Positions 1 to 64,000 of a stretch of DNA of 64,000 nt are shown here, one piece after another. Each line of letters opens with the position of its first letter. Within the stretch, counting starts at the first letter, position 1. The DNA lies in NCBI RefSeq assembly GCF_001887595.1, contig NZ_CP017480.1, forward strand, positions 4,554,001 to 4,618,000, in the 5' to 3' direction. This DNA is from Luteibacter rhizovicinus DSM 16549. GTDB taxonomy: Bacteria; Pseudomonadota; Gammaproteobacteria; Xanthomonadales; Rhodanobacteraceae. The notes beneath the pieces were generated by a model. That model was not told the DNA's origin. It saw nothing but the letters and a program-made list of their open reading frames with translations, and did not search any database. A program made the translations under genes and the position numbers.

Positions 1-16
1 CTGTGCGCTTGGGCAT
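1..16 (-). CDS. carB: carbamoyl phosphate synthase large subunit, first codons only
   Basis: Only the first five codons are inside the window, reading leftwards: an ATG at 16-14 followed by codons for Pro-Lys-Arg-Thr. CarB proteins typically begin MPKRT, and the gene lies 51 bases behind carA on the same strand, the usual carAB operon order. The large subunit would make carbamoyl phosphate from bicarbonate, ATP and the ammonia passed on by CarA. The identification is inferred from the N-terminal residues plus position; the body of the gene is not visible. Confidence 0.75.
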
Positions 17-67
17 GGTTTCTCTCGCGAATCGAAGCGGATGGTTGAGTGGGTGGCTAGCGGCGCG

Positions 68-1210
68 TCAGGACGCGCGCTTGGCCTTGTGCTCTTCCAT
101 CGAGGCGATGAACGTGTCGAACAGGTAACCGACGTCTTCGGGACCCGGGCTGGCTTCCGGATGACCCTGGAAGCAGAACGCCGGGCGATCGGTCAGTGCG
201 AAGCCCTGCAGGGAGCCATCGAACAACGAGGTGTGCGTCACGCGCACGTTGGCCGGAAGGGTTTCCGCGTCCACCGCGAAGCCGTGGTTCTGCGAGCTGA
301 TCAGCACGCGGCCGGTGTCGAGATCCTTCACCGGGTGGTTCGCGCCGTGGTGACCAAACTTCATCTTCAGCGTCTTCGCGCCGATCGCCAGGGCGAGGAT
401 CTGATGACCCAGGCAGATGCCGAACAGCGGGATCTTCGTTTCGAGGATCTGCTTCGTGGCTTCGATCGCGTAGTCGCAAGCGGCCGGATCACCCGGGCCG
501 TTAGCCAGGAAGATGCCGTCCGGATTCATGGCGAGCACTTCCGAGGCCGGCGTCTGCGCCGGGACCACGGTGATGTCGACGCCGCGGTGGGCGAGCAGGC
601 GCAGGATGTTCTGCTTCACGCCGTAGTCGTAGGCCACCACGCGGAATTTCTTCGGCGCGTTGAAGAAGGCCTGCTTGTCGAGGTCGTAGGTGCCCTCGTT
701 CCACTGGTAGGTCTTGGTGGTGCTGACCACCTTCGCCAGGTCCATGCCGTTGAGGCCCGGGAAGGACTTCGCCTTGGCGACCGCGGCGTCGACGTCGATG
801 GCGTCACCGGCGACGATGCAGCCGTTGAGCGCGCCCTTCTCGCGAAGGATGCGCGTGAGGCGGCGCGTGTCGATACCGGCGATGGCGACCACGTTGTGGC
901 GCTCGAGGTACTGCGGCAGCGGCTCGGTGCTGCGCCAGTTGCTGGCAAGCCGGGGCACGTCGCGGACGATCAGGCCCGCCGCATGAACGCGGTCGGCCTC
1001 GACGTCGACGTCGTTGGTGCCGGTGTTGCCGATATGAGGGTACGTCAGGGTGACGATCTGGCGGGAGTAGGACGGGTCGGTCAGGATTTCCTGATAACCG
1101 GTCATGGCGGTGTTGAACACCACCTCGCCAATCGTTTCGCCTCGTGCACCGACCGCGTGGCCGTGAAAAATGCTGCCGTCTTCAAGAGCAAGCAGAGCAG
1201 GAGTACGCAT
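68..1210 (-). CDS. carA: carbamoyl phosphate synthase small subunit (glutaminase)
   Basis: This 380-residue protein is normal length for CarA. It hydrolyses glutamine and channels ammonia to CarB for carbamoyl phosphate, the precursor of arginine and pyrimidines. The N-terminal CarA domain begins [12 protein letters not shown]. The C-terminal class I glutamine amidotransferase domain carries the nucleophile Cys266 in GICLGHQ and the His350/Glu352 pair in GHPE. The start at 1210 was chosen over longer in-frame starts because it matches the family N-terminus and has a GAAAGGCGG stretch just upstream. carB follows after 51 bases. In Xanthomonas dapB usually sits directly upstream; here a cation antiporter and an oxygenase lie between them. 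Confidence 0.97.
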
Positions 1211-1426
1211 GATGGGCCGCCTTTCAGGTGCAGCAAAGCCCGCAAGCCTGCTAGAAGCGGCTCGTGGGCCTTGGGGATAAGGGATCGCTGGGCGGGTATG
1301 AATGATAGGCGTGAAGGGGCTTCTTGTCCATCGGAAAACCATGAACAGCCTTGCAGGAAAAATCGCTGGCAACCGGGCATGACACGATACAATACCGCCC
1401 GAGGTACCTAGCCGAGATCCGCCCGC

Positions 1427-2110
1427 ATGCTGCTCGACCCTGCCCGACTGGAGCGTCCCGACACCGACATCCGGCATGAACCGTTTTCGTTCATGATCGC
1501 CCACGGCCAGCTACCGGACGAATCGCGCAACGAGCTGGAACGGGACTTTCCCCAGTACACCAGCGCGGGATTCTTCCCCTACGACGCCAGCGACTGCGGC
1601 CCGTCGGTGAACGAACTGGTCGAACAGATGACCTCGCGGGCGTTTTCCTCGGCCATCGGGCGCCATCTGGGCATTCCCGGCCTGGCGGACTACCCCACCC
1701 TGGTCACCCTGTGCCGGCTGCTCAACCGCCGCCACGGCACCATCCACACCGATAGCAAGTCGAAGATCGCCACCGCGCTGATCTACCTCAACCCGATGTG
1801 GCCGGACACCAGCGACGGCTGCCTGCGCTTCCTGGCCTCCATCGACGACATCGACAACACGGTGGCGCCGGAGCTCAAGCCGCTCTACGGCGAGTTCGCC
1901 GTGTTCCGCCGCGCCGAGAACTCCTTCCACGGCCACCTGCCCTACGAGGGCGAGCGCCGGGTCATCCAGGTCGCCTGGCTGACCTCCGAGGAAGAAAAGG
2001 CCCGCAAGACCAAGCGGGGCAAGTTCTCCCGGGTGTTCAAGAAGATCTTCGGCAAGCTCGACCGCCAGCACGGCGCCGGCCGCGACCGCAGCGCCAGCCA
2101 CCGCGACTGA
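1427..2110 (+). CDS. 2-oxoglutarate/Fe(II)-dependent oxygenase family protein
   Basis: This 227-residue soluble protein has a jelly-roll oxygenase pattern. A HxD pair (His107-Thr-Asp109) sits in the context GTIHTD, a distal iron-binding His168 in SFHGH, and Arg177 in EGERRVIQ, where the 2-oxoglutarate carboxylate is normally held. The family hydroxylates proteins or small molecules using Fe(II), O2 and 2-oxoglutarate. The substrate cannot be told from sequence. The C-terminal 35 residues are rich in Lys/Arg. It is transcribed divergently from carA, with about 216 bases between them for both promoters. Members of this family are often annotated as proline hydroxylase-like. Confidence 0.85.
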
Positions 2111-2115
2111 CACCC

Positions 2116-2246
2116 TGTGGGAGTGTGGGAGCCGATTTGTGTGGGAGCCGATTCATCGGCGATGTGGGAGCCGATTCATCGGCGATCCCGCGGCAGCGGG
2201 CCAGATTGCGGCAAGCACCCAATCGCCGCTGAAGCGGCTCCCACAT
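2116..2246. repeat. REPIN-like repeat cluster
   Basis: Direct copies of TGTGGGAGCCGATT start at 2124, 2140 and 2163. The last two extend through CATCGGCGA. They are followed by a spacer and then an inverted partner (ATCGCCGCTGAAGCGGCTC, ending in CCCACA) at 2222-2245. The spacer (about 2186-2221) is the reverse complement of the spacer in the repeats at 49486 and 55243, so the unit is longer than a simple hairpin. It lies between the convergent oxygenase and antiporter genes. Confidence 0.85.
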
Positions 2247-2259
2247 AGAGCTTGGCGGC

Positions 2260-3270
2260 TCAGTGAGCGCCGAACCACCAGCCGACGAACAGCGCAAACA
2301 CCCCGTACAGCCCGCCGATCGGCATCAGCCAGCGCGCCTCGACCGACCCACGACGGAACATCGCCCACAGCGCTACCACGGCGACCATGGTGACGCCGCC
2401 GGCTACGATCAGCGGCGTATCGAACAGCCACGGGGTGGCAAACAGCGCCAGCGAACTCGGAATCGTCGCCTGGATCATCATGGCGCCCGAGATGTTCGCC
2501 AGGGCCAGCCGCTCCTTGCCCTGCCGCACCCAGATCAGCGCATTCACCGTCTCCGGCAGCTCGGTGGCGACCGGGCTCAGGACCAGGGCGACGATATGCG
2601 GCGACAGATGGAAGAAGTCGCCGAGCGCCTCGAGCTGCCAGACGAAGGTGCGCGAGGCGATGGCGATGACGACCAGCGCCAGACCGGTCTGCAGCATCAC
2701 CCAGTTCATCGAGGGATTGGCGTCATGCGGACGGAAGGTGAGCGGTTCGAGCTCATCTTCCCCCTCGGGCGCGCTGGTGTCGTCGCGCATTTCGCGCCAG
2801 ACGTAGGCCACATAAGCCAGCAGGAAGAGCACACCCAGCCACGGCTTCCACGCAAAGGCGACCAGGCCGAGGCCCACCTTCACCACGAAGATGGCGAGGA
2901 ACCAGGACTGGTCGCGCGCCAGTCGCTTATTGTCCACGCGCACACGCAAGTCCGGCCTTTTCAGTCGCTTGCGGCCTGCATATAAAGCAAAACCGACGAC
3001 CGCATAGGCGATCGTGGCGAGCACCAGCGGGCCACCCAGGGCCGCACCGACACCGATATCCCGGGCTGCCGGGGTCTTGCCGAACATGACGGCGACGAAG
3101 GTCACCGCGCTTTCCGGCAGTGCCGTGCCGAAAGCGGCAAGCACCGTACCGGTAGCCGTGGCGCCGAGATTGAGCTTGCGCCCGAACCATTCGACGCCGT
3201 TGACGAAGTACTCGCAGGCGAAATAGATAGCCCCGGCCGAAACCAGGAACAAAAAGCATGTCAGCAGCAT
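2260..3270 (-). CDS. CaCA-family cation antiporter, probable Mn2+ (or Ca2+) exporter
   Basis: This 336-residue integral membrane protein has the two inverted alpha-repeats of the sodium/calcium exchanger family: GTALPES at 48-54 in the first half and ATELPET at 235-241 in the second. Both keep the ion-binding Glu. About ten hydrophobic segments are separated by an acidic cytoplasmic loop (about 162-185). The family exchanges Ca2+ or other divalent ions for Na+ or H+. Here the mRNA leader is a yybP-ykoY riboswitch, which senses Mn2+, so manganese export is the inferred role. The start codon lies 10 bases after a perfect 14-bp hairpin and has no obvious Shine-Dalgarno, which fits translational control. 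It could instead be a Ca2+ exporter placed under Mn2+ control. Confidence 0.88.
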   Translation of the reverse strand: MLLTCFLFLVSAGAIYFACEYFVNGVEWFGRKLNLGATATGTVLAAFGTALPESAVTFVAVMFGKTPAARDIGVGAALGGPLVLATIAYAVVGFALYAGRKRLKRPDLRVRVDNKRLARDQSWFLAIFVVKVGLGLVAFAWKPWLGVLFLLAYVAYVWREMRDDTSAPEGEDELEPLTFRPHDANPSMNWVMLQTGLALVVIAIASRTFVWQLEALGDFFHLSPHIVALVLSPVATELPETVNALIWVRQGKERLALANISGAMMIQATIPSSLALFATPWLFDTPLIVAGGVTMVAVVALWAMFRRGSVEARWLMPIGGLYGVFALFVGWWFGAH

Positions 3271-3280
3271 GTTTTATCTA

Positions 3281-3333
3281 GGGCCGGGCGAGCGAGATAT
3301 ACCGATGGCACAGCCACACCGCTCGCCCGGCCC
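3281..3333 (-). promoter_or_regulatory. expression-platform hairpin of the Mn2+ riboswitch
   Basis: On the minus strand GGGCCGGGCGAGCG (3333-3320) pairs perfectly with CGCTCGCCCGGCCC (3294-3281), a 14-bp stem. It ends 10 bases before the antiporter start codon. No U-tract follows, so it is better read as a translation-controlling or anti-structure element than as an intrinsic terminator. Confidence 0.6.
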
Positions 3334-3344
3334 GGGTAAGCATG

Positions 3345-3475
3345 TCGCTGGCCAAAGGTCTCGCCGGGCGGGCAGCGCACTCTCCGGGCGCTGTGCCGTT
3401 CGCGCCATGGGGCACGAGGCCACCAAGTATGTTGACGCGAACTCCTCGGGGTAGAGGATGGCTACTCCCCAATGA
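3345..3475 (-). promoter_or_regulatory. yybP-ykoY (manganese) riboswitch aptamer
   Basis: Three conserved blocks of this riboswitch occur in the right order and spacing on the minus strand: GGGGAGTAGCC at 3470-3460, GTCAACATACTTGG at 3436-3423, and GCGAGACCTTTGGCC at 3364-3350. These are the two Mn2+-binding loop strands and the peripheral element of the yybP-ykoY aptamer. The class binds Mn2+ and switches on export genes such as mntP, MneA-type UPF0016 proteins and P-type ATPases. Downstream is the CaCA antiporter at 2260-3270. Recognition is from the motifs alone. Confidence 0.88.
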
Positions 3476-3531
3476 CTTCGGCGCGAATGTTAACACGCGT
3501 TCGAGGTATGGGTGGGCTCCCACAACGCTGC

Positions 3532-4326
3532 CTACATCTTGCTGGCGATGACGTCCTCGATGGACCAGGTGCCGGGGGCGCGGCCGGCGATCCAGTTGGC
3601 GGCCTCGAGCGCGCCGCGGGCGAAGATCGACCGGTCCGTCGCCCGGTGGGCCAGCTCGATCCGCTCGCCCTGCCCCATCAGCAAGGCCTGGTGCTCGCCG
3701 ACGATGTCGCCACCGCGGACCACGGCGAAGCCGATCGTGCCGTTCTTGCGCGCACCGGGGCGACCTTCGCGGGCATACACCGCCAGTTCCTCCAGCGTGG
3801 CGCCCCGACCTTCCGCAGCGGCGTGGCCAAGCGCCAGCGCTGTACCGGATGGCGCGTCTTCCTTGCGGCCGTGATGCGCTTCGACGATATCGAGGTCCCA
3901 GCCCGGCAGCGCGGCGGCGGCTTCGCGCAGCAGGCGCGTGAGCACGGCGACGCCGAGGCTGAAGTTGGCGGCGCGCAGCACAGCGATCCGCTCGACGGCC
4001 TTGGTCAGGCGATCTTCCAACGCGGGCTCGAGGCCGGTCGTGCCGGTGACGAGTGAGGCGCCCGACGCTTCGCAATAATCGAGCGCGGCGCCGAGACCGT
4101 CCGGGCCGCTGAAGTCGATGACGACATCGATATCGCCGGCGTCGGTCCAGTCGGTGAAGCGCAAGGCCGAGACATCGCCGAAGGCCGCCTTGCCCAGACG
4201 CGGCGAGCCGGACGAAACGATCGCGCGTACGAGTTCGAAGCGTTCGTCCTCACGCACGAGGCCGAGCAGCGCGGTGCCCATGCGGCCGGAGGCGCCGCTG
4301 ATGGCGAGACGGGCGGGACGGGTCAT
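3532..4326 (-). CDS. dapB: 4-hydroxy-tetrahydrodipicolinate reductase
   Basis: This 264-residue protein catalyses the NAD(P)H-dependent second step of the diaminopimelate/lysine pathway. The N-terminal nucleotide-binding loop is GASGRMG (11-17). The substrate site is the family signature around His151-His152 with Lys155 and the SGT triplet at 160-162. Length is normal. It follows dnaJ on the same strand after a 164-base gap holding a REP hairpin, so it may be transcribed with the heat-shock cluster only in part. Downstream lies the riboswitch leader of the antiporter. Confidence 0.96.
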   Translation of the reverse strand: MTRPARLAISGASGRMGTALLGLVREDERFELVRAIVSSGSPRLGKAAFGDVSALRFTDWTDAGDIDVVIDFSGPDGLGAALDYCEASGASLVTGTTGLEPALEDRLTKAVERIAVLRAANFSLGVAVLTRLLREAAAALPGWDLDIVEAHHGRKEDAPSGTALALGHAAAEGRGATLEELAVYAREGRPGARKNGTIGFAVVRGGDIVGEHQALLMGQGERIELAHRATDRSIFARGALEAANWIAGRAPGTWSIEDVIASKM

Positions 4327-4376
4327 GGGGGAGCCTTCGCAATGCGGGAAGGCAATCCTAGTTCATGGCCGCTCGA

Positions 4377-4461
4377 TGTGGGAGCCGCTTTTTGTGGGAG
4401 CCGCTTCAGCGGCGATGCTCTTCCTACGAGCAAAAGCATCGCCGCTGAAGCGGCTCCCACA
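4377..4461. repeat. REP-type inverted repeat
   Basis: Half-copy TGTGGGAGCCGCTT at 4377 is followed by TGTGGGAGCCGCTTCAGCGG at 4393 and its inverted partner ending at 4461. Together they form a long hairpin between dnaJ and dapB. The inner spacer differs from that of the 2.1, 49.5 and 55.2 kb copies. Such a structure may stabilise or separate the two messages. Confidence 0.85.
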
Positions 4462-4490
4462 CAATGCAGTTACCACAACGCAGTCGCTTC

Positions 4491-5618
4491 TTACGAAGTG
4501 ACGCGGGACCAGAAGTCTTTGACGCCGTCGATGAACGTCGTCGAGCGCGGCGTGTGCTTGGCGGCGCCTTCGCCGACGAACGTGGCTTCGAGCTGCGTCA
4601 GCAGTTCGCGCTGTTCCTTGGTCAGGCGTACCGGCGTTTCGACCACCACGGTGCAGATGAGGTCGCCGGTGCCGCCACCGCGGACCGACTTCACACCACG
4701 GCCGCGCATGCGGAACTGGTGGCCCGTCTGTGTTTCCGGTGGCACGTTGACCGGGATCTCGCCTTCGAGCGTGGGCACCATGAGTTCGGTACCGAGCGCG
4801 GCCTGGGCGAAACGAATCGGCACTTCGCAGTAGAGATCGCTGCCGTCGCGCTGGAAGATGGCGTGCTCGCGCACCCGCACTTCCACGTACAGATCGCCCG
4901 ACGGCGAACCGGCAGGACCGGCCTCGCCCTGCCCCGTGAGGCGGATGCGGTCGCCATTGTCGACGCCCGCCGGAATCCGCACCGACAGCGTGCGCTCTTC
5001 CTCGAGGCGACCTTCGCCGTGGCACTTCTTGCAGGGCTTGTCGATCTTCTGGCCGGAGCCATGGCAGGTCGGGCAGGCCTGCTGGATGGAGAAGATGCCG
5101 TTCTGCATGCGAACGCGGCCGTGACCGGCGCAGGTGCTGCACTTGGACACCTTGCCGTCTTCCGAACCGGAGCCGTTGCAATGGTGGCAATTGACCTGGG
5201 TCGGTACTTCGATCTTCTTCTCGACGCCGAACACGGCTTCCTCGAGATCCAGATCCATCATGTAGCGCAGGTCGGCGCCACGACGGGCGCGCTGGCGCCC
5301 GCCACCGCCGCCGAAAATGTCACCAAAGATGTCGCCGAAGATATCGCCGACGTCGCCGAAACCGGCGCCACCGCCACGACCGAACCCACCGCCCTCGAAG
5401 GCGGCGTGTCCGTGCTGGTCGTACATCGCGCGCTTCTGCGCGTCGGCCAGCACTTCGTAAGCCTCTTTGGCTTCCTTGAATTTGTCGATCGCTTCCGGGT
5501 CGTCCGGATTGCGGTCAGGGTGATACTTCATCGCAACGCGACGAAACGTCTTCTTGAGGTCACCCTCGGTCACGGTGCGTTCCACACCGAGAATTTCGTA
5601 GTAGTCGCGCTTGGCCAT
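4491..5618 (-). CDS. dnaJ: chaperone DnaJ (Hsp40)
   Basis: This is a full-length 375-residue type I J-protein that delivers unfolded clients to DnaK and stimulates its ATPase. Domains in order: J-domain with the HPD triplet at 33-35; a Gly/Phe-rich linker (about 76-110); a zinc-binding domain with four CxxCxGxG repeats ([32 protein letters not shown]); and C-terminal beta-barrel substrate domains. It lies 84 bases downstream of dnaK, with a strong intercistronic hairpin in the gap, in the order hrcA-grpE-dnaK-dnaJ. Confidence 0.98.
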
Positions 5619-5650
5619 TACACGTGTGCTTTCCCTGGACTATCGATACC

Positions 5651-5677
5651 GCGCTGCGGGCATGAAGCCCGCAGCGC
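5651..5677 (-). other. intercistronic hairpin between dnaK and dnaJ
   Basis: GCGCTGCGGGC (5651-5661) and GCCCGCAGCGC (5667-5677) form a perfect 11-bp stem with a 5-base loop. No T-run follows on the minus strand, so it probably acts as an mRNA processing, stability or partial attenuation element that lowers dnaJ relative to dnaK. Confidence 0.6.
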
Positions 5678-5702
5678 GTCGTTACTTACCGAAGAAGACG
5701 AC

Positions 5703-7628
<1,926 letters not shown>

Positions 7629-7680
7629 AGTTACGTTGCTCCGAATTTCATGCGGCCCCCGCGGCCGCGACTGCTAAGGA

Positions 7681-7708
7681 AAATGGGGGTAACCCCCATC
7701 GATTCAAT
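7681..7708 (-). promoter_or_regulatory. sigma-32 (heat-shock) promoter of dnaK
   Basis: On the minus strand a -35 ATTGAAT (7708-7702) is followed after 13 bases by a -10 CCCCATTT (7688-7681), very close to the sigma-32 consensus CTTGAAA/CCCCATNT. The predicted start leaves a leader of roughly 45 bases before dnaK. The -10 overlaps a small hairpin (ATGGGGG, loop TTA, CCCCCAT) followed by TTTTCC. Confidence 0.75.
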
Positions 7709-7725
7709 ATCTTTGGTAACGCTGT

Positions 7726-8259
7726 TCAGTGGTCGCGCACCACGGCGACGAGCGCCGGACGCAGCAGACGGTCGTTCAGCACGAAGCCCTTCTGGACCAC
7801 GGCGACGACGGTATTGGGCGCATGCTCGTTCGACTCGACCGAGCTGATCGCCTGGTGATGCTCCGGATTGAACGGCTGGTGAAGCGGGTCGACCATGGTC
7901 AGTCCATTGGCCTCGGTGACCTTCTTCAGCTGATCGAGCGACATCTGCAGGCCTTCGCGGAGCGTCTTCGCATCCGCCGCCTCGTTGGTCAGGCCCAGGG
8001 CGATGCCGTCGTAGACCGGCAGCAATTCGGCGAGCAACTTCTCGTTGGCAAAGCGGCGAGCCTGATCGACATCGCGCTGCATGCGACGACGCTGGTTCTC
8101 GATCTCCGCCTTTTCGCGCAGCACCGTCTCGCGGGCCTGCGCCAGCTCGGCTTCCATCGTGGCCAGCTGGACGCCGAGGGCGTCGAGCTCAGCCTGGATG
8201 GCGCTGTCGGCCGCGCCGTCCTGCGCCGGATCCGGCGCGTGGGGATCGTTGTTTTGCAT
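7726..8259 (-). CDS. grpE: nucleotide exchange factor GrpE
   Basis: This 177-residue protein has an acidic disordered N-terminus, a long helix (about 25-90) for dimerisation and thermosensing, and a C-terminal beta-wing domain with family residues around PFNPEHHQAIS. It releases ADP from DnaK. A good Shine-Dalgarno (TTTGGAG) precedes the start. It sits between hrcA (85 bases upstream) and dnaK on the same strand. Confidence 0.96.
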   Translation of the reverse strand: MQNNDPHAPDPAQDGAADSAIQAELDALGVQLATMEAELAQARETVLREKAEIENQRRRMQRDVDQARRFANEKLLAELLPVYDGIALGLTNEAADAKTLREGLQMSLDQLKKVTEANGLTMVDPLHQPFNPEHHQAISSVESNEHAPNTVVAVVQKGFVLNDRLLRPALVAVVRDH

Positions 8260-8344
8260 GTTTACTCCAAATGTCAGCGTACCGACCCCTCCGTGGAAGG
8301 GTCGAACATTCGCGGGAAATACTAAACCCGCCTCCCGTGGCGGT

Positions 8345-9406
8345 TTATGAGGTCGCCGCGGCGCGATTCAAGGCGTCGCTGAGCAGTCCGGCGGTGGCTT
8401 GTACCACGGGGATCACTCGCTCATATGCCATACGCGTCGGTCCAATAACTCCGATCGCGCCGAGCATGCGGCCCTTCGTGCCGTAGGTGGCGGTGACGAT
8501 GCTGCAGCCGTCGAGGGCCGAAAAACCGGACTCCTCGCCGATGAACAGGCGTACGCCAGGGGCTTTGACGCACATTTCCATCAGCTGAAGCAGGTCGCGC
8601 TTCTGCTGGAAGGCGTCGAAAAGGTCGCGGAGCCGCTCGATGTCGGCCAGCTCCGAATAACCCATCAGGTTGGTCTGGCCGCTGACCAGCACGTCGTCGG
8701 CGTCCTCATCGGCGCTGAACGAGGCGGTGGCCAGTTCGACCACACCGGTGAGCAGGCGATTGAGTTCCCCGCCCGCTTCGCGCAGCTCGGTGGCCAGATG
8801 GGCGCGGATGTCCGCCAGGCGGAAGCCGGCGAACTGGGCGTTGAGATAGTTGGCCGCCTGCTCCAGCTCCGCCGACTCCAGCGGACGGACGAGCTGGACC
8901 ACGCGGTTCTGCACCTGGTTATCCGAGAAGACCAGGATCACCAGCACCCGCGCGTCGGGCAGATTGACGAAATCGATGTGCCGCAGCGGGAAATCGCCCT
9001 GGCGCGGCACGGTGACCACGCCGGCGAAGTGGGTCATCGCCGAAAGCAGGTGCGAGACGTTGCCGAGCAGGTCGCGTGTCGTCGTCTGATGCGGCGGCAG
9101 GCCGCCCTGCAGGCGGGCCATGTCGTCGCGCGGCAGGGGCTTGAGCTCGAGCAGGCTGTCGACGAACAGGCGCAGGCCGCGCGGCGTCGGGATACGACCC
9201 GCCGAGGTATGCGGCGAGGAGACCAGTCCGGCCTCTTCGAGGTCGGCCATGATGTTCCGGATAGTCGCCGGGCTGACTTCCAGGCCCGAGGACTTCGCCA
9301 GCGTGCGTGAGCCGACCGGCTCCCCATCGGACAGATACTGAGAAATCAGGGTACGCAGCAGCCGGCGCGCGCGTGCATCGATGTCGTGACCGGAAAACGG
9401 ATTCAT
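8345..9406 (-). CDS. hrcA: heat-inducible transcription repressor HrcA
   Basis: This 353-residue repressor has an N-terminal winged helix (DARARRLLRTLISQYLSDGEP and the SPATIRNIMADLEEAG recognition region, about 8-60) and a GAF-like regulatory domain. HrcA binds CIRCE elements (TTAGCACTC-N9-GAGTGCTAA) and needs GroEL for activity. The start at 9406 (MNPFSGHD) was preferred over an upstream in-frame start because family proteins begin here. No CIRCE is visible before hrcA or dnaK in this window, so its targets, probably groESL, lie elsewhere. It is first in the hrcA-grpE-dnaK-dnaJ cluster and divergent from recN. Confidence 0.96.
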   Translation of the reverse strand: MNPFSGHDIDARARRLLRTLISQYLSDGEPVGSRTLAKSSGLEVSPATIRNIMADLEEAGLVSSPHTSAGRIPTPRGLRLFVDSLLELKPLPRDDMARLQGGLPPHQTTTRDLLGNVSHLLSAMTHFAGVVTVPRQGDFPLRHIDFVNLPDARVLVILVFSDNQVQNRVVQLVRPLESAELEQAANYLNAQFAGFRLADIRAHLATELREAGGELNRLLTGVVELATASFSADEDADDVLVSGQTNLMGYSELADIERLRDLFDAFQQKRDLLQLMEMCVKAPGVRLFIGEESGFSALDGCSIVTATYGTKGRMLGAIGVIGPTRMAYERVIPVVQATAGLLSDALNRAAATS

Positions 9407-9446
9407 GCGCGTGGGCGGGCCGGAGGGGTTGGTTCGTCCGGCTATC

Positions 9447-9474
9447 AATAAGGTCTCGACGCCCTTGTTGCAAG
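9447..9474 (-). promoter_or_regulatory. possible sigma-32 promoter of hrcA
   Basis: On the minus strand CTTGCAA (9474-9468), a 14-base spacer and CCTTATT (9453-9447) resemble a heat-shock promoter, about 40 bases before the hrcA start. The -10 match is weaker than the one before dnaK. Confidence 0.4.
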
Positions 9475-9539
9475 TCTCGGCTTCTGCGACGCGCCTCCCG
9501 CTACAATCGGCGCGATTCCATCCGCCGCCATCGGTCGCC

Positions 9540-11210
9540 ATGCTCACCTCGCTCTACGTCCGCCAATTTGCCGTTGTCGAAGAAGCCGAGATTGCCTTCG
9601 GGCCCGGGCTCACCGTGGTCAGCGGCGAGACCGGCGCGGGCAAATCCCTGCTCGTGGACGCCTTGATGCTCCTGGCCGGCGCCCGCGCCGACAGCGGCAT
9701 GGTCCGCTCCGGCAGCGACCGCGCCGAGCTGGCCGCGGAATTCGACCTCACCGGCCTGCCCGAAGCGACCGCGTGGCTCCGGCAGGAGGAACTCGACGAC
9801 GGCGAGACCTGCCAGCTGCGCCGGGTGATCCGCGTCGAAGGCAGCTCGCGCGGCTGGATCAACGGCCGCCCCGCCAGCCTCGCGCAGATGTCCGCCCTGG
9901 CCGCGCTCATCGTGGAGATCCACGGCCAGCACGAACATCAGGCCCTGCTCTCGCGCCAGCACCAGATGGCCCTGCTCGACGCCTACGCCGGCAACGAGGT
10001 GCTGCAGGCCAGCGTCCGCGACACCGCGAAGTCCTGGCGTGACGCCGTCGCGCGCATCCGCAGCCTGTCCGGCGGCGACGATCGCGAGCGCCAGATCGAA
10101 CTGCTTGCCCACGAACTGGAAGAACTGGACCGCTGGGCCCTGTCGCCCGCGGCGCTGGAAGAACTCGAAGCCCAGCATCGCCGCCTGGCCAACGCCGGAC
10201 GGCTGGCCGAAGGCGCCAACGGCGTGGTCGAGATCCTCGACGGCGAGAGCGAGTTCGCCGTGGGTCGCGCCCTGCTCCGCGCGCACGCCGAACTGTCGCG
10301 CCTGGCCGAACTGGACGCCTCGCTGGTACCGACCCTCGAATTGCTCGACAGCGCACAGATCCAGGTAGGCGAAGCCGTGGACGGCCTCGGTCGCTACGCG
10401 CAGGACGTGGAACTCGACCCCGAGCGCCTCGCCGAAGTCGACACCCAGCTCACCCACCTGCACGACCTCTCGCGCCGTTACCGGCTGCCGATCGAGGAAC
10501 TGACGGTAAAGGCCGAGGAGATCCGCGAGCGCCTGGCCGAACTCGAAGGCGCCGGCGATGCCCTGGATCGCCTCGGCCGCGAGCGCGATCGTCTGCACAA
10601 GACCTATGACGAAGCCGCCGCGTCGCTATCCGCCGCACGTGCCGCGGCCGCTGGCCGTCTGGGCACGTCGGTCGCCGCCCTGATGGGCGAGCTCGGCATG
10701 GCCGGCGGTCGTCTGGAGGTCTCGCTCGAGCGCGTCGAAGGCAACGAGCCCGATCCGCAGGGCCGCGAACGCTGCGAACTGCTGGTCAGCGCCAATCCCG
10801 GCCAGCCGCCGCGCCCGCTACGCAAGGTGGCCTCAGGCGGCGAACTCGCCCGCATCAGCCTGGCTATCGAAGTGGCCACGCTGGGCAACGACAACATCGG
10901 CTGCATGATCTTCGACGAAGTGGACACCGGCATCGGCGGCGCGGTCGCCGAAGTGGTCGGCCAGAAACTGCGCGCCCTCGGCGAACGCGTCCAGGTGATG
11001 TGCGTCACCCACCTGCCCCAGGTCGCCGCGCAAGGCCACGCACACCTTCAGGTCGCCAAGGAAAGCGACGGCGAAGCCACCCGCACGCGTATCCACACCC
11101 TCGACGCCGCTGGCCGCCGCGACGAGCTCTCGCGCATGCTCGGCGGCGTGGAAATCACCAAGGAAACCCGCGCCCACGCCAAGAAGATGCTCGACCGGGC
11201 GCAGGGTTAG
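9540..11210 (+). CDS. recN: DNA repair protein RecN
   Basis: This 556-residue SMC-like ATPase tethers DNA ends in double-strand break repair. The Walker A loop GETGAGKS is at 29-36. Two coiled-coil arms follow (about 150-370). The C-terminal half has the ABC signature region VASGGELARISLA and Walker B CMIFDEVDTGIGG. The start at 9540 gives the family N-terminus; an upstream in-frame start would add 45 unconserved residues. A TACAAT -10 lies at 9502-9507. No Xanthomonas-type LexA box was seen. Its stop codon overlaps that of the convergent response regulator. Confidence 0.96.
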   Translation: MLTSLYVRQFAVVEEAEIAFGPGLTVVSGETGAGKSLLVDALMLLAGARADSGMVRSGSDRAELAAEFDLTGLPEATAWLRQEELDDGETCQLRRVIRVEGSSRGWINGRPASLAQMSALAALIVEIHGQHEHQALLSRQHQMALLDAYAGNEVLQASVRDTAKSWRDAVARIRSLSGGDDRERQIELLAHELEELDRWALSPAALEELEAQHRRLANAGRLAEGANGVVEILDGESEFAVGRALLRAHAELSRLAELDASLVPTLELLDSAQIQVGEAVDGLGRYAQDVELDPERLAEVDTQLTHLHDLSRRYRLPIEELTVKAEEIRERLAELEGAGDALDRLGRERDRLHKTYDEAAASLSAARAAAAGRLGTSVAALMGELGMAGGRLEVSLERVEGNEPDPQGRERCELLVSANPGQPPRPLRKVASGGELARISLAIEVATLGNDNIGCMIFDEVDTGIGGAVAEVVGQKLRALGERVQVMCVTHLPQVAAQGHAHLQVAKESDGEATRTRIHTLDAAGRRDELSRMLGGVEITKETRAHAKKMLDRAQG

Positions 11211-11836
11211 GCGCGAATGAGCCCCCGCTCCTGCGCCATCCGGTAAAGGTCGAGTTCCGACCCCGCATTGAGCTTGTTCATGACCGCAGCGCGGTGGATA
11301 TAGATCGTCTTCTGCCCGATGCCCAACTCGGCGGCCACCTGCTTCGGTGCCCGTCCGGCCGCCAGCAACAGGAAAACCTCGCGCTCGCGCGCCGTCAGCC
11401 GATTGAAGGGATCGAGGTCCACCGAGGACCGGCCCGAGCGACGCTCACGCAGATCCGAGCTCAGGTACTGCTCGCCGCTCAACACAGCGCGCACGGCAAC
11501 GACGAGCTCCTCGGGTGCCACGCCCTTGGTCACGTAGCCACGCGCACCGCGGCGTAGCGCCTCGGACACGTAGGGTTCGCCGTCGTGCATGCTCAGTACC
11601 ACGATCTTCATGTCCGGGGAGATGCTCGCCAGATGCTCGATCAGGGGCAGGCCGCTACCGTCGGGCAAGGACAGGTCCACCGCCACCAGGTCGGGGCGAT
11701 GCTGGGTCACGGCGTCCACCGCCTCATCGGCGTTCTTGGCCTCGGCGACGACGTCGAGGTCAGGTTCCAGCTCGATCAGGCGTTTGAAACCCTCACGAAC
11801 GATGGCGTGGTCATCTACAAGGACGATTCTTGGCAT
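11207..11836 (-). CDS. NarL/FixJ-family response regulator
   Basis: This 209-residue protein has a receiver domain (1-120) with the acidic pocket Asp8-Asp9, phosphoacceptor Asp54 (VAVDLSLPDG), Ser82 and Lys104, all intact. A LuxR-type helix-turn-helix follows (about 143-205: LTAREREVFLLLAAGRAPKQVAAELGIGQKTIYIH). It is presumably phosphorylated by the divergent HisKA_3 kinase at 11924. The two genes share an 87-base region with TGTAAC/GTTACA repeats, a likely autoregulatory site. The signal and regulon are unknown. The pair interrupts the usual recN-fur neighbourhood. Confidence 0.93.
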   Translation of the reverse strand: MPRIVLVDDHAIVREGFKRLIELEPDLDVVAEAKNADEAVDAVTQHRPDLVAVDLSLPDGSGLPLIEHLASISPDMKIVVLSMHDGEPYVSEALRRGARGYVTKGVAPEELVVAVRAVLSGEQYLSSDLRERRSGRSSVDLDPFNRLTAREREVFLLLAAGRAPKQVAAELGIGQKTIYIHRAAVMNKLNAGSELDLYRMAQERGLIRA

Positions 11837-11841
11837 GGACA

Positions 11842-11918
11842 GAATGTAACAGGCTCGCCCGACGCGTGCGTATGGGTGGAAGTGTGCAACGTTACATGAG
11901 GTTCGGCGTGTAACATTC
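11842..11918. promoter_or_regulatory. candidate response-regulator operator repeats
   Basis: In the divergent promoter region, GTTACA (11891-11896) and TGTAAC (11909-11914) form an inverted repeat with a 12-base gap. The right copy extends to TGTAACATTC. A third copy, GAATGTAAC, lies at 11842-11850 next to the regulator start. Spacing and position suit binding by a LuxR-type dimer. Confidence 0.5.
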
Positions 11919-11923
11919 GGGGG

Positions 11924-13543
11924 ATGCGAGTAAACGCCCTCTCCCGGTTCGCCGGCCCCCTGTTCGCCCTCCTCTATGCGGCGGCCTGGATCCTCCTTTG
12001 GCCGACGGAACAACCGTATTGGGTGCTGCCTTTCGGCCTGCGCTTCGGCGCCCTCCTTCTGATGAGGACGCGCAACTGGTTCTGGATCCTCGGTGCCGAG
12101 ATCCTCGCCAGCGCCTTCTGCGAGTGGCGTAGCGGCCTGCCGATCGGCGGTGCGGGCTTCGTGCTGGGCGACGCACCCGAGCCGCTGATGGTCGCCGCCT
12201 GTCTCTGGCTGCTGCGCCGCGCCCATCTGCACGCCAGCCTGAACACCCCGGAAGACGTCGCCCGTCTTCTGCTGTCGGCCATGGTCACGGCCACGGTCGC
12301 CACGGCCGGCAACGCCGCGATGATGGCCTCGCTGCATCCCGCCGCTCCGGTGGAAATGCTCGGCACCACCTTCGGTAGCGACCTGCTCGGCAACTACCTG
12401 GGTGTCCTGCTGGTCGTGCCGGTGATGATCCTCATGTTCCGCGAAAGGCCGACCCAGTCCGCCCTCGCCGAGCTGCTCCTCGACGGCCTGCTGGTCATGC
12501 TGCCGTCCCTGGCCATCCTGGTGACCCTCGCCGAGTACTCGCCCCAGCCGCAGTTCGCCCGCGTGCTCTCGTTGGCACCCGTGCTGTTCTTCGCCTTCCG
12601 GCATGGCTGGCGCGGTGCCGGCCTGGCCATGCTCATTACCAGCGTCGGCCTCAATGTGACCGAAGACATGATCGGCCGGGGCGCGCCGACGGCCGCCGCC
12701 CACCTGTTCCTCGCCGTGGCGGGTACCGGCACTCTCATGCTCGGCGCCGCCACCGACGCCCTGCGTCGAAGCAGCGAGCGTGTCGCCCAGCAGAACACCC
12801 ACCTGGCCGCCGCCAACCAGCGCCTCGACCAGCTCGCGCGCCAGTTGCGCGATGCCGCGCGCGGCAACCTTCAGGCCGAAGAAGACCTGCGCAAGCACAT
12901 GGCCGCCGAGCTGCACGACGAGCTGGGCCAGAACCTCACCGCCATCCAGACCCACCTGAAGCTGGCCCAGCAACGATTGGGCAACGCGGGCCTGGACGAC
13001 ATCGGGCAGTCGATCAACGGCATCCTCGGCCACATGCGCCGGGCGCTACATAAGATGCTGGACAGCCTGCGCCCTTCCGTTCTCGACGAGTTCGGGCTGC
13101 TCCGGGCGCTGGACGAAGGCCCCGTGCGCGACATGCTGACCGCCGCCGGCATTCACTACGTGACCGACCTGCGGGGCGAACCGCGGCTGCTCGACGACGA
13201 GACACTTACCGCTATTTATCGTGTCGTGCAGGAAAGTGCGACCAATGTGGTTCGCCATTCAGGTGCGAAAGAACTGAAATTGCGGCTACGCATCGGACTG
13301 CGCGACAGCGGTCCGGTGGCCATCCTCGACATCCGTGACGACGGCACCGGCTTGCCTGCGACCCCGAGGCCAATTCGTACAGACGGTGGCGGGCGCGGCC
13401 TACAGGGCATGAGCGATCGCATCACGGCGCTGGGCGGCATCTTTCGCATCCATCCCGAGCCCATCGGACTACACCTGCGCGTGCTGCTACGCAGCACAAG
13501 TATCGGAACTCACATAGGAAATTTTCCGATACCGGGTCGGTGA
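11924..13543 (+). CDS. MASE1-domain sensor histidine kinase (HisKA_3/HATPase)
   Basis: This 539-residue membrane kinase has eight or so hydrophobic segments in the first 285 residues forming a MASE1-type sensor, then a coiled coil. The phosphoacceptor His331 is in AAELHDELGQNLT (HisKA_3), and a HATPase_c domain has the N-box ESATNVVRHSGA and G-box DIRDDGTGLP. It partners with the divergent NarL-type regulator at 11207-11836. The ligand of the MASE1 sensor is unknown. A stand-alone membrane protein at 28433-29356 is clearly related to its sensor half. Confidence 0.92.
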   Translation: MRVNALSRFAGPLFALLYAAAWILLWPTEQPYWVLPFGLRFGALLLMRTRNWFWILGAEILASAFCEWRSGLPIGGAGFVLGDAPEPLMVAACLWLLRRAHLHASLNTPEDVARLLLSAMVTATVATAGNAAMMASLHPAAPVEMLGTTFGSDLLGNYLGVLLVVPVMILMFRERPTQSALAELLLDGLLVMLPSLAILVTLAEYSPQPQFARVLSLAPVLFFAFRHGWRGAGLAMLITSVGLNVTEDMIGRGAPTAAAHLFLAVAGTGTLMLGAATDALRRSSERVAQQNTHLAAANQRLDQLARQLRDAARGNLQAEEDLRKHMAAELHDELGQNLTAIQTHLKLAQQRLGNAGLDDIGQSINGILGHMRRALHKMLDSLRPSVLDEFGLLRALDEGPVRDMLTAAGIHYVTDLRGEPRLLDDETLTAIYRVVQESATNVVRHSGAKELKLRLRIGLRDSGPVAILDIRDDGTGLPATPRPIRTDGGGRGLQGMSDRITALGGIFRIHPEPIGLHLRVLLRSTSIGTHIGNFPIPGR

Positions 13544-13565
13544 ACGGTTCGTTACGATTCCGTCA

Positions 13566-13763
13566 TCGATGTGGGGGAGCCGCCGTCGAGAGACGGTGAG
13601 CCCAGGTCGGTCGTGGGGACGATCGACCTGATGAGGCGACAGGATGTCAGCCTCGCCGATGCGAAGTGGTGAAACGTGGATCCAGCGAGCAACTCGCGAT
13701 TCACGAACCATGGAAACATCGGATCAAGCCGCTGGTGGACAGGAGTCCGCCAGCGGCGTTTTT
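13566..13763 (+). ncRNA. structured GGA-rich small RNA candidate (Rsm/Csr-sponge-like)
   Basis: About 200 bases after the kinase fold into consecutive hairpins. CCGTC-GAGA-GACGG is at 13583-13596. An 11-bp stem with a GGGG loop is at 13604-13629. GAGGC/GCCTC enclosing GACA-GGA-TGTC is at 13633-13654. A long bulged stem spans 13657-13721 (CGATG/CATCG outside, GCGAG-CAA-CTCGC inside). A 13-bp terminator with an AGGA loop ends it at 13728-13763. At least eight GGA motifs occur, two of them in CAGGA loops as in CsrA/RsmA-binding RNAs. A TACGAT -10-like box is at 13553-13558. The 5' end is approximate. No known family was recognised; the CsrA role is inference. Confidence 0.55.
13728..13763 (+). 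terminator. intrinsic terminator of the small RNA candidate
   Basis: GCCGCTGG-T-GGAC, loop AGGA, then GTCC-G-CCAGCGGC makes a 13-bp stem with one T-G wobble, followed by GTTTTT. It is directional: no T-run exists on the other strand. Confidence 0.85.
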
Positions 13764-13799
13764 ATGTGTGCCGCCCCAACCCGCAAAACCCCGCTCCCC

Positions 13800-13869
13800 T
13801 GTGGGAGCCGCTTCAGCGGCGATAACCAGATCACCGCAAACCCCATCGCCGGCACAGCCGGCTCCCACA
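13800..13869. repeat. REP-type inverted repeat
   Basis: TGTGGGAGCCGCTTCAGCGG begins at 13800 and its degenerate inverted partner (ATCGCCGGCACAGCCGGCTC, ending CCCACA) ends at 13869. The arms have diverged but the terminal TGTGGGAG/CTCCCACA is kept. Confidence 0.8.
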
Positions 13870-13906
13870 AAAAGCTCAGTCCCCACAAGAAGCCAGCCCC
13901 CCAAAG

Positions 13907-13929
13907 AAAAAGGCCCCCTCTCGGGAGCC
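13907..13929 (-). terminator. fur terminator
   Basis: Read on the minus strand, GGCTCCC (13929-13923), loop GAGA, GGGGGCC (13918-13912) is followed by TTTTT. It lies 31 bases after the fur stop codon. Confidence 0.75.
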
Positions 13930-13960
13930 CTTCTCATCTGCCAAGCCGCGAAAACCCGCC

Positions 13961-14374
13961 TCAGCGCTTCTTCTTCGGACGCACATACAGCACCAGGCTG
14001 TGATCTTCGATCACATACCCGTGGCGTTCCGCGATTTCATGCTGGAGGCGTTCGATCTCCTCGCTGATGAACTCGATGACCTTCCCGCTGTCCACATCGA
14101 TCATGTGGTCATGATGCTTGCCGCGATCCAGCTCGTAAACGGCCTGCCCGCCCTCGAAGTTGTGCTTCATGACGATGCCAGCAGCTTCGAACTGGGTCAG
14201 TACCCGATACACCGTGGCAAGCCCGATGTCTTCCTGGTGCGCAAGCAGACGCTTGTAGATGTCTTCGGCGGTAAGGTGGCGCTCGTCCGCCTCCTCGAAG
14301 ATCTGCAGGATCCGCATGCGCGGGTGTGTGACTTTAAGCCCCGCTTTACGCAGTTCTTTTGTTTCCTGGTCCAT
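13961..14374 (-). CDS. fur: ferric uptake regulator Fur
   Basis: This 137-residue Fe2+-dependent repressor has an N-terminal winged helix (about 1-85: HLTAEDIYKRL and IGLATVYRVLTQFEAAG). A dimerisation domain has the metal-binding run KHHDHMID. The C-terminal CxxC zinc pairs of the E. coli type are absent, as in Pseudomonas and Xanthomonas Fur. A GAGGGGG Shine-Dalgarno precedes it. It is divergent from bamE across 73 bases, the arrangement typical of this group, with overlapping TATCAT/ATGATA -10 boxes. It would control iron genes such as the TonB receptor at 47193. Confidence 0.97.
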   Translation of the reverse strand: MDQETKELRKAGLKVTHPRMRILQIFEEADERHLTAEDIYKRLLAHQEDIGLATVYRVLTQFEAAGIVMKHNFEGGQAVYELDRGKHHDHMIDVDSGKVIEFISEEIERLQHEIAERHGYVIEDHSLVLYVRPKKKR

Positions 14375-14447
14375 TAGAGACCCCCTCGCGGTGCCGTCAG
14401 GCGCTTAGTGTATCATCGCAGGCTTCACGATCCGGACGTTACTACGC

Positions 14448-14918
14448 ATGCAAAAGCTCATTCGCCGCACGCTGGGTATAGCCATGATGGCGGTCGCCAT
14501 CGGGGGCTGCAGCCTTATCTATACCCCCGACGTGCAGCAGGGCAACCTGCTCGACAAGAAAAACGTCGAACAGCTGCAGCCGGGTCTGACCAAGCGCCAG
14601 GTCCTGGTGCTGCTGGGCACCCCTTCGGTGGCCTCGCCCTTCGATAACGACCGTTGGGACTATGTGTCCACCTTCTCGCATCGTGGCGGGAAGATGACCA
14701 CCCGTACGCTCACGCTGACCTTCAATAACGACACCCTGGTCCGTACCGAAGGCGATTTCTTCGCCCAGGACGCCCAGCAGCTGCTGAAGGACTCGAAGAA
14801 GTACAAGAACGACCCGGTCAACGGCACCAAGGGTGACAAGAACACCAGCGCCAACGACAAGAAGGATGACGACAACGGCGGCATCTTCGGCGGCAGCTCG
14901 TCGGACGACAAGAAGTAA
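14448..14918 (+). CDS. bamE: outer membrane assembly lipoprotein BamE (SmpA/OmlA)
   Basis: This 156-residue lipoprotein has a signal peptide ending in the lipobox AIGG-Cys21. The BamE fold follows (PDVQQGNLLDKKNVEQLQPGLTK, then VLLGTPS and the WDYVS strand). BamE supports the BAM complex that inserts beta-barrel proteins. After about residue 110 there is an extra tail rich in Lys, Asp, Asn and Gly, probably disordered and absent from E. coli BamE. It is divergent from fur. Confidence 0.95.
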   Translation: MQKLIRRTLGIAMMAVAIGGCSLIYTPDVQQGNLLDKKNVEQLQPGLTKRQVLVLLGTPSVASPFDNDRWDYVSTFSHRGGKMTTRTLTLTFNNDTLVRTEGDFFAQDAQQLLKDSKKYKNDPVNGTKGDKNTSANDKKDDDNGGIFGGSSSDDKK

Positions 14919-14927
14919 GACGGCCCT

Positions 14928-15206
14928 TCAGGCGCCGCGCTTGGCGCGGCGCCGCCTGGCCTCCATCGGATCGAGCGTGAGCGGCCGGTACAGTTCCACC
15001 CGGTCGCCCTCCTCCAGCACACGGTCCGCGGCCACCTTCCTGGCGAAGATGCCCAGTCGGACCGGGTCCGGCGTCACCCCTTCCGGCAGACCGCCTCGAG
15101 CCAGCTCGACCGCCTGCCAGGCCGTCGTACCCGACGGCACGACGAGGGCAAGGACGACCTGCCCCTCCGGTCCTGCGTAAGCCACCTCGACGCTGAGCTC
15201 AGCCAT
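14928..15206 (-). CDS. rnfH: RnfH-family ubiquitin-like protein
   Basis: This 92-residue protein has a beta-grasp fold pattern (VEVAYAGPEGQVVLALVVPSGTT near the start; RVELYRPLTLDPMEARRRRA at the end, the family signature). Its function is uncertain; it is almost always next to ratA, as here. The start at 15206 overlaps the ratA stop by eight bases, the usual translational coupling; an in-frame start at 15236 would add ten residues. It is convergent with bamE. Confidence 0.9.
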   Translation of the reverse strand: MAELSVEVAYAGPEGQVVLALVVPSGTTAWQAVELARGGLPEGVTPDPVRLGIFARKVAADRVLEEGDRVELYRPLTLDPMEARRRRAKRGA

Positions 15207-15627
15207 ACTGGCGGCGCGCCTCGTCACAGAAGTCATCGACCATCCGGTTGGCCAGTTGCTGGAAGCCCATCCTCAGCACCGCACCCCCCAGGCCGGCGTA
15301 GTCGAAGTCCAGCGCCAGGGCGATCTTGCAGCCGACATCGCCCAACGCCTGGAAGGTAAACACCCCATCCAGCGAGCGGAACGGGCCTTCCACGAATTTC
15401 ATGGCCAGGCTGTGGGGCTTGTCGGTGGTGTTCCGGGTGGTGAAGCTCTGCTTGATCCCGGCGAACTTGAGATCCAGCCGTGCCACCAGCACGTTGTCTT
15501 CCCGCTCGAGCACTTCAGCGGCGTCACACCAGCCGAAGCGCTTTGGGTATGCTTCCACATCGTTGACCAGGTCGAACATCTGCGCGGGCGTGAAAGGCAC
15601 GATCGCACTGCGGCGGATTTCAATCAC
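15199..15627 (-). CDS. ratA: RatA/Coq10-type START-domain protein
   Basis: This 142-residue single-domain START/polyketide cyclase-like protein begins MIEIRRSAIVPFTPAQMFDLVNDVEAYPKRFGWC, the family N-terminus. In E. coli RatA was described as blocking 70S assembly. Related Coq10 proteins bind ubiquinone, which may be the real role. It overlaps rnfH and is divergent from smpB with an 80-base gap, the conserved ratA/smpB arrangement of gammaproteobacteria. Confidence 0.92.
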   Translation of the reverse strand: MIEIRRSAIVPFTPAQMFDLVNDVEAYPKRFGWCDAAEVLEREDNVLVARLDLKFAGIKQSFTTRNTTDKPHSLAMKFVEGPFRSLDGVFTFQALGDVGCKIALALDFDYAGLGGAVLRMGFQQLANRMVDDFCDEARRQYG

Positions 15628-15707
15628 TGCTTTGACCTCGTCTCATTTGCCGGCTCACGGACCCGCCGGCCTTGTATCAGGGATCCGATAGACCGATTTT
15701 AGCGGAC

Positions 15708-16208
15708 ATGGCAAAAGCGAAACCGAAGGACACGGAAAAAGACGGCGGCGGCACGATTGCGCTGAACAAGCGCGCGCGCCACGAATATCACATCGACCAG
15801 CGCTTCGAGTGCGGCATGGCCCTGGAAGGCTGGGAGCTGAAGTCCCTGCGCGCGGGCCGGATCAACTTCGGCGAGGGCTGCTACGCGATCATCCAGCACG
15901 GTGAGGTTTTTCTCGTCGGTGCCCAGATCCCGCCGCTCATCAGCGCCTCCACCCACGTGATCGCCAACGACCGGCGCACGCGCAAGCTGCTGCTCCATCG
16001 CGAGGAAATCGACCGCCTGATCGGCGCCGTCGAGCGCAAGGGCTACACCCTGGTGCCCACCGCGATGTACTGGAAAAACAACAAGGTGAAGTGCGAGATC
16101 GGCCTGGCCAAGGGTAAGCAGGACCACGACAAGCGCACCGCGGAGAAAGAGCGCGAGTGGGCGGTCGACAAACAGCGGGTCATGCGCTCCCACAACAAGA
16201 TGGGCTGA
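15708..16208 (+). CDS. smpB: SsrA-binding protein SmpB
   Basis: This 166-residue tmRNA partner is required for ribosome rescue. It has an OB-fold core ([22 protein letters not shown] and [17 protein letters not shown] signature) and a basic C-terminal tail ([17 protein letters not shown]) that inserts in the mRNA channel. The start at 15708 (MAKAKPK) was chosen over one 36 bases upstream. Its N-terminus is longer than usual by about 10 polar residues. ssrA begins 81 bases downstream. Confidence 0.97.
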
Positions 16209-16289
16209 CCTGAACGGACGGGCGGCGCCCATTGTGAGTGGCCTGTCCCGGCCATATACTGAGAGATGTAGTCTCACCACGTTTTCCCC

Positions 16290-16685
16290 GGGGATGTTCT
16301 GGTTTCGACGGGGGTAGTGCGATCTACTGGTGCATGCCGAGGGGGTAGCTTTCCTCGTTAAACCAGCTGCAAAAACTATAGTTGCCAATGACAACTACTA
16401 CGGTAATGACGCTTCGGTGGCTCTCGCCGCCTAAAGCGTTCGGCCCCTAAAAAAGGCCCTACCCCCGAACCGATCTTGTGCTCATGCTCGTCGGTGTAGG
16501 GTCACTATCATGAGACCGCCGAAAGACTCTCCATCTGTGGGTCTGACGCTAGATCAATCAGGTATGTCCGTCGGTGCGCTTCGCACACCGTGCTGCTGGC
16601 GGACGAGATCTAACGGTGAGCTAAGCATGTAGATCTGGAGATTAAACGCCTTCGGACGCGGGTTCGACTCCCGCCATCTCCACCA
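16290..16685 (+). ncRNA. ssrA: transfer-messenger RNA (tmRNA)
   Basis: The 5' GGGGATG (16290-16296) pairs with CATCTCC (16675-16681) before the CCA-type end. GGTTTCGACGG lies near the 5' end and the T-arm GGGTTCGACTCCC is at the 3' end. The resume codon is GCC at 16384. The tag reads ANDNYYGNDASVALAA and stops at TAA 16432-16434. This resembles the Xanthomonas tag (ANDDNYGS...) and keeps the degradation signal ALAA. It follows smpB. Confidence 0.95.
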
Positions 16686-16694
16686 ATAAAGATG

Positions 16695-16728
16695 AGCCCC
16701 GACCGGAGACGGCCGGGGCTTTTTCTTT
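16695..16728 (+). terminator. ssrA terminator
   Basis: AGCCCCG-A-CCG, loop GAGA, CGG-C-CGGGGCT is followed by TTTTCTTT just after the tmRNA 3' end. Confidence 0.85.
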
Positions 16729-16813
16729 GCGGGAGTTGCGACCCGCATCGAGTCTCCGTCTCCTCTGGGGTGCGAATATCAGCTCTGAGCTCTAAGGAGA
16801 GGGATCGCCAGAT

Positions 16814-17243
16814 ATGCGCGCCAGATCCGTGTTCTGCCTGTTATTTGTCTGCGCCACCACCATCGGAACGGGAGCCTACGGCATGAGTGAGTCCCGCAGC
16901 GCGCCTTCTGCGCTTCCCGTATCGCTTCCCTTCGCGGTCGATACCGAAGGCAAGAGCATCACCATCCCCTTCGACGTTCGCCAGGGCGAGGTCGATACGA
17001 AACGCCGGCTCATGCATCGTCGCCAGGAATACCGATCAACCCTTGCCACATAGCGACACATCCCAGTGCCGCCTCGAGCTCTACGCCACTGTCGACAATG
17101 AATCTCACATCTCCGTATGCGGCTTCTACGCGAAACGATACGGGCACTACGTAGCTGAAGTCTCGACGATAGAACCGATGCCCACGTTCAAGGGCGTCGC
17201 CAGCACGATTCGCATCGACAAGTTCTACAACACCGGCGAGTAG
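16814..17243 (+). pseudogene. frameshifted secreted protein of unknown function
   Basis: The first frame (16814-17053) encodes a signal peptide (LLFVCATTIGTGAYG) and a plausible start, SLPFAVDTEGKSITIPFDVRQGEV, then stops. From about 17030 coding-like sequence continues in the next frame to 17243 (RLELYATVDNESHISVCGF ... STIRIDKFYNTGE). Codon third positions are GC-rich in the first frame before this point and in the other after it, so a single indel near 17025-17045 is likely, either real or a sequencing error. The layout loosely recalls DUF5625-type lipoproteins, but this is weak. A Shine-Dalgarno AAGGAG is about 15 bases before the start. Confidence 0.5.
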
Positions 17244-17270
17244 CGCCGACTTCAGGTGAGATCTCACTCA

Positions 17271-17693
17271 TCACCGCCTAAGCCACAAACCCAGGTGATG
17301 AAAGAGCACCCAATGGTCGCCCTCTCGCTGGAGATAGACCTTGATCTCGTCACCCGGCCGAACCTCAAGGCGCATGGTATTGGTCCCACCCACCCAATGT
17401 GCCGGGACGTGGGTATTCGAGTAGCCCGTGAACTGAAGCGAGCGATCCTCCGCCGACAGACTTCCTTTCTCGACGCTACTCACGTCCATCGTCACCGTGT
17501 AGTGAGCGGTCACCAGAGCCCCTTCCTTCTTCCCGCGTGGATACGTGGAGTCATCGCGTTCGGAGACCGCCGTTACGCGGCCACTTGCGATCAGCGTTGC
17601 GTCAGTCGCCAGTTGCGCGTCGCTGACAGGCGGAACTTCCGCCTGGACTGCCGCGCTAACCGCAAGGCCCAACGCGAACGACACATGAGCCAC
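17271..17693 (-). CDS. hypothetical secreted protein
   Basis: This 140-residue protein has a cleavable signal peptide (MAHVSFALGLAVSAAVQA). The mature part is rich in beta-strand-forming residues with no Cys pair or catalytic motif: ATLIASGRVTAVSERDD, HYTVTMDVSSVEKGSL, DEIKVYLQREGDHWVLFHHLG. The pattern (a secreted domain predicting modification of a rate or cost over time) is seen in many uncharacterised periplasmic proteins. No family was recognised. It is convergent with the frameshifted gene at 16814. Confidence 0.7.
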   Translation of the reverse strand: MAHVSFALGLAVSAAVQAEVPPVSDAQLATDATLIASGRVTAVSERDDSTYPRGKKEGALVTAHYTVTMDVSSVEKGSLSAEDRSLQFTGYSNTHVPAHWVGGTNTMRLEVRPGDEIKVYLQREGDHWVLFHHLGLWLRR

Positions 17694-17857
17694 TACACCG
17701 TTCGCGAGGCCTCACCCGTGTCGTCCCGCGCTAACGAGACCCCTGCTGCCGACACATCCTCGCATGCGCCTGCGCCGTACCTCACGCGATCCTCGGGCTT
17801 CTGTGATGCAGCGGGCACATTCGTGCTGATAAAAGAGAACCTCACCCGGGGGCAACC

Positions 17858-18157
17858 ATGGATCTCGCATCGCATCTCCTGAGTCCCGAACCTCTGGGTT
17901 GGCTCGCCTCGCTTGTCCTGCTGTCGACCATCGGCCGACAAATCTGGAGGCAGGCGCATGCACCCACCGTGGAAGGGGTTTCCAAGTGGCTTTTCATCGG
18001 TCAGATGGCAGCGTCCCTGCTGTATCTCGTGTACAGCGTGCTGGTGAAGAATCCTGTTTTCATCGCCAGCAACGCCGCCCTCCTGGTCGCTGGCGTAACG
18101 GGCCAAGTGATCTACCTGAGGCGCCGCCATGAGCAGGTCGGGAACGCCGATGCCTAA
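17858..18157 (+). CDS. small membrane protein, PQ-loop/SemiSWEET-like
   Basis: These 99 residues have three predicted membrane helices (about 12-28, 44-62, 66-88) and the spacing of a three-helix PQ-loop unit (TIGRQIWRQAHAPTVEGVSKWLFIGQMAASLLYLVYS). SemiSWEET and related proteins dimerise to move sugars or other small molecules; the substrate here is unknown. The gene overlaps the Nramp gene start by 29 bases, suggesting cotranscription and coupled translation. Confidence 0.7.
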   Translation: MDLASHLLSPEPLGWLASLVLLSTIGRQIWRQAHAPTVEGVSKWLFIGQMAASLLYLVYSVLVKNPVFIASNAALLVAGVTGQVIYLRRRHEQVGNADA

Positions 18158-19433
18158 GCCGAATGAAGACACGCCTCCCAAGCCCAAGGGCCTGAGAAGG
18201 TTTCTCGGCGCACTCGGCCCTGGCCTGACCGCAGGGGCCGCGGACGATGATCCCTCCGGCGTCGCCACGTTTTCGGTGGTGGGCGCGAAGTTCGGCACTC
18301 AGTTCTTGTGGACCGCCCTTCTCACCTGGCCGCTGATGGCGGTCGTCCAGATGATGTGTGCCCGGGTCGGCATGGTCACCGGCAAAGGCCTGGGCGGGGC
18401 GTTGCGGGAGAAGTTTCCGCGCTGGCTCGTCGGCATCGGGGCCGTCGCCCTCCTCGCCGCTAACCTGCTGAACATCGCGGCCGATCTCGCCGGGATGGGC
18501 GATGCCATGGAAATGCTGCACGCCGGTCCGCGCCTGCTGTGGGTGTGGGTCTATGGGATCGGCATCTGCCTGCTGGCCATCCGCCTGCGCTATCAACAGC
18601 TGGCCAGCGTCCTGAAATGGCTCGCCATGGTCCTCCTGGCTTACATCGTGACGGCCTTTCTGGCGAAACCCCATTGGGGCCAGGTTGCCCACGATACCTT
18701 CCTTCCCTCGCTTCCCCACGGCAAGGAGGGATGGAGTTCCCTGGTGGCGCTCTTCGGCACCACGATCAGCCCCTTCCTGTTCTTCTGGCAGGCGAGCCAG
18801 GAAGTGGAAGAAGACAAGGCCAAGGGCCGGCGCCTCCTGGCGTGGCGACGCAACGCGACCAGGCGTGAGCTGGGTGACCGCAAGCTCGATGTCTGGACAG
18901 GTACGTTCTTCTCGAATCTGGTGATGTTCTTCATCATCCTCACGGCCGCCTTCACCTTGCACGCCCATGGCAAGGACGTGCAGTCGACAAAGGATGCCGC
19001 GAGCGCGCTGCAACCGCTGGCTGGCGATTACGCCTTCCTGCTTTTCACCGGCGGGCTGGTCGGTGCGGGACTGTTGGCCATTCCGACGCTGGCGGGTTCG
19101 GCGGCATACGCCTTTGCCGAGACCTTCGACTGGGTTTCTGGCCTCGACAAGCGGTTCAAGCGAGCGGTGTCGTTCTATGCCGTATTCATCGTCGCCACGG
19201 TCGGCGGTGCGCTGCTGGACCTTTTTCACCTCGATCCGGTCAAGGTGCTTGTCTGGTCGGCCGTCGTCAACGGCATGCTTGCGCCCTTCCTGCTGGTCGC
19301 CCTGCTCCTGGTCACGGGCGACAACAAGATCATGCAGGGGCAACCCAGTCCTCTGCTTAACCGAGTCATCGTCGGATTCACGGCGCTGTTGATGTTCGGC
19401 GGCTTGGGCGCAATGGCTTTCCTCGGCGCCTAG
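18129..19433 (+). CDS. Nramp-family divalent metal transporter, atypical metal site
   Basis: This 434-residue protein has 11 or so membrane helices. Helix 1 has ADDDPSGVATF in place of the canonical DPGN, and helix 6 has TTISPFLFFWQASQEVEED in place of the usual MPH, so the metal-binding Asn and Met of Mn2+/Fe2+ transporters are missing. This matches the Nramp-related branch whose members include Mg2+ transporters. Proton-coupled import of a hard cation is plausible. The start at 18129 has GAGG seven bases upstream; ATG 18150 is an alternative. It overlaps the PQ-loop gene. Confidence 0.85.
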   Translation: MSRSGTPMPKPNEDTPPKPKGLRRFLGALGPGLTAGAADDDPSGVATFSVVGAKFGTQFLWTALLTWPLMAVVQMMCARVGMVTGKGLGGALREKFPRWLVGIGAVALLAANLLNIAADLAGMGDAMEMLHAGPRLLWVWVYGIGICLLAIRLRYQQLASVLKWLAMVLLAYIVTAFLAKPHWGQVAHDTFLPSLPHGKEGWSSLVALFGTTISPFLFFWQASQEVEEDKAKGRRLLAWRRNATRRELGDRKLDVWTGTFFSNLVMFFIILTAAFTLHAHGKDVQSTKDAASALQPLAGDYAFLLFTGGLVGAGLLAIPTLAGSAAYAFAETFDWVSGLDKRFKRAVSFYAVFIVATVGGALLDLFHLDPVKVLVWSAVVNGMLAPFLLVALLLVTGDNKIMQGQPSPLLNRVIVGFTALLMFGGLGAMAFLGA

Positions 19434-19545
19434 CGAGAAACCTGACGAGCTCTGTGAAGGCGATCGTCAACCTTGGGGACTCATCGCCCACCTGCCTTTC
19501 AACAAGTAGGGACCACGATGCTGCTTTACCCCGGAGGCAGCACGA

Positions 19546-20709
19546 ATGAAGGCACTGACCTATCACGGCTCCAAAGACGTCCGCGTCGAGACCATGCCCG
19601 ATCCGACGATCCTCGCGGGTGACGACGTCATCCTCCGCGTCACTGCCACGGCCATCTGCGGCTCGGATCTGCACCTGTATCACGGCAAGATTCCAGAGAC
19701 CCAGCACGGGGATATCTTCGGCCACGAATTCATGGGCATTGTGGAAGACGCCGGCTCCGAAGTGACCAACGTGGCCGTTGGCGATCGTGTCGTCATCCCC
19801 TTTGTCATCGCGTGCGGCAAGTGCTTCTTCTGCGAGAACGATCAGTTCGCCGCGTGCGAGACCACGAATCCGGACCAGGGTGCCAGCCTGCGGAAGCGCC
19901 CCAAGATGACGCCACCCGCGGCACTCTTCGGCTACTCGCATCTCTACGGTGGCGTTCCCGGCGGTCAGGCGGAGTTCGTCCGCGTACCCAAGGCCAATGT
20001 CGGCCCGTTCAAGATTCCTGGCAGCCTTGCCGACGAACGCGTTCTGTTCCTCTCGGACATCCTGCCGACGGGTTATCAGGCGGTGCTGAACGCGAAGATC
20101 GAGCGCGGCTCCACCGTCGCCATCTTCGGCGCAGGACCAGTCGGCCTGATGGCGGCCGCTTGCGCACGCATGCTCGGCGCAGAACGTATCTTCATGGTCG
20201 ATGAGGAACGTTATCGTCTTGATTTTGCCGTCGCCGCGTTTGATGTCATTCCTGTCGACTTCAGCGCCACCGACCCGTCCGAGTTCATCCTCGAACAAAC
20301 GGCAGGCCGAGGCGTTGACGCCAGCATCGACGCCGTCGGCTTCGAGGCGAAGGGAAGCACCACCGAGACCGTCCTGAGTGCCCTGAAACTCGAGACAAGT
20401 TCAGGCGAAGTCGTTCGTCAATGCATTACCGCCACGCGCCGCGGCGGCGTGGTCAGCATCCCCGGCGTCTATGCCGGCTTCATCCACGCCTTCCTGATCG
20501 GCGATGCGTTCGACAAGGGCCTCACCCTGGCGATGGGACAGACGCACGTACAGAAGTACCTGCCCGAGCTCCTCAACTTCATTGAGGACGGCAAACTGCA
20601 GCCGGACATCATCATTTCACATCGCATGAAGCTCGCTGATGCGGCGCGCGGCTACGAGATCTTCGACAAGAAGGAAGAGGACTGCCGCAAGGTCGTGCTC
20701 ACTCCCTGA
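19546..20709 (+). CDS. zinc-dependent alcohol dehydrogenase (formaldehyde dehydrogenase-like)
   Basis: This 387-residue medium-chain dehydrogenase has catalytic zinc ligands in [12 protein letters not shown] and GHEFMG. The structural zinc motif is [16 protein letters not shown] and the NAD-binding loop is FGAGPVGLM (about 203-211). It resembles glutathione-independent formaldehyde dehydrogenase and threonine dehydrogenase relatives, oxidising small alcohols or aldehyde hydrates with NAD+. A GGAGG Shine-Dalgarno precedes the start. A GC-rich hairpin after the stop probably ends the message. Confidence 0.9.
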
Positions 20710-20727
20710 GTTGCTCGCATGACACAC

Positions 20728-20752
20728 CACCGGCGCCGCACGGGCGCCGGTG
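20728..20752. terminator. GC-rich hairpin after the alcohol dehydrogenase
   Basis: CACCGGCGCC and GGCGCCGGTG form a perfect 10-bp stem with a 5-base loop 19 bases after the stop. No T-run follows, so Rho-independent termination is uncertain. Confidence 0.45.
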
Positions 20753-20833
20753 ATATGAGGGAAGATCAGACAGTGCCTAACGCGATCCCGACGTCGCTGT
20801 CATCAAGTAAACCCACTCACGGCGAGGTAAAGG

Positions 20834-21301
20834 TCAGGCGGCCGCTTTGAACTCGGCCAGAAGCTCTGCCTTCCGGGTTTCCATGCGGGCGCCGAGTTCG
20901 TTCAGTTCCTCCTTACTCAGAAGCTTCTTGGCGTCCTTGAACATCTCCTGCTCTTCTTCCTCGATGTGATGCTCGATGAGCTCCTTCAACACCTTGGCGC
21001 GCCCTGAGAACTGCTCCGTTGCCGGGTCCGTCTTCATCAGGTCGGGCAGCACGAGATCCTCTGCGGCGCGGTGCTCCTCAAGCGCCTCGTAATACATCTT
21101 CTCTTCTTCTTTCTTGCCCGCTTCCTTGAACGCCGGATAGAAGATCTCTTCTTCAATCGTCGTATGGGCCTTGAGATTGACGTGGATCTGCTGCAGGAGC
21201 TCGCCGCGCTTCTTGACGGCGCGGCTGGTCGAATCGGCCAGCTGTTCGAGAAGGTCTTTGACGAGAGTGTGGTCTTGCTTGAGCAGTGCGATGGCGTCCA
21301 T
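20834..21301 (-). CDS. hemerythrin HHE-domain protein
   Basis: This 155-residue four-helix bundle has the di-iron ligands spread as DHTLVKDL, HTTIEEEIFYP, HRAAEDLVLP and HHIEEEEQEMF. Such cytoplasmic HHE proteins bind O2 or NO or buffer iron and redox stress. The start at 21301 has AGGA upstream and gives the typical MDAIALLKQDH beginning. The central part is very rich in Glu and Lys. Neighbours (aldehyde dehydrogenation, sulfatase) do not define its role. Confidence 0.9.
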   Translation of the reverse strand: MDAIALLKQDHTLVKDLLEQLADSTSRAVKKRGELLQQIHVNLKAHTTIEEEIFYPAFKEAGKKEEEKMYYEALEEHRAAEDLVLPDLMKTDPATEQFSGRAKVLKELIEHHIEEEEQEMFKDAKKLLSKEELNELGARMETRKAELLAEFKAAA

Positions 21302-21438
21302 GGGTCGTTCCTGGCGGCGGCTGGGAGACGCTAGCCTCGCAGCCCACCGGTGACGGGCCTGTCGCATCGGCAGGTCCTTGCGAACACATCCTGACGACGT
21401 TCCTTTCCACGACCGCCTCGCCGCTTCGAGCCGACCCT

Positions 21439-22953
21439 TCAGCTCTTCGGCACCATAGCCTCCATCACCCTATCGATACTAAACGACGCCGCCTTGGCAC
21501 GCGGCGGAAACTCCCTGAAACTCTGCAACCACTTGGCCAAAAGCGGTGGCGCAGCGTAAAGCAGGAAATTCTGCTCAAGAAACCAGTCGTTGTACTTGAA
21601 GCTCTCCTCGCCCCGCTCGAACGGATCGGCCCGCAGGTCAAAGAATTTCGGTATACGCATTTCGGACAGCGGCTCACGCCAACTCTGCAGTCCCTCGGCA
21701 CGCTGCTCGGCGAAGACCACTTTCCAGCGCCCCATACGCACGGCCATGCACTCTCCGTCGTCGCTCCAGTAGATAAAGCCCTCGCGGGGCGAGGCTTTCT
21801 CCTTGCCCGAGAGAAACGGCAGTAAATTGAAGCCGTCCAGGTGCACCTTGTACGACCGGCCACCCATCTCGAATCCCTTCTTCACTTTCTCGACCAGTTC
21901 GGTCTCCGCATTCGCGGCCGCGAACGTGGGAATGAAATCCTGAAGTGACGCGATATCGTTAATCACTCGACCTGGCTCGATCACACCCGGCCAGCGCATC
22001 ACGCAGGGCACGCGCCATCCGCCCTCCCAATTACTGTCCTTCTCGCCGCGGAACGGCGTGGTCCCGCCATCGGGCCACGTGCAAACCTCGGCGCCATTGT
22101 CCGTGGTGAACACCACGATCGTGTTGTCCGCTATGCCGAGCTCGTCGAGTCGATCCAGCAACTGGCCGACGTAGCCATCGAGTTCGACCATCCCATCGGG
22201 ATATACGCCGAGACCTGTCTTGCCGACCGACTCGGGCTTGAGATGGGTAAAGACGTGCATGCGTGTCGGATTGAAATAGCAGAACCACGGCTCGTCGGAC
22301 TTGCTCTTGCGGTCGATGAAATCCAACGCCGCGTCGAGGAACTCTTCGTCGACGGTTTCCATGCGTTTGCGGTTCAGCGGACCGGTGTTCTCGATGGTCT
22401 GCTTGCCCACCCTGCCGAACTGCGGATCTTCCGTACTGTCGTCCTTGTCCGTCGCTTTCGACCGCATGACGCCGCGAGGTCCGAACTGCTTCCGGAAAGC
22501 CGGATCCTTGGGATAGTTCGGATACTCCGGCTCTTCCTCGGCATTGAGGTGATACAGGTTGCCGAAGAACTCGTCGAAGCCATGCACGGTAGGCAGGTGT
22601 TCGTTGCGATCACCCAGATGGTTCTTGCCGAATTGACCGGTGGCATAGCCGAAGTGCTTCATGAACTCACCGACACTGGGATCCTCGGCGCTCAGTCCCA
22701 GCGTCGCACCCGGCATGCCGACCTTGGTCAGCCCGGTACGTATCGGTGACTGCCCGGTAATGAAGGCCGCGCGGCCTGCGGTGCAGCTTTGCTGACCGTA
22801 GAAATCGGTGAAGTTGGCACCCTCTTTCGCGATGCGATCGATATTAGGGGTGCGATAACCCATGATGCCGTTGTTATTGCAGCTGACGTTGAACCAGCCG
22901 ATATCGTCGGCCATGATGAAAAGGATGTTGGGCTTGCGACTGGCCATCGTCAT
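21439..22953 (-). CDS. arylsulfatase
   Basis: This 504-residue sulfatase has metal-binding Asp16-Asp17 in FIMADDIGW. The formylglycine site Cys57-Thr-Ala-Gly-Arg61 is in QQSCTAGRAAFITGQ. FGKNHLGD and the second metal site TTDNGAEV are also present. It would remove sulfate from aryl or other sulfate esters after an FGE/AtsB-type enzyme converts the Cys, which is not in the window. No signal peptide is visible, so it looks cytoplasmic, unlike many scavenging sulfatases. It may supply sulfur. The CynR-like regulator lies upstream on the same strand. Confidence 0.93.
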   Translation of the reverse strand: MTMASRKPNILFIMADDIGWFNVSCNNNGIMGYRTPNIDRIAKEGANFTDFYGQQSCTAGRAAFITGQSPIRTGLTKVGMPGATLGLSAEDPSVGEFMKHFGYATGQFGKNHLGDRNEHLPTVHGFDEFFGNLYHLNAEEEPEYPNYPKDPAFRKQFGPRGVMRSKATDKDDSTEDPQFGRVGKQTIENTGPLNRKRMETVDEEFLDAALDFIDRKSKSDEPWFCYFNPTRMHVFTHLKPESVGKTGLGVYPDGMVELDGYVGQLLDRLDELGIADNTIVVFTTDNGAEVCTWPDGGTTPFRGEKDSNWEGGWRVPCVMRWPGVIEPGRVINDIASLQDFIPTFAAANAETELVEKVKKGFEMGGRSYKVHLDGFNLLPFLSGKEKASPREGFIYWSDDGECMAVRMGRWKVVFAEQRAEGLQSWREPLSEMRIPKFFDLRADPFERGEESFKYNDWFLEQNFLLYAAPPLLAKWLQSFREFPPRAKAASFSIDRVMEAMVPKS

Positions 22954-23040
22954 GCGCTCTGTTCCACGAGAACAACAGCCTGGACTGGCATTCCGGCCGG
23001 CGCATCCGAAGAACCCCGGAAACGTAATCAGTGAAGTTAC

Positions 23041-23246
23041 TTAGCACCCATCGCTTCCAACCCTTGCGCCAACCGCTGGCAATCAACCACCTCAGCCTCA
23101 TGAATCAAGTCAGCCAACAACCGGGTAAGCCCCCGTGCATACTGAAGCCACTCGTGCCGCACCCTCGCTCTGCGCTTCTCACCGCATAGAGCGATGGTTG
23201 CCTGCGAGGCTTCGACAGCAACAGCGCAGGCAACGGAAAGACCGTA
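23041..23246 (-). other. open frame continuing after the CynR-like stop codon
   Basis: After the TGA at 23249-23247 the same frame stays open for 68 codons to a TAA at 23041 (protein-like end: VVDCQRLAQGLEAMGAK). No ATG or GTG start with a ribosome site is seen. It may be chance or the remnant of a gene. Otherwise the 293-base gap 22954-23246 should hold the sulfatase promoter. Confidence 0.2.
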
Positions 23247-24146
23247 TCAAATCAACTTGAAGTTGCCTGTCGTCCACGACGTGGCCAACGCGACAAACGC
23301 ACGACACGCCGCCGTCCGATATGCATCCTTGCGTTGAAGGAGCGCCACCGTCCGCTCGGGCATCGCATCGACCAACTGCACCGGGCAAAGCCCTGGGTGA
23401 TGCTGGGCGACTGCTTCCGGCAGCACCGTCGCAAGACGATCACTATGCTGGACGATCTCGATAATCCCGCTGACCGAATTGGCTTCGATCGCGATAGGCG
23501 GCTTGATCCCCTGCTGCTGGCAATGGCGATCGATATGGATTCGCGTAGCGAAGTCCCCATTCAACAGAACGCGCGGCTCACTCGCGAACTCACGAAGCGA
23601 TAGCGGCTCCTGCCGCGTGGCATAGGGATGCCCTTTGCCCACAACGAGCGCAAGCGTCTCGACGAACCACGCCTGGCTCTCGATCTCCGTCGAGCGCGCG
23701 TCCATGAACCCGATGCCGATATCGAGCTCGTCCTGCGCCAGCAAGGCCTCGATCTGGTCCTGATTCATTTCCGTCACGCGGAGGTTGATCCCCGGGTAGG
23801 TCGCGTTGAAGCAGGCTACCAAGGGACCGATCAGATAGGCGGTGAACGTCGGCGTCATGGCCAGCCGAAGTTCGCCACGCGTCAGGTCCTGCGCGTCGTG
23901 AATGGCTCGTTTGCCGGCATCGAGATCCTGCAGGGCGCGGCGCGCGTACTGCGCATAGGCTTCGCCAGCGTCGGTCAGCCGGATGGTCCGCCCTGTCCGG
24001 TCGAGGAGCTGCGCACCCAAGGTGTCTTCCAGCTGCTTCATCTGCTGCGACAAGGTAGGTTGCGACACGTGCAACGCCTCGGCCGCACGCGTGAAGTTCT
24101 GGTGCTCCGCGACCGCAAGGAAGTAGCGAATGTGTCGCAGCAGCAT
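23247..24146 (-). CDS. LysR-family regulator, CynR-like
   Basis: This 299-residue protein has an N-terminal winged helix (MLLRHIRYFLAVAEHQNF, SQPTLSQQMKQLEDTLG) and a periplasmic-binding-like effector domain starting near 90 (GELRLAMTPTFTAYLIGPLVACF). The sequence strongly resembles CynR, which senses cyanate and activates cynTS, but no cyanase or carbonic anhydrase gene is nearby, so the target is unclear. The 123-base gap upstream leads to the hemolysin III gene on the same strand. Confidence 0.9.
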   Translation of the reverse strand: MLLRHIRYFLAVAEHQNFTRAAEALHVSQPTLSQQMKQLEDTLGAQLLDRTGRTIRLTDAGEAYAQYARRALQDLDAGKRAIHDAQDLTRGELRLAMTPTFTAYLIGPLVACFNATYPGINLRVTEMNQDQIEALLAQDELDIGIGFMDARSTEIESQAWFVETLALVVGKGHPYATRQEPLSLREFASEPRVLLNGDFATRIHIDRHCQQQGIKPPIAIEANSVSGIIEIVQHSDRLATVLPEAVAQHHPGLCPVQLVDAMPERTVALLQRKDAYRTAACRAFVALATSWTTGNFKLI

Positions 24147-24269
24147 GGCGTCTCAACGATAGCGATTGCTTATGATCCGGATCATACGTCGGTCCTGGAC
24201 GTCCGGGGCACGCGGCATGATTCTACTGCGGGGACACATGGCACGTATCCAGGACTTCGTCAGGCTGGT

Positions 24270-24935
24270 CTACGCAGGCCTGGGCAACACGTAAAGAAAG
24301 ACGGCGAAGTAGTGCAGCACGCTCCCCGCCAGCACGAACAGATGCCATAGCGAGTGGTGAAACGGCAAACGCTTCGCGAGGTAGAACGGCACGCCGGCGG
24401 TGTACGCCACACCGCCGGCTACCAGCAACATGAGCCCAGCCTTGGGCACGTGCGCTGCCAGGGGCTGGAACGCGGCAATCGCGCCCCACCCCATCGCGAC
24501 ATACATGAACACCGCCGCGTGGTGATACCGCTGCAGGATGCCGAGCTCCAGCACGCTGCCGGCAATGGCCAGTAGCCAGATCACGCCGAACAGGCTGACG
24601 CCCCACACTCCCGGTACAGCGATGAGCGCGAAGGGCGTATAGGTGCCGGCGATCAGCCAGTAGATGCCCAGGTGATCCAGCGTCCGCAGGAGCGCGTGCG
24701 CGCTGCGATACTGAAAGGCGTGATAGAGCGTCGAGGCGGAGAACAGGAAGATTAGCGTTGCGCCGTAGAGCACGCTGGCGAATACCGCGACCGGCCCACC
24801 ATACGAGGTGGCTTTCATGACAAGCACGACGAGCCCGGCGATGCTGAGCCCCACCGCCAGCCCATGGACAAGGCAGCTGCCCAGTTCGTCGACGCGTGCA
24901 TAGGGCACAACGGCGGTGCTTGCATCGGTAGTCAT
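24270..24935 (-). CDS. hemolysin III family membrane protein (PAQR-like)
   Basis: This 221-residue protein has seven predicted helices and family motifs: HGLAVGLSIAGL near the start, SASTLYHAF (Ser-His of the metal site), LDHLGIYWLIAGTYTPF, and the C-terminal HHSLWHLFVLAGSVLHYFAV with the two remaining His. PAQR-type proteins may be zinc-dependent lipid hydrolases (ceramidase-like); bacterial function is uncertain. The start at 24935 is preferred; ATG 24965 would add ten residues and has a slightly better ribosome site. Confidence 0.88.
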   Translation of the reverse strand: MTTDASTAVVPYARVDELGSCLVHGLAVGLSIAGLVVLVMKATSYGGPVAVFASVLYGATLIFLFSASTLYHAFQYRSAHALLRTLDHLGIYWLIAGTYTPFALIAVPGVWGVSLFGVIWLLAIAGSVLELGILQRYHHAAVFMYVAMGWGAIAAFQPLAAHVPKAGLMLLVAGGVAYTAGVPFYLAKRLPFHHSLWHLFVLAGSVLHYFAVFLYVLPRPA

Positions 24936-25212
24936 CGGGACGATCCGACTGAGGCAGGGGTCCATCCTGCCATCGCGACGTTGCAGTTTCGGTCTGTCGC
25001 GCAGGAATTCCCACTATACGACGCATTCCGCACCGCCGGGCCCCGAATTACCCCTCGGGCATCGCCTTGGGAATATGCCCCGCAGTCACTCTTTTTCCTT
25101 CAGCCGACAGGGGTAAAAGGTGTCTCGCAGCCCATGCCAGCGCCATTCCGTAGGCATGGCCCGCTGGAAAAAATATTCCGCCGCACCCCATCGCAGGCGT
25201 GCATACTGCGCC

Positions 25213-25599
25213 ATGCCTGAGCCGACCGTCCTCATTCTCGACCCACACCGCGAACTGGCCGAGATGGCCGCCGAGGTCTTGTCGGCACGGGGGTACTCGG
25301 TGGCGGTTTCCGGCCATTTCGAAACGGCGCTGACCACGCTGGATTCGGTCCCCACGATCCGGGTCGCGGTCTGCCACGCCACGCTGCCGTCCGGCCGAGG
25401 CGACCAGCAGGCCCCGATTCTCGCCGAGCTGGCGTCCCGGGAAGATATCGCCCTCGTGGTTATCTCCTCCCGCCCCTTTGAGGACGTCGAAGGCATTCCT
25501 AGCCGCGCAGTGCGACTGGCCAAGCCTTTCGGAGCAAGAGAGCTTCTCGATGCCATCGCGCTGGCGTCCCGGACTGTGGAAGCACACATCCGGGGCTGA
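25213..25599 (+). CDS. degenerate single-domain response regulator (pseudo-receiver)
   Basis: This 128-residue protein has a receiver fold: ILDPHRELAEMAAEVLSARGY at the start, VVISSRP (Ser switch) and RLAKPFG (conserved Lys-Pro). The phosphoacceptor position, normally Asp in DxxxP, is His in CHATLPSGRG, and only one Asp remains of the acidic pair. It therefore cannot be phosphorylated in the usual way and is probably an adaptor or atypical sensor. No kinase or output gene is adjacent. The start at 25213 gives the proper N-terminus of the domain. Confidence 0.75.
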   Translation: MPEPTVLILDPHRELAEMAAEVLSARGYSVAVSGHFETALTTLDSVPTIRVAVCHATLPSGRGDQQAPILAELASREDIALVVISSRPFEDVEGIPSRAVRLAKPFGARELLDAIALASRTVEAHIRG

Positions 25600-25602
25600 C
25601 GC

Positions 25603-25800
25603 TTACCGCTGACCGCCCTTGTCGGGATCTTGCTGGCCCTTCTGATCGGCACCCCCGCGGGTAACGTCTTCCGGACGCTGTTGACCGACCTGGTCACTTT
25701 CGCGTTTCGCCGGCTTGTCCTGACCCGGATTCGCGGCCGGATTGTTCGAGCCGCCAACGCCGTTGGCGGAGTGCTGGGTGGTGCGATCTTGCTGGCTCAT
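25603..25800 (-). CDS. small hydrophilic low-complexity protein
   Basis: These 65 residues are almost free of hydrophobic residues and made of Gln, Gly, Asp, Asn, Lys and Arg (GQDKPAKRESDQVGQQRPED...GGADQKGQQDPDKGGQ), hence probably disordered. A strong AGGAGA Shine-Dalgarno sits nine bases before ATG 25800, which decides the start. It is convergent with the pseudo-receiver, with three bases between the stops. Composition recalls hydrophilin-like stress proteins; no family assigned. Confidence 0.6.
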   Translation of the reverse strand: MSQQDRTTQHSANGVGGSNNPAANPGQDKPAKRESDQVGQQRPEDVTRGGADQKGQQDPDKGGQR

Positions 25801-26026
25801 CACGTTTCTCCTGTAGAGAACACCATCGTTCGCCTTGGTGTGTGATGAAACCGGCCGCCCACGGTGTGCGAAGAGTGACGACGCGCTCACCTCGCGCACC
25901 GGTAGCAGGTTTGTCCCTCCCCTCCCTCCACTCGTCCCTAAACCGCCCCATCTCATCCCTTCCCACCTGACACACCGCCGCCCGAGCGCCTAACGTATCG
26001 CCACTGGCCTACGAAGGAAGAAGCTC

Positions 26027-27817
26027 ATGCGTCGACGCACCCTGCTCAAGGCTGGCCTGGTCCTGCCACTCCTACCGTACGCCCTCGCTTTCAACCGGTC
26101 CGCCCTCGCCTGGTCGTCGCCCTCACAGGGTGGCGCGATCGCCACCCCGCGCGCCATCGATGCCACCTGGCCGGACGCCGATCATTGGGAGCGCCTGCGC
26201 AAGCAAGTCGGTAGTCGCCTCATCAAGGTCCATTCGCCCTTCGCGCCCGATGCCCCTGCGGCAGCGACCAAGGAAGCCCTCGCCCACCTCGGCAACCCGT
26301 TCTACCTGGGCGACGAGCCGTCGCTCACCCAGACCAGCGGCTGGTTTGGTGCCTGGACGTCGCAGCCCAGCGTCTACGCCGTCGCGGCCGAGTCCACGGC
26401 GGATGTCGTTGCCGCCGTTAATTTCGCACGCGACCAGCGCCTTCGCCTCGTGGTGAAAGGCGGCGGCCACAGTTACCAGGGCACCTCCAACGCGGCGGGC
26501 TCCCTGCTCGTCTGGACGCGCCGGCTCCGGCAGATCCAGCTCCACGACGCCTTCATCGGCCAGGGCTGCAACGGCAAGCAGACCCCGCAGCACGCCGTCA
26601 GCATGGGCGCCGGCTGCATGTGGATCGATGCGTACGACGCTGTCACCACCAAGGCAGGTCGCTACGTACAGGGCGGCGGTTGCACCACCGTCGGCGTGGC
26701 CGGGCTGATCCAGAGCGGTGGCTTCGGGAGTTTCTCCAAAGCGTTCGGCACGGCCGCGAGCAACCTGCTCGAAGCCGAAGTCGTCACGGCCGATGGCAAG
26801 CTACTGATCGCCAATGCCTGCACGAATCCCGATCTCTTCTGGTCACTGAAGGGCGGTGGCGGCGGCAGCTTCGGCGTCATCACGCGCGTGACGCTGCGCA
26901 CCTTCGACCTGCCCGATGTGTTTGGCGGCATGCACGGTCGCATCAAGGCCCCCGATGATGCGAGCTTCCAGGCACTGATCGCCCAGGCCATGCGCCTCTA
27001 TGCCGACGCCTTGTGCAATCCGCACTGGGGCGAACAGATGACCTTGCTGGACGGGAACGCGCTGGGTATCTCGATGGTGTTCCAGGGTCTGTCCAGGGAC
27101 GAAGCCGAGGCGACGTGGGCGCCGTTCAAGGACTGGCTTGCGCAGCATCCGGAATACGTGATCGTCCAACCGATCAGCGCAGTGGCACTACCGGCGCGAC
27201 ACTTCTGGGATGCGGCGTTCTTTCGCGAGAAGGCGCCCCAGTTCATTGCGAACGACGATCGCAAAGACGCGCCGCCGTCGCATATGGTCTGGGCCGGGGA
27301 TCGCGAACAAGCTGGCTGGACGATCCACGCGTATCAGTCGTTGTGGTTGCCCGGTAGTTTGCTCGCCGCCGGTCAACAGGAACGCCTCGCGAAAGCCTTG
27401 TTCGATGCCTCGCAGCATCACGAAGTCGGACTGCATTTCAACAAGGGCCTGTTCGGCGCAGCCGACGACGTACGCGTGCGCTCGCGCGATACCGCGACCA
27501 ACCCGCAGGCCGCCGACGCCTTTGCACTGGTCATCATCGCTGCGGGAGGCGGCCCCGCGTTTCCCGGCATGCCGGGAGCGAACGTCGATGCCGATAAGGC
27601 GCGCAGGGAAGCCGACGCCGTCGAGCGTGCCACCGCGGCGCTGCGCGGATTAGGCACGAAGCTCGGCTCGTATGTCTCCGAAAGTGATTACTTCCTCGCC
27701 GATTGGGAGCATGCCTTCTGGGGTGACAACGTCGGCAGGCTGTCCTCCGCAAAACGACGCTATGACCCGATGAACCTCTTCAATGTGCATCACGGCATCA
27801 GCGGCAGCAGGGGGTAA
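26027..27817 (+). CDS. exported FAD-linked oxidase (PCMH/BBE type)
   Basis: This 596-residue protein has a twin-arginine-like signal (MRRRTLLKAGLVLPLLPYALA). The PCMH FAD-binding domain has His148 in VVKGGGHSYQGTSN, the usual covalent flavin site, and GGGCTTVGVAGLIQSGGFG. The C-terminal berberine-bridge domain has YDPMNLFNVHHGI. Relatives oxidise sugars, alkaloids or lignans with O2. The covalent flavin and folded export fit the Tat signal. A bidirectional terminator follows at 27861. Confidence 0.88.
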   Translation: MRRRTLLKAGLVLPLLPYALAFNRSALAWSSPSQGGAIATPRAIDATWPDADHWERLRKQVGSRLIKVHSPFAPDAPAAATKEALAHLGNPFYLGDEPSLTQTSGWFGAWTSQPSVYAVAAESTADVVAAVNFARDQRLRLVVKGGGHSYQGTSNAAGSLLVWTRRLRQIQLHDAFIGQGCNGKQTPQHAVSMGAGCMWIDAYDAVTTKAGRYVQGGGCTTVGVAGLIQSGGFGSFSKAFGTAASNLLEAEVVTADGKLLIANACTNPDLFWSLKGGGGGSFGVITRVTLRTFDLPDVFGGMHGRIKAPDDASFQALIAQAMRLYADALCNPHWGEQMTLLDGNALGISMVFQGLSRDEAEATWAPFKDWLAQHPEYVIVQPISAVALPARHFWDAAFFREKAPQFIANDDRKDAPPSHMVWAGDREQAGWTIHAYQSLWLPGSLLAAGQQERLAKALFDASQHHEVGLHFNKGLFGAADDVRVRSRDTATNPQAADAFALVIIAAGGGPAFPGMPGANVDADKARREADAVERATAALRGLGTKLGSYVSESDYFLADWEHAFWGDNVGRLSSAKRRYDPMNLFNVHHGISGSRG

Positions 27818-27860
27818 CAAGAGCACACCACGACAACGCAATGACATGCTCCGTGCCGAA

Positions 27861-27892
27861 AAAACCCCTTGGTTATTCAAGGGGTTTCTTTT
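27861..27892. terminator. bidirectional intrinsic terminator
   Basis: AACCCCTTG (27863-27871), loop GTTATT, CAAGGGGTT (27878-27886), flanked by A-run on the left and TTCTTTT on the right, so it can stop transcription from either side. It mainly ends the FAD oxidase message. Confidence 0.85.
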
Positions 27893-27961
27893 GCCCGATG
27901 ACATAATCGGCGACGACCACCAGGTGTGTCGGGGTCTTCGTCCAAACTCACGGAGCTGTCC

Positions 27962-28420
27962 ATGTATCCAGTCATTCGCACCACTCTTTCGATCGCCGCG
28001 CTGCTTGCCGTGTCCTGCGGTGGTACCGCGATGGCCCAGGCATCGACCGGCACCGGTACCGGGCTCGGCCAGTCCTGGCCGAACGCTACCGATGTCAGTG
28101 CGAGCCCGCATTACCACGTCTACGTTTTCGAGCGTCCGGGCCTGCGCTTCGTGCAGGTCAACGATGCATCCGGAACCGTGCGCGGTGCCATCGCCTATAG
28201 CGGTAGCGAGATCATCGGCTTGCCCGTCGGCGTCGATGCCAGTCGCTGGGCCACGCCGAACGAAGGCGTCTGGAATGCCGCAACCCAGGCGAACAGTGAG
28301 CAGGTCTATTCGGACGGCGCGGTGAAGGTCGCCGCCGCTCCCCAACCGGATGGCACCATGCGGCTCATGGCCATAGGTGATTGCAACAATCCGGCGGAAT
28401 GCAGCGTCAAGGGCCCTTGA
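27962..28420 (+). CDS. hypothetical secreted protein
   Basis: This 152-residue protein has a signal peptide (MYPVIRTTLSIAALLAVSCGGTAMAQA). The mature protein contains HYHVYVFERPGLRFVQVNDASG and a C-terminal Cys pair (GDCNNPAEC) that could form a disulphide. No family was recognised. CGGAG lies upstream of the start. It is convergent with the MASE1 membrane protein. Confidence 0.65.
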   Translation: MYPVIRTTLSIAALLAVSCGGTAMAQASTGTGTGLGQSWPNATDVSASPHYHVYVFERPGLRFVQVNDASGTVRGAIAYSGSEIIGLPVGVDASRWATPNEGVWNAATQANSEQVYSDGAVKVAAAPQPDGTMRLMAIGDCNNPAECSVKGP

Positions 28421-28432
28421 GTAACAGCCCTT

Positions 28433-29356
28433 CTACGAGTTGCGTTGCACCGTGGGAACGCACGCCGCGATAACGGGTGCACGCGCCCCTACGAGCAACA
28501 TCGAGGAAAGGAACAGTGCCAGGACCACCTGGCACTGGATCATCGCAGGGTCCAGCAAGACCGTACCGCTGGCGGCAAGGGCCACGCTCGCGCCCATTCC
28601 ACCGAACGCACTGCCATGCCACCCGTGCCTCAAGGCGAGGCCGAGGACAGGCAGCATCATGGTCAGGCGGGCCATCTGACGGACGGTGTCGTTCGTGGTG
28701 ACAAGCGCCAGCCAGGACAGCACGACCAGGGTCGGAGCCGCCCAGGACACCGTGTCACGGATGAGCCCACTGCGCCATACGGCCGCCCAGGTCACTTGCG
28801 CGAGAGCTTCCGAGCGCTCGTACAGCGCGAGGACGGCGGGCGCGAAGGTCAGTGCACCGAGGTAGGCGCCGAGCAGATACGCCCAGAAATAAGCCGTTAC
28901 CGAGATGCCCGGCCAGGCCTCTGGCGAAGCCAGAAGCGCGGTGGCGAGCGTGACCGATGTCGACACGGCGGAGATGACCGCGCAGGCGAGCGTCGCCGCG
29001 AGGATGACGCTCATCCGCACGCGACCGTCGTCGCCGCGCAACGGCCACCGTTGCAGGAGGGGTTTTACGAAGCCCATGAAAAGAACAATCATCGGTATGG
29101 ACGCCGAGACGGCCCATGCCCCGCCGAGCTTCGGCATGCAAAGCAGCGCGCTTTCGATCAGGGGAAGGGTCTCGCCCACGGCGAGCGCTGGCCAATAGCG
29201 GGTGGGCAGGAAAAGAAGGCAGGCCAGCCGGAGCCCGGCCGTCAGGGTCCAGTGGGAAAAGGACACATGACGAGTGACCTCATAACAGGCGGCGTAAGCG
29301 GCGGCCACCGCAAAATACTGCCCCCATGCATTCCATCGCGCGGCGCTTCCGTTCAC
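28433..29356 (-). CDS. stand-alone MASE1-type membrane protein
   Basis: This 307-residue protein has about eight hydrophobic helices and no cytoplasmic output domain. It parallels the sensor half of the kinase at 11924: helical arrangement, a YLLGAYLGALTFAP segment like NYLGVLLVVP, and LRHGWHGSAFGGMGASVAL matching FRHGWRGAGLAMLITSVGL. MASE1 is normally fused to kinases or GGDEF domains, so a free copy might act in trans as a sensor or transporter subunit. Function unknown. Confidence 0.8.
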   Translation of the reverse strand: MNGSAARWNAWGQYFAVAAAYAACYEVTRHVSFSHWTLTAGLRLACLLFLPTRYWPALAVGETLPLIESALLCMPKLGGAWAVSASIPMIVLFMGFVKPLLQRWPLRGDDGRVRMSVILAATLACAVISAVSTSVTLATALLASPEAWPGISVTAYFWAYLLGAYLGALTFAPAVLALYERSEALAQVTWAAVWRSGLIRDTVSWAAPTLVVLSWLALVTTNDTVRQMARLTMMLPVLGLALRHGWHGSAFGGMGASVALAASGTVLLDPAMIQCQVVLALFLSSMLLVGARAPVIAACVPTVQRNS

Positions 29357-29588
29357 TGATTCCCCTGGCGGGTGGTCTGGATGCCGCGAAGGATGCCATG
29401 AACACGATTGAAATCACTCCCCCTGAGTGGGCACCCGGCCACAAAGGGGGGGACCCTGCCGAATATGCGTGTCGTTTGTCCTTCCTCGTCAGTGCGCCAA
29501 CGGCGAATGCAGGATGACGCTGCAGATGTTCACCGCGGTATCCGCCCAACTCTTTTGGACGTCCATTTCGGTATGGTCGTGCCCATGA

Positions 29589-30020
29589 TTACCTGCCCTC
29601 ACCCGCGTCCTGCGGCGTAGTCAACGCGGTATCGGCGGTATCGACGACGAACACGGCGAGCAGCTTGGCCGGTTCGGTCTTGCTCGCGTTGCGGCTGATC
29701 CGATGGTGCGCGCCGGGCTCTTCGTAGAAGGCCTGCCCCGCCGTGTAGACGTGGGCGGGCTGGTCATTCACCTGGCTCTCGATCGAGCCCGATACGACAT
29801 AGGCGTAGATGAAGGCGGACTTCGCATGCGTGTGCGGTTGCGACGCGCCACCCGGGGGATACGACACCTCGACCGCCACCAGGGACTTGCCCGGGATGTT
29901 GGGAATGGCGTGCGAGAAGTTGGGCTTGACCGAGTCGCCTGCCGTGTGGGCGTGGGTCGCCGGCACGGAAGACAGGGCAGCGACGGCCAGCAGGGCTGAA
30001 AAAAGGATCTTGCTCATCAT
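29589..30020 (-). CDS. secreted cupin-domain protein
   Basis: These 143 residues have a signal peptide (MMSKILFSALLAVAALSSVPATHA). A cupin barrel carries metal ligands in SQPHTHAKSAF and a second motif YEEPGAHHRISRN. It may bind a metal and a small ligand; enzymatic activity cannot be told. Neighbours are a MASE1 protein and a drug efflux operon. The 232-base gap 29357-29588 after it shows no convincing gene. Confidence 0.85.
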   Translation of the reverse strand: MMSKILFSALLAVAALSSVPATHAHTAGDSVKPNFSHAIPNIPGKSLVAVEVSYPPGGASQPHTHAKSAFIYAYVVSGSIESQVNDQPAHVYTAGQAFYEEPGAHHRISRNASKTEPAKLLAVFVVDTADTALTTPQDAGEGR

Positions 30021-30115
30021 GATGGCTCCTTGGAGGAGCCGTCATGGTGCGCCCGGTCCGGTGCATCGAAAAGAACCAAAAACGCGGTCTTTCAATGCAC
30101 CAAGACCGAACCGAT

Positions 30116-31630
30116 CTAGTCCACCAGGGTCGCCGCGGCGGCCTGCTCGGTGTTGTGCACCGCCCGCTTGCGCGGCAGGAAGGTCGCCGCGATCAAACCC
30201 AGCACGACCACGCCGAGTGCCCAGACGAAGGTGTGCCCGAAGGCCCGACCCAGCGCGGGCAGGATCGCCGCGTGCGCCGCGGGACTCATCGCACGGGCAC
30301 CGGCCAGGCCGGATTCCTGCACGCCGGTGGACGGCATCACGCTGGCGATCTGGTGCGACAGCACCACGGCCAGCAGCGCCGTGCCCACCGAACCACCGAC
30401 GCGCTGCACCACGTTCATGCCGCTGGTGACGCGAGCGATCTCGTGACGCTGCAGGCTGCTCAGCGCGGCCGTCATCGACGGCATCATGGTCGAGCCCATG
30501 CCGATACCCAGCAGGAACAACATGCCTTCGACCATCCACATCGGTGTGTCGCTCTGGATCTGGGTAAGGCCGAGCAGGCCCAGCCCCGTCATGCTCAGAC
30601 CGACGAGCACGATGCGGCCCGGGCCGGTCTTGTCGGTGAGTCGTGCGGCGATCGGCATGGAAATCATAGCGCCAATGCCCTGGGCGGCCATCAACAAGCC
30701 GGCGTGCAGCGCGGACTCACTACGCACCAGCTGGAAGTACAGCGGCAACAACAGCGCGGTACCGAAGAACGCCGTGCCGAAGAAGAACGATGTGGACGCC
30801 GCGGCACCGACGATACGCGTACCGAACAGACGCACGTCGATCAGGGCGCCTTCTTTACGGCGTGCATGCCAGATAAAGCCAACGACCAGGGCCAGGCCCA
30901 GCAGCACGCCACCGACGGCATCCGGCCGGGTGAAACCACCGCCCGCAGCCGTCTCCGCCAGGCCGTAGACGAAGATCGCCAGACCCGGCGAGAGCATCAG
31001 CAAGCCGCGCCAGTCCAGCGAATGGTGCGGCTTGGGCTCATCGCGATCGAGGAAACGCGATGCCGCGTACAAGGCGATCACGCCGATCGGCAGGTTGACG
31101 AAAAAGATCCAGCGCCAGGAAAGATCGTCGACGAACCAGCCGCCCAGGATGGGACCGACGATCGGCGCGACCAGCATCGGGATGCCGACCAGTCCCATGA
31201 CGCGACCCATCCGTTCTCGCCCTGCGGCGTGGGAAAGGATCGTCATGCCCGCAGGCATGATCATGCCGCCGCCAAAGCCCTGCAGCACACGAAAGACGAT
31301 CAGCGACGTCGCCGACCAGGCCAGCCCGCACAACGCGGAGCCGAGTACGAACAACGCGATCGAACCGATGTACAGGCGCTTGGTGCCGAAGCGATCGGCC
31401 GCCCATCCCGTCAACGGAATCACCGTGGCGAGAGCGAGCATGTAACCGGTGGAGATCCACTGCGTGACCGACAGCGATGTGCCGAACGAGTGCGACAACT
31501 CGCGAATGGCGACGTTGACGATGGTGGTGTCGAGGATCGACATGAAGCTGCCGAGCACGACGACGGAAGCGATGCTCAGCAACCGGCGATCGAGCGCCGG
31601 TGGCGCATCGGTTTGGGTGGGGGCGTTCAT
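30116..31630 (-). CDS. EmrB/QacA-type (DHA2) multidrug efflux MFS transporter
   Basis: This 504-residue protein has 14 predicted helices. The DHA2 signature is near the N-terminus (SFMSILDTTIVNVAI), then TGYMLALATVIPLTGWAADRFGTKR and the motif C-like LVGIPMLVAPIVGPILGG. It exports drugs or toxic organics with protons. Its ATG overlaps the stop of the upstream marR-type gene (ATGA), so the two are translated in coupling and the regulator probably represses both. Confidence 0.93.
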   Translation of the reverse strand: MNAPTQTDAPPALDRRLLSIASVVVLGSFMSILDTTIVNVAIRELSHSFGTSLSVTQWISTGYMLALATVIPLTGWAADRFGTKRLYIGSIALFVLGSALCGLAWSATSLIVFRVLQGFGGGMIMPAGMTILSHAAGRERMGRVMGLVGIPMLVAPIVGPILGGWFVDDLSWRWIFFVNLPIGVIALYAASRFLDRDEPKPHHSLDWRGLLMLSPGLAIFVYGLAETAAGGGFTRPDAVGGVLLGLALVVGFIWHARRKEGALIDVRLFGTRIVGAAASTSFFFGTAFFGTALLLPLYFQLVRSESALHAGLLMAAQGIGAMISMPIAARLTDKTGPGRIVLVGLSMTGLGLLGLTQIQSDTPMWMVEGMLFLLGIGMGSTMMPSMTAALSSLQRHEIARVTSGMNVVQRVGGSVGTALLAVVLSHQIASVMPSTGVQESGLAGARAMSPAAHAAILPALGRAFGHTFVWALGVVVLGLIAATFLPRKRAVHNTEQAAAATLVD

Positions 31631-32127
31631 GCGGATTTTTCCGGAGGCGAGCAAGAGGCGCCGGTGGGGGCGGCGAAATGTTTGCGGGTGAGTGCACCGA
31701 GAGTGGCCAGGGCGCCAGCAAGCGCGGCCTGCTCGTCCTTGGTCAGCGCTTCGACGAAGCGGTCGGCCGACTGCCCACGGGCCCGACCGATCTTCTCGAG
31801 GGTCTCGCGGCCCGGCTCGGCAAGGCCGATGCGCTTGATCCGGCGATCGACCTCGTCTTCCCGCCGCGTCAGCAGACCGATGCGGACCATGCCGTCGACG
31901 GCGCGGCCGGCCGCGGGGAGCGACAGCGAGACCTGCTCGGCCAGCTCGTTGACCGCAAGGTCCGAGCCGGCGTGATCGAGGATCCACAGCATGCGCAGCT
32001 GGGAAAACGTGAGGTCGAAGCCCGCCATGACCGCGGCGACGCCGGACTGACTGTCTTTGATGAGGGGCATCAGCACGCCCATGAGCTCGGCGGCTAGCGG
32101 ATGAGTGCCTGGAGGTAGCTTATGCAT
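31627..32127 (-). CDS. MarR-family transcriptional regulator
   Basis: This 166-residue winged-helix protein has DLTFSQLRMLWILDHAGSDLAVNELAEQVSLSLPAAGRAVDGMVRIGLLTRREDEVDRR, the full DNA-binding core and wing. It is first in an operon with the DHA2 efflux pump. The start at 32127 was chosen because the upstream extension is unlike MarR proteins. The short AT-richer upstream region (32128-32190) has repeated ACTTGC/GCAAGT motifs that may be its operator. Confidence 0.92.
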   Translation of the reverse strand: MHKLPPGTHPLAAELMGVLMPLIKDSQSGVAAVMAGFDLTFSQLRMLWILDHAGSDLAVNELAEQVSLSLPAAGRAVDGMVRIGLLTRREDEVDRRIKRIGLAEPGRETLEKIGRARGQSADRFVEALTKDEQAALAGALATLGALTRKHFAAPTGASCSPPEKSA

Positions 32128-32245
32128 GGGCGCAATAGTACGCTTATGTGCATTAGTTGCAAGTACGCAAGTATATGCGGATAGGCCTTCGATATACGCC
32201 GCACGATGGATGCCCTCCATGCAGCGAGCGGCCTACTCTCGATCC

Positions 32246-32518
32246 ATGGCCACCATCGACCGAGACATCACCCTGACCCGCGACCGCCTTGCCAAGGATG
32301 CGTCGGCGATCGGTCGGGCGATGATCGAAGGCGACATGGAGGAGGCCCGTTTCCGGGCTTACCTCCTGCGCAGTCAGGCCTCCGAGATGGGACTCGAAGA
32401 GGTCGAAAAGGCGGCCCTCATGGTCGTCGTCATGTTGCCCTCCGACGAGAGCCAGCCGAAGCGCGGCATCGGCAGGGCGATGCTGCGGCTGTGCGACACC
32501 CTCGACGTCCGGTACTGA
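32246..32518 (+). CDS. hypothetical protein, helical
   Basis: This 90-residue protein is mainly alpha-helical and charged (ITLTRDRLAKDASAIGRAMIEGDMEEARFRAYLLRSQ; AALMVVVMLPSDE). No signal peptide or known motif. It is divergent from the MarR/efflux operon and convergent with the hydrolase. The start at 32246 gives the compact protein; a longer frame is open but lacks support. Confidence 0.55.
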   Translation: MATIDRDITLTRDRLAKDASAIGRAMIEGDMEEARFRAYLLRSQASEMGLEEVEKAALMVVVMLPSDESQPKRGIGRAMLRLCDTLDVRY

Positions 32519-32528
32519 GTCTTCCCGA

Positions 32529-33437
32529 CTACTTGAACGTGGCGAGCCACTTCAGCACGGCGCGCGAAAGCGCCTGCCGCTGATCGGAATAGGCGTGATC
32601 GGTGGGCAGATGGAGGGTCGTCACCTGCTTGTCGCCTGCCTGGCGCAGCGCCGAGGCGAAGGCGTTATCGGCAGGGGCCAGTCCGTCGTTCGAGGTGATC
32701 ACGAAGACCGGCCGATCCTTGAGCGCAGCGACCATGGAGCCGAATGCCCAGCCGCTCGCGTGGTCGGCGAGTTCCCTGGCCAGGCCATCGGGCGTGCAGC
32801 CGGCAAGCGGCGCCATGCCCTCCTCGCCCAGTGCCGCGCCCATCTTCGTTACCGCGTCGTCCTTTGTCCCTTGTGCCTGCATCTCGACGAACCGGCCGGC
32901 CAGATCCGCGGCCGAGATCATGCCGACGCCCTTGATGGCGGGATCGGCGGCAGCGGCCTGCACGGCCATGAAGCCGCCCATGCTGTGACCTACCAGCACG
33001 ATGCGCGACGGGTCCAACCGCAGCCGCTTGGCGTTTTCAGGTTGGCGCAGATAGGCGATGGCCGAAGCGACATCCTCGATGCTGTGCGCGAAGGAGAAAT
33101 CCCCCGGCGTGCCCCACGAACCACGGTAGTTGAAGAACAGGACGTCCCACCCTGCCCGACGCATGTCCTGCGCCAGATCCAGGTTGCGCTCATTACCTGG
33201 AAAGCCGTGCAGCAGGATCACGGCCGGATGCGGACCAGCGCCCGCCGCCACGTAGACCAGGGCATTCATCGACGATCCGTGGCTGGGGATCTGCATGGTT
33301 TCCATCGATGCCTTCGCCGTTGCCGCCGGCTTCGCAAGCAGCGCGGTATCGAGCGGGGCAGCCTGCACGGAACCGATGGTCAGACACAGCAGCACGTACG
33401 TCGAGAACCGCGAAAGCGCTTTCGGATGAAACGTCAT
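32529..33437 (-). CDS. exported alpha/beta hydrolase
   Basis: This 302-residue protein has a signal peptide (MTFHPKALSRFSTYVLLCLTIGSVQA), an oxyanion loop LLHGFPGNERN, and the nucleophile elbow GHSMGG. A late DHAYSDQR supplies the catalytic His, and the acid is likely in SNDGLAP. It hydrolyses an ester or peptide-like bond in the periplasm. A strong GAGGGGA ribosome site fixes the start. It is divergent from the photolyase. Confidence 0.88.
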   Translation of the reverse strand: MTFHPKALSRFSTYVLLCLTIGSVQAAPLDTALLAKPAATAKASMETMQIPSHGSSMNALVYVAAGAGPHPAVILLHGFPGNERNLDLAQDMRRAGWDVLFFNYRGSWGTPGDFSFAHSIEDVASAIAYLRQPENAKRLRLDPSRIVLVGHSMGGFMAVQAAAADPAIKGVGMISAADLAGRFVEMQAQGTKDDAVTKMGAALGEEGMAPLAGCTPDGLARELADHASGWAFGSMVAALKDRPVFVITSNDGLAPADNAFASALRQAGDKQVTTLHLPTDHAYSDQRQALSRAVLKWLATFK

Positions 33438-33560
33438 GGTGTCCCCTCGGTTGAGATTCCTGGCGCCAGGATCGCATCGTACGTCAACGGCGATCCGCTT
33501 CGCTCCAGGTTGACGCAGCAACTGTTGCAGTGGCGCCCTGCCCCCGACGGACCACCTGCC

Positions 33561-35096
33561 ATGCGCCACCTCGTTGTCGTCCTCGGCGACCAGCTCAACC
33601 GGGATTCGTCCGCCTTCGACGACTTCGATGCCACAACGGACCGGGTGTGGATGGCCGAGCGAAAAGGTGAGTCCGAGCATGTGTGGTCGCACAAGGCCCG
33701 CAGTGCGCTCTTCCTGGCTGCGATGCGCCATTTCGCGGCTGGGCTCGATGCCGACGAGGTGCCGCTGACGTATACCCGGCTCGCGGATGCGGGCCCCGAC
33801 GACCTGGTCGACCTTCTCGCAACGCAACTCCGTGAACTCAAGCCGCGCCGCCTGATCATCGTCCGTCCCGGCGAGCACCGCTTGCGCGAAGGCATCAAGG
33901 CCGCCGCGAAAGCCTGTGGCGTGGAGTATGTCGAACGGCCGGACCGGCACTTCCTCGTATCCACCGAGGATTTCGGCCAGTGGGCCAAAGGCAAAATGCA
34001 GCTTCGCATGGAGCTGTTTTATCGCTGGATGCGGCAGAGGCACGCCATCCTGCTCGATGACGACGGCAAACCCGTCGGCGGCAAGTGGAACTACGATGCG
34101 GACAACCGGGGCAGCTTCGGCCGGCAAGGTCCGGGCTGGGTCCCGCGCCCTCTCTCTTTCACGCCGGATACCATCACGCAATCGGCCATCGCTGATATCG
34201 CATCCACGTTTCCCGATCATCCCGGCGAGCTGGATGCTTTCGACTGGCCGGTCACGCGCGAGCAAGCGAAAGACGCCCTCCTCGATTTTCTCGACAACCG
34301 CCTACCCGCATTTGGCCACTGGCAGGATGCCATGTGGATCGGGGAAACGTGGCTCTACCATGCGCGCCTGTCGACCTCTCTTAACCTGCGACTTCTGTCG
34401 CCAATGGAAGTCATTGAAGGCGCGCTGGAGCGCTTCAGGGAAGCCAAGGTCAGCTTGTCGTCTGTCGAGGGTTTCGTCCGCCAGATTCTGGGTTGGCGTG
34501 AATTCGTGCGCGGTGTTTACTGGCTCTCGCCCGAGCGGCTTCTTGGTTCGAACGCGCTTCGTGCCGATGGCCCGCTGCCCAACTTCTACTGGACGGGCAA
34601 CACCGACATGAACTGCATGAAGGAGGTGATCGGCCAGACCCTTCGGACTGGCTACGCGCACCATATCCAGCGATTGATGGTGACCGGCAACTTCGCCCTG
34701 CTGCTCGGGGTGAAACCGACGCTGATCCACGAGTGGTACCTGGCGATCTATGTCGATGCCGTCGAATGGGTCGAAGCACCCAACACCCTCGGCATGAGTC
34801 AGTTCGCCGATGGCGGCCGCATGGTGTCGAAACCCTATGCGGCCTCGGGACGCTACATCGACCGCATGAGCAACTACTGCGCGGGATGTCGGTACAAGCC
34901 TGGCGAAGCCGTGGGCGACGACGCCTGCCCGTTTACGACGCTGTACTGGGATTTCCTCGAGCGTCATCGCGCCCGGTTCTGGAATCACCCACGTGCGGCC
35001 TTGCAGTGGCGCTCGCTCGAGCGCCTTTCAGCGGAACAGATCTCTACCATCCAGGAGCAAGCCCGTCGCCTGCGCGCGGAATGGACGACCGGCTGA
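33561..35096 (+). CDS. FeS-type (6-4) photolyase / bacterial cryptochrome
   Basis: This 511-residue protein of the CryPro/PhrB type begins RHLVVVLGDQLN (N-terminal antenna domain). The FAD-binding helical domain includes VEGFVRQILGWREFVRGVYW, TGYAHHIQRLMVTGNF and EWVEAPNTLGMSQFADGG. The four Fe-S cysteines are present: one in DMNCMKEV and three in YCAGCRYKP...DDACPF. These enzymes repair UV-made (6-4) photoproducts with light. Start ATG 33561. Confidence 0.94.
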   Translation: MRHLVVVLGDQLNRDSSAFDDFDATTDRVWMAERKGESEHVWSHKARSALFLAAMRHFAAGLDADEVPLTYTRLADAGPDDLVDLLATQLRELKPRRLIIVRPGEHRLREGIKAAAKACGVEYVERPDRHFLVSTEDFGQWAKGKMQLRMELFYRWMRQRHAILLDDDGKPVGGKWNYDADNRGSFGRQGPGWVPRPLSFTPDTITQSAIADIASTFPDHPGELDAFDWPVTREQAKDALLDFLDNRLPAFGHWQDAMWIGETWLYHARLSTSLNLRLLSPMEVIEGALERFREAKVSLSSVEGFVRQILGWREFVRGVYWLSPERLLGSNALRADGPLPNFYWTGNTDMNCMKEVIGQTLRTGYAHHIQRLMVTGNFALLLGVKPTLIHEWYLAIYVDAVEWVEAPNTLGMSQFADGGRMVSKPYAASGRYIDRMSNYCAGCRYKPGEAVGDDACPFTTLYWDFLERHRARFWNHPRAALQWRSLERLSAEQISTIQEQARRLRAEWTTG

Positions 35097-35110
35097 CGAC
35101 TCGCGTAACG

Positions 35111-35326
35111 CTATTTTCCGCGCGTCTTCGTGAGAGCCTCGGCCTTGTGGGCAGCGTGCGCCCCCGTCTTGTCGCTTAATACCAGATACTCGGGGTTGTC
35201 TTTCGAGGCCGCCACGGCATGCCCCTTGATCTTGGCCGGCGTGGTGAGCTTGCGCTCGACCTTACCCGTCGTCGTGCCTTGGGAGGTGTCCCATTGCACC
35301 GTATCCCCGCGCTTGGGTGATTTCAT
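35111..35326 (-). CDS. DUF2945 (hypervirulence-associated TUDOR) protein
   Basis: This 71-residue basic protein matches the DUF2945 pattern: KRGDTVQWDTSQGTTTGKVERKLT, then NPEYLVLSDKTGAHAAHKAEALTK. The fold is a small beta-barrel; function unknown. GGAGCGG eight bases upstream supports ATG 35326 over the longer start. It is convergent with the photolyase. Confidence 0.88.
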   Translation of the reverse strand: MKSPKRGDTVQWDTSQGTTTGKVERKLTTPAKIKGHAVAASKDNPEYLVLSDKTGAHAAHKAEALTKTRGK

Positions 35327-35539
35327 TAGGCCGCTCCATCCCATCAAGAACCACGACGATCAACCACGGGATGTTGAGACAGCGTCACCCGGCGGTGAAC
35401 CCGCCACCAGGCAAGCACGCCTGGAATAAATCATATGCGTTCGGCTGCACTGGTGGACGCAAGGATCGTCCGCAGTTTCTTGGGGGTCGCAGCAACGCTG
35501 CGCACACCATCCCTACCAAGAAGCAGCCAGGAGCCGAAC

Positions 35540-36277
35540 ATGTCGAAACTCAGTGGAAAGGTCGCCGTCATCACCGGGGCAAACAGCGGCATCGGCTTTG
35601 CCGCGGCAAAGCAGTTTGCCGACGAAGGTGCCAAGGTGTTCATCACCGGCCGCCGCCAGGCGGAGCTGGATAAGTCGGCCGCCGCCATCGGTTCAGCCGC
35701 CACTGCCGTCCGGACGGATGTGACTAAGCTCGCCGACCTCGACACGCTTTACGCGCAGGTCGAAGCAGAGGCCGGCAAGATCGACGTACTGATGCTCAAT
35801 GCGGCGTTCGCCGAGTTCGTGCCTGTTGGCGAAATCACCGAAGAGCATTACGAGGCCACGTTCAACACCAATGTCCGCGCGATCATTTTCGGTCTGCAGA
35901 AGGCGCTTCCGCTATTGTCTCGCGGCGCGTCGGTCATCATCACGGGCTCCATCGCCGGTTTCTCGGGCATCCCGAATTTCTCGGTCTATGGCGCGACGAA
36001 GGGTGCACTCCGTGCGTTCGTCCGCTCGGCCATCGTCGACCTGAAGGACCGCGGCATCCGCATCAACGTGCTTTCGCCGGGTCATACCTCCACGCCAGCA
36101 CTCGATCGTCTCGTTCCGGTCGAGTTCCAGGAAGCCGCGCTGACCAGCACCGTGCCGTCTGGCCGCCTCGGTACGCCGGAAGACATGGCCAAGGCCGCGC
36201 TGTACCTCGCCAGCGATGACAGCAGCTACGTCAACGGCGCTGAACTCGTCGTCGATGGCGGTGTAAAACAGATCTGA
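35540..36277 (+). CDS. short-chain dehydrogenase/reductase (SDR)
   Basis: This 245-residue classical SDR has the cofactor loop TGANSGIG (11-18), the NAAF variant of the NNAG motif, catalytic Ser in TGSIAGFSG, and YxxxK in YGATKGA. Arg-rich GRRQAE after beta-2 suggests NADPH. Substrate unknown; relatives reduce ketones. The ribosome site CCAGGAGCC lies seven bases from ATG 35540. It is convergent with the antitoxin gene. Confidence 0.93.
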   Translation: MSKLSGKVAVITGANSGIGFAAAKQFADEGAKVFITGRRQAELDKSAAAIGSAATAVRTDVTKLADLDTLYAQVEAEAGKIDVLMLNAAFAEFVPVGEITEEHYEATFNTNVRAIIFGLQKALPLLSRGASVIITGSIAGFSGIPNFSVYGATKGALRAFVRSAIVDLKDRGIRINVLSPGHTSTPALDRLVPVEFQEAALTSTVPSGRLGTPEDMAKAALYLASDDSSYVNGAELVVDGGVKQI

Positions 36278-36292
36278 CGCACTGAGCCCTCG

Positions 36293-36691
36293 TCAGATTT
36301 CTTTTGCTCGCCGCACCACACGTCTCGGCTTAGCAACCGCCGCCGCAGCACGAACGCGATCCGGCTTGCGAGGCTTTGTCTCGGCGGCTCTTGGCGAAAT
36401 CTCCGGTGCATTAGGCACGAACATGATTCGCAGACCCAACGCATTCACGAGTTTCCTGACAGTGACAAATCCAGTCTTGGCACCCGGCTTGAGTGCCTTG
36501 TAGAGGCCGGGTCGCGTGACGCCAGCAGCATCGGCCACCTCGGTCATGCCACGGGCCCGCGCGATGTCGTCGAGGGCCGACAGAAGCAAGTCGTGATCGT
36601 CTTCGGCCAGGACCTCGTTCAGATAGGCGGCAATGATTTCGTCGCTGTCGAGATAGTTGGCGACGTCGAATGACGAAAATTTGGTTGACAT
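36293..36691 (-). CDS. type II antitoxin, HigA-like (addiction module antidote)
   Basis: This 132-residue protein has a helix-turn-helix (about 50-80: GMTEVADAAGVTRPGLYKALKPGAKTGF) typical of the addiction-module antidote family. After the usual end (GLRIMFVPN, near 98) is an unusual basic Ala/Lys/Pro/Arg tail. It lies 17 bases behind the toxin in the toxin-first order, with AAGGA as ribosome site. It should bind the toxin and the palindrome at 37009-37036. Confidence 0.88.
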   Translation of the reverse strand: MSTKFSSFDVANYLDSDEIIAAYLNEVLAEDDHDLLLSALDDIARARGMTEVADAAGVTRPGLYKALKPGAKTGFVTVRKLVNALGLRIMFVPNAPEISPRAAETKPRKPDRVRAAAAVAKPRRVVRRAKEI

Positions 36692-36708
36692 GGTGTTCCT
36701 TGATTGCA

Positions 36709-37011
36709 CTACGAGCGCGTCCTGGCCGCCAACAGCTTCCTTGCCTTCGCGATGTCCTTTGGCTGCGTTGATTTACTACCGCCAGTTAGGAGAAGAAATA
36801 TCGTGCTCCCATCTCTAGCGAAGTAAACGCGGTAGCCCGGACCATGGTTGATTCGCATCTCCGAGATACCGTCGAAGTGCTTCGCATCACCCATGTTTCC
36901 TTCGGCAAGTCGTTTCGTGCGCACGAGAATCTTCGCCCTCGCAACATGATCTTTAAGACTTCGGACCCAGCCTGAAAAATCGCTCGTTTCAACCAGTGTG
37001 TAGATGTGCAT
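36709..37011 (-). CDS. type II toxin, RelE/ParE superfamily (Gp49-like)
   Basis: This 100-residue toxin matches the phage Gp49-like/addiction killer family: FSGWVRSLKDHVARAKILVRTKRL, GISEMRINHGPGYRVYFARDG and IFLLLTGGSKSTQPKDIAKAR, the standard core. Such proteins cleave mRNA on the ribosome. Start ATG 37011 has GGAG five bases upstream, inside the operator palindrome; GTG 37032 is an alternative. First gene of the pair. Base composition is somewhat lower in GC than neighbours. Confidence 0.88.
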   Translation of the reverse strand: MHIYTLVETSDFSGWVRSLKDHVARAKILVRTKRLAEGNMGDAKHFDGISEMRINHGPGYRVYFARDGSTIFLLLTGGSKSTQPKDIAKARKLLAARTRS

Positions 37012-37036
37012 AGTGTCTCCAACTGGAGACACTATG
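37009..37036. promoter_or_regulatory. perfect palindromic operator of the toxin-antitoxin operon
   Basis: CATAGTGTCTCCA (37009-37021) and TGGAGACACTATG (37024-37036) form a perfect 13-bp inverted repeat with a 2-base centre. It covers the toxin ATG and its GGAG Shine-Dalgarno, so it may act both as DNA operator and, in RNA, as a hairpin hiding the start. Confidence 0.8.
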
Positions 37037-37167
37037 CAAGTGCCCTGACGTTTCCACGATCAGCCGAGCACTAGAAGTTGCGTACGGAAACAGCGACTAC
37101 GCAAACGCTCATAGCCCCGCATGCAGTCATCCATTCCCTTAATTTTCTTATCCCGGAGCACCTGAAA

Positions 37168-37497
37168 ATGATCGACGAAAACGGCCCACACTATTACGTA
37201 GCCTTCCAGACCCCCGGCCCGACCTGGGTGCCTGGCGTGAAGTACAACGAACAACCCGAGTTCATGGTCCATGTGGGTTACATGGATCAGATGCAGGAGA
37301 AAGGCCAGACGGTCCTCAGCGGCCCCTTCATGGAGAAGACTGGCGGCCTCAACGGCGTCCTGGAGGACGGTGGCATGACCATCTTCAAGGCTGCGGATTT
37401 CGACGAAGCGGTCAGGATCGCCACGGACGATCCGTCGGTGAAGTCGGGCATGCTCAACGTGACCGTGAAGACGTTCTGGGTGCCTTTCCACGCGTGA
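37168..37497 (+). CDS. YCII-domain protein
   Basis: This 109-residue YciI-like ferredoxin-fold protein has HVGYMDQMQEKGQTVLSGPFMEKTGGLNGVL with the conserved His-Asp region, and IFKAADFDEAVRIATDDPSVKSGMLNVTVKTF at the end. Function unclear. GGAGCACC supports ATG 37168. Divergent from the toxin gene. Confidence 0.88.
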   Translation: MIDENGPHYYVAFQTPGPTWVPGVKYNEQPEFMVHVGYMDQMQEKGQTVLSGPFMEKTGGLNGVLEDGGMTIFKAADFDEAVRIATDDPSVKSGMLNVTVKTFWVPFHA

Positions 37498-37634
37498 TAC
37501 CCCTTGGCACAGGCCGGCGGCGCTGCTAACCTCGCGCCGTCGCCACCTCCGGCGGCCGTAAGCGTTTACGTCAACCAACGCGCATCCTGTCCAGTTGCCC
37601 TCGTGGTGGCTGGTCGCTGCGTGGAGTTGAAAAC

Positions 37635-38864
37635 GTGAACCTGCTTACCCTTCTCAGAAAACCGGCGTCCCTCGCCGCCCTCCTCTTCCTTTTCATCAGT
37701 ATCGGCGACGGCGTGATGCTGCCTTTCTTTGCCCTTTGGGCGCAGAAAGACGCCGGCGTGCCTACGGCCTGGATCGGCGTCCTGTTCGGCTGCTACGCCG
37801 GCGGTGAATTGCTTGCCACACCCTTACTCGGCGGTATCGCCGATCGCCTCGGTCGCAAGCCCGTCCTGCTGGCCTCGACCCTGGGTGTCGGCGGCGGCTT
37901 CCTGCTGCTGTCGTTCTGCCACGGTGTGATTGCAACGGCGGCGGTGCTCCTGCTGATCGGCGTCTTCGAGAGCGTGTTGCATCCGACGGCCTTCACCGTG
38001 ATCGGTGACGTGGTCCCTCAGGACGAGACACGACACTACTTCGCCGTGGCCCGCGTGCTTTCCGGCATCGGGCGCGCGATAGGGCCCGCGCTTGGCGCAT
38101 GGCTTGTCTTGCGGTCGTTGAGCACGGTCTTCGTCGGCTCGGCTGTCGCACTGCTGGTCGCCGCGTCACTCGTAGCTTTCCTGCTTCCGGAGACGCGAGG
38201 CATCGGTACCAGCGATGAGGAAGACGAGGACGAGGAAGGCTTCTCGGCCTTGCTTCCCGCCCTTCGCGATCGCCGACTCGGCGGCTTGCTGCTGTGCTTC
38301 ATGTTGCTCGAGTTGTCGGGGAGCTGGGTGGAAACCGTCTTGCCCTTGAGCGTGCATGCATCGGGCACGCTGAGCCCGTCGGGTGTGGGCCTGCTCTTCA
38401 CCTTCGGCGCACTGCTGACGTCCGTGCTGCTGATACCCGTCACTCGTCTCACCAAGACGATCAGCGCACGCGTACTGGTTCTTGCCAGTGCGGCAATCCT
38501 GATCGTGGCTTTCGGTGTCCTGCTTGCGTCGCCCAGCCTGATCGCGCTGGTCGTGGCGATGACATGCTTCTCTGCGGCCGACATGCTTTGCGGGCCATTG
38601 ATTCCGTCGGCGGTGAACGAACTGGCGGCGCCGAAGACGCGGGCGACGTATATGGCAGCGGTGTCGGTGGCGAACGATCTGAAGGATACGGTCGGGCCGG
38701 CGAGTGGGACGATGTTGTTCGCCGTGGCCGCTTCGTTGCCTTGGGTGGCGGGCATTCCGTTGGTTGGGGTGGCGGCATGGGGGCTTGCATCGGCGTTGTC
38801 GCGGCGGGTTATCGCCGATGAATCGGCTCCTACAACAGCTGAGGCCGATAGCCGCGCAGTCTGA
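37635..38864 (+). CDS. MFS transporter (DHA1-like)
   Basis: This 409-residue transporter has 12 helices and the motif A GGIADRLGRKPVLL after helix 2. The central loop is strikingly acidic (SDEEDEDEEGF near 194-205). The substrate is unknown; drug or sugar efflux is likely. The last residues (VIADESAPTTAEA) are encoded by a REP half-copy, so the C-terminus has been extended or replaced by the repeat. Confidence 0.88.
   Translation: MNLLTLLRKPASLAALLFLFISIGDGVMLPFFALWAQKDAGVPTAWIGVLFGCYAGGELLATPLLGGIADRLGRKPVLLASTLGVGGGFLLLSFCHGVIATAAVLLLIGVFESVLHPTAFTVIGDVVPQDETRHYFAVARVLSGIGRAIGPALGAWLVLRSLSTVFVGSAVALLVAASLVAFLLPETRGIGTSDEEDEDEEGFSALLPALRDRRLGGLLLCFMLLELSGSWVETVLPLSVHASGTLSPSGVGLLFTFGALLTSVLLIPVTRLTKTISARVLVLASAAILIVAFGVLLASPSLIALVVAMTCFSAADMLCGPLIPSAVNELAAPKTRATYMAAVSVANDLKDTVGPASGTMLFAVAASLPWVAGIPLVGVAAWGLASALSRRVIADESAPTTAEADSRAV
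38811..38834. repeat. REP half-copy inside the end of an MFS gene
   Basis: ATCGCCGATGAATCGG with CTCCTACA next to it matches one REP arm (reverse of TGTAGGAGCCGATTCATCGG). It lies in frame in the last codons of the MFS gene. Confidence 0.75.
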
Positions 38865-38951
38865 CAAATACCCAAATTTGCAAATACACCCAAAATACCC
38901 CAACCTCCGCGGAATGCCACAGGGCGCGCCGTCGTCGATCGGAGGTTGGGG

Positions 38952-41900
38952 ATGTTTGCTTTTCATGGGCCGTCGGGCCGTCTTGTTGCGCGCTCGGTCA
39001 GCCTCGGGCTGCTCGCCCTGACTTTGTCGAGCACCCTCGTGCTGGCGAAGGCCACGCAAGCGCCGCCAGCCCAGCCAATGCAAGCGCCTGCGCCCGCGGC
39101 AGGGTTGGCGTCCATCGCAGCGCCAGCAGCAGCACCGACGTCACCACAACCGCACACCATCGCGTACGACCGCTACTCGCTGATCATCGATGGCAAACCC
39201 ACCTACCTCTGGTCGGGCTCGTTTCACTACTGGCGCCTGCCCTCACCCGACCTCTGGGCCGACGTCCTGCAGAAAATGAAGGCCGCCGGCTTCAATGCCG
39301 TGGAGATCTACTTCGACTGGGGATATCACTCGCCGCGACGCGGGGTCTACGACTTCTCGGGTATTCGCGACGTCGACCGTCTTCTCGACATGGCGCGTGA
39401 TGCCGGCATCTATGTCATAGCGCGTCCGGGCCCGTACATCAACGCGGAGACGGACGCCGGTGGTTTCCCCGGCTGGCTGGTCACGACCGCGGGCAAACCG
39501 CGCTCCACCGCGCCGGACTATACCGCCGCCTACCGCGAGTGGATGACCGAGATCGATCGCATTCTTGCGCGTCACCAGCTCACCGATGGCCGCGGCACCG
39601 TGCTGCTGTATCAGGTCGAGAACGAGCTTTACGATGACTCCGCCGATACCCGCCGCTACATGCAGGACATCGAGGACAAGGCGCATGCCGACGGCATCAC
39701 CGTGCCGCTCATCGGCAACCACAACGACAACTTCTTTACCGGCGTCGGTGCCGTGGACATGCCTGGCTACGATTCGTACCCGGCGGATTTCGACTGCACG
39801 CGGCCGGAGCGGTGGAACAACGTCTACGACTTCGCCAGCGAGCGAAAGCGCCTGACCCGCTCGCCGCTGTTCTTTCCGGAATTCCAGGGCGGTGCGTTCG
39901 ACGTCTGGGGCGGCCCGGGATACGAGGCCTGCCGCAAACTGACCGGCCCCGATTTCGAGCGCGTGTTTTACGAATCGAACATCGCCGCTGGCTCGACGAT
40001 GCAGAACTTCTACATGACCTACGGCGGGATCAACTGGGGTTGGCTGTCGTCGCCCGGGGTCTATACCTCGTATGACTACGGCGCACCGATCACGGCAAAC
40101 CGGACGCTGACCACCAAGTACGACCAGCAGAAACTCATCGGCTACATGACGCAGGCCGTCCCGTCGCTCGCACGCACCGACGCCGTCGCCACGTCCGCGC
40201 CCGACAATCCGCGCCTTCGCGTCAACGCCCGCGTCAACCCGGAGGACGGCACGCGCTTCTACATCCTGCGGCACGCGGACGCGACGGATACGTCGAACGA
40301 CACGACCCACCTGCGCATCGCCCTGGGCACGAAGACCGAGACGACCGTCCCACAGCAGCCGGGTACGGCCATCCGCATCGACGGTCGCGATTCGAAAGTA
40401 CTGCTCGCCAACGTCCACTTCGGCAAGCAGGATTTGGCGTACTCCACCTCCGAGCTGATGACGCAACTGAGCTTGGGTGACCGCGATATCGCTGTGCTCT
40501 ATGGCCGGCACGACGAGGATGGCGAGACCGTCCTGCGCTACGCCGCCGAGCCGACCACGCAGGTGATCGACGGCAAGGTCGCCATGCACTGGGATGCCGC
40601 CACGCATACGCTGCGTCTCAACTATCGCCATGACGGCCTGGCGCGGGTCGCCGTCCACCAGGGCGACAGCACCCTGCTGCTGTTGATCGGCGACAACGAG
40701 GCGGCGATTCGCTTTTGGCAGTTGCCGACGCAAGCCGGACCGATCCTCCTGCGCGGCCCTTATCTCGCGCGCACGGCAATACACGACGGCGATCGCCTCG
40801 CACTCACCGGTGACACCGACGCTGCCGGCGAGATCGAAGTGTTCACCGCGCCGGATACCCGCGGCTTTTCATGGAATGGTGTGCCCGTGGCGGCGAACGT
40901 CACGGCTTCGGCGAGCCTGCAAGCCCACCTCGACGGGCCGACGCCCGTGTCGCTGCCACACCTGACCACCTGGCACATCAGCGAGGCCGCACCGGAAATC
41001 GCGCCTGCCTTCGACGACAGCGCCTGGAAGGCCGCGGACCGCGCGACCACCCCCAATCCGTACTGGAACCACAAGCTGCCGATCCTCGACGCTGACGACT
41101 ACGATTTCCATCACGGCAACGTCTGGTATCGCGGCCACTTCAAGGCGACGGGCAAGGAGACCGCGATCCTCCTCGGTGCGAACACCGGTGTGCACCTGGG
41201 CAACCACGGCATCTTCACCGCCTGGCTCAACGGCCATTTCCTCGGCAACAACCCCAGCGGCGCGCAGCAGTTCCCGATCGACCCCCGCTGGCTCAAGGCA
41301 GGTGGCGACAACGTCGTCTCCGTGCTTGTCGAGAACACCGGGCACCTGCAGGAAGAACACAGTGGCACGTTCCGCGAACCGCGCGGCCTGATCGGCGCCA
41401 GCTTCGCCGGTGCGCCGACCGACATCCGCTGGAAGATCCAGGGCAACGTCGGTGGTGAAGCCCTCCCCGACCCGATACGCGGCCCGTTCAACGCGGGTGG
41501 CTTCTACGGCGAGCGCATGGGCTGGCACCTGCCAGGTTTCAGCGACGGCCGCTGGGCCACGACCACCCTGCCCCGTGCCACGGACAAGCCCGGCGTCGAC
41601 TGGTACCGCACAAGCTTCCGCCTCGATCTTCCGGCCGGCCAGGATGTGCCCATCGCGCTACGCATCCACGACATCGCACCGCATCACTATCGCGCGATCA
41701 TCTTCATCAACGGCTGGCAGATGGGCCGCTACATCAGCGACGTCGGACCGCAGACCGACTTCGAACTGCCCGCGGGGCTGCTGAACACGCACGGCGACAA
41801 CACGATTGCCATCGCGTCGTGGAGTACCGCGCAGGATGGTGGCCTGGGTGAGGTGTCGCTGGTGGCACAAGGAAACCTGCGATCGGCGCTACATGTCGGC

Positions 41901-41984
41901 ACCGTCGCGGCACCCGACTACGAGCAGGTGATGCAGGCACAGCGGGCGTTGTCGAAACCCGCCAAGGGCGACGCCACAAAATAA
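38952..41984 (+). CDS. exported beta-galactosidase, glycoside hydrolase family 35
   Basis: This 1010-residue protein has a signal peptide (LVARSVSLGLLALTLSSTLVLA) and an Ala/Pro linker (35-70). The GH35 (beta/alpha)8 barrel has acid/base Glu225 in YQVENELY and nucleophile Glu310 in FFPEFQGG. C-terminal beta-sandwich domains follow. It splits terminal beta-galactose from plant or microbial glycans in the periplasm or outside. Start ATG 38952 has an ideal GGAGG six bases upstream; a TTG two codons earlier is less likely. Confidence 0.95.
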   Translation: MFAFHGPSGRLVARSVSLGLLALTLSSTLVLAKATQAPPAQPMQAPAPAAGLASIAAPAAAPTSPQPHTIAYDRYSLIIDGKPTYLWSGSFHYWRLPSPDLWADVLQKMKAAGFNAVEIYFDWGYHSPRRGVYDFSGIRDVDRLLDMARDAGIYVIARPGPYINAETDAGGFPGWLVTTAGKPRSTAPDYTAAYREWMTEIDRILARHQLTDGRGTVLLYQVENELYDDSADTRRYMQDIEDKAHADGITVPLIGNHNDNFFTGVGAVDMPGYDSYPADFDCTRPERWNNVYDFASERKRLTRSPLFFPEFQGGAFDVWGGPGYEACRKLTGPDFERVFYESNIAAGSTMQNFYMTYGGINWGWLSSPGVYTSYDYGAPITANRTLTTKYDQQKLIGYMTQAVPSLARTDAVATSAPDNPRLRVNARVNPEDGTRFYILRHADATDTSNDTTHLRIALGTKTETTVPQQPGTAIRIDGRDSKVLLANVHFGKQDLAYSTSELMTQLSLGDRDIAVLYGRHDEDGETVLRYAAEPTTQVIDGKVAMHWDAATHTLRLNYRHDGLARVAVHQGDSTLLLLIGDNEAAIRFWQLPTQAGPILLRGPYLARTAIHDGDRLALTGDTDAAGEIEVFTAPDTRGFSWNGVPVAANVTASASLQAHLDGPTPVSLPHLTTWHISEAAPEIAPAFDDSAWKAADRATTPNPYWNHKLPILDADDYDFHHGNVWYRGHFKATGKETAILLGANTGVHLGNHGIFTAWLNGHFLGNNPSGAQQFPIDPRWLKAGGDNVVSVLVENTGHLQEEHSGTFREPRGLIGASFAGAPTDIRWKIQGNVGGEALPDPIRGPFNAGGFYGERMGWHLPGFSDGRWATTTLPRATDKPGVDWYRTSFRLDLPAGQDVPIALRIHDIAPHHYRAIIFINGWQMGRYISDVGPQTDFELPAGLLNTHGDNTIAIASWSTAQDGGLGEVSLVAQGNLRSALHVGTVAAPDYEQVMQAQRALSKPAKGDATK

Positions 41985-41994
41985 CGGCCTGCGA

Positions 41995-42339
41995 TCAGGC
42001 GCCCAGCCATGCCTCGAGCACGACGGCATGGTTGATCGCCGGATCGTGCGCGCCGTAGACGAGCGTCACCTTTCGCTTCTTCACCAGTGCCCGGAGTTCG
42101 GCCACCGCCGGATTGTGTTCGAGTTCGTGCCGGTACTTTTCGGCAAACGCCTCGAAACGATCTTCCCGATGGTCGAACCAGGTACGTAGGGTCGGCGTCG
42201 GCGCGATCTCCTTGAGCCACAGATCCACGGCGGCTTTTTCCTTGGTCAGGCCGCGCGGCCAGAGCCGGTCCACCAGCACGCGCATGCCGTCACGCGGTGA
42301 TGGCTCGTCGTAGACGCGCTTGACGGACAGGCTGGGCAT
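41995..42339 (-). CDS. DUF488 family protein
   Basis: This 114-residue protein has the family signature: VKRVYDEPSPRDGMRVLVDRLWPRGLTKEKA, WLKEIAPTPTLRTWF and KRKVTLVYGAHD. Function uncharacterised. Convergent with the beta-galactosidase, divergent from the DUF1090 gene. Confidence 0.93.
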   Translation of the reverse strand: MPSLSVKRVYDEPSPRDGMRVLVDRLWPRGLTKEKAAVDLWLKEIAPTPTLRTWFDHREDRFEAFAEKYRHELEHNPAVAELRALVKKRKVTLVYGAHDPAINHAVVLEAWLGA

Positions 42340-42390
42340 GGCATCAACTCCAGGTAAGCGGGTCGGTCGTCGATCCGGAGGAACGACATC

Positions 42391-42771
42391 ATGAAAGCCT
42401 TGATTGCGACTGTCTTGTTTACATCGTTCCTCACGCCTGCCCTCGCCTTCGCCCAGTCCGCCGGTTGCGACGCCAAACGCCAGTCGATCGAGACCGAGAT
42501 TGCCTACGCGCAGAGCCATGGCAACGCGTCCCGGGTGCGCGGGCTGCAGACAGCGCTGGCGCAAGTGACCGCTCACTGCACGGAAGCCTCCCTGCAAAGC
42601 GCCGCCAACAAGAAAGTCGCCAAAGCCCGGGACGACGTCGCGGCCAACGAGCGCGACCTCCAGCAAGCCAAGGACCAGGGCAAGAGCGCAAAGAAGATCG
42701 CGGATCGCCAGCGCAAGCTGGACGAGGCTCATGCCGACCTCGAACAGGCCCTGATCAGCGCGGGGAAATGA
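42391..42771 (+). CDS. DUF1090 (YqjC-like) periplasmic protein
   Basis: This 126-residue protein has a signal peptide (MKALIATVLFTSFLTPALAFA), the CDAKRQSIETEIAYAQSHGN start and a Cys in TAHC, then a long Lys/Ala/Asp-rich coiled coil (KVAKARDDVAANERDLQQAK). YqjC-like, role unknown, envelope-located. A GGAGG ribosome site is seven bases before ATG. It overlaps the opposite-strand HExxH gene by 17 bases at the 3' end. Confidence 0.88.
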   Translation: MKALIATVLFTSFLTPALAFAQSAGCDAKRQSIETEIAYAQSHGNASRVRGLQTALAQVTAHCTEASLQSAANKKVAKARDDVAANERDLQQAKDQGKSAKKIADRQRKLDEAHADLEQALISAGK

Positions 42772-43582
42772 ACCGGGCGACGTAACGACTGCCCAGCCAC
42801 GCCGCGCAGAGCGGGAACAGCAGGTAGCGCGATGTGATCGACAGGATCTGCGAGATCGGTCCGTACGAACCACTCGTCGGATCGCCGCCGAAGAACGAGA
42901 AGTACCAGAAGGCGGTGAAAGCGACGAAGAGGACGAGGTTGGGCAGCGAGCCGGCCACGATCGGCTCGCAAGCCCTTGCGACCATCCGCGTCAGGAAGTG
43001 CCAGGTCACGAAGGCGGAAATCGCCATGACGAAGGGAAACAGCAACCACGTCGAGATGCCGAAGCCTTTCGCCGCGAGCGCGATGTCCGCATGCGTGGTC
43101 AGTGCCCTGATCGGGACGTAGCTCCAGATATTGGCGGCGCACATGAGTGCCAGCCAGTAGAGAAACATCAACACGTAGCGCCTGGAGCGAACCCAGGCGG
43201 CTCCCGTAACGGCGTAGATCAGAAAATACGATATGCCGTTGCCAAGGAAAGGCCCGGCCAGCGCGATCATCGCGGCACTCGGTCCGTGTCCGCTCGCGAA
43301 GATGGGGTCGTAGCTCACATTGTCCGACACATCACCGAGAAAAATGATGTTGGACACCGTCGCCGCGCCGTAGTCGACATCGAACGGCCTGGCCATCCAT
43401 CCGAGTGACCAGGCTGTTACCGTATGCGCGTACTCGTGCGTCAGGTAGGCCAGCGCGTGTGCAACGAGCACGTACAGGAGGGTGACCAGCGCAAAGACGA
43501 TGGTGCTGCGGCCAAACGCGGTGTCGTGCGAACGCGAGTCTCGATCCACGGGGACGCCTTTCTGACGAGGGGATGATCGCAC
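42755..43582 (-). CDS. membrane protein with HExxH motif, possible M50-like peptidase
   Basis: This 275-residue integral membrane protein has about seven helices and the motif His49-Glu-Tyr-Ala-His53 (LTHEYAHTV) in the first helix, as in zinc-dependent membrane proteases. Later GHGPSAAMIALAGPFLGNG is like the NPDG-region helices of M50 enzymes, but no clear third ligand Asp is seen. Site-2 protease activity is a hypothesis. Start is GTG 43582 or, with a better ribosome site, GTG 43549. Confidence 0.65.
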   Translation of the reverse strand: MRSSPRQKGVPVDRDSRSHDTAFGRSTIVFALVTLLYVLVAHALAYLTHEYAHTVTAWSLGWMARPFDVDYGAATVSNIIFLGDVSDNVSYDPIFASGHGPSAAMIALAGPFLGNGISYFLIYAVTGAAWVRSRRYVLMFLYWLALMCAANIWSYVPIRALTTHADIALAAKGFGISTWLLFPFVMAISAFVTWHFLTRMVARACEPIVAGSLPNLVLFVAFTAFWYFSFFGGDPTSGSYGPISQILSITSRYLLFPLCAAWLGSRYVARFISPR

Positions 43583-43626
43583 CGGAAACTTATGTGCATC
43601 GGCTTCGGCGGATCATCCCACAACCC

Positions 43627-44844
43627 TCAGGCCTCCGACGCCACCGGCACGCCCGCTTCGGAACGATCCCGCAGGCTGACGAAGATCATCGCCGTCGCCA
43701 CGAGCAGCACGGCACCGCTGCCCACGAACACGCCCGACGCGCCGGAATGATCGAACACGAGGCCACCGGCGGCTGCGCCGAGCGTGATCGCGAATTGCAC
43801 CGCGGCCACGATCAGACCGCCACCGCTTTCGGCTTCGTCGGGCACGGTCTTCGTGATCCACGTCGTCCATGCCACCGGCACTGCACCGAAGGCCATGCCC
43901 CAGAGCGCGACAAGCAAGGCATCGGCGATCGGCGCACGGCCCAGGGCCACCAGCGCGAGGGCGATCACGCCCATCGCCAGGGGCATCAGCAACAAGGTCA
44001 TGCGCAAGCTGCGCTCGAGGATGAAACCCGCCAGTGATGTGCCGATGAAGTTGGCGACACCGAAGCCGAGCAGGATCACCGAAAGCCCGTTCACACCGAC
44101 GCCCGTGACGACTTCAAGGAAGGGCCGCAGATACGTGAAGAACGCGAAGTGGCCGGTGAAGACGAGCAGCACCGAGATCATCCCGGCGCGCATGACGGGA
44201 CGCTTCATGACCTCGACCAGCGTACCCATGCGGGCGGTGCCGGTCGGCGCCATCTTCGGCAAGACCACGAGCTGCCAGAAGAACGCGAGCACGCCGATGA
44301 TGGTGGCGATCAGGAAGACGTTGCGCCAGCCAATGAGGTGCCCGAAGTAGCTTCCCAACGGCGCGGCAGCCACGGTGGCGACGGACACGCCGCTGAAGAT
44401 GATCGACAGGGCGCGCGGCACCATCGCCTCCGGCACCAGTCGCATGGCGACGGCCGCGGACATCGTCCAGAAACCGCCAATCGCGATACCGAGCAGCACG
44501 CGCCCCAGCAGCACCAGGGCGAGCGTCGGCGCGAACGCGACAAGCAGATTCGAGGCGACCAGCAGCACCGAGAAGGAAAGCAGGACCACGCGCCGGTCCG
44601 TGTTGCGGGTGAGTACCGAGATCAGCAGGCTCGTGACCAGGGCGATCGCCGCCGTGACGGTCACCGTCTGCCCTGCCATGCCTTCGGTCACGCCCAGGCT
44701 CGCCGCCATGGGGGTCAGCAGGCTTGCCGGGAGGAATTCCGCCGTAATGAGGGCAAAGACGCCCAGGGTTACCGCAAAGACCGCCGTCCAGGCGGGCTTA
44801 TCGGTTTCCACCGCCGTGTCACAGGTTTCCGCACATGCCGTCAT
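43627..44844 (-). CDS. MFS efflux transporter (AraJ/YdhP type)
   Basis: This 405-residue protein has 12 helices: GVFALITAEFLPASLLTPMAASLGVTEGMAGQTVT is the classic N-terminus of the arabinose/purine efflux group, and LTRNTDRRVVLL resembles motif A. It exports small organic solutes or drugs. It is divergent from an AraC regulator with 103 bases between, a likely regulator-target pair. Confidence 0.93.
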   Translation of the reverse strand: MTACAETCDTAVETDKPAWTAVFAVTLGVFALITAEFLPASLLTPMAASLGVTEGMAGQTVTVTAAIALVTSLLISVLTRNTDRRVVLLSFSVLLVASNLLVAFAPTLALVLLGRVLLGIAIGGFWTMSAAVAMRLVPEAMVPRALSIIFSGVSVATVAAAPLGSYFGHLIGWRNVFLIATIIGVLAFFWQLVVLPKMAPTGTARMGTLVEVMKRPVMRAGMISVLLVFTGHFAFFTYLRPFLEVVTGVGVNGLSVILLGFGVANFIGTSLAGFILERSLRMTLLLMPLAMGVIALALVALGRAPIADALLVALWGMAFGAVPVAWTTWITKTVPDEAESGGGLIVAAVQFAITLGAAAGGLVFDHSGASGVFVGSGAVLLVATAMIFVSLRDRSEAGVPVASEA

Positions 44845-44947
44845 GTCGCTTCCCGACTATCAAAGGAAAGCGAGGATGGTAGGCCGCACCGACCGGACGG
44901 TATATGATGGCAAATCCTTAATGCTTGATCATGCGTCCGGACCTCCC

Positions 44948-45904
44948 ATGCTTTCTGCCTATGTCGACGAATCCGATGCCGCGAGCGAGCTGCTGCTGGG
45001 GATGCGGCTGGTCGGCGTGAATTACCGGCGAATCGAGCTGGACAGCCCGTTCGGCATCGGTTTCGGCGGCGAGCCGGGTCATGCGCAGTTCCACTTCATC
45101 GGGCGTGGGCCGGTGCTCTTGCGCACCCAGGACGAACGCCTGCTCCCACTGCAGACGGGCGACGCCGTGCTGCTGCCGCAGGGCCTGCCCCACGTGCTGC
45201 TCTCATCGGCGGATGTCGCGCCGCGAAACGTCACCGACTTTCTGGCCACGCCGCTGTGCGAGAGCGTCGCCAATATCCACCCCGACTGCGCGGCGAGCGC
45301 GACGACACCGGACGCACTGATCTTCAGTGGCTGCATGCAGTTTGAACTGGGCGGCATGCAGCCGCTGGTCTCGGCCATGCCCGAAGTGATGCTCGTCGGC
45401 ACCCTGCTCGATCGCCATCCGGAACTGCGCCCGATGCTCGACGCCATGGAACGGGAGTCGTGCACGAAGCGCGCGGGATTCGCCGGCATTCTTGCCCGGC
45501 TAGCCGATGTGATCTCCGCGATCATCGTGCGCGGCTGGGTCGAATCCGGCTGCGGCGAGGCCTCGGGCTGGCTGAAAGGCCTGCGCGATCCTCGACTGGG
45601 CAAGGCCATCGTCGCCATGCACCGCGAACCTGGCAGGAACTGGACCGTCGCCGAACTGGCCGATCAGATGGGCAGTTCACGCTCGGTCTTCGCCGAGCGC
45701 TTTCTCACCGTCACCGGCATGACCCCGGTGCGCTACCTCACCGAGCTGCGCATGCGCCTGGCCGCCCAGTGGATCAGCCGCGACGGCTCGACGATCGAAA
45801 GCGTGGCTTTCCAGCTGGGCTACGGCTCGCTGGCCGCCTTCAGCCGGGCGTTCAAGCGGGTGATCGGTGAGCCGCCGGGGGCGATGAGGCACGTCGGAAG
45901 GTAG
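44948..45904 (+). CDS. AraC-family transcriptional regulator, cupin_6 type
   Basis: This 318-residue protein has an N-terminal cupin-like effector domain (AQFHFIGRGPVLLRTQDERLLPLQTGDAVLLPQGLPHVL) and two C-terminal helix-turn-helix motifs (NWTVAELADQMGSSRSVFAERFLTVTGMTPVRYL; SVAFQLGYGSLAAFSRAFKRVIGEPP). It probably controls the divergent MFS gene. ATG 44921, in frame, is an alternative start. Confidence 0.92.
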   Translation: MLSAYVDESDAASELLLGMRLVGVNYRRIELDSPFGIGFGGEPGHAQFHFIGRGPVLLRTQDERLLPLQTGDAVLLPQGLPHVLLSSADVAPRNVTDFLATPLCESVANIHPDCAASATTPDALIFSGCMQFELGGMQPLVSAMPEVMLVGTLLDRHPELRPMLDAMERESCTKRAGFAGILARLADVISAIIVRGWVESGCGEASGWLKGLRDPRLGKAIVAMHREPGRNWTVAELADQMGSSRSVFAERFLTVTGMTPVRYLTELRMRLAAQWISRDGSTIESVAFQLGYGSLAAFSRAFKRVIGEPPGAMRHVGR

Positions 45905-45916
45905 GCCCACGGGCCA

Positions 45917-45991
45917 CGATAACCTTGAATAAGCATCGACCTTATTCAAGGTTATCGACTTATCCTTGAATAAGTCCTAGCCTTATTCCAA
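45917..45991. promoter_or_regulatory. two tandem palindromes before the Fic gene
   Basis: CGATAACCTTGAATAAG (45917-45933) and CTTATTCAAGGTTATCG (45941-45957) are a perfect 17-bp inverted repeat with a 7-base spacer. A second, less perfect copy is CTTGAATAAG (45965-45974), spacer, CTTATTCCAA (45982-45991). The four half-sites share CTTGAATAAG. Position just before the Fic start suggests an autoregulatory operator. Confidence 0.75.
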
Positions 45992-46012
45992 CTTATCCAT
46001 GGGTCGAACCCC

Positions 46013-47182
46013 GTGCGCCACCAGGATCTCACCGCCAGTCGACAGCGCTGCCTCGTCAAATGCGACGAGCCACGGTCGCATTGCCATGCCCTGGTGCCGA
46101 AGACGCCGCGCCTTCTGTCGATGGGTCCACGGGCAAATTCCGCCATTCAACGCGCTTACGAGGCACTCGGGCGGCTGCAGGATGCGGTCGCCCACCTTCC
46201 CCATACCGAACTGATTACCCGCTCCCTTGCCCGTCGCGAAGCTGTTCAAAGCTCCCAGATCGAAGGAACGCGAACGCAGCTGTCCGAACTGCTGGAATAC
46301 GAAGCGACCCAGGGCGCCGAGGGAAACACGCCCGATGCCCTGGTCACCGAGCGCTACGTGGTCGCCCTGAAGGACGGGCTGGATTCGCTCGCCGCACCGG
46401 GCGCGGAGGGCATCACGCTTGATGTCGTGAGGCGGCTCCATCGCGTTCTGATGGAGGGCTCGCACCCGCACGTCCGAGCCGGCGAGTGGCGAGATACGCA
46501 GGCATGGATCGGCACGGGACGCATCGAAGATGCGACCTTCGTTCCACCTCCACCTGCCTACATCGCTGCGTGCATGGAGGAGCTGGAGGACTCCATGCTG
46601 CGCTACGAACGCGGCGAAGAAGAACACTACGAACTGGGTATCGTCGCTCGCCTGGCCATCGCGCATGCGCAGTTCGAGACGATCCATCCCTTCGCTGATG
46701 GCAACGGACGCGTCGGGCGGCTCATCATGCCGCTCATGCTCGCCGAGGCGGGCTATCCGCCACTTTATCTTTCAGGCTTCCTCCTGAGGTATCGGCATGC
46801 CTACTACGAATGCCTTGCCGGCGTGCAGCTCAAGGATCACTGGGATGCCTGGGTCGAGTTCCTGTGCCGCGCCGTGGTCGACGCCTGCGACACCTCCCTC
46901 TCCATCGCTCGCGACATGAACGACATCCTCGCAGGGTGGATGACACGGCTCACCGATATCCGTGCGGACGCCGCCGCGCACCGATTGCCCGAGCTGCTGC
47001 TCGGACACCCGGTAACCAGCATCAACGAAGTGGCCTCGCTCCTGGGCACATCGTTCCAGACCGCATCGACCGCGGTCGACATCCTCGTCGACCGCGGCAT
47101 CCTGCAGGATCGCTATCCGTCGCGAAAGCGCAACCGCATCTTCCATGCGTCGGAACTGTTGTCCCGGCTTGAGCGCAACTGA
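46013..47182 (+). CDS. Fic-domain AMP/UMP transferase with winged-helix tail
   Basis: This 389-residue protein has the Fic motif HPFADGNGRVGR at 225-236, complete with catalytic His and phosphate-binding Arg. An N-terminal inhibitory helix carries Ser80-xxx-Glu84-Gly85 (SSQIEG). The C-terminal helix-turn-helix is GHPVTSINEVASLLGTSFQTASTAVDILVDRG, usual in this Fic group. It can modify a protein hydroxyl with AMP; target unknown. Likely binds the palindromes upstream. Start GTG 46013 gives the longest frame with Fic context. Confidence 0.9.
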   Translation: MRHQDLTASRQRCLVKCDEPRSHCHALVPKTPRLLSMGPRANSAIQRAYEALGRLQDAVAHLPHTELITRSLARREAVQSSQIEGTRTQLSELLEYEATQGAEGNTPDALVTERYVVALKDGLDSLAAPGAEGITLDVVRRLHRVLMEGSHPHVRAGEWRDTQAWIGTGRIEDATFVPPPPAYIAACMEELEDSMLRYERGEEEHYELGIVARLAIAHAQFETIHPFADGNGRVGRLIMPLMLAEAGYPPLYLSGFLLRYRHAYYECLAGVQLKDHWDAWVEFLCRAVVDACDTSLSIARDMNDILAGWMTRLTDIRADAAAHRLPELLLGHPVTSINEVASLLGTSFQTASTAVDILVDRGILQDRYPSRKRNRIFHASELLSRLERN

Positions 47183-47192
47183 TCGGCGGCGA

Positions 47193-49358
47193 TCAAAGGA
47201 ATTTGTAATTGAACGTCAACGTGGCGGTGTGCGGCGCCGCGTAGTAGAGGTTGCTGTACTCGTCCAGCACGAAGTACTTCCGGTTGAGCAGGTTGTCCGC
47301 GTTGAGCTGCAGCGAGGCCTGCGGCGAGAACGCATACTTCGCCATCGCGCTCACCAGCATCACCGAAGACTGATTCACCGTCTGCGGGCCATCCGGGCCG
47401 TCGACAGGCGCATGGCTGGCGGACTGCCAGTTGGCGCCGCCGCCCACGGTCACGTGGTTCCAGCTGCCCGGTAGCGTGTACGTGGTGAACAGGCGAACCA
47501 GCGTGCGCGGCAAGGCGGTACGCAAGGCCGTCATCGTGCCGTCGTCACCGAGCCCCTTGATGTTGAAGTGCGACCAGCCGAGCGTGCCGTTCCAGGTATC
47601 GGACAGCTGGCCCGAAACCTCGGCCTCGAAGCCGCGCGAGCGCGTGCCGTTCACGGGGTTGTACGCCTGTGTGCGGCCATCCGGCAGGAATTGACCCACC
47701 GCGGCTTCGGCCACGTTGTCCTGACGGGTTTCGAAGAAGGTCAGCGATGTGTTCAACAGGCCGTCGAAGTGGCGACCCTTGATGCCGACCTCACGGCTGC
47801 TGCCGGTCATGGGCTCGAGGAAGCTGCCGTCGGCACGACGGTTGTCCTGCGGGTCGAAGATTTCCGTGTAACTGGCGAAGGCCGAGTACGTCGGGTTGAT
47901 CTCGTAAATCAGGCCCGCGTAGGGAATCGTCTTGCTGTCTTTCTGGTGATAGATACCGGCCGACGCATCGTTGGTGTCGTTCTTCCAGCGTGCATAGCGT
48001 GCACCCGCCACCAGCTTGAGGGGATCGGCCAACTGCAGGCGCGTGGCGACGTACAGACCGCTCTGGACCGTGCGCGCGAGGTTCGCGCGATCACCCGTGG
48101 ACGCAAAGTCCGGGAAGGGATAGTCGCCATTCCAGGCGAGGAAGTTGTCGATCGGCGGCAGGTCCCCGTGCGCATTCTCGGTGGAATCCTTGGTGTAGTG
48201 CGAACCGCTCGCGCCGACGACGAGTTCGTGCTCGCGCCCAAACGCTTCGAATGGCCCGGACGCGTAGAGGTCCAGCATGTTCTGACGACCGCGATCGCGA
48301 CCCTGGTAGGCGTACGGATCGACACCCGCGCCCGTTTCACGATTGGGGAAACCGTACACGTAAAAGAGCTGCGAATCGCCCTGCGTCTCGCGGTGGCTGG
48401 CCATGGCGTGTCCTTGCCAGCCGTTGCCAAAGTCGTGCTTGAGATCGATGAAGCCGGTCTTGGTGGTGTTGGTCCAGCGCGTCCAGTCGGCTGCGCTTGT
48501 GAAGCCACGCCGCCACTGGATGAGCCCGCCATCGTCATAGAACACCGGGTACGAGCCCCAGGTCACGCCCTTGGGCTTGGACTTCTGCCAATCGAAGCCG
48601 ACACTCAGCGTGGTGTTCTCGCCCAGATCGGCATCGACCACGCCATAGAGCACATCCTTCTTGCTGCTGTAACGGTCGAGATAGGAGTTGCCCTGCTCGT
48701 GGGTCGCCACCACCCGACCGCGCACGCTGCCCGAATCATTGAGCGGCGCAGACACATCCACCGATTCCCGCTGCGTGTTGTACGAGCCGTAGCTCACCGT
48801 GGCGTCGGCCTGCAGCGTGCGGCTGTCGGCATGCTTGCGCACGAAGTTGATCAGGGCGGACGGGCTGCCCGCGCCGCTGAGCAGGCCGGACGCGCCACGC
48901 ACCACTTCGATGCGATCGTAGATCGAGGTGTCGAGGCTGCCGTCCGCCGAGCCGGCATTGATGCCGGGGGCGACGGGCACGCCGTCGTACGCCATGTTCT
49001 CGATCTGGAAGCCGCGTGCGTAGAACACGACGCGTTCGGTGTCGTACGCGCTGGAGAAGACGCCGGTGGTGTTATCCAGGACGCTGCGCACCGAGGTGAG
49101 GTTCTGGTCCTCGATCCGCTGTTCGGTGATGACGCTCACCGATTGCGGCGTGTCCTGCAGGGATAACGGCAAGCGCGTCGCGACGGCGGTCTGATCGACG
49201 GTGTAGTTCGAGGTGCGCTGTCCGCGCACCTTGACTGCATCGAGTGTCGTTGGCGTATCGGACGTCGACGACTGCGACTGCGCGGCGGCGGGTACGGAAA
49301 GAGCGAGGCCGATGGCCAGCGAAAACAGCCGCGGGCGGCTGATAAGACGTTCAAGCAT
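47193..49358 (-). CDS. TonB-dependent siderophore receptor
   Basis: This 721-residue outer membrane receptor has a signal peptide (LFSLAIGLALSVPAAAQ). The plug domain carries LPLSLQDTPQSVSVITEQRIEDQNL, the siderophore-receptor signature. The rest is a 22-strand barrel with the terminal aromatic FNYKFL. It imports Fe(III)-siderophores with TonB-ExbBD. Start ATG 49358, with AGGGG nearby. No clear Fur box upstream. Fic lies convergent, ten bases away. Confidence 0.95.
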   Translation of the reverse strand: MLERLISRPRLFSLAIGLALSVPAAAQSQSSTSDTPTTLDAVKVRGQRTSNYTVDQTAVATRLPLSLQDTPQSVSVITEQRIEDQNLTSVRSVLDNTTGVFSSAYDTERVVFYARGFQIENMAYDGVPVAPGINAGSADGSLDTSIYDRIEVVRGASGLLSGAGSPSALINFVRKHADSRTLQADATVSYGSYNTQRESVDVSAPLNDSGSVRGRVVATHEQGNSYLDRYSSKKDVLYGVVDADLGENTTLSVGFDWQKSKPKGVTWGSYPVFYDDGGLIQWRRGFTSAADWTRWTNTTKTGFIDLKHDFGNGWQGHAMASHRETQGDSQLFYVYGFPNRETGAGVDPYAYQGRDRGRQNMLDLYASGPFEAFGREHELVVGASGSHYTKDSTENAHGDLPPIDNFLAWNGDYPFPDFASTGDRANLARTVQSGLYVATRLQLADPLKLVAGARYARWKNDTNDASAGIYHQKDSKTIPYAGLIYEINPTYSAFASYTEIFDPQDNRRADGSFLEPMTGSSREVGIKGRHFDGLLNTSLTFFETRQDNVAEAAVGQFLPDGRTQAYNPVNGTRSRGFEAEVSGQLSDTWNGTLGWSHFNIKGLGDDGTMTALRTALPRTLVRLFTTYTLPGSWNHVTVGGGANWQSASHAPVDGPDGPQTVNQSSVMLVSAMAKYAFSPQASLQLNADNLLNRKYFVLDEYSNLYYAAPHTATLTFNYKFL

Positions 49359-49485
49359 GGGAGGAGCCCCTGGGACGAGTGGCCTACACAAGCGGGGATT
49401 CCGCTTGCATGAGTTCACGACGGGGGCTGGCTTGACGCGGCTGGCAAGTCGTTTCGGCACGTAGTGTAGCAAACACACTGCACGT

Positions 49486-49567
49486 TGTAGGAGCCGATTC
49501 ATCGGCGATGGGTGCTCGCAGCAACCTGGCCCGCTCCCGCGGGATCGCCGATGAATCGGCTCCTACG
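49486..49567. repeat. REPIN-like element with conserved spacer
   Basis: TGTAGGAGCCGATTCATCGG at 49486 and its inverted copy ending at 49567. The spacer (TGGGTGCTCGCAGCAACCTG... to CCGCGGG) is nearly that of the 55243 copy and the reverse of the 2.1 kb copy. Confidence 0.85.
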
Positions 49568-49575
49568 ACGAGCTG

Positions 49576-50556
49576 TTAGCTGGTAACGAAGACGATTCGC
49601 GCCTTGCCGCCATCGGCGCTCCAAGCCGTCTGGACGTCCGCCAGTGGAAGCACCCGCGTGGCGATCTTCAAGTTCGCCGACACCGCCACCGAGAAGACGT
49701 GACCCACCGCGGCGAGCAGGTCCGGCAGAGGCACGCTCTTGATTCCGCTGCCCATCAGTACGATCGCCGAGGACCGCAGCGCGGCGCCCGGCAAGGTGAT
49801 CTCGCCGCCGCTGGAACTGCCGACCTGGACGAAACGGACCGGACGCGCGTCGTCGACGGCCTTGGCGATGGCCACGATGATGGCCTCGGCACTCTTGCCC
49901 CACAGGTAGTCGATGACGACATCGATGCCTTCCTTTAACTGCGCCTCGAGCGCGGCGCCGAAGCGCGCCGCCCCCTCCTCGGCCTTATCACCGCCATCCA
50001 GCTGGAACGGCAGCACTACATCGGCGCCCAGGGCCTTCACCGATTCAAGCGCTGTCGCGTCGCGCGCTGTGGCGATGATCTTGTCCGCGCCGAGATACTT
50101 CGCCAGTTGCACCGCCAGGCGGCCAGCGGTTCCCGTCGCACCGTTGATCAGGACGGTGTCGCCCGGCTTGATCTGCGCGCGATACACCAGCGCCGCCCAG
50201 GCGGACATGCCGGGATTGGCCAGCGCCGCGGCGGTGACGTCGTCGATGCCATCCGGCACGGGGATGCAGAATCCGGCACGTACGCGCGTGACCTCCGCCA
50301 GGGCGCCAAACGGCGCCTGGGGAAGGATGAAATACACGCGGCGGCCCTCGCCCGTTACGCCCACACCGTCCGAACCGGCGATCGCCGGCAGCGCGGCATC
50401 GGCGCTGTAATGCGCACCGGACGCGCGCGACCTGGTGAACTGGGTCAGTGCGGACGCTTTCACGGCGATCAACGCCTCGCCGGCCTGGGCGACAGGCGTT
50501 TCGAACTCGGCGAACACGGGCGCCTTGCCCGCTTCGTAAACGACGGCAGCTTTCAT
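49576..50556 (-). CDS. zinc-free quinone oxidoreductase-like dehydrogenase
   Basis: This 326-residue medium-chain reductase has the nucleotide-binding INGATGTAGRLAVQLAKYLGA (about 136-156) and no zinc-ligand cysteines, the quinone oxidoreductase branch. It likely reduces enones or quinones with NADPH. It is divergent from a TetR regulator, with two operator copies between the genes: inducible detoxification. Confidence 0.9.
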   Translation of the reverse strand: MKAAVVYEAGKAPVFAEFETPVAQAGEALIAVKASALTQFTRSRASGAHYSADAALPAIAGSDGVGVTGEGRRVYFILPQAPFGALAEVTRVRAGFCIPVPDGIDDVTAAALANPGMSAWAALVYRAQIKPGDTVLINGATGTAGRLAVQLAKYLGADKIIATARDATALESVKALGADVVLPFQLDGGDKAEEGAARFGAALEAQLKEGIDVVIDYLWGKSAEAIIVAIAKAVDDARPVRFVQVGSSSGGEITLPGAALRSSAIVLMGSGIKSVPLPDLLAAVGHVFSVAVSANLKIATRVLPLADVQTAWSADGGKARIVFVTS

Positions 50557-50571
50557 GGTCCACCTCTCGAT

Positions 50572-50608
50572 AATCTAACGGCGTTAGATTGACTCTAACC
50601 GTGTTAGA
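50572..50608. promoter_or_regulatory. two tandem TetR operators
   Basis: AATCTAAC-N3-GTTAGATT (50572-50590, perfect) and TCTAAC-N3-GTTAGA (50594-50608), centres 20 bases apart, in the divergent promoter between oxidoreductase and TetR gene. Two helical turns apart suggests two dimers on one face. Confidence 0.8.
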
Positions 50609-50639
50609 TTGGCTTTGCAATCCCAGGAGGCAGGTCGCC

Positions 50640-51278
50640 ATGAAAGTGAACCGCGACATCATCGTGCAGGCCGCCTTGCGCCTCCTCGCCGATACCGGCC
50701 TCGAGGATCTGACCCTCCGCAAGCTGGCGCATACGCTGCACATCCAGGCCCCCACGCTTTACTGGCACTTCAAGAGCAAGGACGCGCTGATCGACGAGAT
50801 GGCCACGCTCGTGCTCGCCAGCGGCGCCGACCAACTCATGCCTGGCGAGCCGTCCGATGACTGGCGGGTCTGGGTATCCACGTTCGGGCACGGCCTGCGC
50901 AAGACGCTGCTGACCCATCGGGACGGCGGCCGCATGATCGCTGGCACGCGCCTGACCAACACGCTGTTCCAGGAAACCGCCGAGCGCATCGGCGGCCACC
51001 TGACGCAGGCCGGCTTCACGACACGCCAGGCGGTCACCCTGCTCAGCGCCGTCTACACCTTCACCGTGAGCTTCGTGATCGAAGAGCAGGCCGTGTTTCC
51101 GAAGCCCGGTGAGCGCTCCCCGGCGTACGACATCGAACTGCGAAAAACGCATCTCGACCCGGACGCCTTCCCACTTCTACGCGAAGCGGGCGAGGTCCTC
51201 TTCGATCGCTTCGACCAGCGGTTCGACGAGAGCGTCGACCTGATGCTTCGCGGTGCGGCCACCCTGCTACACCGCTAA
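50640..51278 (+). CDS. TetR-family transcriptional repressor
   Basis: This 212-residue protein has an N-terminal helix-turn-helix (DIIVQAALRLLADTGLEDLTLRKLAHTLHIQAPTLYWHFKSKDALI) and a C-terminal TetR_C-like ligand domain (to FDESVDLMLRGAATLL). Likely represses itself and the oxidoreductase through the TCTAAC-N3-GTTAGA sites. AGGAGG ribosome site before ATG 50640. Confidence 0.94.
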   Translation: MKVNRDIIVQAALRLLADTGLEDLTLRKLAHTLHIQAPTLYWHFKSKDALIDEMATLVLASGADQLMPGEPSDDWRVWVSTFGHGLRKTLLTHRDGGRMIAGTRLTNTLFQETAERIGGHLTQAGFTTRQAVTLLSAVYTFTVSFVIEEQAVFPKPGERSPAYDIELRKTHLDPDAFPLLREAGEVLFDRFDQRFDESVDLMLRGAATLLHR

Positions 51279-51316
51279 GCTTCCCAGGATTTCCAGGACT
51301 GCGATCCGCGTCACCC

Positions 51317-51904
51317 ATGACCGCCTTGAGCCACCTCCTTGAAGACGTCCGCGCATGCACGCTGTGCGCCGCGCATCTGCCGCTGGGCCCCCGTCCTGTC
51401 GTGCAGATGTCCGCCTCGTCGCGCATCCTCATCGCGGGCCAGGCCCCCGGACGCAAGGTGCACGAGACGGGCATCCCCTTCAACGACGTCAGCGGTAACA
51501 GGCTGCGCGAATGGCTGGGCATCTCTCGAGAGGTCTTCTATGACGAGACGAAGCTGGCCATCCTCGGGATGGGCTTCTGTTTTCCTGGCACAGGTAAGTC
51601 GGGCGATCTGCCGCCCCGCCCGGAATGCGCGCCGGCGTGGCGTGCACCCTTGCTCGCCCATCTGAAGAACGTGCGACTCACCCTCGTGCTCGGGCAGTAC
51701 GCGATGGCGTACCACCTGCCCGGCCGCGGCAAGACGCTCACGGACGTCGTCACCGGCTGGCGGCGTGACTGGCCCTTGATCGTGCCCTTGCCTCACCCCA
51801 GCCCGCGCAACCAAGCGTGGCTCAAACGCAACCCGTGGTTCGAACAGGAACTGTTGCCGGTGCTCAGGTTGCGCATCGCCGACGTGCTCAGCGACGACGA
51901 TTGA
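51317..51904 (+). CDS. uracil-DNA glycosylase family protein
   Basis: This 195-residue protein of the UDG superfamily has the motif GQAPGRKVHETGIPFND and the second motif HPSPRN. Only the CTLC pair of the usual Fe-S cysteines is present, so the cluster may be absent. DNA repair of uracil is likely but not certain. Convergent with polB, nine bases between stops. Confidence 0.85.
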   Translation: MTALSHLLEDVRACTLCAAHLPLGPRPVVQMSASSRILIAGQAPGRKVHETGIPFNDVSGNRLREWLGISREVFYDETKLAILGMGFCFPGTGKSGDLPPRPECAPAWRAPLLAHLKNVRLTLVLGQYAMAYHLPGRGKTLTDVVTGWRRDWPLIVPLPHPSPRNQAWLKRNPWFEQELLPVLRLRIADVLSDDD

Positions 51905-51913
51905 TCCGATCGG

Positions 51914-54292
51914 TCACGCCTGGAACAGGCTGATCTGTGCGGTGGTCAGGTTGGCGAAACTGTCACCCAGGGGCCCAAGGATCGCATCGGCGATCGGCTG
52001 CAACTGGCTGGTCAGGTAATGCTCGTAGTCGATCCGCGACTCGCGCGCTTCGAGCGGCTCGGGACCGTTGCGCGTCATCACGTAGCTGATCCAGCCACCG
52101 TTCTGATACTGCCGTGGACGCTGGCGTCGCGCGTTGTACTCGTCGGCCAGACGCGCGGCCCGCACCTGCGGCGGCGTGTTGCTCTGGTAATCGGCCAGCT
52201 TGCCACGCAGGCGTTTGCGGTAGACAAGGAGATCGTCGAACTCGCCAGCGAGCAGGCTGCGCGTGTACTCGCGGATAAAGTCAGCGTACGGCTGCTCCTT
52301 GAAGATCAGCAGGTACAGCGCCTGCTGGAACTTCTGCGCCAGCGGTGTCCAGTCGCTGCGCACCGTCTCCAGCCCGCGATACACGACCTCTTCCGCGCCA
52401 TCCTCGCTGACGACCAGCCCGGCGTAGCGCTTCTTGCTGCCCAGTTCGCTACCGCGGATGGTCGGCATGAAGAACCGCTGGTAGTGCGTGTCGAACTCGA
52501 TCTCCAGCTGGCTCGTCAGGCCCAGCGTGTCGGACAGATGCTCGCGCCACCACGCGTTTATACGCGCGACAAGATGATCGGCGATGGCGGACGCCTCTGC
52601 CTCGCTGCGACGCTGTTTCAGCCAGATGAAGATCGAATCGGTGTCGCCGTAGATGACTTCGTAGCCCTCGGCCTCGACTCGCTCGCGGGTATGCCGCATC
52701 ACGTCGTGGCCGCGCAGGGTTACGGCCGAGACCAGTTCGGGATCGAAGAACCGACAGTTGGGAGCGCCAAGCACACCGACGAACGAGTTCATCAGCAGCT
52801 TCAGCGATTGCGACTGCGCCTGGTTGCCCTGGCGCTTCGCCTCGTCGCGGCGATCCCATAGCTGGGTGACGATGGCAGGGAGGCAGTGCCGGGTGCGCGA
52901 GAAAAAGCGCCCGTGGACACCGGGCACGGCCGCCGTCGCCGACGTGTCGAGGCCGCCTTCAGCGAGACCCACGGGGTCGACCAGGAAGGTACGGATGATC
53001 GAGGGGTAGAGGCTCTTGAAGTCCAGCACGAGCACGGAGTCGTACAAGCCTGGCCGGGAGTTCATCACGAACCCACCCGGAAACGCTTTCTCCGCGATGT
53101 CGCCCACGTTAGGTGCCACGTACCCTTCGCGATGCATGCGCGGCAGGTACTGGTGGTCGAACGCGGCGATGGAGCCACCGAAGTGATCGGCCTGGAGACC
53201 GGTGACGTGAGCGCGTTCGAGCATGAACTCGAAGAGCTTCGCCTTGGCGAAGATCCGCGTAACGAGCTCGCAGTCCTTCAGGTTGTAGCGCGCGAGCGCC
53301 ACCTTGTCCTCGTGAAAACGTCGCTCGATCTCCGCCATGCGGTGGTACGGGTCGTCGATGGATTTGCCTTCGCCGAGCATCGTTTGCGCCACGTTCTCCA
53401 GGCTGTATGACGAGAAGCTCCACTGCGCCGAGCGCACGGCTTCGATGCCGTCGATCACCAGCCGTCCTGCCATGGGCGCGAAAAGAAAGCCTTCGCGCCG
53501 CGAGTGTCCGCGCCATTCGATCGCCTGAGCGCCACGACCCAGGAGCAATGGAATACCGTACTTGTCCGCGTGCGCCTGAAGGATTCGAAGGTCGAACTGC
53601 ACGAGGCTCCAGCCGATGATGGCGTCGGGATCGTGTTCGACGAACCATGCGTTCAGGCGATGGATGATCTGCGCAGGATCGGCGACATACTCGAGATCGA
53701 AGTCGTCAGGCGCTACGTCATGTGGGCCCGGCTCACCGAGCATGACGACCTGTCGTTGACCGCAGCCTTCCAGCGCCAGCGAGTAGAGATCGCCCTCGGC
53801 ACTGGTCTCGATATCGAGCGATACGACGCGTAGCGAGGGCCGGTAGTCGGCAACCGGCCTGAGCCTGGGATCGAGCACGGCGTCACCCTCCTCCACGCCG
53901 CCCTCGACACTGACCGCCGCCGTGATGAAGCGCTCCATCATGTAGCGCTCGGGTGGGCGGATGTCGGCTTCGTACAGGGGAATCCCGCGATCCCGCAGTC
54001 GTTTCTCGAGCAGGATCATCTGCCGGTGGCTGCGCGTATACAGGCCGAGCACGGGGTCCTGGGCGAAGGTCTTCAGCGGCAAGGGGCGGATATCGACGCT
54101 GGCGACCCGGCGTGCGACGCCTTCGATGTCCGCCTGTTGCGATGCCTTCGCGAACGCAACCGACTGCTGGGCCGTGATCACGACGCGACGCGGCCCCTCG
54201 TCCGTGGCCAGCCAGAACTCGACGTCGGTGCCGTGCCCCGTGTCCCGCCAGTGGCGGGTAAGGATGAAACCCTGTCGGGTCGGGGACGTCAC
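51914..54292 (-). CDS. polB: DNA polymerase II (family B)
   Basis: This 792-residue family B polymerase has the exonuclease motif DIETS in SLDIETSAEGDLYSL, polymerase motif A DFKSLYPSI, motif B KLLMNSFVGVLG and motif C YGDTDS. It does replication restart and translesion synthesis in the SOS response. Length equals E. coli PolB. No LexA box was recognised. Divergent from the SDR gene. Confidence 0.96.
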   Translation of the reverse strand: MTSPTRQGFILTRHWRDTGHGTDVEFWLATDEGPRRVVITAQQSVAFAKASQQADIEGVARRVASVDIRPLPLKTFAQDPVLGLYTRSHRQMILLEKRLRDRGIPLYEADIRPPERYMMERFITAAVSVEGGVEEGDAVLDPRLRPVADYRPSLRVVSLDIETSAEGDLYSLALEGCGQRQVVMLGEPGPHDVAPDDFDLEYVADPAQIIHRLNAWFVEHDPDAIIGWSLVQFDLRILQAHADKYGIPLLLGRGAQAIEWRGHSRREGFLFAPMAGRLVIDGIEAVRSAQWSFSSYSLENVAQTMLGEGKSIDDPYHRMAEIERRFHEDKVALARYNLKDCELVTRIFAKAKLFEFMLERAHVTGLQADHFGGSIAAFDHQYLPRMHREGYVAPNVGDIAEKAFPGGFVMNSRPGLYDSVLVLDFKSLYPSIIRTFLVDPVGLAEGGLDTSATAAVPGVHGRFFSRTRHCLPAIVTQLWDRRDEAKRQGNQAQSQSLKLLMNSFVGVLGAPNCRFFDPELVSAVTLRGHDVMRHTRERVEAEGYEVIYGDTDSIFIWLKQRRSEAEASAIADHLVARINAWWREHLSDTLGLTSQLEIEFDTHYQRFFMPTIRGSELGSKKRYAGLVVSEDGAEEVVYRGLETVRSDWTPLAQKFQQALYLLIFKEQPYADFIREYTRSLLAGEFDDLLVYRKRLRGKLADYQSNTPPQVRAARLADEYNARRQRPRQYQNGGWISYVMTRNGPEPLEARESRIDYEHYLTSQLQPIADAILGPLGDSFANLTTAQISLFQA

Positions 54293-54479
54293 TGCGGGAT
54301 CCTGTCGATAGCCAAGAGGTGGATTGTGCCACCCATCGCCCCGCGCCGCTCCCGGCGAATAAGAGCTATTCCCTCGCGCCCACTACTCCGCCCGAGCCGC
54401 CGCCCCACTTCGTATCCCGTGGCGCCGGCAGACCGACGCCTTCCGCTCCTTCCCGTTTCACCCATCGAGGATTCACGTC

Positions 54480-55226
54480 ATGAGCAAACTCACAGGCAAA
54501 GTCGCCGTCGTTACCGGCGCATCCAAGGGTATCGGCGCCGCTATCGCCAAAGCGCTGGCCGCCGAAGGCGCGTCGGTCGTCGTCAATTACGCGTCGAGCA
54601 AGGCCGGTGCGGATGCCGTCGTCGACGCCATTACCCAGGCAGGCGGCAAGGCCGTCGCCGTGGGCGGCGACGTCAGCAAGGCAGCCCAGGCGCATGCCCT
54701 GGTCGAAGCCGCCGTATCGAACTTCGGCAAGCTGGACATCGTCGTGAACAACTCCGGCGTGTACCGGTTCGGCGCGATCGAGGAGTTCACGGACGAGCAC
54801 TTCGACAACCACTTCAACGTCAACGTGCGTGGCGCGCTGCTGGTCACGCAGGCTGCGATGAAGCACCTGCCGGAAGGCGGCAGCATCATCAATATCGGCT
54901 CGGGCGTGAGCAGCATGACCCCGCCGCAGTCGGTGATCTATACGGCCACCAAGGGTGCGCTGGATGCCGTCACCGGTGTGTTGGCCAAGGAGCTTGGGCC
55001 GCGCAAGATCCGCGTGAACTCGCTCAACCCGGGCATCGTCGAGACCGAAGGCACCCACACCGGCAACATCATCGGCTCGGACCTGGACACCTTCCTCGTC
55101 TCGCAGACACCGCTGGGCCGCATCGGTCACGTCGAGGATATCGCCCCGGTGGCGGTGTTCCTGGCGTCGGATGACGCACGCTGGGTCACCGGCGAAACCA
55201 TCGTCGTCTCCGGCGGCTTACGCTAA
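54480..55226 (+). CDS. short-chain dehydrogenase/reductase (3-oxoacyl reductase-like)
   Basis: This 248-residue classical SDR has TGASKGIG (12-19), NNSGVY, catalytic Ser in NIGSGVSS, and YTATKGAL (Tyr/Lys). The N-terminus and size resemble 3-oxoacyl-ACP reductase-type enzymes; true substrate unknown. Convergent with a LysR gene; a REPIN separates them. Confidence 0.93.
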   Translation: MSKLTGKVAVVTGASKGIGAAIAKALAAEGASVVVNYASSKAGADAVVDAITQAGGKAVAVGGDVSKAAQAHALVEAAVSNFGKLDIVVNNSGVYRFGAIEEFTDEHFDNHFNVNVRGALLVTQAAMKHLPEGGSIINIGSGVSSMTPPQSVIYTATKGALDAVTGVLAKELGPRKIRVNSLNPGIVETEGTHTGNIIGSDLDTFLVSQTPLGRIGHVEDIAPVAVFLASDDARWVTGETIVVSGGLR

Positions 55227-55242
55227 ACCGAGGACTGCTCTC

Positions 55243-55325
55243 TGTGGGAGCCGATTCATCGGCGAATGGGTGCTCGCGGCAACCTTGCCCGCCGCCGCGG
55301 GATCGCCGCTGAAGCGGCTCCCACA
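55243..55325. repeat. REPIN-like element with conserved spacer
   Basis: TGTGGGAGCCGATTCATCGG at 55243, then a spacer with TGGGTGCTCGCGGCAACCTT and CCGCGGG, then the inverted arm GCCGCTGAAGCGGCTC and CCCACA ending at 55325. Confidence 0.85.
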
Positions 55326-55333
55326 GGGATGCG

Positions 55334-56242
55334 TTATTCCGGCAGGCTCAGTTCCGGCACCTGCCGGAACTTCTCCGCGAGGAAATCGATGAAGACCTGC
55401 GCTTTGCGGGTCTGACGACGTCCGGCCGGCGACACGGCGCTGATCGGGAACGCTGGCGGGGAATAGTCCGCCAGCACCTGCTGCAGGCTTCCGTCGGCGA
55501 TATCCCGCGCATACAGCCATGCCGGGCTGTGCCCCATCCCAAGGCCGGCGAGTACCGAACCCCGAATGTGTTCGGCGTCATTGCTGCGAACCACCGGCTT
55601 GCCGTCGACGACGAGCGGTGCATGGTTCTCGAAAAAGCGCCAGGCGCGCGAGGCACCCTGGAACATGAAGACGATGCACGGCATGTTCTCGATGTCGCGT
55701 GGATGCCGGGGCACGCCATGACGTTCGAAATAGGCCGGCGTCCCCACGGTCGCGTAGCGAACGCCACCGATGCGACGCGCGACCAGCGACGAATCAGACA
55801 GCGCACCAATGCGGATGGCGACGTCGATGCCGTCTTCGACCAGGTTGGCATGGCGTTCCGAGATGTCGAAGTCGATCGTGACATCCGGATAAAGGGCGAA
55901 GAATTCCGGAAGGTGCGGCAGGACGAAGAAACGCCCGAACGCCGCCGAGATGGCAACGCGAAGCACACCCTTCGGCGCGACCTGCGCATGCCCCACCCTG
56001 GCTTCGGCGGCGTCGACCGCCTCGATGAGCTGCAGGATGGACTCGTAGTACTGCTGGCCGGCTTCCGTGACGCTGAGGCCGCGCGTGGTTCGCCGCAACA
56101 ACTGCACGCCGAGCCGCGATTCGATCGCGGCGATCTGCTTGCTGACCGTGGACTGGGAGACACCGCTGGCGATAGCGGCTTTCGAAAAACTGCCGGAATC
56201 GGCCACCCGCACGAACAACTGCATGGCATCGAGCCGATCCAT
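55334..56242 (-). CDS. LysR-family transcriptional regulator
   Basis: This 302-residue regulator has the winged helix (LDAMQLFVRVADSGSFSKAAIASGVSQSTVSKQIAAIESRLG) and an effector domain typical of the CrgA-like group that represses SDR and redox genes. GGAG before ATG 56242 fixes the start. Candidate LysR-type palindrome at 56395. Confidence 0.92.
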   Translation of the reverse strand: MDRLDAMQLFVRVADSGSFSKAAIASGVSQSTVSKQIAAIESRLGVQLLRRTTRGLSVTEAGQQYYESILQLIEAVDAAEARVGHAQVAPKGVLRVAISAAFGRFFVLPHLPEFFALYPDVTIDFDISERHANLVEDGIDVAIRIGALSDSSLVARRIGGVRYATVGTPAYFERHGVPRHPRDIENMPCIVFMFQGASRAWRFFENHAPLVVDGKPVVRSNDAEHIRGSVLAGLGMGHSPAWLYARDIADGSLQQVLADYSPPAFPISAVSPAGRRQTRKAQVFIDFLAEKFRQVPELSLPE

Positions 56243-56394
56243 ACCCACTCCACCCAGGATTCATGAACGCGCTGCGCGCCGAGGCTCAATCTACGGCAGG
56301 CGCGGCTGGCCCGCCAGCCTCCCACGCGGCGGACGAACCGCCTAGTCTGCCGCCGGACATTCACAAGATGAAGCCCTGGGCCGGACTAGCATTC

Positions 56395-56409
56395 ATTCGG
56401 TCACCGAAT
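56395..56409. promoter_or_regulatory. palindrome, possible LysR box
   Basis: ATTCGGT-C-ACCGAAT is a perfect 15-base palindrome with the T-N11-A form of LysR sites, in the 249-base region between LysR and the DksA-like gene. Confidence 0.4.
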
Positions 56410-56491
56410 AGCCGTCCCGCAGGCGCCAAACGTTCAAGACACCGCTGCGGCTTCGGCGAATAGTCCCCCGTCTTCCACCAGGGCCCACGGC

Positions 56492-56878
56492 ATGAATGAC
56501 TCCGTTCTCAGCAAGAGCTTCCTCGACGCCCAGCGCGAGCGTCTCCTCACCCTGCGCAAGCAGCTGATCGCCAGTGCCGACGCAGCGGGGAACGACGAAG
56601 GCCTGCTCCAGCAGACGGCCGGCGGCGAGCCGCAGGATTCGGGCGACGACGCCGAGCGCTTCGCGCAACAGGATCGCGATGAGTCGCTCCTTAGCCATAA
56701 CGAGGGTCGCCTGACGATCGTCGACCGCGCGCTGGAGAAGCTCGACGAAGGCTCCTACGGTATCTCCGACGGCAACGGCGAGGCGATTTCGAAGGCGCGC
56801 CTCGAGGCCATTCCCGAGACGATCTACACGATCGAGGAAATGGAAGCGCGTGAACGCGCCGAGCGTTCGGCGCGCTGA
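56492..56878 (+). CDS. cysteine-free DksA/TraR-like protein
   Basis: This 128-residue protein has a coiled coil (about 6-85) and the C-terminal DksA fold YGISDGNGEAISKARLEAIPETIYTIEE. The four zinc cysteines are replaced by Ser92, Asn95, Thr113 and Glu116. DksA helps ppGpp act on RNA polymerase; cysteine-poor paralogues can work when zinc is scarce. No DksA-type acidic tip is obvious. Start ATG 56492. Confidence 0.8.
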   Translation: MNDSVLSKSFLDAQRERLLTLRKQLIASADAAGNDEGLLQQTAGGEPQDSGDDAERFAQQDRDESLLSHNEGRLTIVDRALEKLDEGSYGISDGNGEAISKARLEAIPETIYTIEEMEARERAERSAR

Positions 56879-56962
56879 TCCACCGCATGCAAGGCGCCGT
56901 CGCCATCGGCCACGGAACAAAACGCCAAGGAGCGCGGGCCCGCCAGCTGTTACGTTGAAGGT

Positions 56963-58081
56963 ATGACGTTACGCATCGGCATCGTGGGCGGTTCCATGGG
57001 CGGCTTGTTCGCGGCGAGCCTGCTGCGCGCCGCCGGCCATGACGTCCACGTTTTCGAGCGCTCCGAGCGGGGCCTCGAAGGTCGCGGCGCAGGACTGGTC
57101 GGCCAGCGCGAGCTGTACGCCATCCTGCGCCTGCTCGGCTGCGAGCAGGCAGCGCGCGTCGGCGTACTCGCGCACGAGCGGATCACGTTCGCGCGGAACG
57201 GCAGCATCGCCCAGCGCGACGTGACGCCGCAGACCCAGATTTCATGGGACCACCTTTATCGCACCGTCCGGCACCTGCTGCCGCCGGCGGCGTATCGCGT
57301 GGGCGCCCGCGTGGTCCGCGTCGAGAACACGAGTTCGGCGGCGACGATCGTCCTCGACGACGGCGAGGCGCATCGCTTCGACCTGGTGATCGGTGCGGAC
57401 GGTGTCGGCTCGGTCGTGCGCCCGGCCGTGAGCCATGGCCCCACCGCGAGCACCTACGCCGGCTATGTCGCCTGGCGCGGGCTGATTGCCGAAACCCATC
57501 TCCCGGCCGCGGCGGCCGCCGTGCTTTCCGAACGCTTCGCTTTCTACCACCCGCGTGGGTCTCAGATCCTCGGTTATCTCGTGCCCGGACCTGCGGGTGA
57601 GACGGCGCCCGGCCAGCGACGCTACAACTGGGTGTGGTACCGGCAGGCCGCCGAAGGCCTCGCGCTCGATCGCTGGCTCACCGGCAGCGACGGGCGCCTG
57701 CGCGCGTATTCCGTGGCCCGAGGCGACGTACCGTTGCCTCTCTGCGATGCACTGAGGGAGACGGCCCGCGAGGTCCTCCCCACGCCTTTTGTACTGGCCG
57801 TGGAAGCGGAACCCACACCCTCGCTACAGGCAATCTTCGATTACGAGAGCACCCGTATGGTCCGCGACCGCGTCGCCCTGCTCGGCGATGCGGCCTTCGT
57901 CATACGTCCCCACACGGCGATGGGCGTGGCCAAGGCGGCGGGCGACGCGATGGCGCTCGTGGCCGCACTCGATCGACTGCCGCTCGAGAGAGCCCTCTTT
58001 GTCTACGAGGCCGAGAGGTTGGCCGAAGGCCACCGTCTTGCGGTCTACGGCAGGGAACTCGGGCGCCCCCTCACCATCTGA
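56963..58081 (+). CDS. FAD-dependent monooxygenase
   Basis: This 372-residue protein has the FAD-binding GxGxxG variant IVGGSMGG (7-14), the mid motif LVIGADGVGS and the second FAD motif ALLGDAAFVIRPHTAMG. It resembles 2,6-dihydroxypyridine 3-monooxygenase-type aromatic hydroxylases using NADH. Substrate unknown. Lies 84 bases after the DksA-like gene. Confidence 0.9.
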   Translation: MTLRIGIVGGSMGGLFAASLLRAAGHDVHVFERSERGLEGRGAGLVGQRELYAILRLLGCEQAARVGVLAHERITFARNGSIAQRDVTPQTQISWDHLYRTVRHLLPPAAYRVGARVVRVENTSSAATIVLDDGEAHRFDLVIGADGVGSVVRPAVSHGPTASTYAGYVAWRGLIAETHLPAAAAAVLSERFAFYHPRGSQILGYLVPGPAGETAPGQRRYNWVWYRQAAEGLALDRWLTGSDGRLRAYSVARGDVPLPLCDALRETAREVLPTPFVLAVEAEPTPSLQAIFDYESTRMVRDRVALLGDAAFVIRPHTAMGVAKAAGDAMALVAALDRLPLERALFVYEAERLAEGHRLAVYGRELGRPLTI

Positions 58082-58184
58082 AGTGCCGACCTCCGCACAT
58101 TTGTCGCATCCAGCCCCACTCGTCCGATAGACGGCGACATCATCCCCCTCCTATGCTTGGGAGAAGGGGAAGTGAGGGTTGACC

Positions 58185-58517
58185 GTGTCCGAAGTGCAGA
58201 CGAAAAGCATCCTCCACACGCGCACGTCGCATTTCGTGTCGGGGGTCGCCACAGGTATGGCCGTCACCGGGCCGACCGACGATGGATTTCTACACCTGCA
58301 CTTCTTTCGTGAAGTGCAGCGCATCACCAACGACGACGTGCCGTCCCGCTCGTTGGCACCCAACGAAGTGGAACTGGCCTGGGGCCATGCGGAGGCGAAC
58401 ATCCACCTCCATCGCGAGGAGGTCGCGGTGATCTCGATCCCGGTCGGACGCCTGCCCATCATCAGCACCAGCATCGCTCGCGCGATGCGCTTCGTGGCCA
58501 CGCTCGGCGGGCGGTAG
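58185..58517 (+). CDS. hypothetical protein
   Basis: This 110-residue soluble protein has a run of His (HLHFFREVQRI; EANIHLHREEVAVISIP) and no known motif. Start GTG 58185 has GAGGG six bases upstream; TTG 58179 is an alternative. Convergent with a LysR gene. Confidence 0.5.
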   Translation: MSEVQTKSILHTRTSHFVSGVATGMAVTGPTDDGFLHLHFFREVQRITNDDVPSRSLAPNEVELAWGHAEANIHLHREEVAVISIPVGRLPIISTSIARAMRFVATLGGR

Positions 58518-58546
58518 CCAAAGCGTCGGCTGGCTCCGACGAGCGC

Positions 58547-59449
58547 TCAGCGCCCGGCGTTCTGCCTCGGAAAGAGGTTGGCACCGAAGTAATCGAGGAA
58601 GGCGCGAAGCCGTGGCGCGATGTTGCGACTCGATGGCCACACTGCGCGGAACACGTTCTCGTGATCGAGGAAGTCGTCGAGCACACGGACGAGCCGACCC
58701 GCTTTCACGCTGGGTTCGACGGTGAAGTCGGGCACGCAGGTGATGCCGCAGTCCGCCTCGGCCATCTCGAGCAAGGGAGCGAGCGTGCTAGCTGCCGCGG
58801 CGACGGGTACCGGAACGTCGGGCCCCTTGTTGTCCTGACGGAATGGCCAGCGCTCGAGCTTGCCGGTGGTGGGAAAGCGATGATGAAGGCACGCGTGACT
58901 GGCGAGATCCGCCGGCACGTCGGGGGTCCCCGCGCGCTTGAGGTAGCCGGGCGATGCGACGAGCACCAGGTGATACAGGCCCAGTCGCCGCGACATGAGT
59001 CGCGAGTCGACCCCTTCGCCCGTGCGGATGGCCACGTCGAAACCTTCGTTGACGATGTCGACCAGACGGTCGCTGTAGTCGAGATCCAGTTCGATCTCGG
59101 GATACTTGGCCATGAAACCGGCCAGCGTCGGGGCGAAAAGACCGCCGAGAATCGGCAGGCTGACCCGCAACTTGCCGCGCGGCGTGGCCCGGTTACCCGC
59201 CAGCTCACGCTCCACGTCGCCGATTTCCTGGAGAATCCGCCGGCAGCTCTCCAGCAGCATCTCGCCTTCGGGAGTCAGCGAGATGCTTCGCGTGCTTCGA
59301 TGGAACAGGCGCACACCCAGGTGTGCCTCGAGGCGGGCGATCGTCTTGCCGATGGCCGACGAGGACAGCCCGAGGATGCGCCCAGCCTGCGTGAAGCTGC
59401 GCGTTTCCGCCGCGTGGACGAAGGTGGCGAGGGAGCTCAGGCTGTCCAA
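58547..59449 (-). CDS. LysR-family transcriptional regulator
   Basis: This 300-residue regulator has the winged helix (LATFVHAAETRSFTQAGRILGLSSSAIGKTIARLEAHLG) and an effector domain. The start is TTG 59449 with GAGG upstream; no ATG gives the proper N-terminus. Downstream of the Old Yellow Enzyme gene on the same strand, 65 bases away, so it may control that gene and the divergent dehydrogenase. Confidence 0.92.
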   Translation of the reverse strand: MDSLSSLATFVHAAETRSFTQAGRILGLSSSAIGKTIARLEAHLGVRLFHRSTRSISLTPEGEMLLESCRRILQEIGDVERELAGNRATPRGKLRVSLPILGGLFAPTLAGFMAKYPEIELDLDYSDRLVDIVNEGFDVAIRTGEGVDSRLMSRRLGLYHLVLVASPGYLKRAGTPDVPADLASHACLHHRFPTTGKLERWPFRQDNKGPDVPVPVAAAASTLAPLLEMAEADCGITCVPDFTVEPSVKAGRLVRVLDDFLDHENVFRAVWPSSRNIAPRLRAFLDYFGANLFPRQNAGR

Positions 59450-59514
59450 GGCGGGCGCCTCATCCGGGGTGAGGAAGGCTACATCCTGCTGCCTTCCGCC
59501 CTTTCAAGGCAATC

Positions 59515-60627
59515 TCAGGCGACGGCCACCTCGGCCTGTGCCGGATAATCCGTGTAACCCGCGGCCGTGCCACCGTAGAACGTATCGCGGTCGTAAGCAG
59601 CCAGCGGAGCGCCCTCGGCGATGCGGGCCGGCAGGTCCGGGTTGGAGATGAAGAAGCGACCAAAGGCGACCATGTCGGCACTGCCCTCGGCAAGAATCGC
59701 TTCGGCCGATTCCGGCGTGAAACCACCTGCGGCGATCAGCGGACCGTGGAAGACGTTGCGCAGCAGGCGCGAAGCGACCGGGTTCTGGTCCTTCGATGCG
59801 TCTTCCGAGTTGCCGAGCACGCGCGGCTCGATCAGGTGCAGGTAAGCCAGGTTGAGCTTGTCGAGTTCGGACGCGACGTAGGTGAACAGCGCCTCCGGAT
59901 TCGAGTCCTTCATGTCGCCGAAGCTGCCGCTCGGGCCGAGACGCACGGCGACGCGATCGCTACCCCATACAGTGATGGCAGCCTTGGTGATGTCGAGCAG
60001 GAAGCGGGCGCGCTTCTCGATGCTGCCGCCGTAGGCATCGCTACGCTGGTTCGAGCCGTCCTGCAGGAACTGGTCGATCAGGTAGCCGTTCGCGCCATGG
60101 ATCTCGACGCCGTCGAAGCCGGCTTCCTTGCCACGCACAGCGGCAAGACGGAACTGCTCCACCATGTCGACCACTTCCGCCTCGCTCAGCGCGCGATGCG
60201 GCGAGCTGGGAACCCAGCCGTTCGCTGTATAGGCAACGCCTTCGTAGGCAACTTCAGAAGGAGCGACAGGCGCACCGCCATCGGGCTGCATGTCGAAGTG
60301 CGACTGGCGGCCCGCGTGGAACAGTTGAAGGAAGATCACACCGCCCTTGGCGTGCACGGCGTCGGTGACGCGCTTCCAGCCAGGGATCTGCGCATCGCTG
60401 TAGATGCCCGGGGAGCCGAGGTAGCCGCCGCCGTTCGGTGCGACCACGGTCGCCTCCGACACGATGTAACCGCCCTTGGAAGCGCGCTGACGGTAGTACT
60501 CCACCATCAGGTCGCCCGGGTTGTCGCCCGGCTGTTCGGAGCGCATGCGGGTGAGCGGCGCCATGACCACGCGATGGTCGAGGCGGATGGGACCTAGGGA
60601 GATGGGTTCGAGCAGCTTGCGGGTCAT
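59515..60627 (-). CDS. Old Yellow Enzyme family ene-reductase (NemA-like)
   Basis: This 370-residue FMN barrel has the start KLLEPISLGPIRLDHRVVMAPLTRMRS, the active-site FDGVEIHGANGYLIDQFLQD and the AFGRFFISNPDLPARI ending. NADPH-dependent reduction of activated alkenes, nitro esters or maleimides. The 281-base region to the divergent dehydrogenase holds both promoters. Confidence 0.95.
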   Translation of the reverse strand: MTRKLLEPISLGPIRLDHRVVMAPLTRMRSEQPGDNPGDLMVEYYRQRASKGGYIVSEATVVAPNGGGYLGSPGIYSDAQIPGWKRVTDAVHAKGGVIFLQLFHAGRQSHFDMQPDGGAPVAPSEVAYEGVAYTANGWVPSSPHRALSEAEVVDMVEQFRLAAVRGKEAGFDGVEIHGANGYLIDQFLQDGSNQRSDAYGGSIEKRARFLLDITKAAITVWGSDRVAVRLGPSGSFGDMKDSNPEALFTYVASELDKLNLAYLHLIEPRVLGNSEDASKDQNPVASRLLRNVFHGPLIAAGGFTPESAEAILAEGSADMVAFGRFFISNPDLPARIAEGAPLAAYDRDTFYGGTAAGYTDYPAQAEVAVA

Positions 60628-60908
60628 GACAGTCGGCCGGTAGTGAGAAGGAGGTATCGCGGAGGCTCCGCGTCAGACCGTGAGTTGGGCGCTCTCCTGC
60701 CCACCCGGTAGACCGTCAGAGGTCCAGACAGTGCGGCCGCGGATTCCGCAATCGCCTGCCGCCCATGCCACTGCGGACGCCCGTGTCCGCACAGATCGGC
60801 CCTCCCGCCGTCTACCCAGCCCTCGCCCCACCCCCACTGTTTGCCGCGGGCGGCACCCGCCGCACCCCACCGACACGACAGTCACCCGTCCTATCCAGGA
60901 AAACTCCC

Positions 60909-61988
60909 ATGTCCATCGCACGCGGCTATGCCGCTTTCTCCCCCACCGCACCCATGGCTTCGTATACCTTCGAACGGCGCGACCCGCGCGCCGACGACGT
61001 GCACATCGAGATCCTGTTCAGCGGCGTCTGTCATTCCGACCTGCACACCGCACACGGCGAATGGGACGGCCTCATCTATCCCAACGGCACCGACTATCCG
61101 CTGGTGCCGGGCCACGAAATCGTCGGCCGCGTGACCGCGGTCGGCGCGAAGGTCACCCGTTTCACGCCCGGCGATCTCGTCGGCGTCGGCACCATGGTCG
61201 ACAGCTGCGGCCAGTGCGTGAACTGCCTGCATGGCCAGGAGTCCTACTGCCTCAAGGGCGCGACCTGGACGTACAACAGCCCGGACCGCGTCGACGGCAC
61301 GACCACCCAGGGCGGCTATTCGGACGCCATCGTGGTGAAGCAGGATTTCGTCTTCCGCATCACGCACAGCGAGGAACAGCTCGCCGCCGTGGCTCCGTTG
61401 CTCTGCGCCGGCGTGACCATGTGGTCACCGCTGCGTCACTGGGCAGCTGGCCCTGGTCGCAAGGTCGGTGTTGTCGGTATCGGTGGTCTGGGCCACATGG
61501 GCATCAAGCTCGCTCGCGCGCTCGGTGCGCACGTCGTGGCCTTCACGACCTCGGAATCCAAGCGTGCGGATGCGCTCGCCCTCGGCGCGCATGAAGTGGT
61601 GAACTCACGCGATGCCGCCGCCATGGCAGCGCATGCGGGCACCCTCGACCTGATCCTCAACTCGGTCGCCGTGGCGCACGACCTCGACACCTACACGTCG
61701 CTGCTCTCGCTGGACGGTGCCCACGTGCTGGTCGGCATCCCTGCCGAGCCCCACCCGTCACCGTCGGTCGCCAACCTGATCGGTGGTCGTCGCTCGCTGA
61801 CCGGCTCGCTGGTCGGCGGCACGAAGGAAACGCAGGAGATGCTCGACTTCTGCGCCAGGCACGGCATCGTCGCGGACATCGAGATGATCCGCATGCAGGA
61901 CATCGAGACGGCCTTCTCGCGCATGGCGAAGGCCGACGTGAAGTACCGTTTCGTCATCGACATGGCGTCGATGAAGCACGCCGCCTGA
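60909..61988 (+). CDS. NADPH-dependent zinc alcohol/aldehyde dehydrogenase (YahK-like)
   Basis: This 359-residue cinnamyl-alcohol-type dehydrogenase has catalytic zinc ligands in SGVCHSDLH and PGHEIVG. The structural zinc cysteines are in CGQCVNCLHGQESYC, and the cofactor loop is GIGGLGHMG. Reduces aldehydes. AGGA before ATG 60909. Divergent from the ene-reductase: both would detoxify reactive electrophiles. Confidence 0.94.
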   Translation: MSIARGYAAFSPTAPMASYTFERRDPRADDVHIEILFSGVCHSDLHTAHGEWDGLIYPNGTDYPLVPGHEIVGRVTAVGAKVTRFTPGDLVGVGTMVDSCGQCVNCLHGQESYCLKGATWTYNSPDRVDGTTTQGGYSDAIVVKQDFVFRITHSEEQLAAVAPLLCAGVTMWSPLRHWAAGPGRKVGVVGIGGLGHMGIKLARALGAHVVAFTTSESKRADALALGAHEVVNSRDAAAMAAHAGTLDLILNSVAVAHDLDTYTSLLSLDGAHVLVGIPAEPHPSPSVANLIGGRRSLTGSLVGGTKETQEMLDFCARHGIVADIEMIRMQDIETAFSRMAKADVKYRFVIDMASMKHAA

Positions 61989-61997
61989 CCTGCGGTA

Positions 61998-63590
61998 TCA
62001 GGGACTCTGCCGATCGTTCTCGGCAGAGATCTCCTGCATGTCCAGATCACGTTCGAAGTAGTGCAGCAGTTCGTCGTGGATCTGCCCCGACCGATGCAGG
62101 CGGAGCAGTTCCGCGCGCCCGGCGGCGATGGCGGCGAGGATCATGTCGTAGTGCGCTTCGCGGCCGCCGGTGAAGTCCTGCGGCGCGATGGCGAAGCGCT
62201 CGGCGATGGTCACCCGATAGGTGTACTGCTCCAACAGACGCGGATGCAGCAGCTGTCCTTCGCTGTCGTATGCGCGTGCCTTGATCGCCTCCAGCTGGGC
62301 GATGTCGATCAGTCGGTTCGCCTGCCCCTCGTTGAGGTGCGCGGTGTCGACGTGCACGGCGGCGTCGAGCTTCAGCCAGCGGATGACCGGGGCGATCGTA
62401 CCGCCCTGCACCACCACCGTGACCAGGATCACCGCGAAGGCGGCGGCCAGCGTGAGGTCACGACCGGGCATCTGCTCGGGCAGCGACAGCGCGATGGCTA
62501 GCGTTACCACCCCACGCATACCCGCCCAGCTCAGCAGGAACGACGCGGCGGGCGACGCCGGGGGCACCTTCTTCCCGACGAGCCGGGCGAGCGGCGCGCG
62601 CAGGTAGTCGGTGGCGTAGATCCAGACGAACCGCGAGACGATCACCGCGGCCAGCACGGCGAGAATCGGCAGGCCCAGGGCATCCAGCGCACTGCCGATA
62701 CCGCCCAGACGCTCGACGACGCTGCGCAGCGAGAAGCCGATCAGGATGAAGACGAGCGCTTCGAGCAGGAAGATCATCACCGCCCAGAACGCCGTAGCGC
62801 GAACGCGCACGTTCGCCGAGAAAATGTCGTGCTGGTACCAGCCCAGCAGGATGCCCGTCGTCACCACCGACAGGACACCGGAGACATGGAGGCTTTCTCC
62901 GCCGATATAAGCGGCCCAGGGCGACAGGCAGGCGGCCGTGATCGCAAGGTAGATATGGCCTATACGACGCACCACCTGGACCGCTACGAGACCGACCACC
63001 GCACCCACGGCGATACCACCGACCGCAAGGCCAACGAAACTCAGCGCGGCCTGTTGCGCACTGAACGCGCCGGTCAGTGCGGCGGCGACGGCGAAGCGAA
63101 ACAGCACCAGCCCCGTCGCGTCGTTGAGCAGGCTCTCGCCTTCGAGCAGCACCATCAAACGCCGCGGCAAGCGGACCTTGCCGAGCACGGCCTTGGCGGC
63201 CACCGCATCCGGCGGCGAGACCACCGCACCCAGGGCAAAACACGCGGCCCAGGGCAGCGACGGAACGATCCAGTGCACCGTGGCGCCGACGGCCAGCGTC
63301 GTGAAGACGACCGCGCCGATGGCCAGCCAGAGGATGCCGCCGAGATACCTGCGGAAATCCGACCACACCGTGTAGTACGCGCCATCCTGCAACAGCGGCG
63401 GAAGGAAGACGATCAGGACCAGCTCGGGGTCGAAGGTCACCGGCGGGATGCCGGGAAGGAAGGCGATGCCGATACCGCCGGCCAGCAGTGCCGCAGCCGA
63501 AGGCAGCCGAAAGCGGCGTGCGATCAACTCCAGGGCAAGGATCGCGACTAGAAGAATAAGTACGAATTTGAACGTTTCTGTCGACGACAT
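61998..63590 (-). CDS. Na+/H+ antiporter (CPA1 family)
   Basis: This 530-residue protein has 12 or so helices. ALGAVVSPPDAVAAKAVLG carries the ion-binding Asp, LLEGESLLNDATG the second, and SWAGMRGVVTLAIALSLP the Arg motif. The C-terminal cytoplasmic helical domain (about 420-530) is regulatory. It exchanges Na+ for H+ for pH and salt balance. Divergent from a LysR gene. Confidence 0.94.
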   Translation of the reverse strand: MSSTETFKFVLILLVAILALELIARRFRLPSAAALLAGGIGIAFLPGIPPVTFDPELVLIVFLPPLLQDGAYYTVWSDFRRYLGGILWLAIGAVVFTTLAVGATVHWIVPSLPWAACFALGAVVSPPDAVAAKAVLGKVRLPRRLMVLLEGESLLNDATGLVLFRFAVAAALTGAFSAQQAALSFVGLAVGGIAVGAVVGLVAVQVVRRIGHIYLAITAACLSPWAAYIGGESLHVSGVLSVVTTGILLGWYQHDIFSANVRVRATAFWAVMIFLLEALVFILIGFSLRSVVERLGGIGSALDALGLPILAVLAAVIVSRFVWIYATDYLRAPLARLVGKKVPPASPAASFLLSWAGMRGVVTLAIALSLPEQMPGRDLTLAAAFAVILVTVVVQGGTIAPVIRWLKLDAAVHVDTAHLNEGQANRLIDIAQLEAIKARAYDSEGQLLHPRLLEQYTYRVTIAERFAIAPQDFTGGREAHYDMILAAIAAGRAELLRLHRSGQIHDELLHYFERDLDMQEISAENDRQSP

Positions 63591-63653
63591 GATGCCCCGC
63601 ACGGACAGGTCAAATCCCGCCCCGTCACAAGCATAGACGACGAGAGCTATCCT

Positions 63654-64000
63654 ATGCCGATGGACCGTATCGAAGCTATGAAAGTGTTCGTTGCCGCACT
63701 GGATGAAGGCAGCCTGGCGGGTGCCGGCCGGCGCCTTTCCCGATCGCCTGCGGCCGTGAGCCGGGCCATCGCCTTTCTCGAGCATCACGTCGGTGCCGAA
63801 CTGCTGCACCGGACCACCCGGTCGATCCGCCTGAGCGAAGCGGGCGAGCGCTATGCCGCGGCGTGCCGCCGCGTACTGGCCGAACTGGACGAAGCCGACC
63901 TCAGTGTGGCGGGCGAGCGTGCCTCGCCGCGTGGCACGCTGACCATCACCGCGCCGCCGGTCAGTGGCGAGGACATTCTTCGACCCGTCATCGACGCCTA
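63654..64000 (+). CDS. LysR-family regulator, 5' part only
   Basis: The window ends inside this gene. The visible 115 residues begin MPMDRIEAMKVFVAALDEGS and hold the full winged helix (LAGAGRRLSRSPAAVSRAIAFLEHHVGAELLHRTTRSIRLSEAG), then the start of the effector domain (GTLTITAPPVSGEDI). Divergent from the Na+/H+ antiporter with 63 bases between. Confidence 0.92.
   Translation, partial: MPMDRIEAMKVFVAALDEGSLAGAGRRLSRSPAAVSRAIAFLEHHVGAELLHRTTRSIRLSEAGERYAAACRRVLAELDEADLSVAGERASPRGTLTITAPPVSGEDILRPVIDA

Follow-up and report, generated by a model that had tools for sequence, protein, structure and literature searches.

We identified a CaCA-superfamily transporter gene directly behind a yybP-ykoY Mn2+ riboswitch in Luteibacter rhizovicinus DSM 16549, within a stretch of 64,000 nucleotides that was analysed as a whole and is referred to here as the window. 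Judged from its sequence and genomic setting, this gene very probably encodes a riboswitch-switched Mn2+ exporter of the CaCA fold that replaces MntP or UPF0016 in its family. Across the family, the CaCA gene alternates near-exclusively with MntP and UPF0016, and the window transporter is probably the main Mn exporter of L. rhizovicinus. The initial annotation had proposed a candidate Mn2+ exporter of an unexpected family. Tight linkage to the riboswitch and near-exclusion with the two other exporter types back the exporter reading, and the pairing of a CaCA gene with this riboswitch holds; its unexpectedness does not, since Bordetella BP3410 provides a precedent. Because BP3410 has been published (PMC8546581), the principle of a riboswitch-controlled CaCA Mn exporter is already known; the pairing now proves common across a bacterial family. 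The features of the locus are collected in Table 1.

Table 1. Features of the riboswitch-transporter locus and its neighbours, in window coordinates.
Feature	Coordinates	Strand	Basis
2OG-Fe(II) oxygenase-like gene, convergent neighbour (context only)	1427..2110	+	PF13640
CaCA-superfamily transporter gene, 336 aa, candidate Mn2+ exporter	2260..3270	-	PF01699
14-bp hairpin (3281-3294 with 3320-3333)	3281..3333	-	sequence
Part of the hairpin loop with the P1.1 competitor (GCCAUCGGU at 3301-3309)	3301..3319	-	pairing analysis
Switch strand: P1.1 3' strand (ACCUUUGGC) and next bases CAGCGACAU	3342..3359	-	supported helix, RNAduplex
yybP-ykoY Mn2+ riboswitch (RF00080), aptamer and part of the expression platform	3290..3482	-	68.5 bits
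L3-loop adenosine, counterpart of A48 in the X. oryzae aptamer	3430	-	comparison with A48
P1.1 5' strand (GUCAUUGG), overlapping the start of the GGGGAGUAGC core	3469..3476	-	RF00080 alignment and 42 leaders, read by eye
Probable -10 box TAACAT	3487..3492	-	box pattern across leaders
dapB, upstream neighbour (context only)	3532..4326	-	DapB_N + DapB_C

The leader passes a covariance check with RF00080, which it matches over the whole model (1-177), scoring 68.5 bits where the gathering cut-off is 45, with an E-value of 8.4e-16 in a search of the 64-kb window. Nowhere else in the 4.77-Mb L. rhizovicinus genome does RF00080 match at E<=0.001. The three sequence blocks on which the riboswitch had initially been proposed all lie inside the aptamer: 3460-3470 is its GGGGAGUAGCC core, 3423-3436 (GUCAACAUACUUGG) contains loop L3 with the Mn-sensing adenosine, and 3350-3364 (GCGAGACCUUUGGCC) contains the 3' strand of helix P1.1. 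The L3 adenosine is unchanged in 42 of 42 aligned leaders, an alignment drawn from the 102 leaders with a recognisable core, the seven most divergent (L134-L140) being left out. A Mn-sensing role for its counterpart, A48, is described for the X. oryzae aptamer (PMC6754395). Pairing between the 5' and 3' strands of P1.1 in the window leader retains U-U mismatches.

The gene directly downstream is of the sodium/calcium exchanger type, as first described, and its product scores 101.7 bits against PF01699 (cut-off 24.9) in two Na_Ca_ex stretches. A second PF01699 protein is encoded elsewhere in the genome, together with two TerC proteins above cut-off, and neither MntP nor UPF0016/GDT1 found a match there. 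Similarity to dapB occurs within the 1.2-kb flank of 56 of 80 CaCA loci, often in the order dapB, riboswitch, CaCA. At all three mntP loci examined (L061-L063; 13 genomes have MntP), dapB was absent from the flank, which leaves unsupported the idea that mntP and the CaCA gene were swapped at one dapB site. The window also contains a REP-like palindromic repeat (GTGGGAGCCGCTTCAGCGGCGA, up to 3 mismatches) in 11 copies versus 0.01 expected, at 2141-2244, 4394-4460, 13801, 38812, 49487-49566 and 55244-55324, with several inverted pairs among them, and a tmRNA gene at 16290-16685 (RF00023, 196.8 bits).

Linkage to the riboswitch extends to the CaCA genes of relatives. Among 197 genomes of the window's own family, RF00080 matched in 176 and the window protein in 104, the latter at 106 places (E<=1e-10). 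At 101 of these 106 places, among the matches listed, RF00080 lies 0-118 nt upstream on the same strand, a count that rests on 150 RF00080 places in 146 of the 176 genomes. The remaining places are varied. Genome G052 has RF00080 beyond the matches listed, and the aptamer core is visible upstream of its CaCA gene; G147 and G017 have no RF00080 match in the genome; the homologue in G191 is a fragment at a contig end without an RF00080 match; and the unlinked place in G107 is a second paralogue, 33% identical.

The same genomes also divide sharply by exporter type. MntP matched in 15 of the 197 (13 above cut-off and counted) and UPF0016/GDT1 in 84 (81 counted), giving 97 genomes with CaCA only, 77 with GDT1 only and 10 with MntP only. 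Seven have two types (CaCA and GDT1 in four, CaCA and MntP in three), and the six with none of the three are 78-94% complete. Two sub-cut-off MntP matches (G015, G117) and three weak GDT1 rows (G054, G069, G175) were dropped before counting; if they are kept, the figures become six for CaCA with GDT1, five for CaCA with MntP, 93 for CaCA only, 78 for GDT1 only and five for none. Fisher's exact test of CaCA against GDT1 or MntP gives p = 2.5e-39, a value that ignores kinship. One genus (g18) comprises 8 CaCA and 8 MntP genomes with zero overlap, and four others (g6, g9, g24, g26) are mixed too, which suggests more than one event. MntP places were tied to RF00080 in 2 of 13 cases among the matches listed.

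Between the aptamer and the gene lies the hairpin that had been noted initially, along with the lack of a Shine-Dalgarno sequence, and both descriptions are exact: the 14 pairs are followed by ten bases (3271-3280) up to the ATG, and nothing in those ten is Shine-Dalgarno-like. Across 42 aligned leaders, 98.0% of cells are paired in the hairpin stem and 91.9% in a helix formed by the switch strand and the hairpin loop. Together, these two elements show 12 pairs changed on both sides versus 4.0 in shuffled alignments, with none of 500 shuffles equal, although related sequences can beat every shuffle without real structure. The hairpin and the switch-strand helix stand in pseudoknot order. The hairpin is one part of an expression platform that allows the 3' strand of P1.1 to pair with the hairpin loop. 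Translational control of the window gene is plausible.

Pairing energies over a larger set of leaders point the same way. In 102 leaders, the switch strand pairs with its own loop at a mean of -20.0 kcal/mol versus -9.4 for shuffled loops (RNAduplex), a comparison in which the automatic hairpin finder settled on a different hairpin in a small number of divergent leaders (G032, G042, G166). A broader test, in which the switch strand was set against the next 82 bases, found pairing that stands out, with no more than 1 of 60 shuffles equally stable, in 79 of the 102 CaCA leaders of the family. With a threshold of at most 2 of 100 shuffles, it stands out in 10 of 13 CaCA leaders from outside the family, 12 of 13 UPF0016 leaders from within it, 19 of 28 UPF0016 leaders of Burkholderiaceae and 3 of 3 MntP leaders. 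The shuffles in the loop-pairing, broader pairing and -10-box tests preserve base composition only. Switch-strand pairing with the loop is common to MntP, UPF0016 and CaCA leaders (L061-L063, L002-L014, L018, L258-L286); since it also occurs ahead of UPF0016 and MntP genes, it is a property of the riboswitch rather than of the CaCA gene.

These observations are best explained by a switch. A rise in Mn2+ would dock the aptamer and stabilise P1.1, steps that are known from other species. Stabilised P1.1 would then keep its 3' strand away from the downstream hairpin loop, with which that strand would otherwise pair beside the start codon. Withholding the strand would raise expression, and the Mn2+-free, pseudoknot-like state may hinder initiation or elongation until Mn2+ relieves it. 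The product, a CaCA-fold secondary transporter, would expel Mn2+ from the cytoplasm and, in this family, fill the role of Mn exporter under riboswitch control in place of MntP or UPF0016.

As an alternative to such a switch, the hairpin might be a fixed structure, with control exerted only by early transcription termination in the leader, through Rho or pausing. This is possible, if somewhat doubtful. In B. pertussis, the BP3410 transcript ends within the riboswitch without Mn (PMC8546581). There is also little Shine-Dalgarno sequence to sequester, as the motif is weak family-wide (none in 43 of 104 leaders, 3 nt in 57 and a stronger match in 4), and in 23 of the 102 family leaders switch-strand pairing does not stand out in the broader test. 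Against these points, the hairpin loop covaries with the 3' strand of P1.1, and the leaders' own loops on average pair better than shuffled ones, both of which argue for the switch over a fixed hairpin. Two further candidates were rejected. A scan of 3240-3620 found no T-run terminator, and an intrinsic terminator is ruled out because no T-run follows the hairpin. A short frame at 3278-3343 on the minus strand has its ATG at 3341-3343 in the switch strand and its TAG 7 nt before the gene, and overlaps the hairpin; read by eye, many relatives have GTG, GCG or ACG as the start codon and a different frame, and a leader peptide was discarded.

The riboswitch and gene probably form a unit with its own promoter. 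A scan of 3240-3620 found no fitting sigma-70 consensus site. A TANMMT/TANVAT box, a pattern picked after the leaders had been seen, lies 14-26 nt upstream of the aptamer core in 92 of 102 leaders versus 35 of 2020 shuffled upstream sequences, and it is this -10-like box that suggests the promoter. Transcription of the window gene would start at about 3480.

Beyond the family, a scan of named genomes retained the best 80 of 560 loci. RF00080 reached its gathering score in 16 of 20 chosen loci, mostly outside the family or in metagenome-assembled genomes (MAGs), and failed to reach it in the other four (L165, L208, L211, L213). Eight of the 16 come from another family or order, namely Xenophilus, Chromobacterium and Acinetobacter isolates and five MAGs; linked examples include Acinetobacter nosocomialis (L221), Chromobacterium sinusclupearum (L220) and Xenophilus (L210). 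Relatives also occur on fifteen plasmid records, twelve of which were examined. Copies behind RF00080 were found in Massilia putida (L348), Azospirillum (L349), two Novosphingobium and Aeromonas caviae, and RF00080 also precedes distant homologues (31-32% identity) in Burkholderia arboris and B. cenocepacia. No RF00080 at E<=0.01 was found before the copies of Legionella fallonii, Streptomyces, Enterobacter, Natrinema or a second Massilia plasmid (L358). Massilia putida, from tungsten mine tailings, carries the same cluster of antiporter, repressor, DUF1289 and dmeF genes on two plasmids, each time behind an IS transposase, and RF00080 was found on only one of the two (L348, L358).

Wider samples set bounds on this distribution. 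In a class-wide sample, a relative at E<=1e-25 was present in 36 of 360 genomes, 35 of them unlinked and only the window genome linked, under stricter RNA search filters; in one genome of this sample (G222), RF00080 sits on another contig. Among 200 Burkholderiaceae genomes, the CaCA clade occurs in 3 and RF00080 in 114. Ninety Burkholderiaceae riboswitch loci (30, and 60 of 80 further places) were assigned by motif to UPF0016 (81) or MntP (8), with one too short to tell, and the window protein matched none of the 90 at 1e-3; the three CaCA places fall outside these loci. A tree of 60 proteins recovered a 27-row clade (SH-aLRT 100) with 24 riboswitch-linked and 3 unlinked rows, RF00080 not being seen for the members from G017, Streptomyces and L. 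fallonii. The linkage label changes 5 times on this tree versus 19.6 to 19.7 in shuffles; its branches are long, and the deep order is not to be relied on. The CaCA genes of B. arboris and B. cenocepacia (L355, L359) fall in a sister clade, as a second riboswitch recruitment on the tree.

The company kept by some of these genes raises another alternative, a broad transition-metal exporter (for example of Mn2+, Co2+ and Fe2+) that merely acquired a Mn2+ leader. Plasmid copies in Massilia are clustered with dmeF and a metal/formaldehyde-sensitive repressor, the Azospirillum copy lies near dmeF and the L. fallonii plasmid copy near a heavy-metal P-type ATPase, and the Burkholderia homologues of the sister clade gained the same riboswitch separately. 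The window gene, however, stands between dapB and the oxygenase-like gene with no adjoining metal-resistance gene, and RF00080 is the only regulator recognised there; we consider a broad-range exporter unlikely and favour one for Mn2+.

The ion site of the window protein differs from that of a Na+-coupled exchanger. NCX_Mj, the Na+/Ca2+ exchanger of Methanocaldococcus jannaschii, matches the window protein as a CaCA sequence over nearly its full length, and its Glu54 and Glu213 correspond to E53 and E240 (HMMER, MAFFT), one acidic residue per alpha-repeat, both kept in 105 of 105 family proteins longer than 300 aa. Six NCX_Mj residues that we take to line the Na+ sites (S51, S77, N81, S210, S236 and D240) have A50, G80, L84, E237, A263 and Q267 in their place, the last of these by a gapless reading where the HMMER alignment has a two-residue gap; position A263 is S in 6 of the 105 family proteins. 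With the two glutamates retained and the Na+-site residues gone, we infer that transport is coupled to protons rather than Na+. Unlinked relatives that were examined carry most of this non-canonical site, which was accordingly dropped as a mark of riboswitch-linked members, and the residues alone do not mean Mn2+.

CaCA members of known function move mostly Ca2+, and UPF0016 members may themselves move Ca2+, which leaves some room for a Ca2+ cargo here. A mainly Ca2+ (or mixed Ca2+/Mn2+) exporter under a general divalent-overload sensor, as for S. pneumoniae MgtA, where a yybP-ykoY aptamer binds both Ca2+ and Mn2+ and precedes a Mn2+/Ca2+ ATPase (PMC9495176), is nevertheless very unlikely, given the alternation of the CaCA gene with MntP and UPF0016, the second PF01699 protein that could handle Ca2+ in the window genome, and the authors' statement, with data not shown, in PMC8546581 that BP3410 is not induced by Ca2+.

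Taking the Mn2+ exporter further, we find the case for a broader account evenly balanced. A distinct CaCA clade would be a dedicated, probably proton-coupled Mn2+ exporter that lost the Na+ ligands, acquired E237 as its third glutamate and Q267, a glutamine, and repeatedly displaced MntP and UPF0016 behind a portable riboswitch cassette. In its pseudoknot-like switch, the 3' strand of P1.1 would pair either within the aptamer or with the apical loop of the hairpin abutting the start codon, and one regulatory RNA would serve unrelated exporters with its logic unchanged. The known ligand of the riboswitch gives the CaCA clade a testable substrate. Members with names are mostly called "sodium:calcium antiporter" or "cation:H+ antiporter" (best 120 listed), and Mn2+ export, if true, would correct many such annotations and provide a natural experiment on the shift of a CaCA ion site from Ca2+/Na+ to Mn2+. 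Additionally, with three exporter families alternating almost cleanly behind one RNA, it becomes possible to test how a riboswitch regulon evolves. Among open-licence papers, we found none on yybP-ykoY in Luteibacter, none joining sodium calcium antiporter, riboswitch and manganese, and none describing a CaCA clade without the NCX_Mj Na+-site residues or a family-wide alternation with MntP and UPF0016.

Several known systems resemble this locus in part. The YrbG/TIGR00367 calcium/sodium antiporters align with the window protein over almost its full length, and TIGR00367 is its nearest NCBIfam model; the score of 85.5 bits falls short of the cut-off of 179.65. Switching in this riboswitch class is known to run through helix P1.1, whose 3' strand joins a terminator in L. 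lactis (PMC11087558). In the window leader, the alternative partner of that strand would be the loop adjoining the start codon. Riboswitch-linked UPF0016/GDT1 (MneA, Mnx) and MntP share the aptamer class and the kind of platform with the window leader, and by mutual exclusion their genomic role equals that of the CaCA gene, but they belong to other protein families and are without a match in the window genome.

The closest counterpart is BP3410 of Bordetella pertussis, a calcium:cation antiporter whose expression Mn induces by way of a yybP-ykoY riboswitch and whose working form lowers cellular Mn about fivefold (PMC8546581). A 2023 review lists it as the Ca2+:cation exchanger type of Mn exporter (PMC9936198). 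Likened by description, BP3410 has a CaCA protein with two Pfam Na/Ca exchanger stretches and an RF00080 leader, as in the window, where the CaCA gene likewise lies directly under RF00080. The BP3410 promoter is placed upstream of the riboswitch, and the window gene would have its promoter there too. In about 98% of B. pertussis strains, a 30-bp duplication has knocked out BP3410; unlike it, the window gene keeps an open frame of 336 codons, in a lineage where such genes are the commonest Mn exporter.
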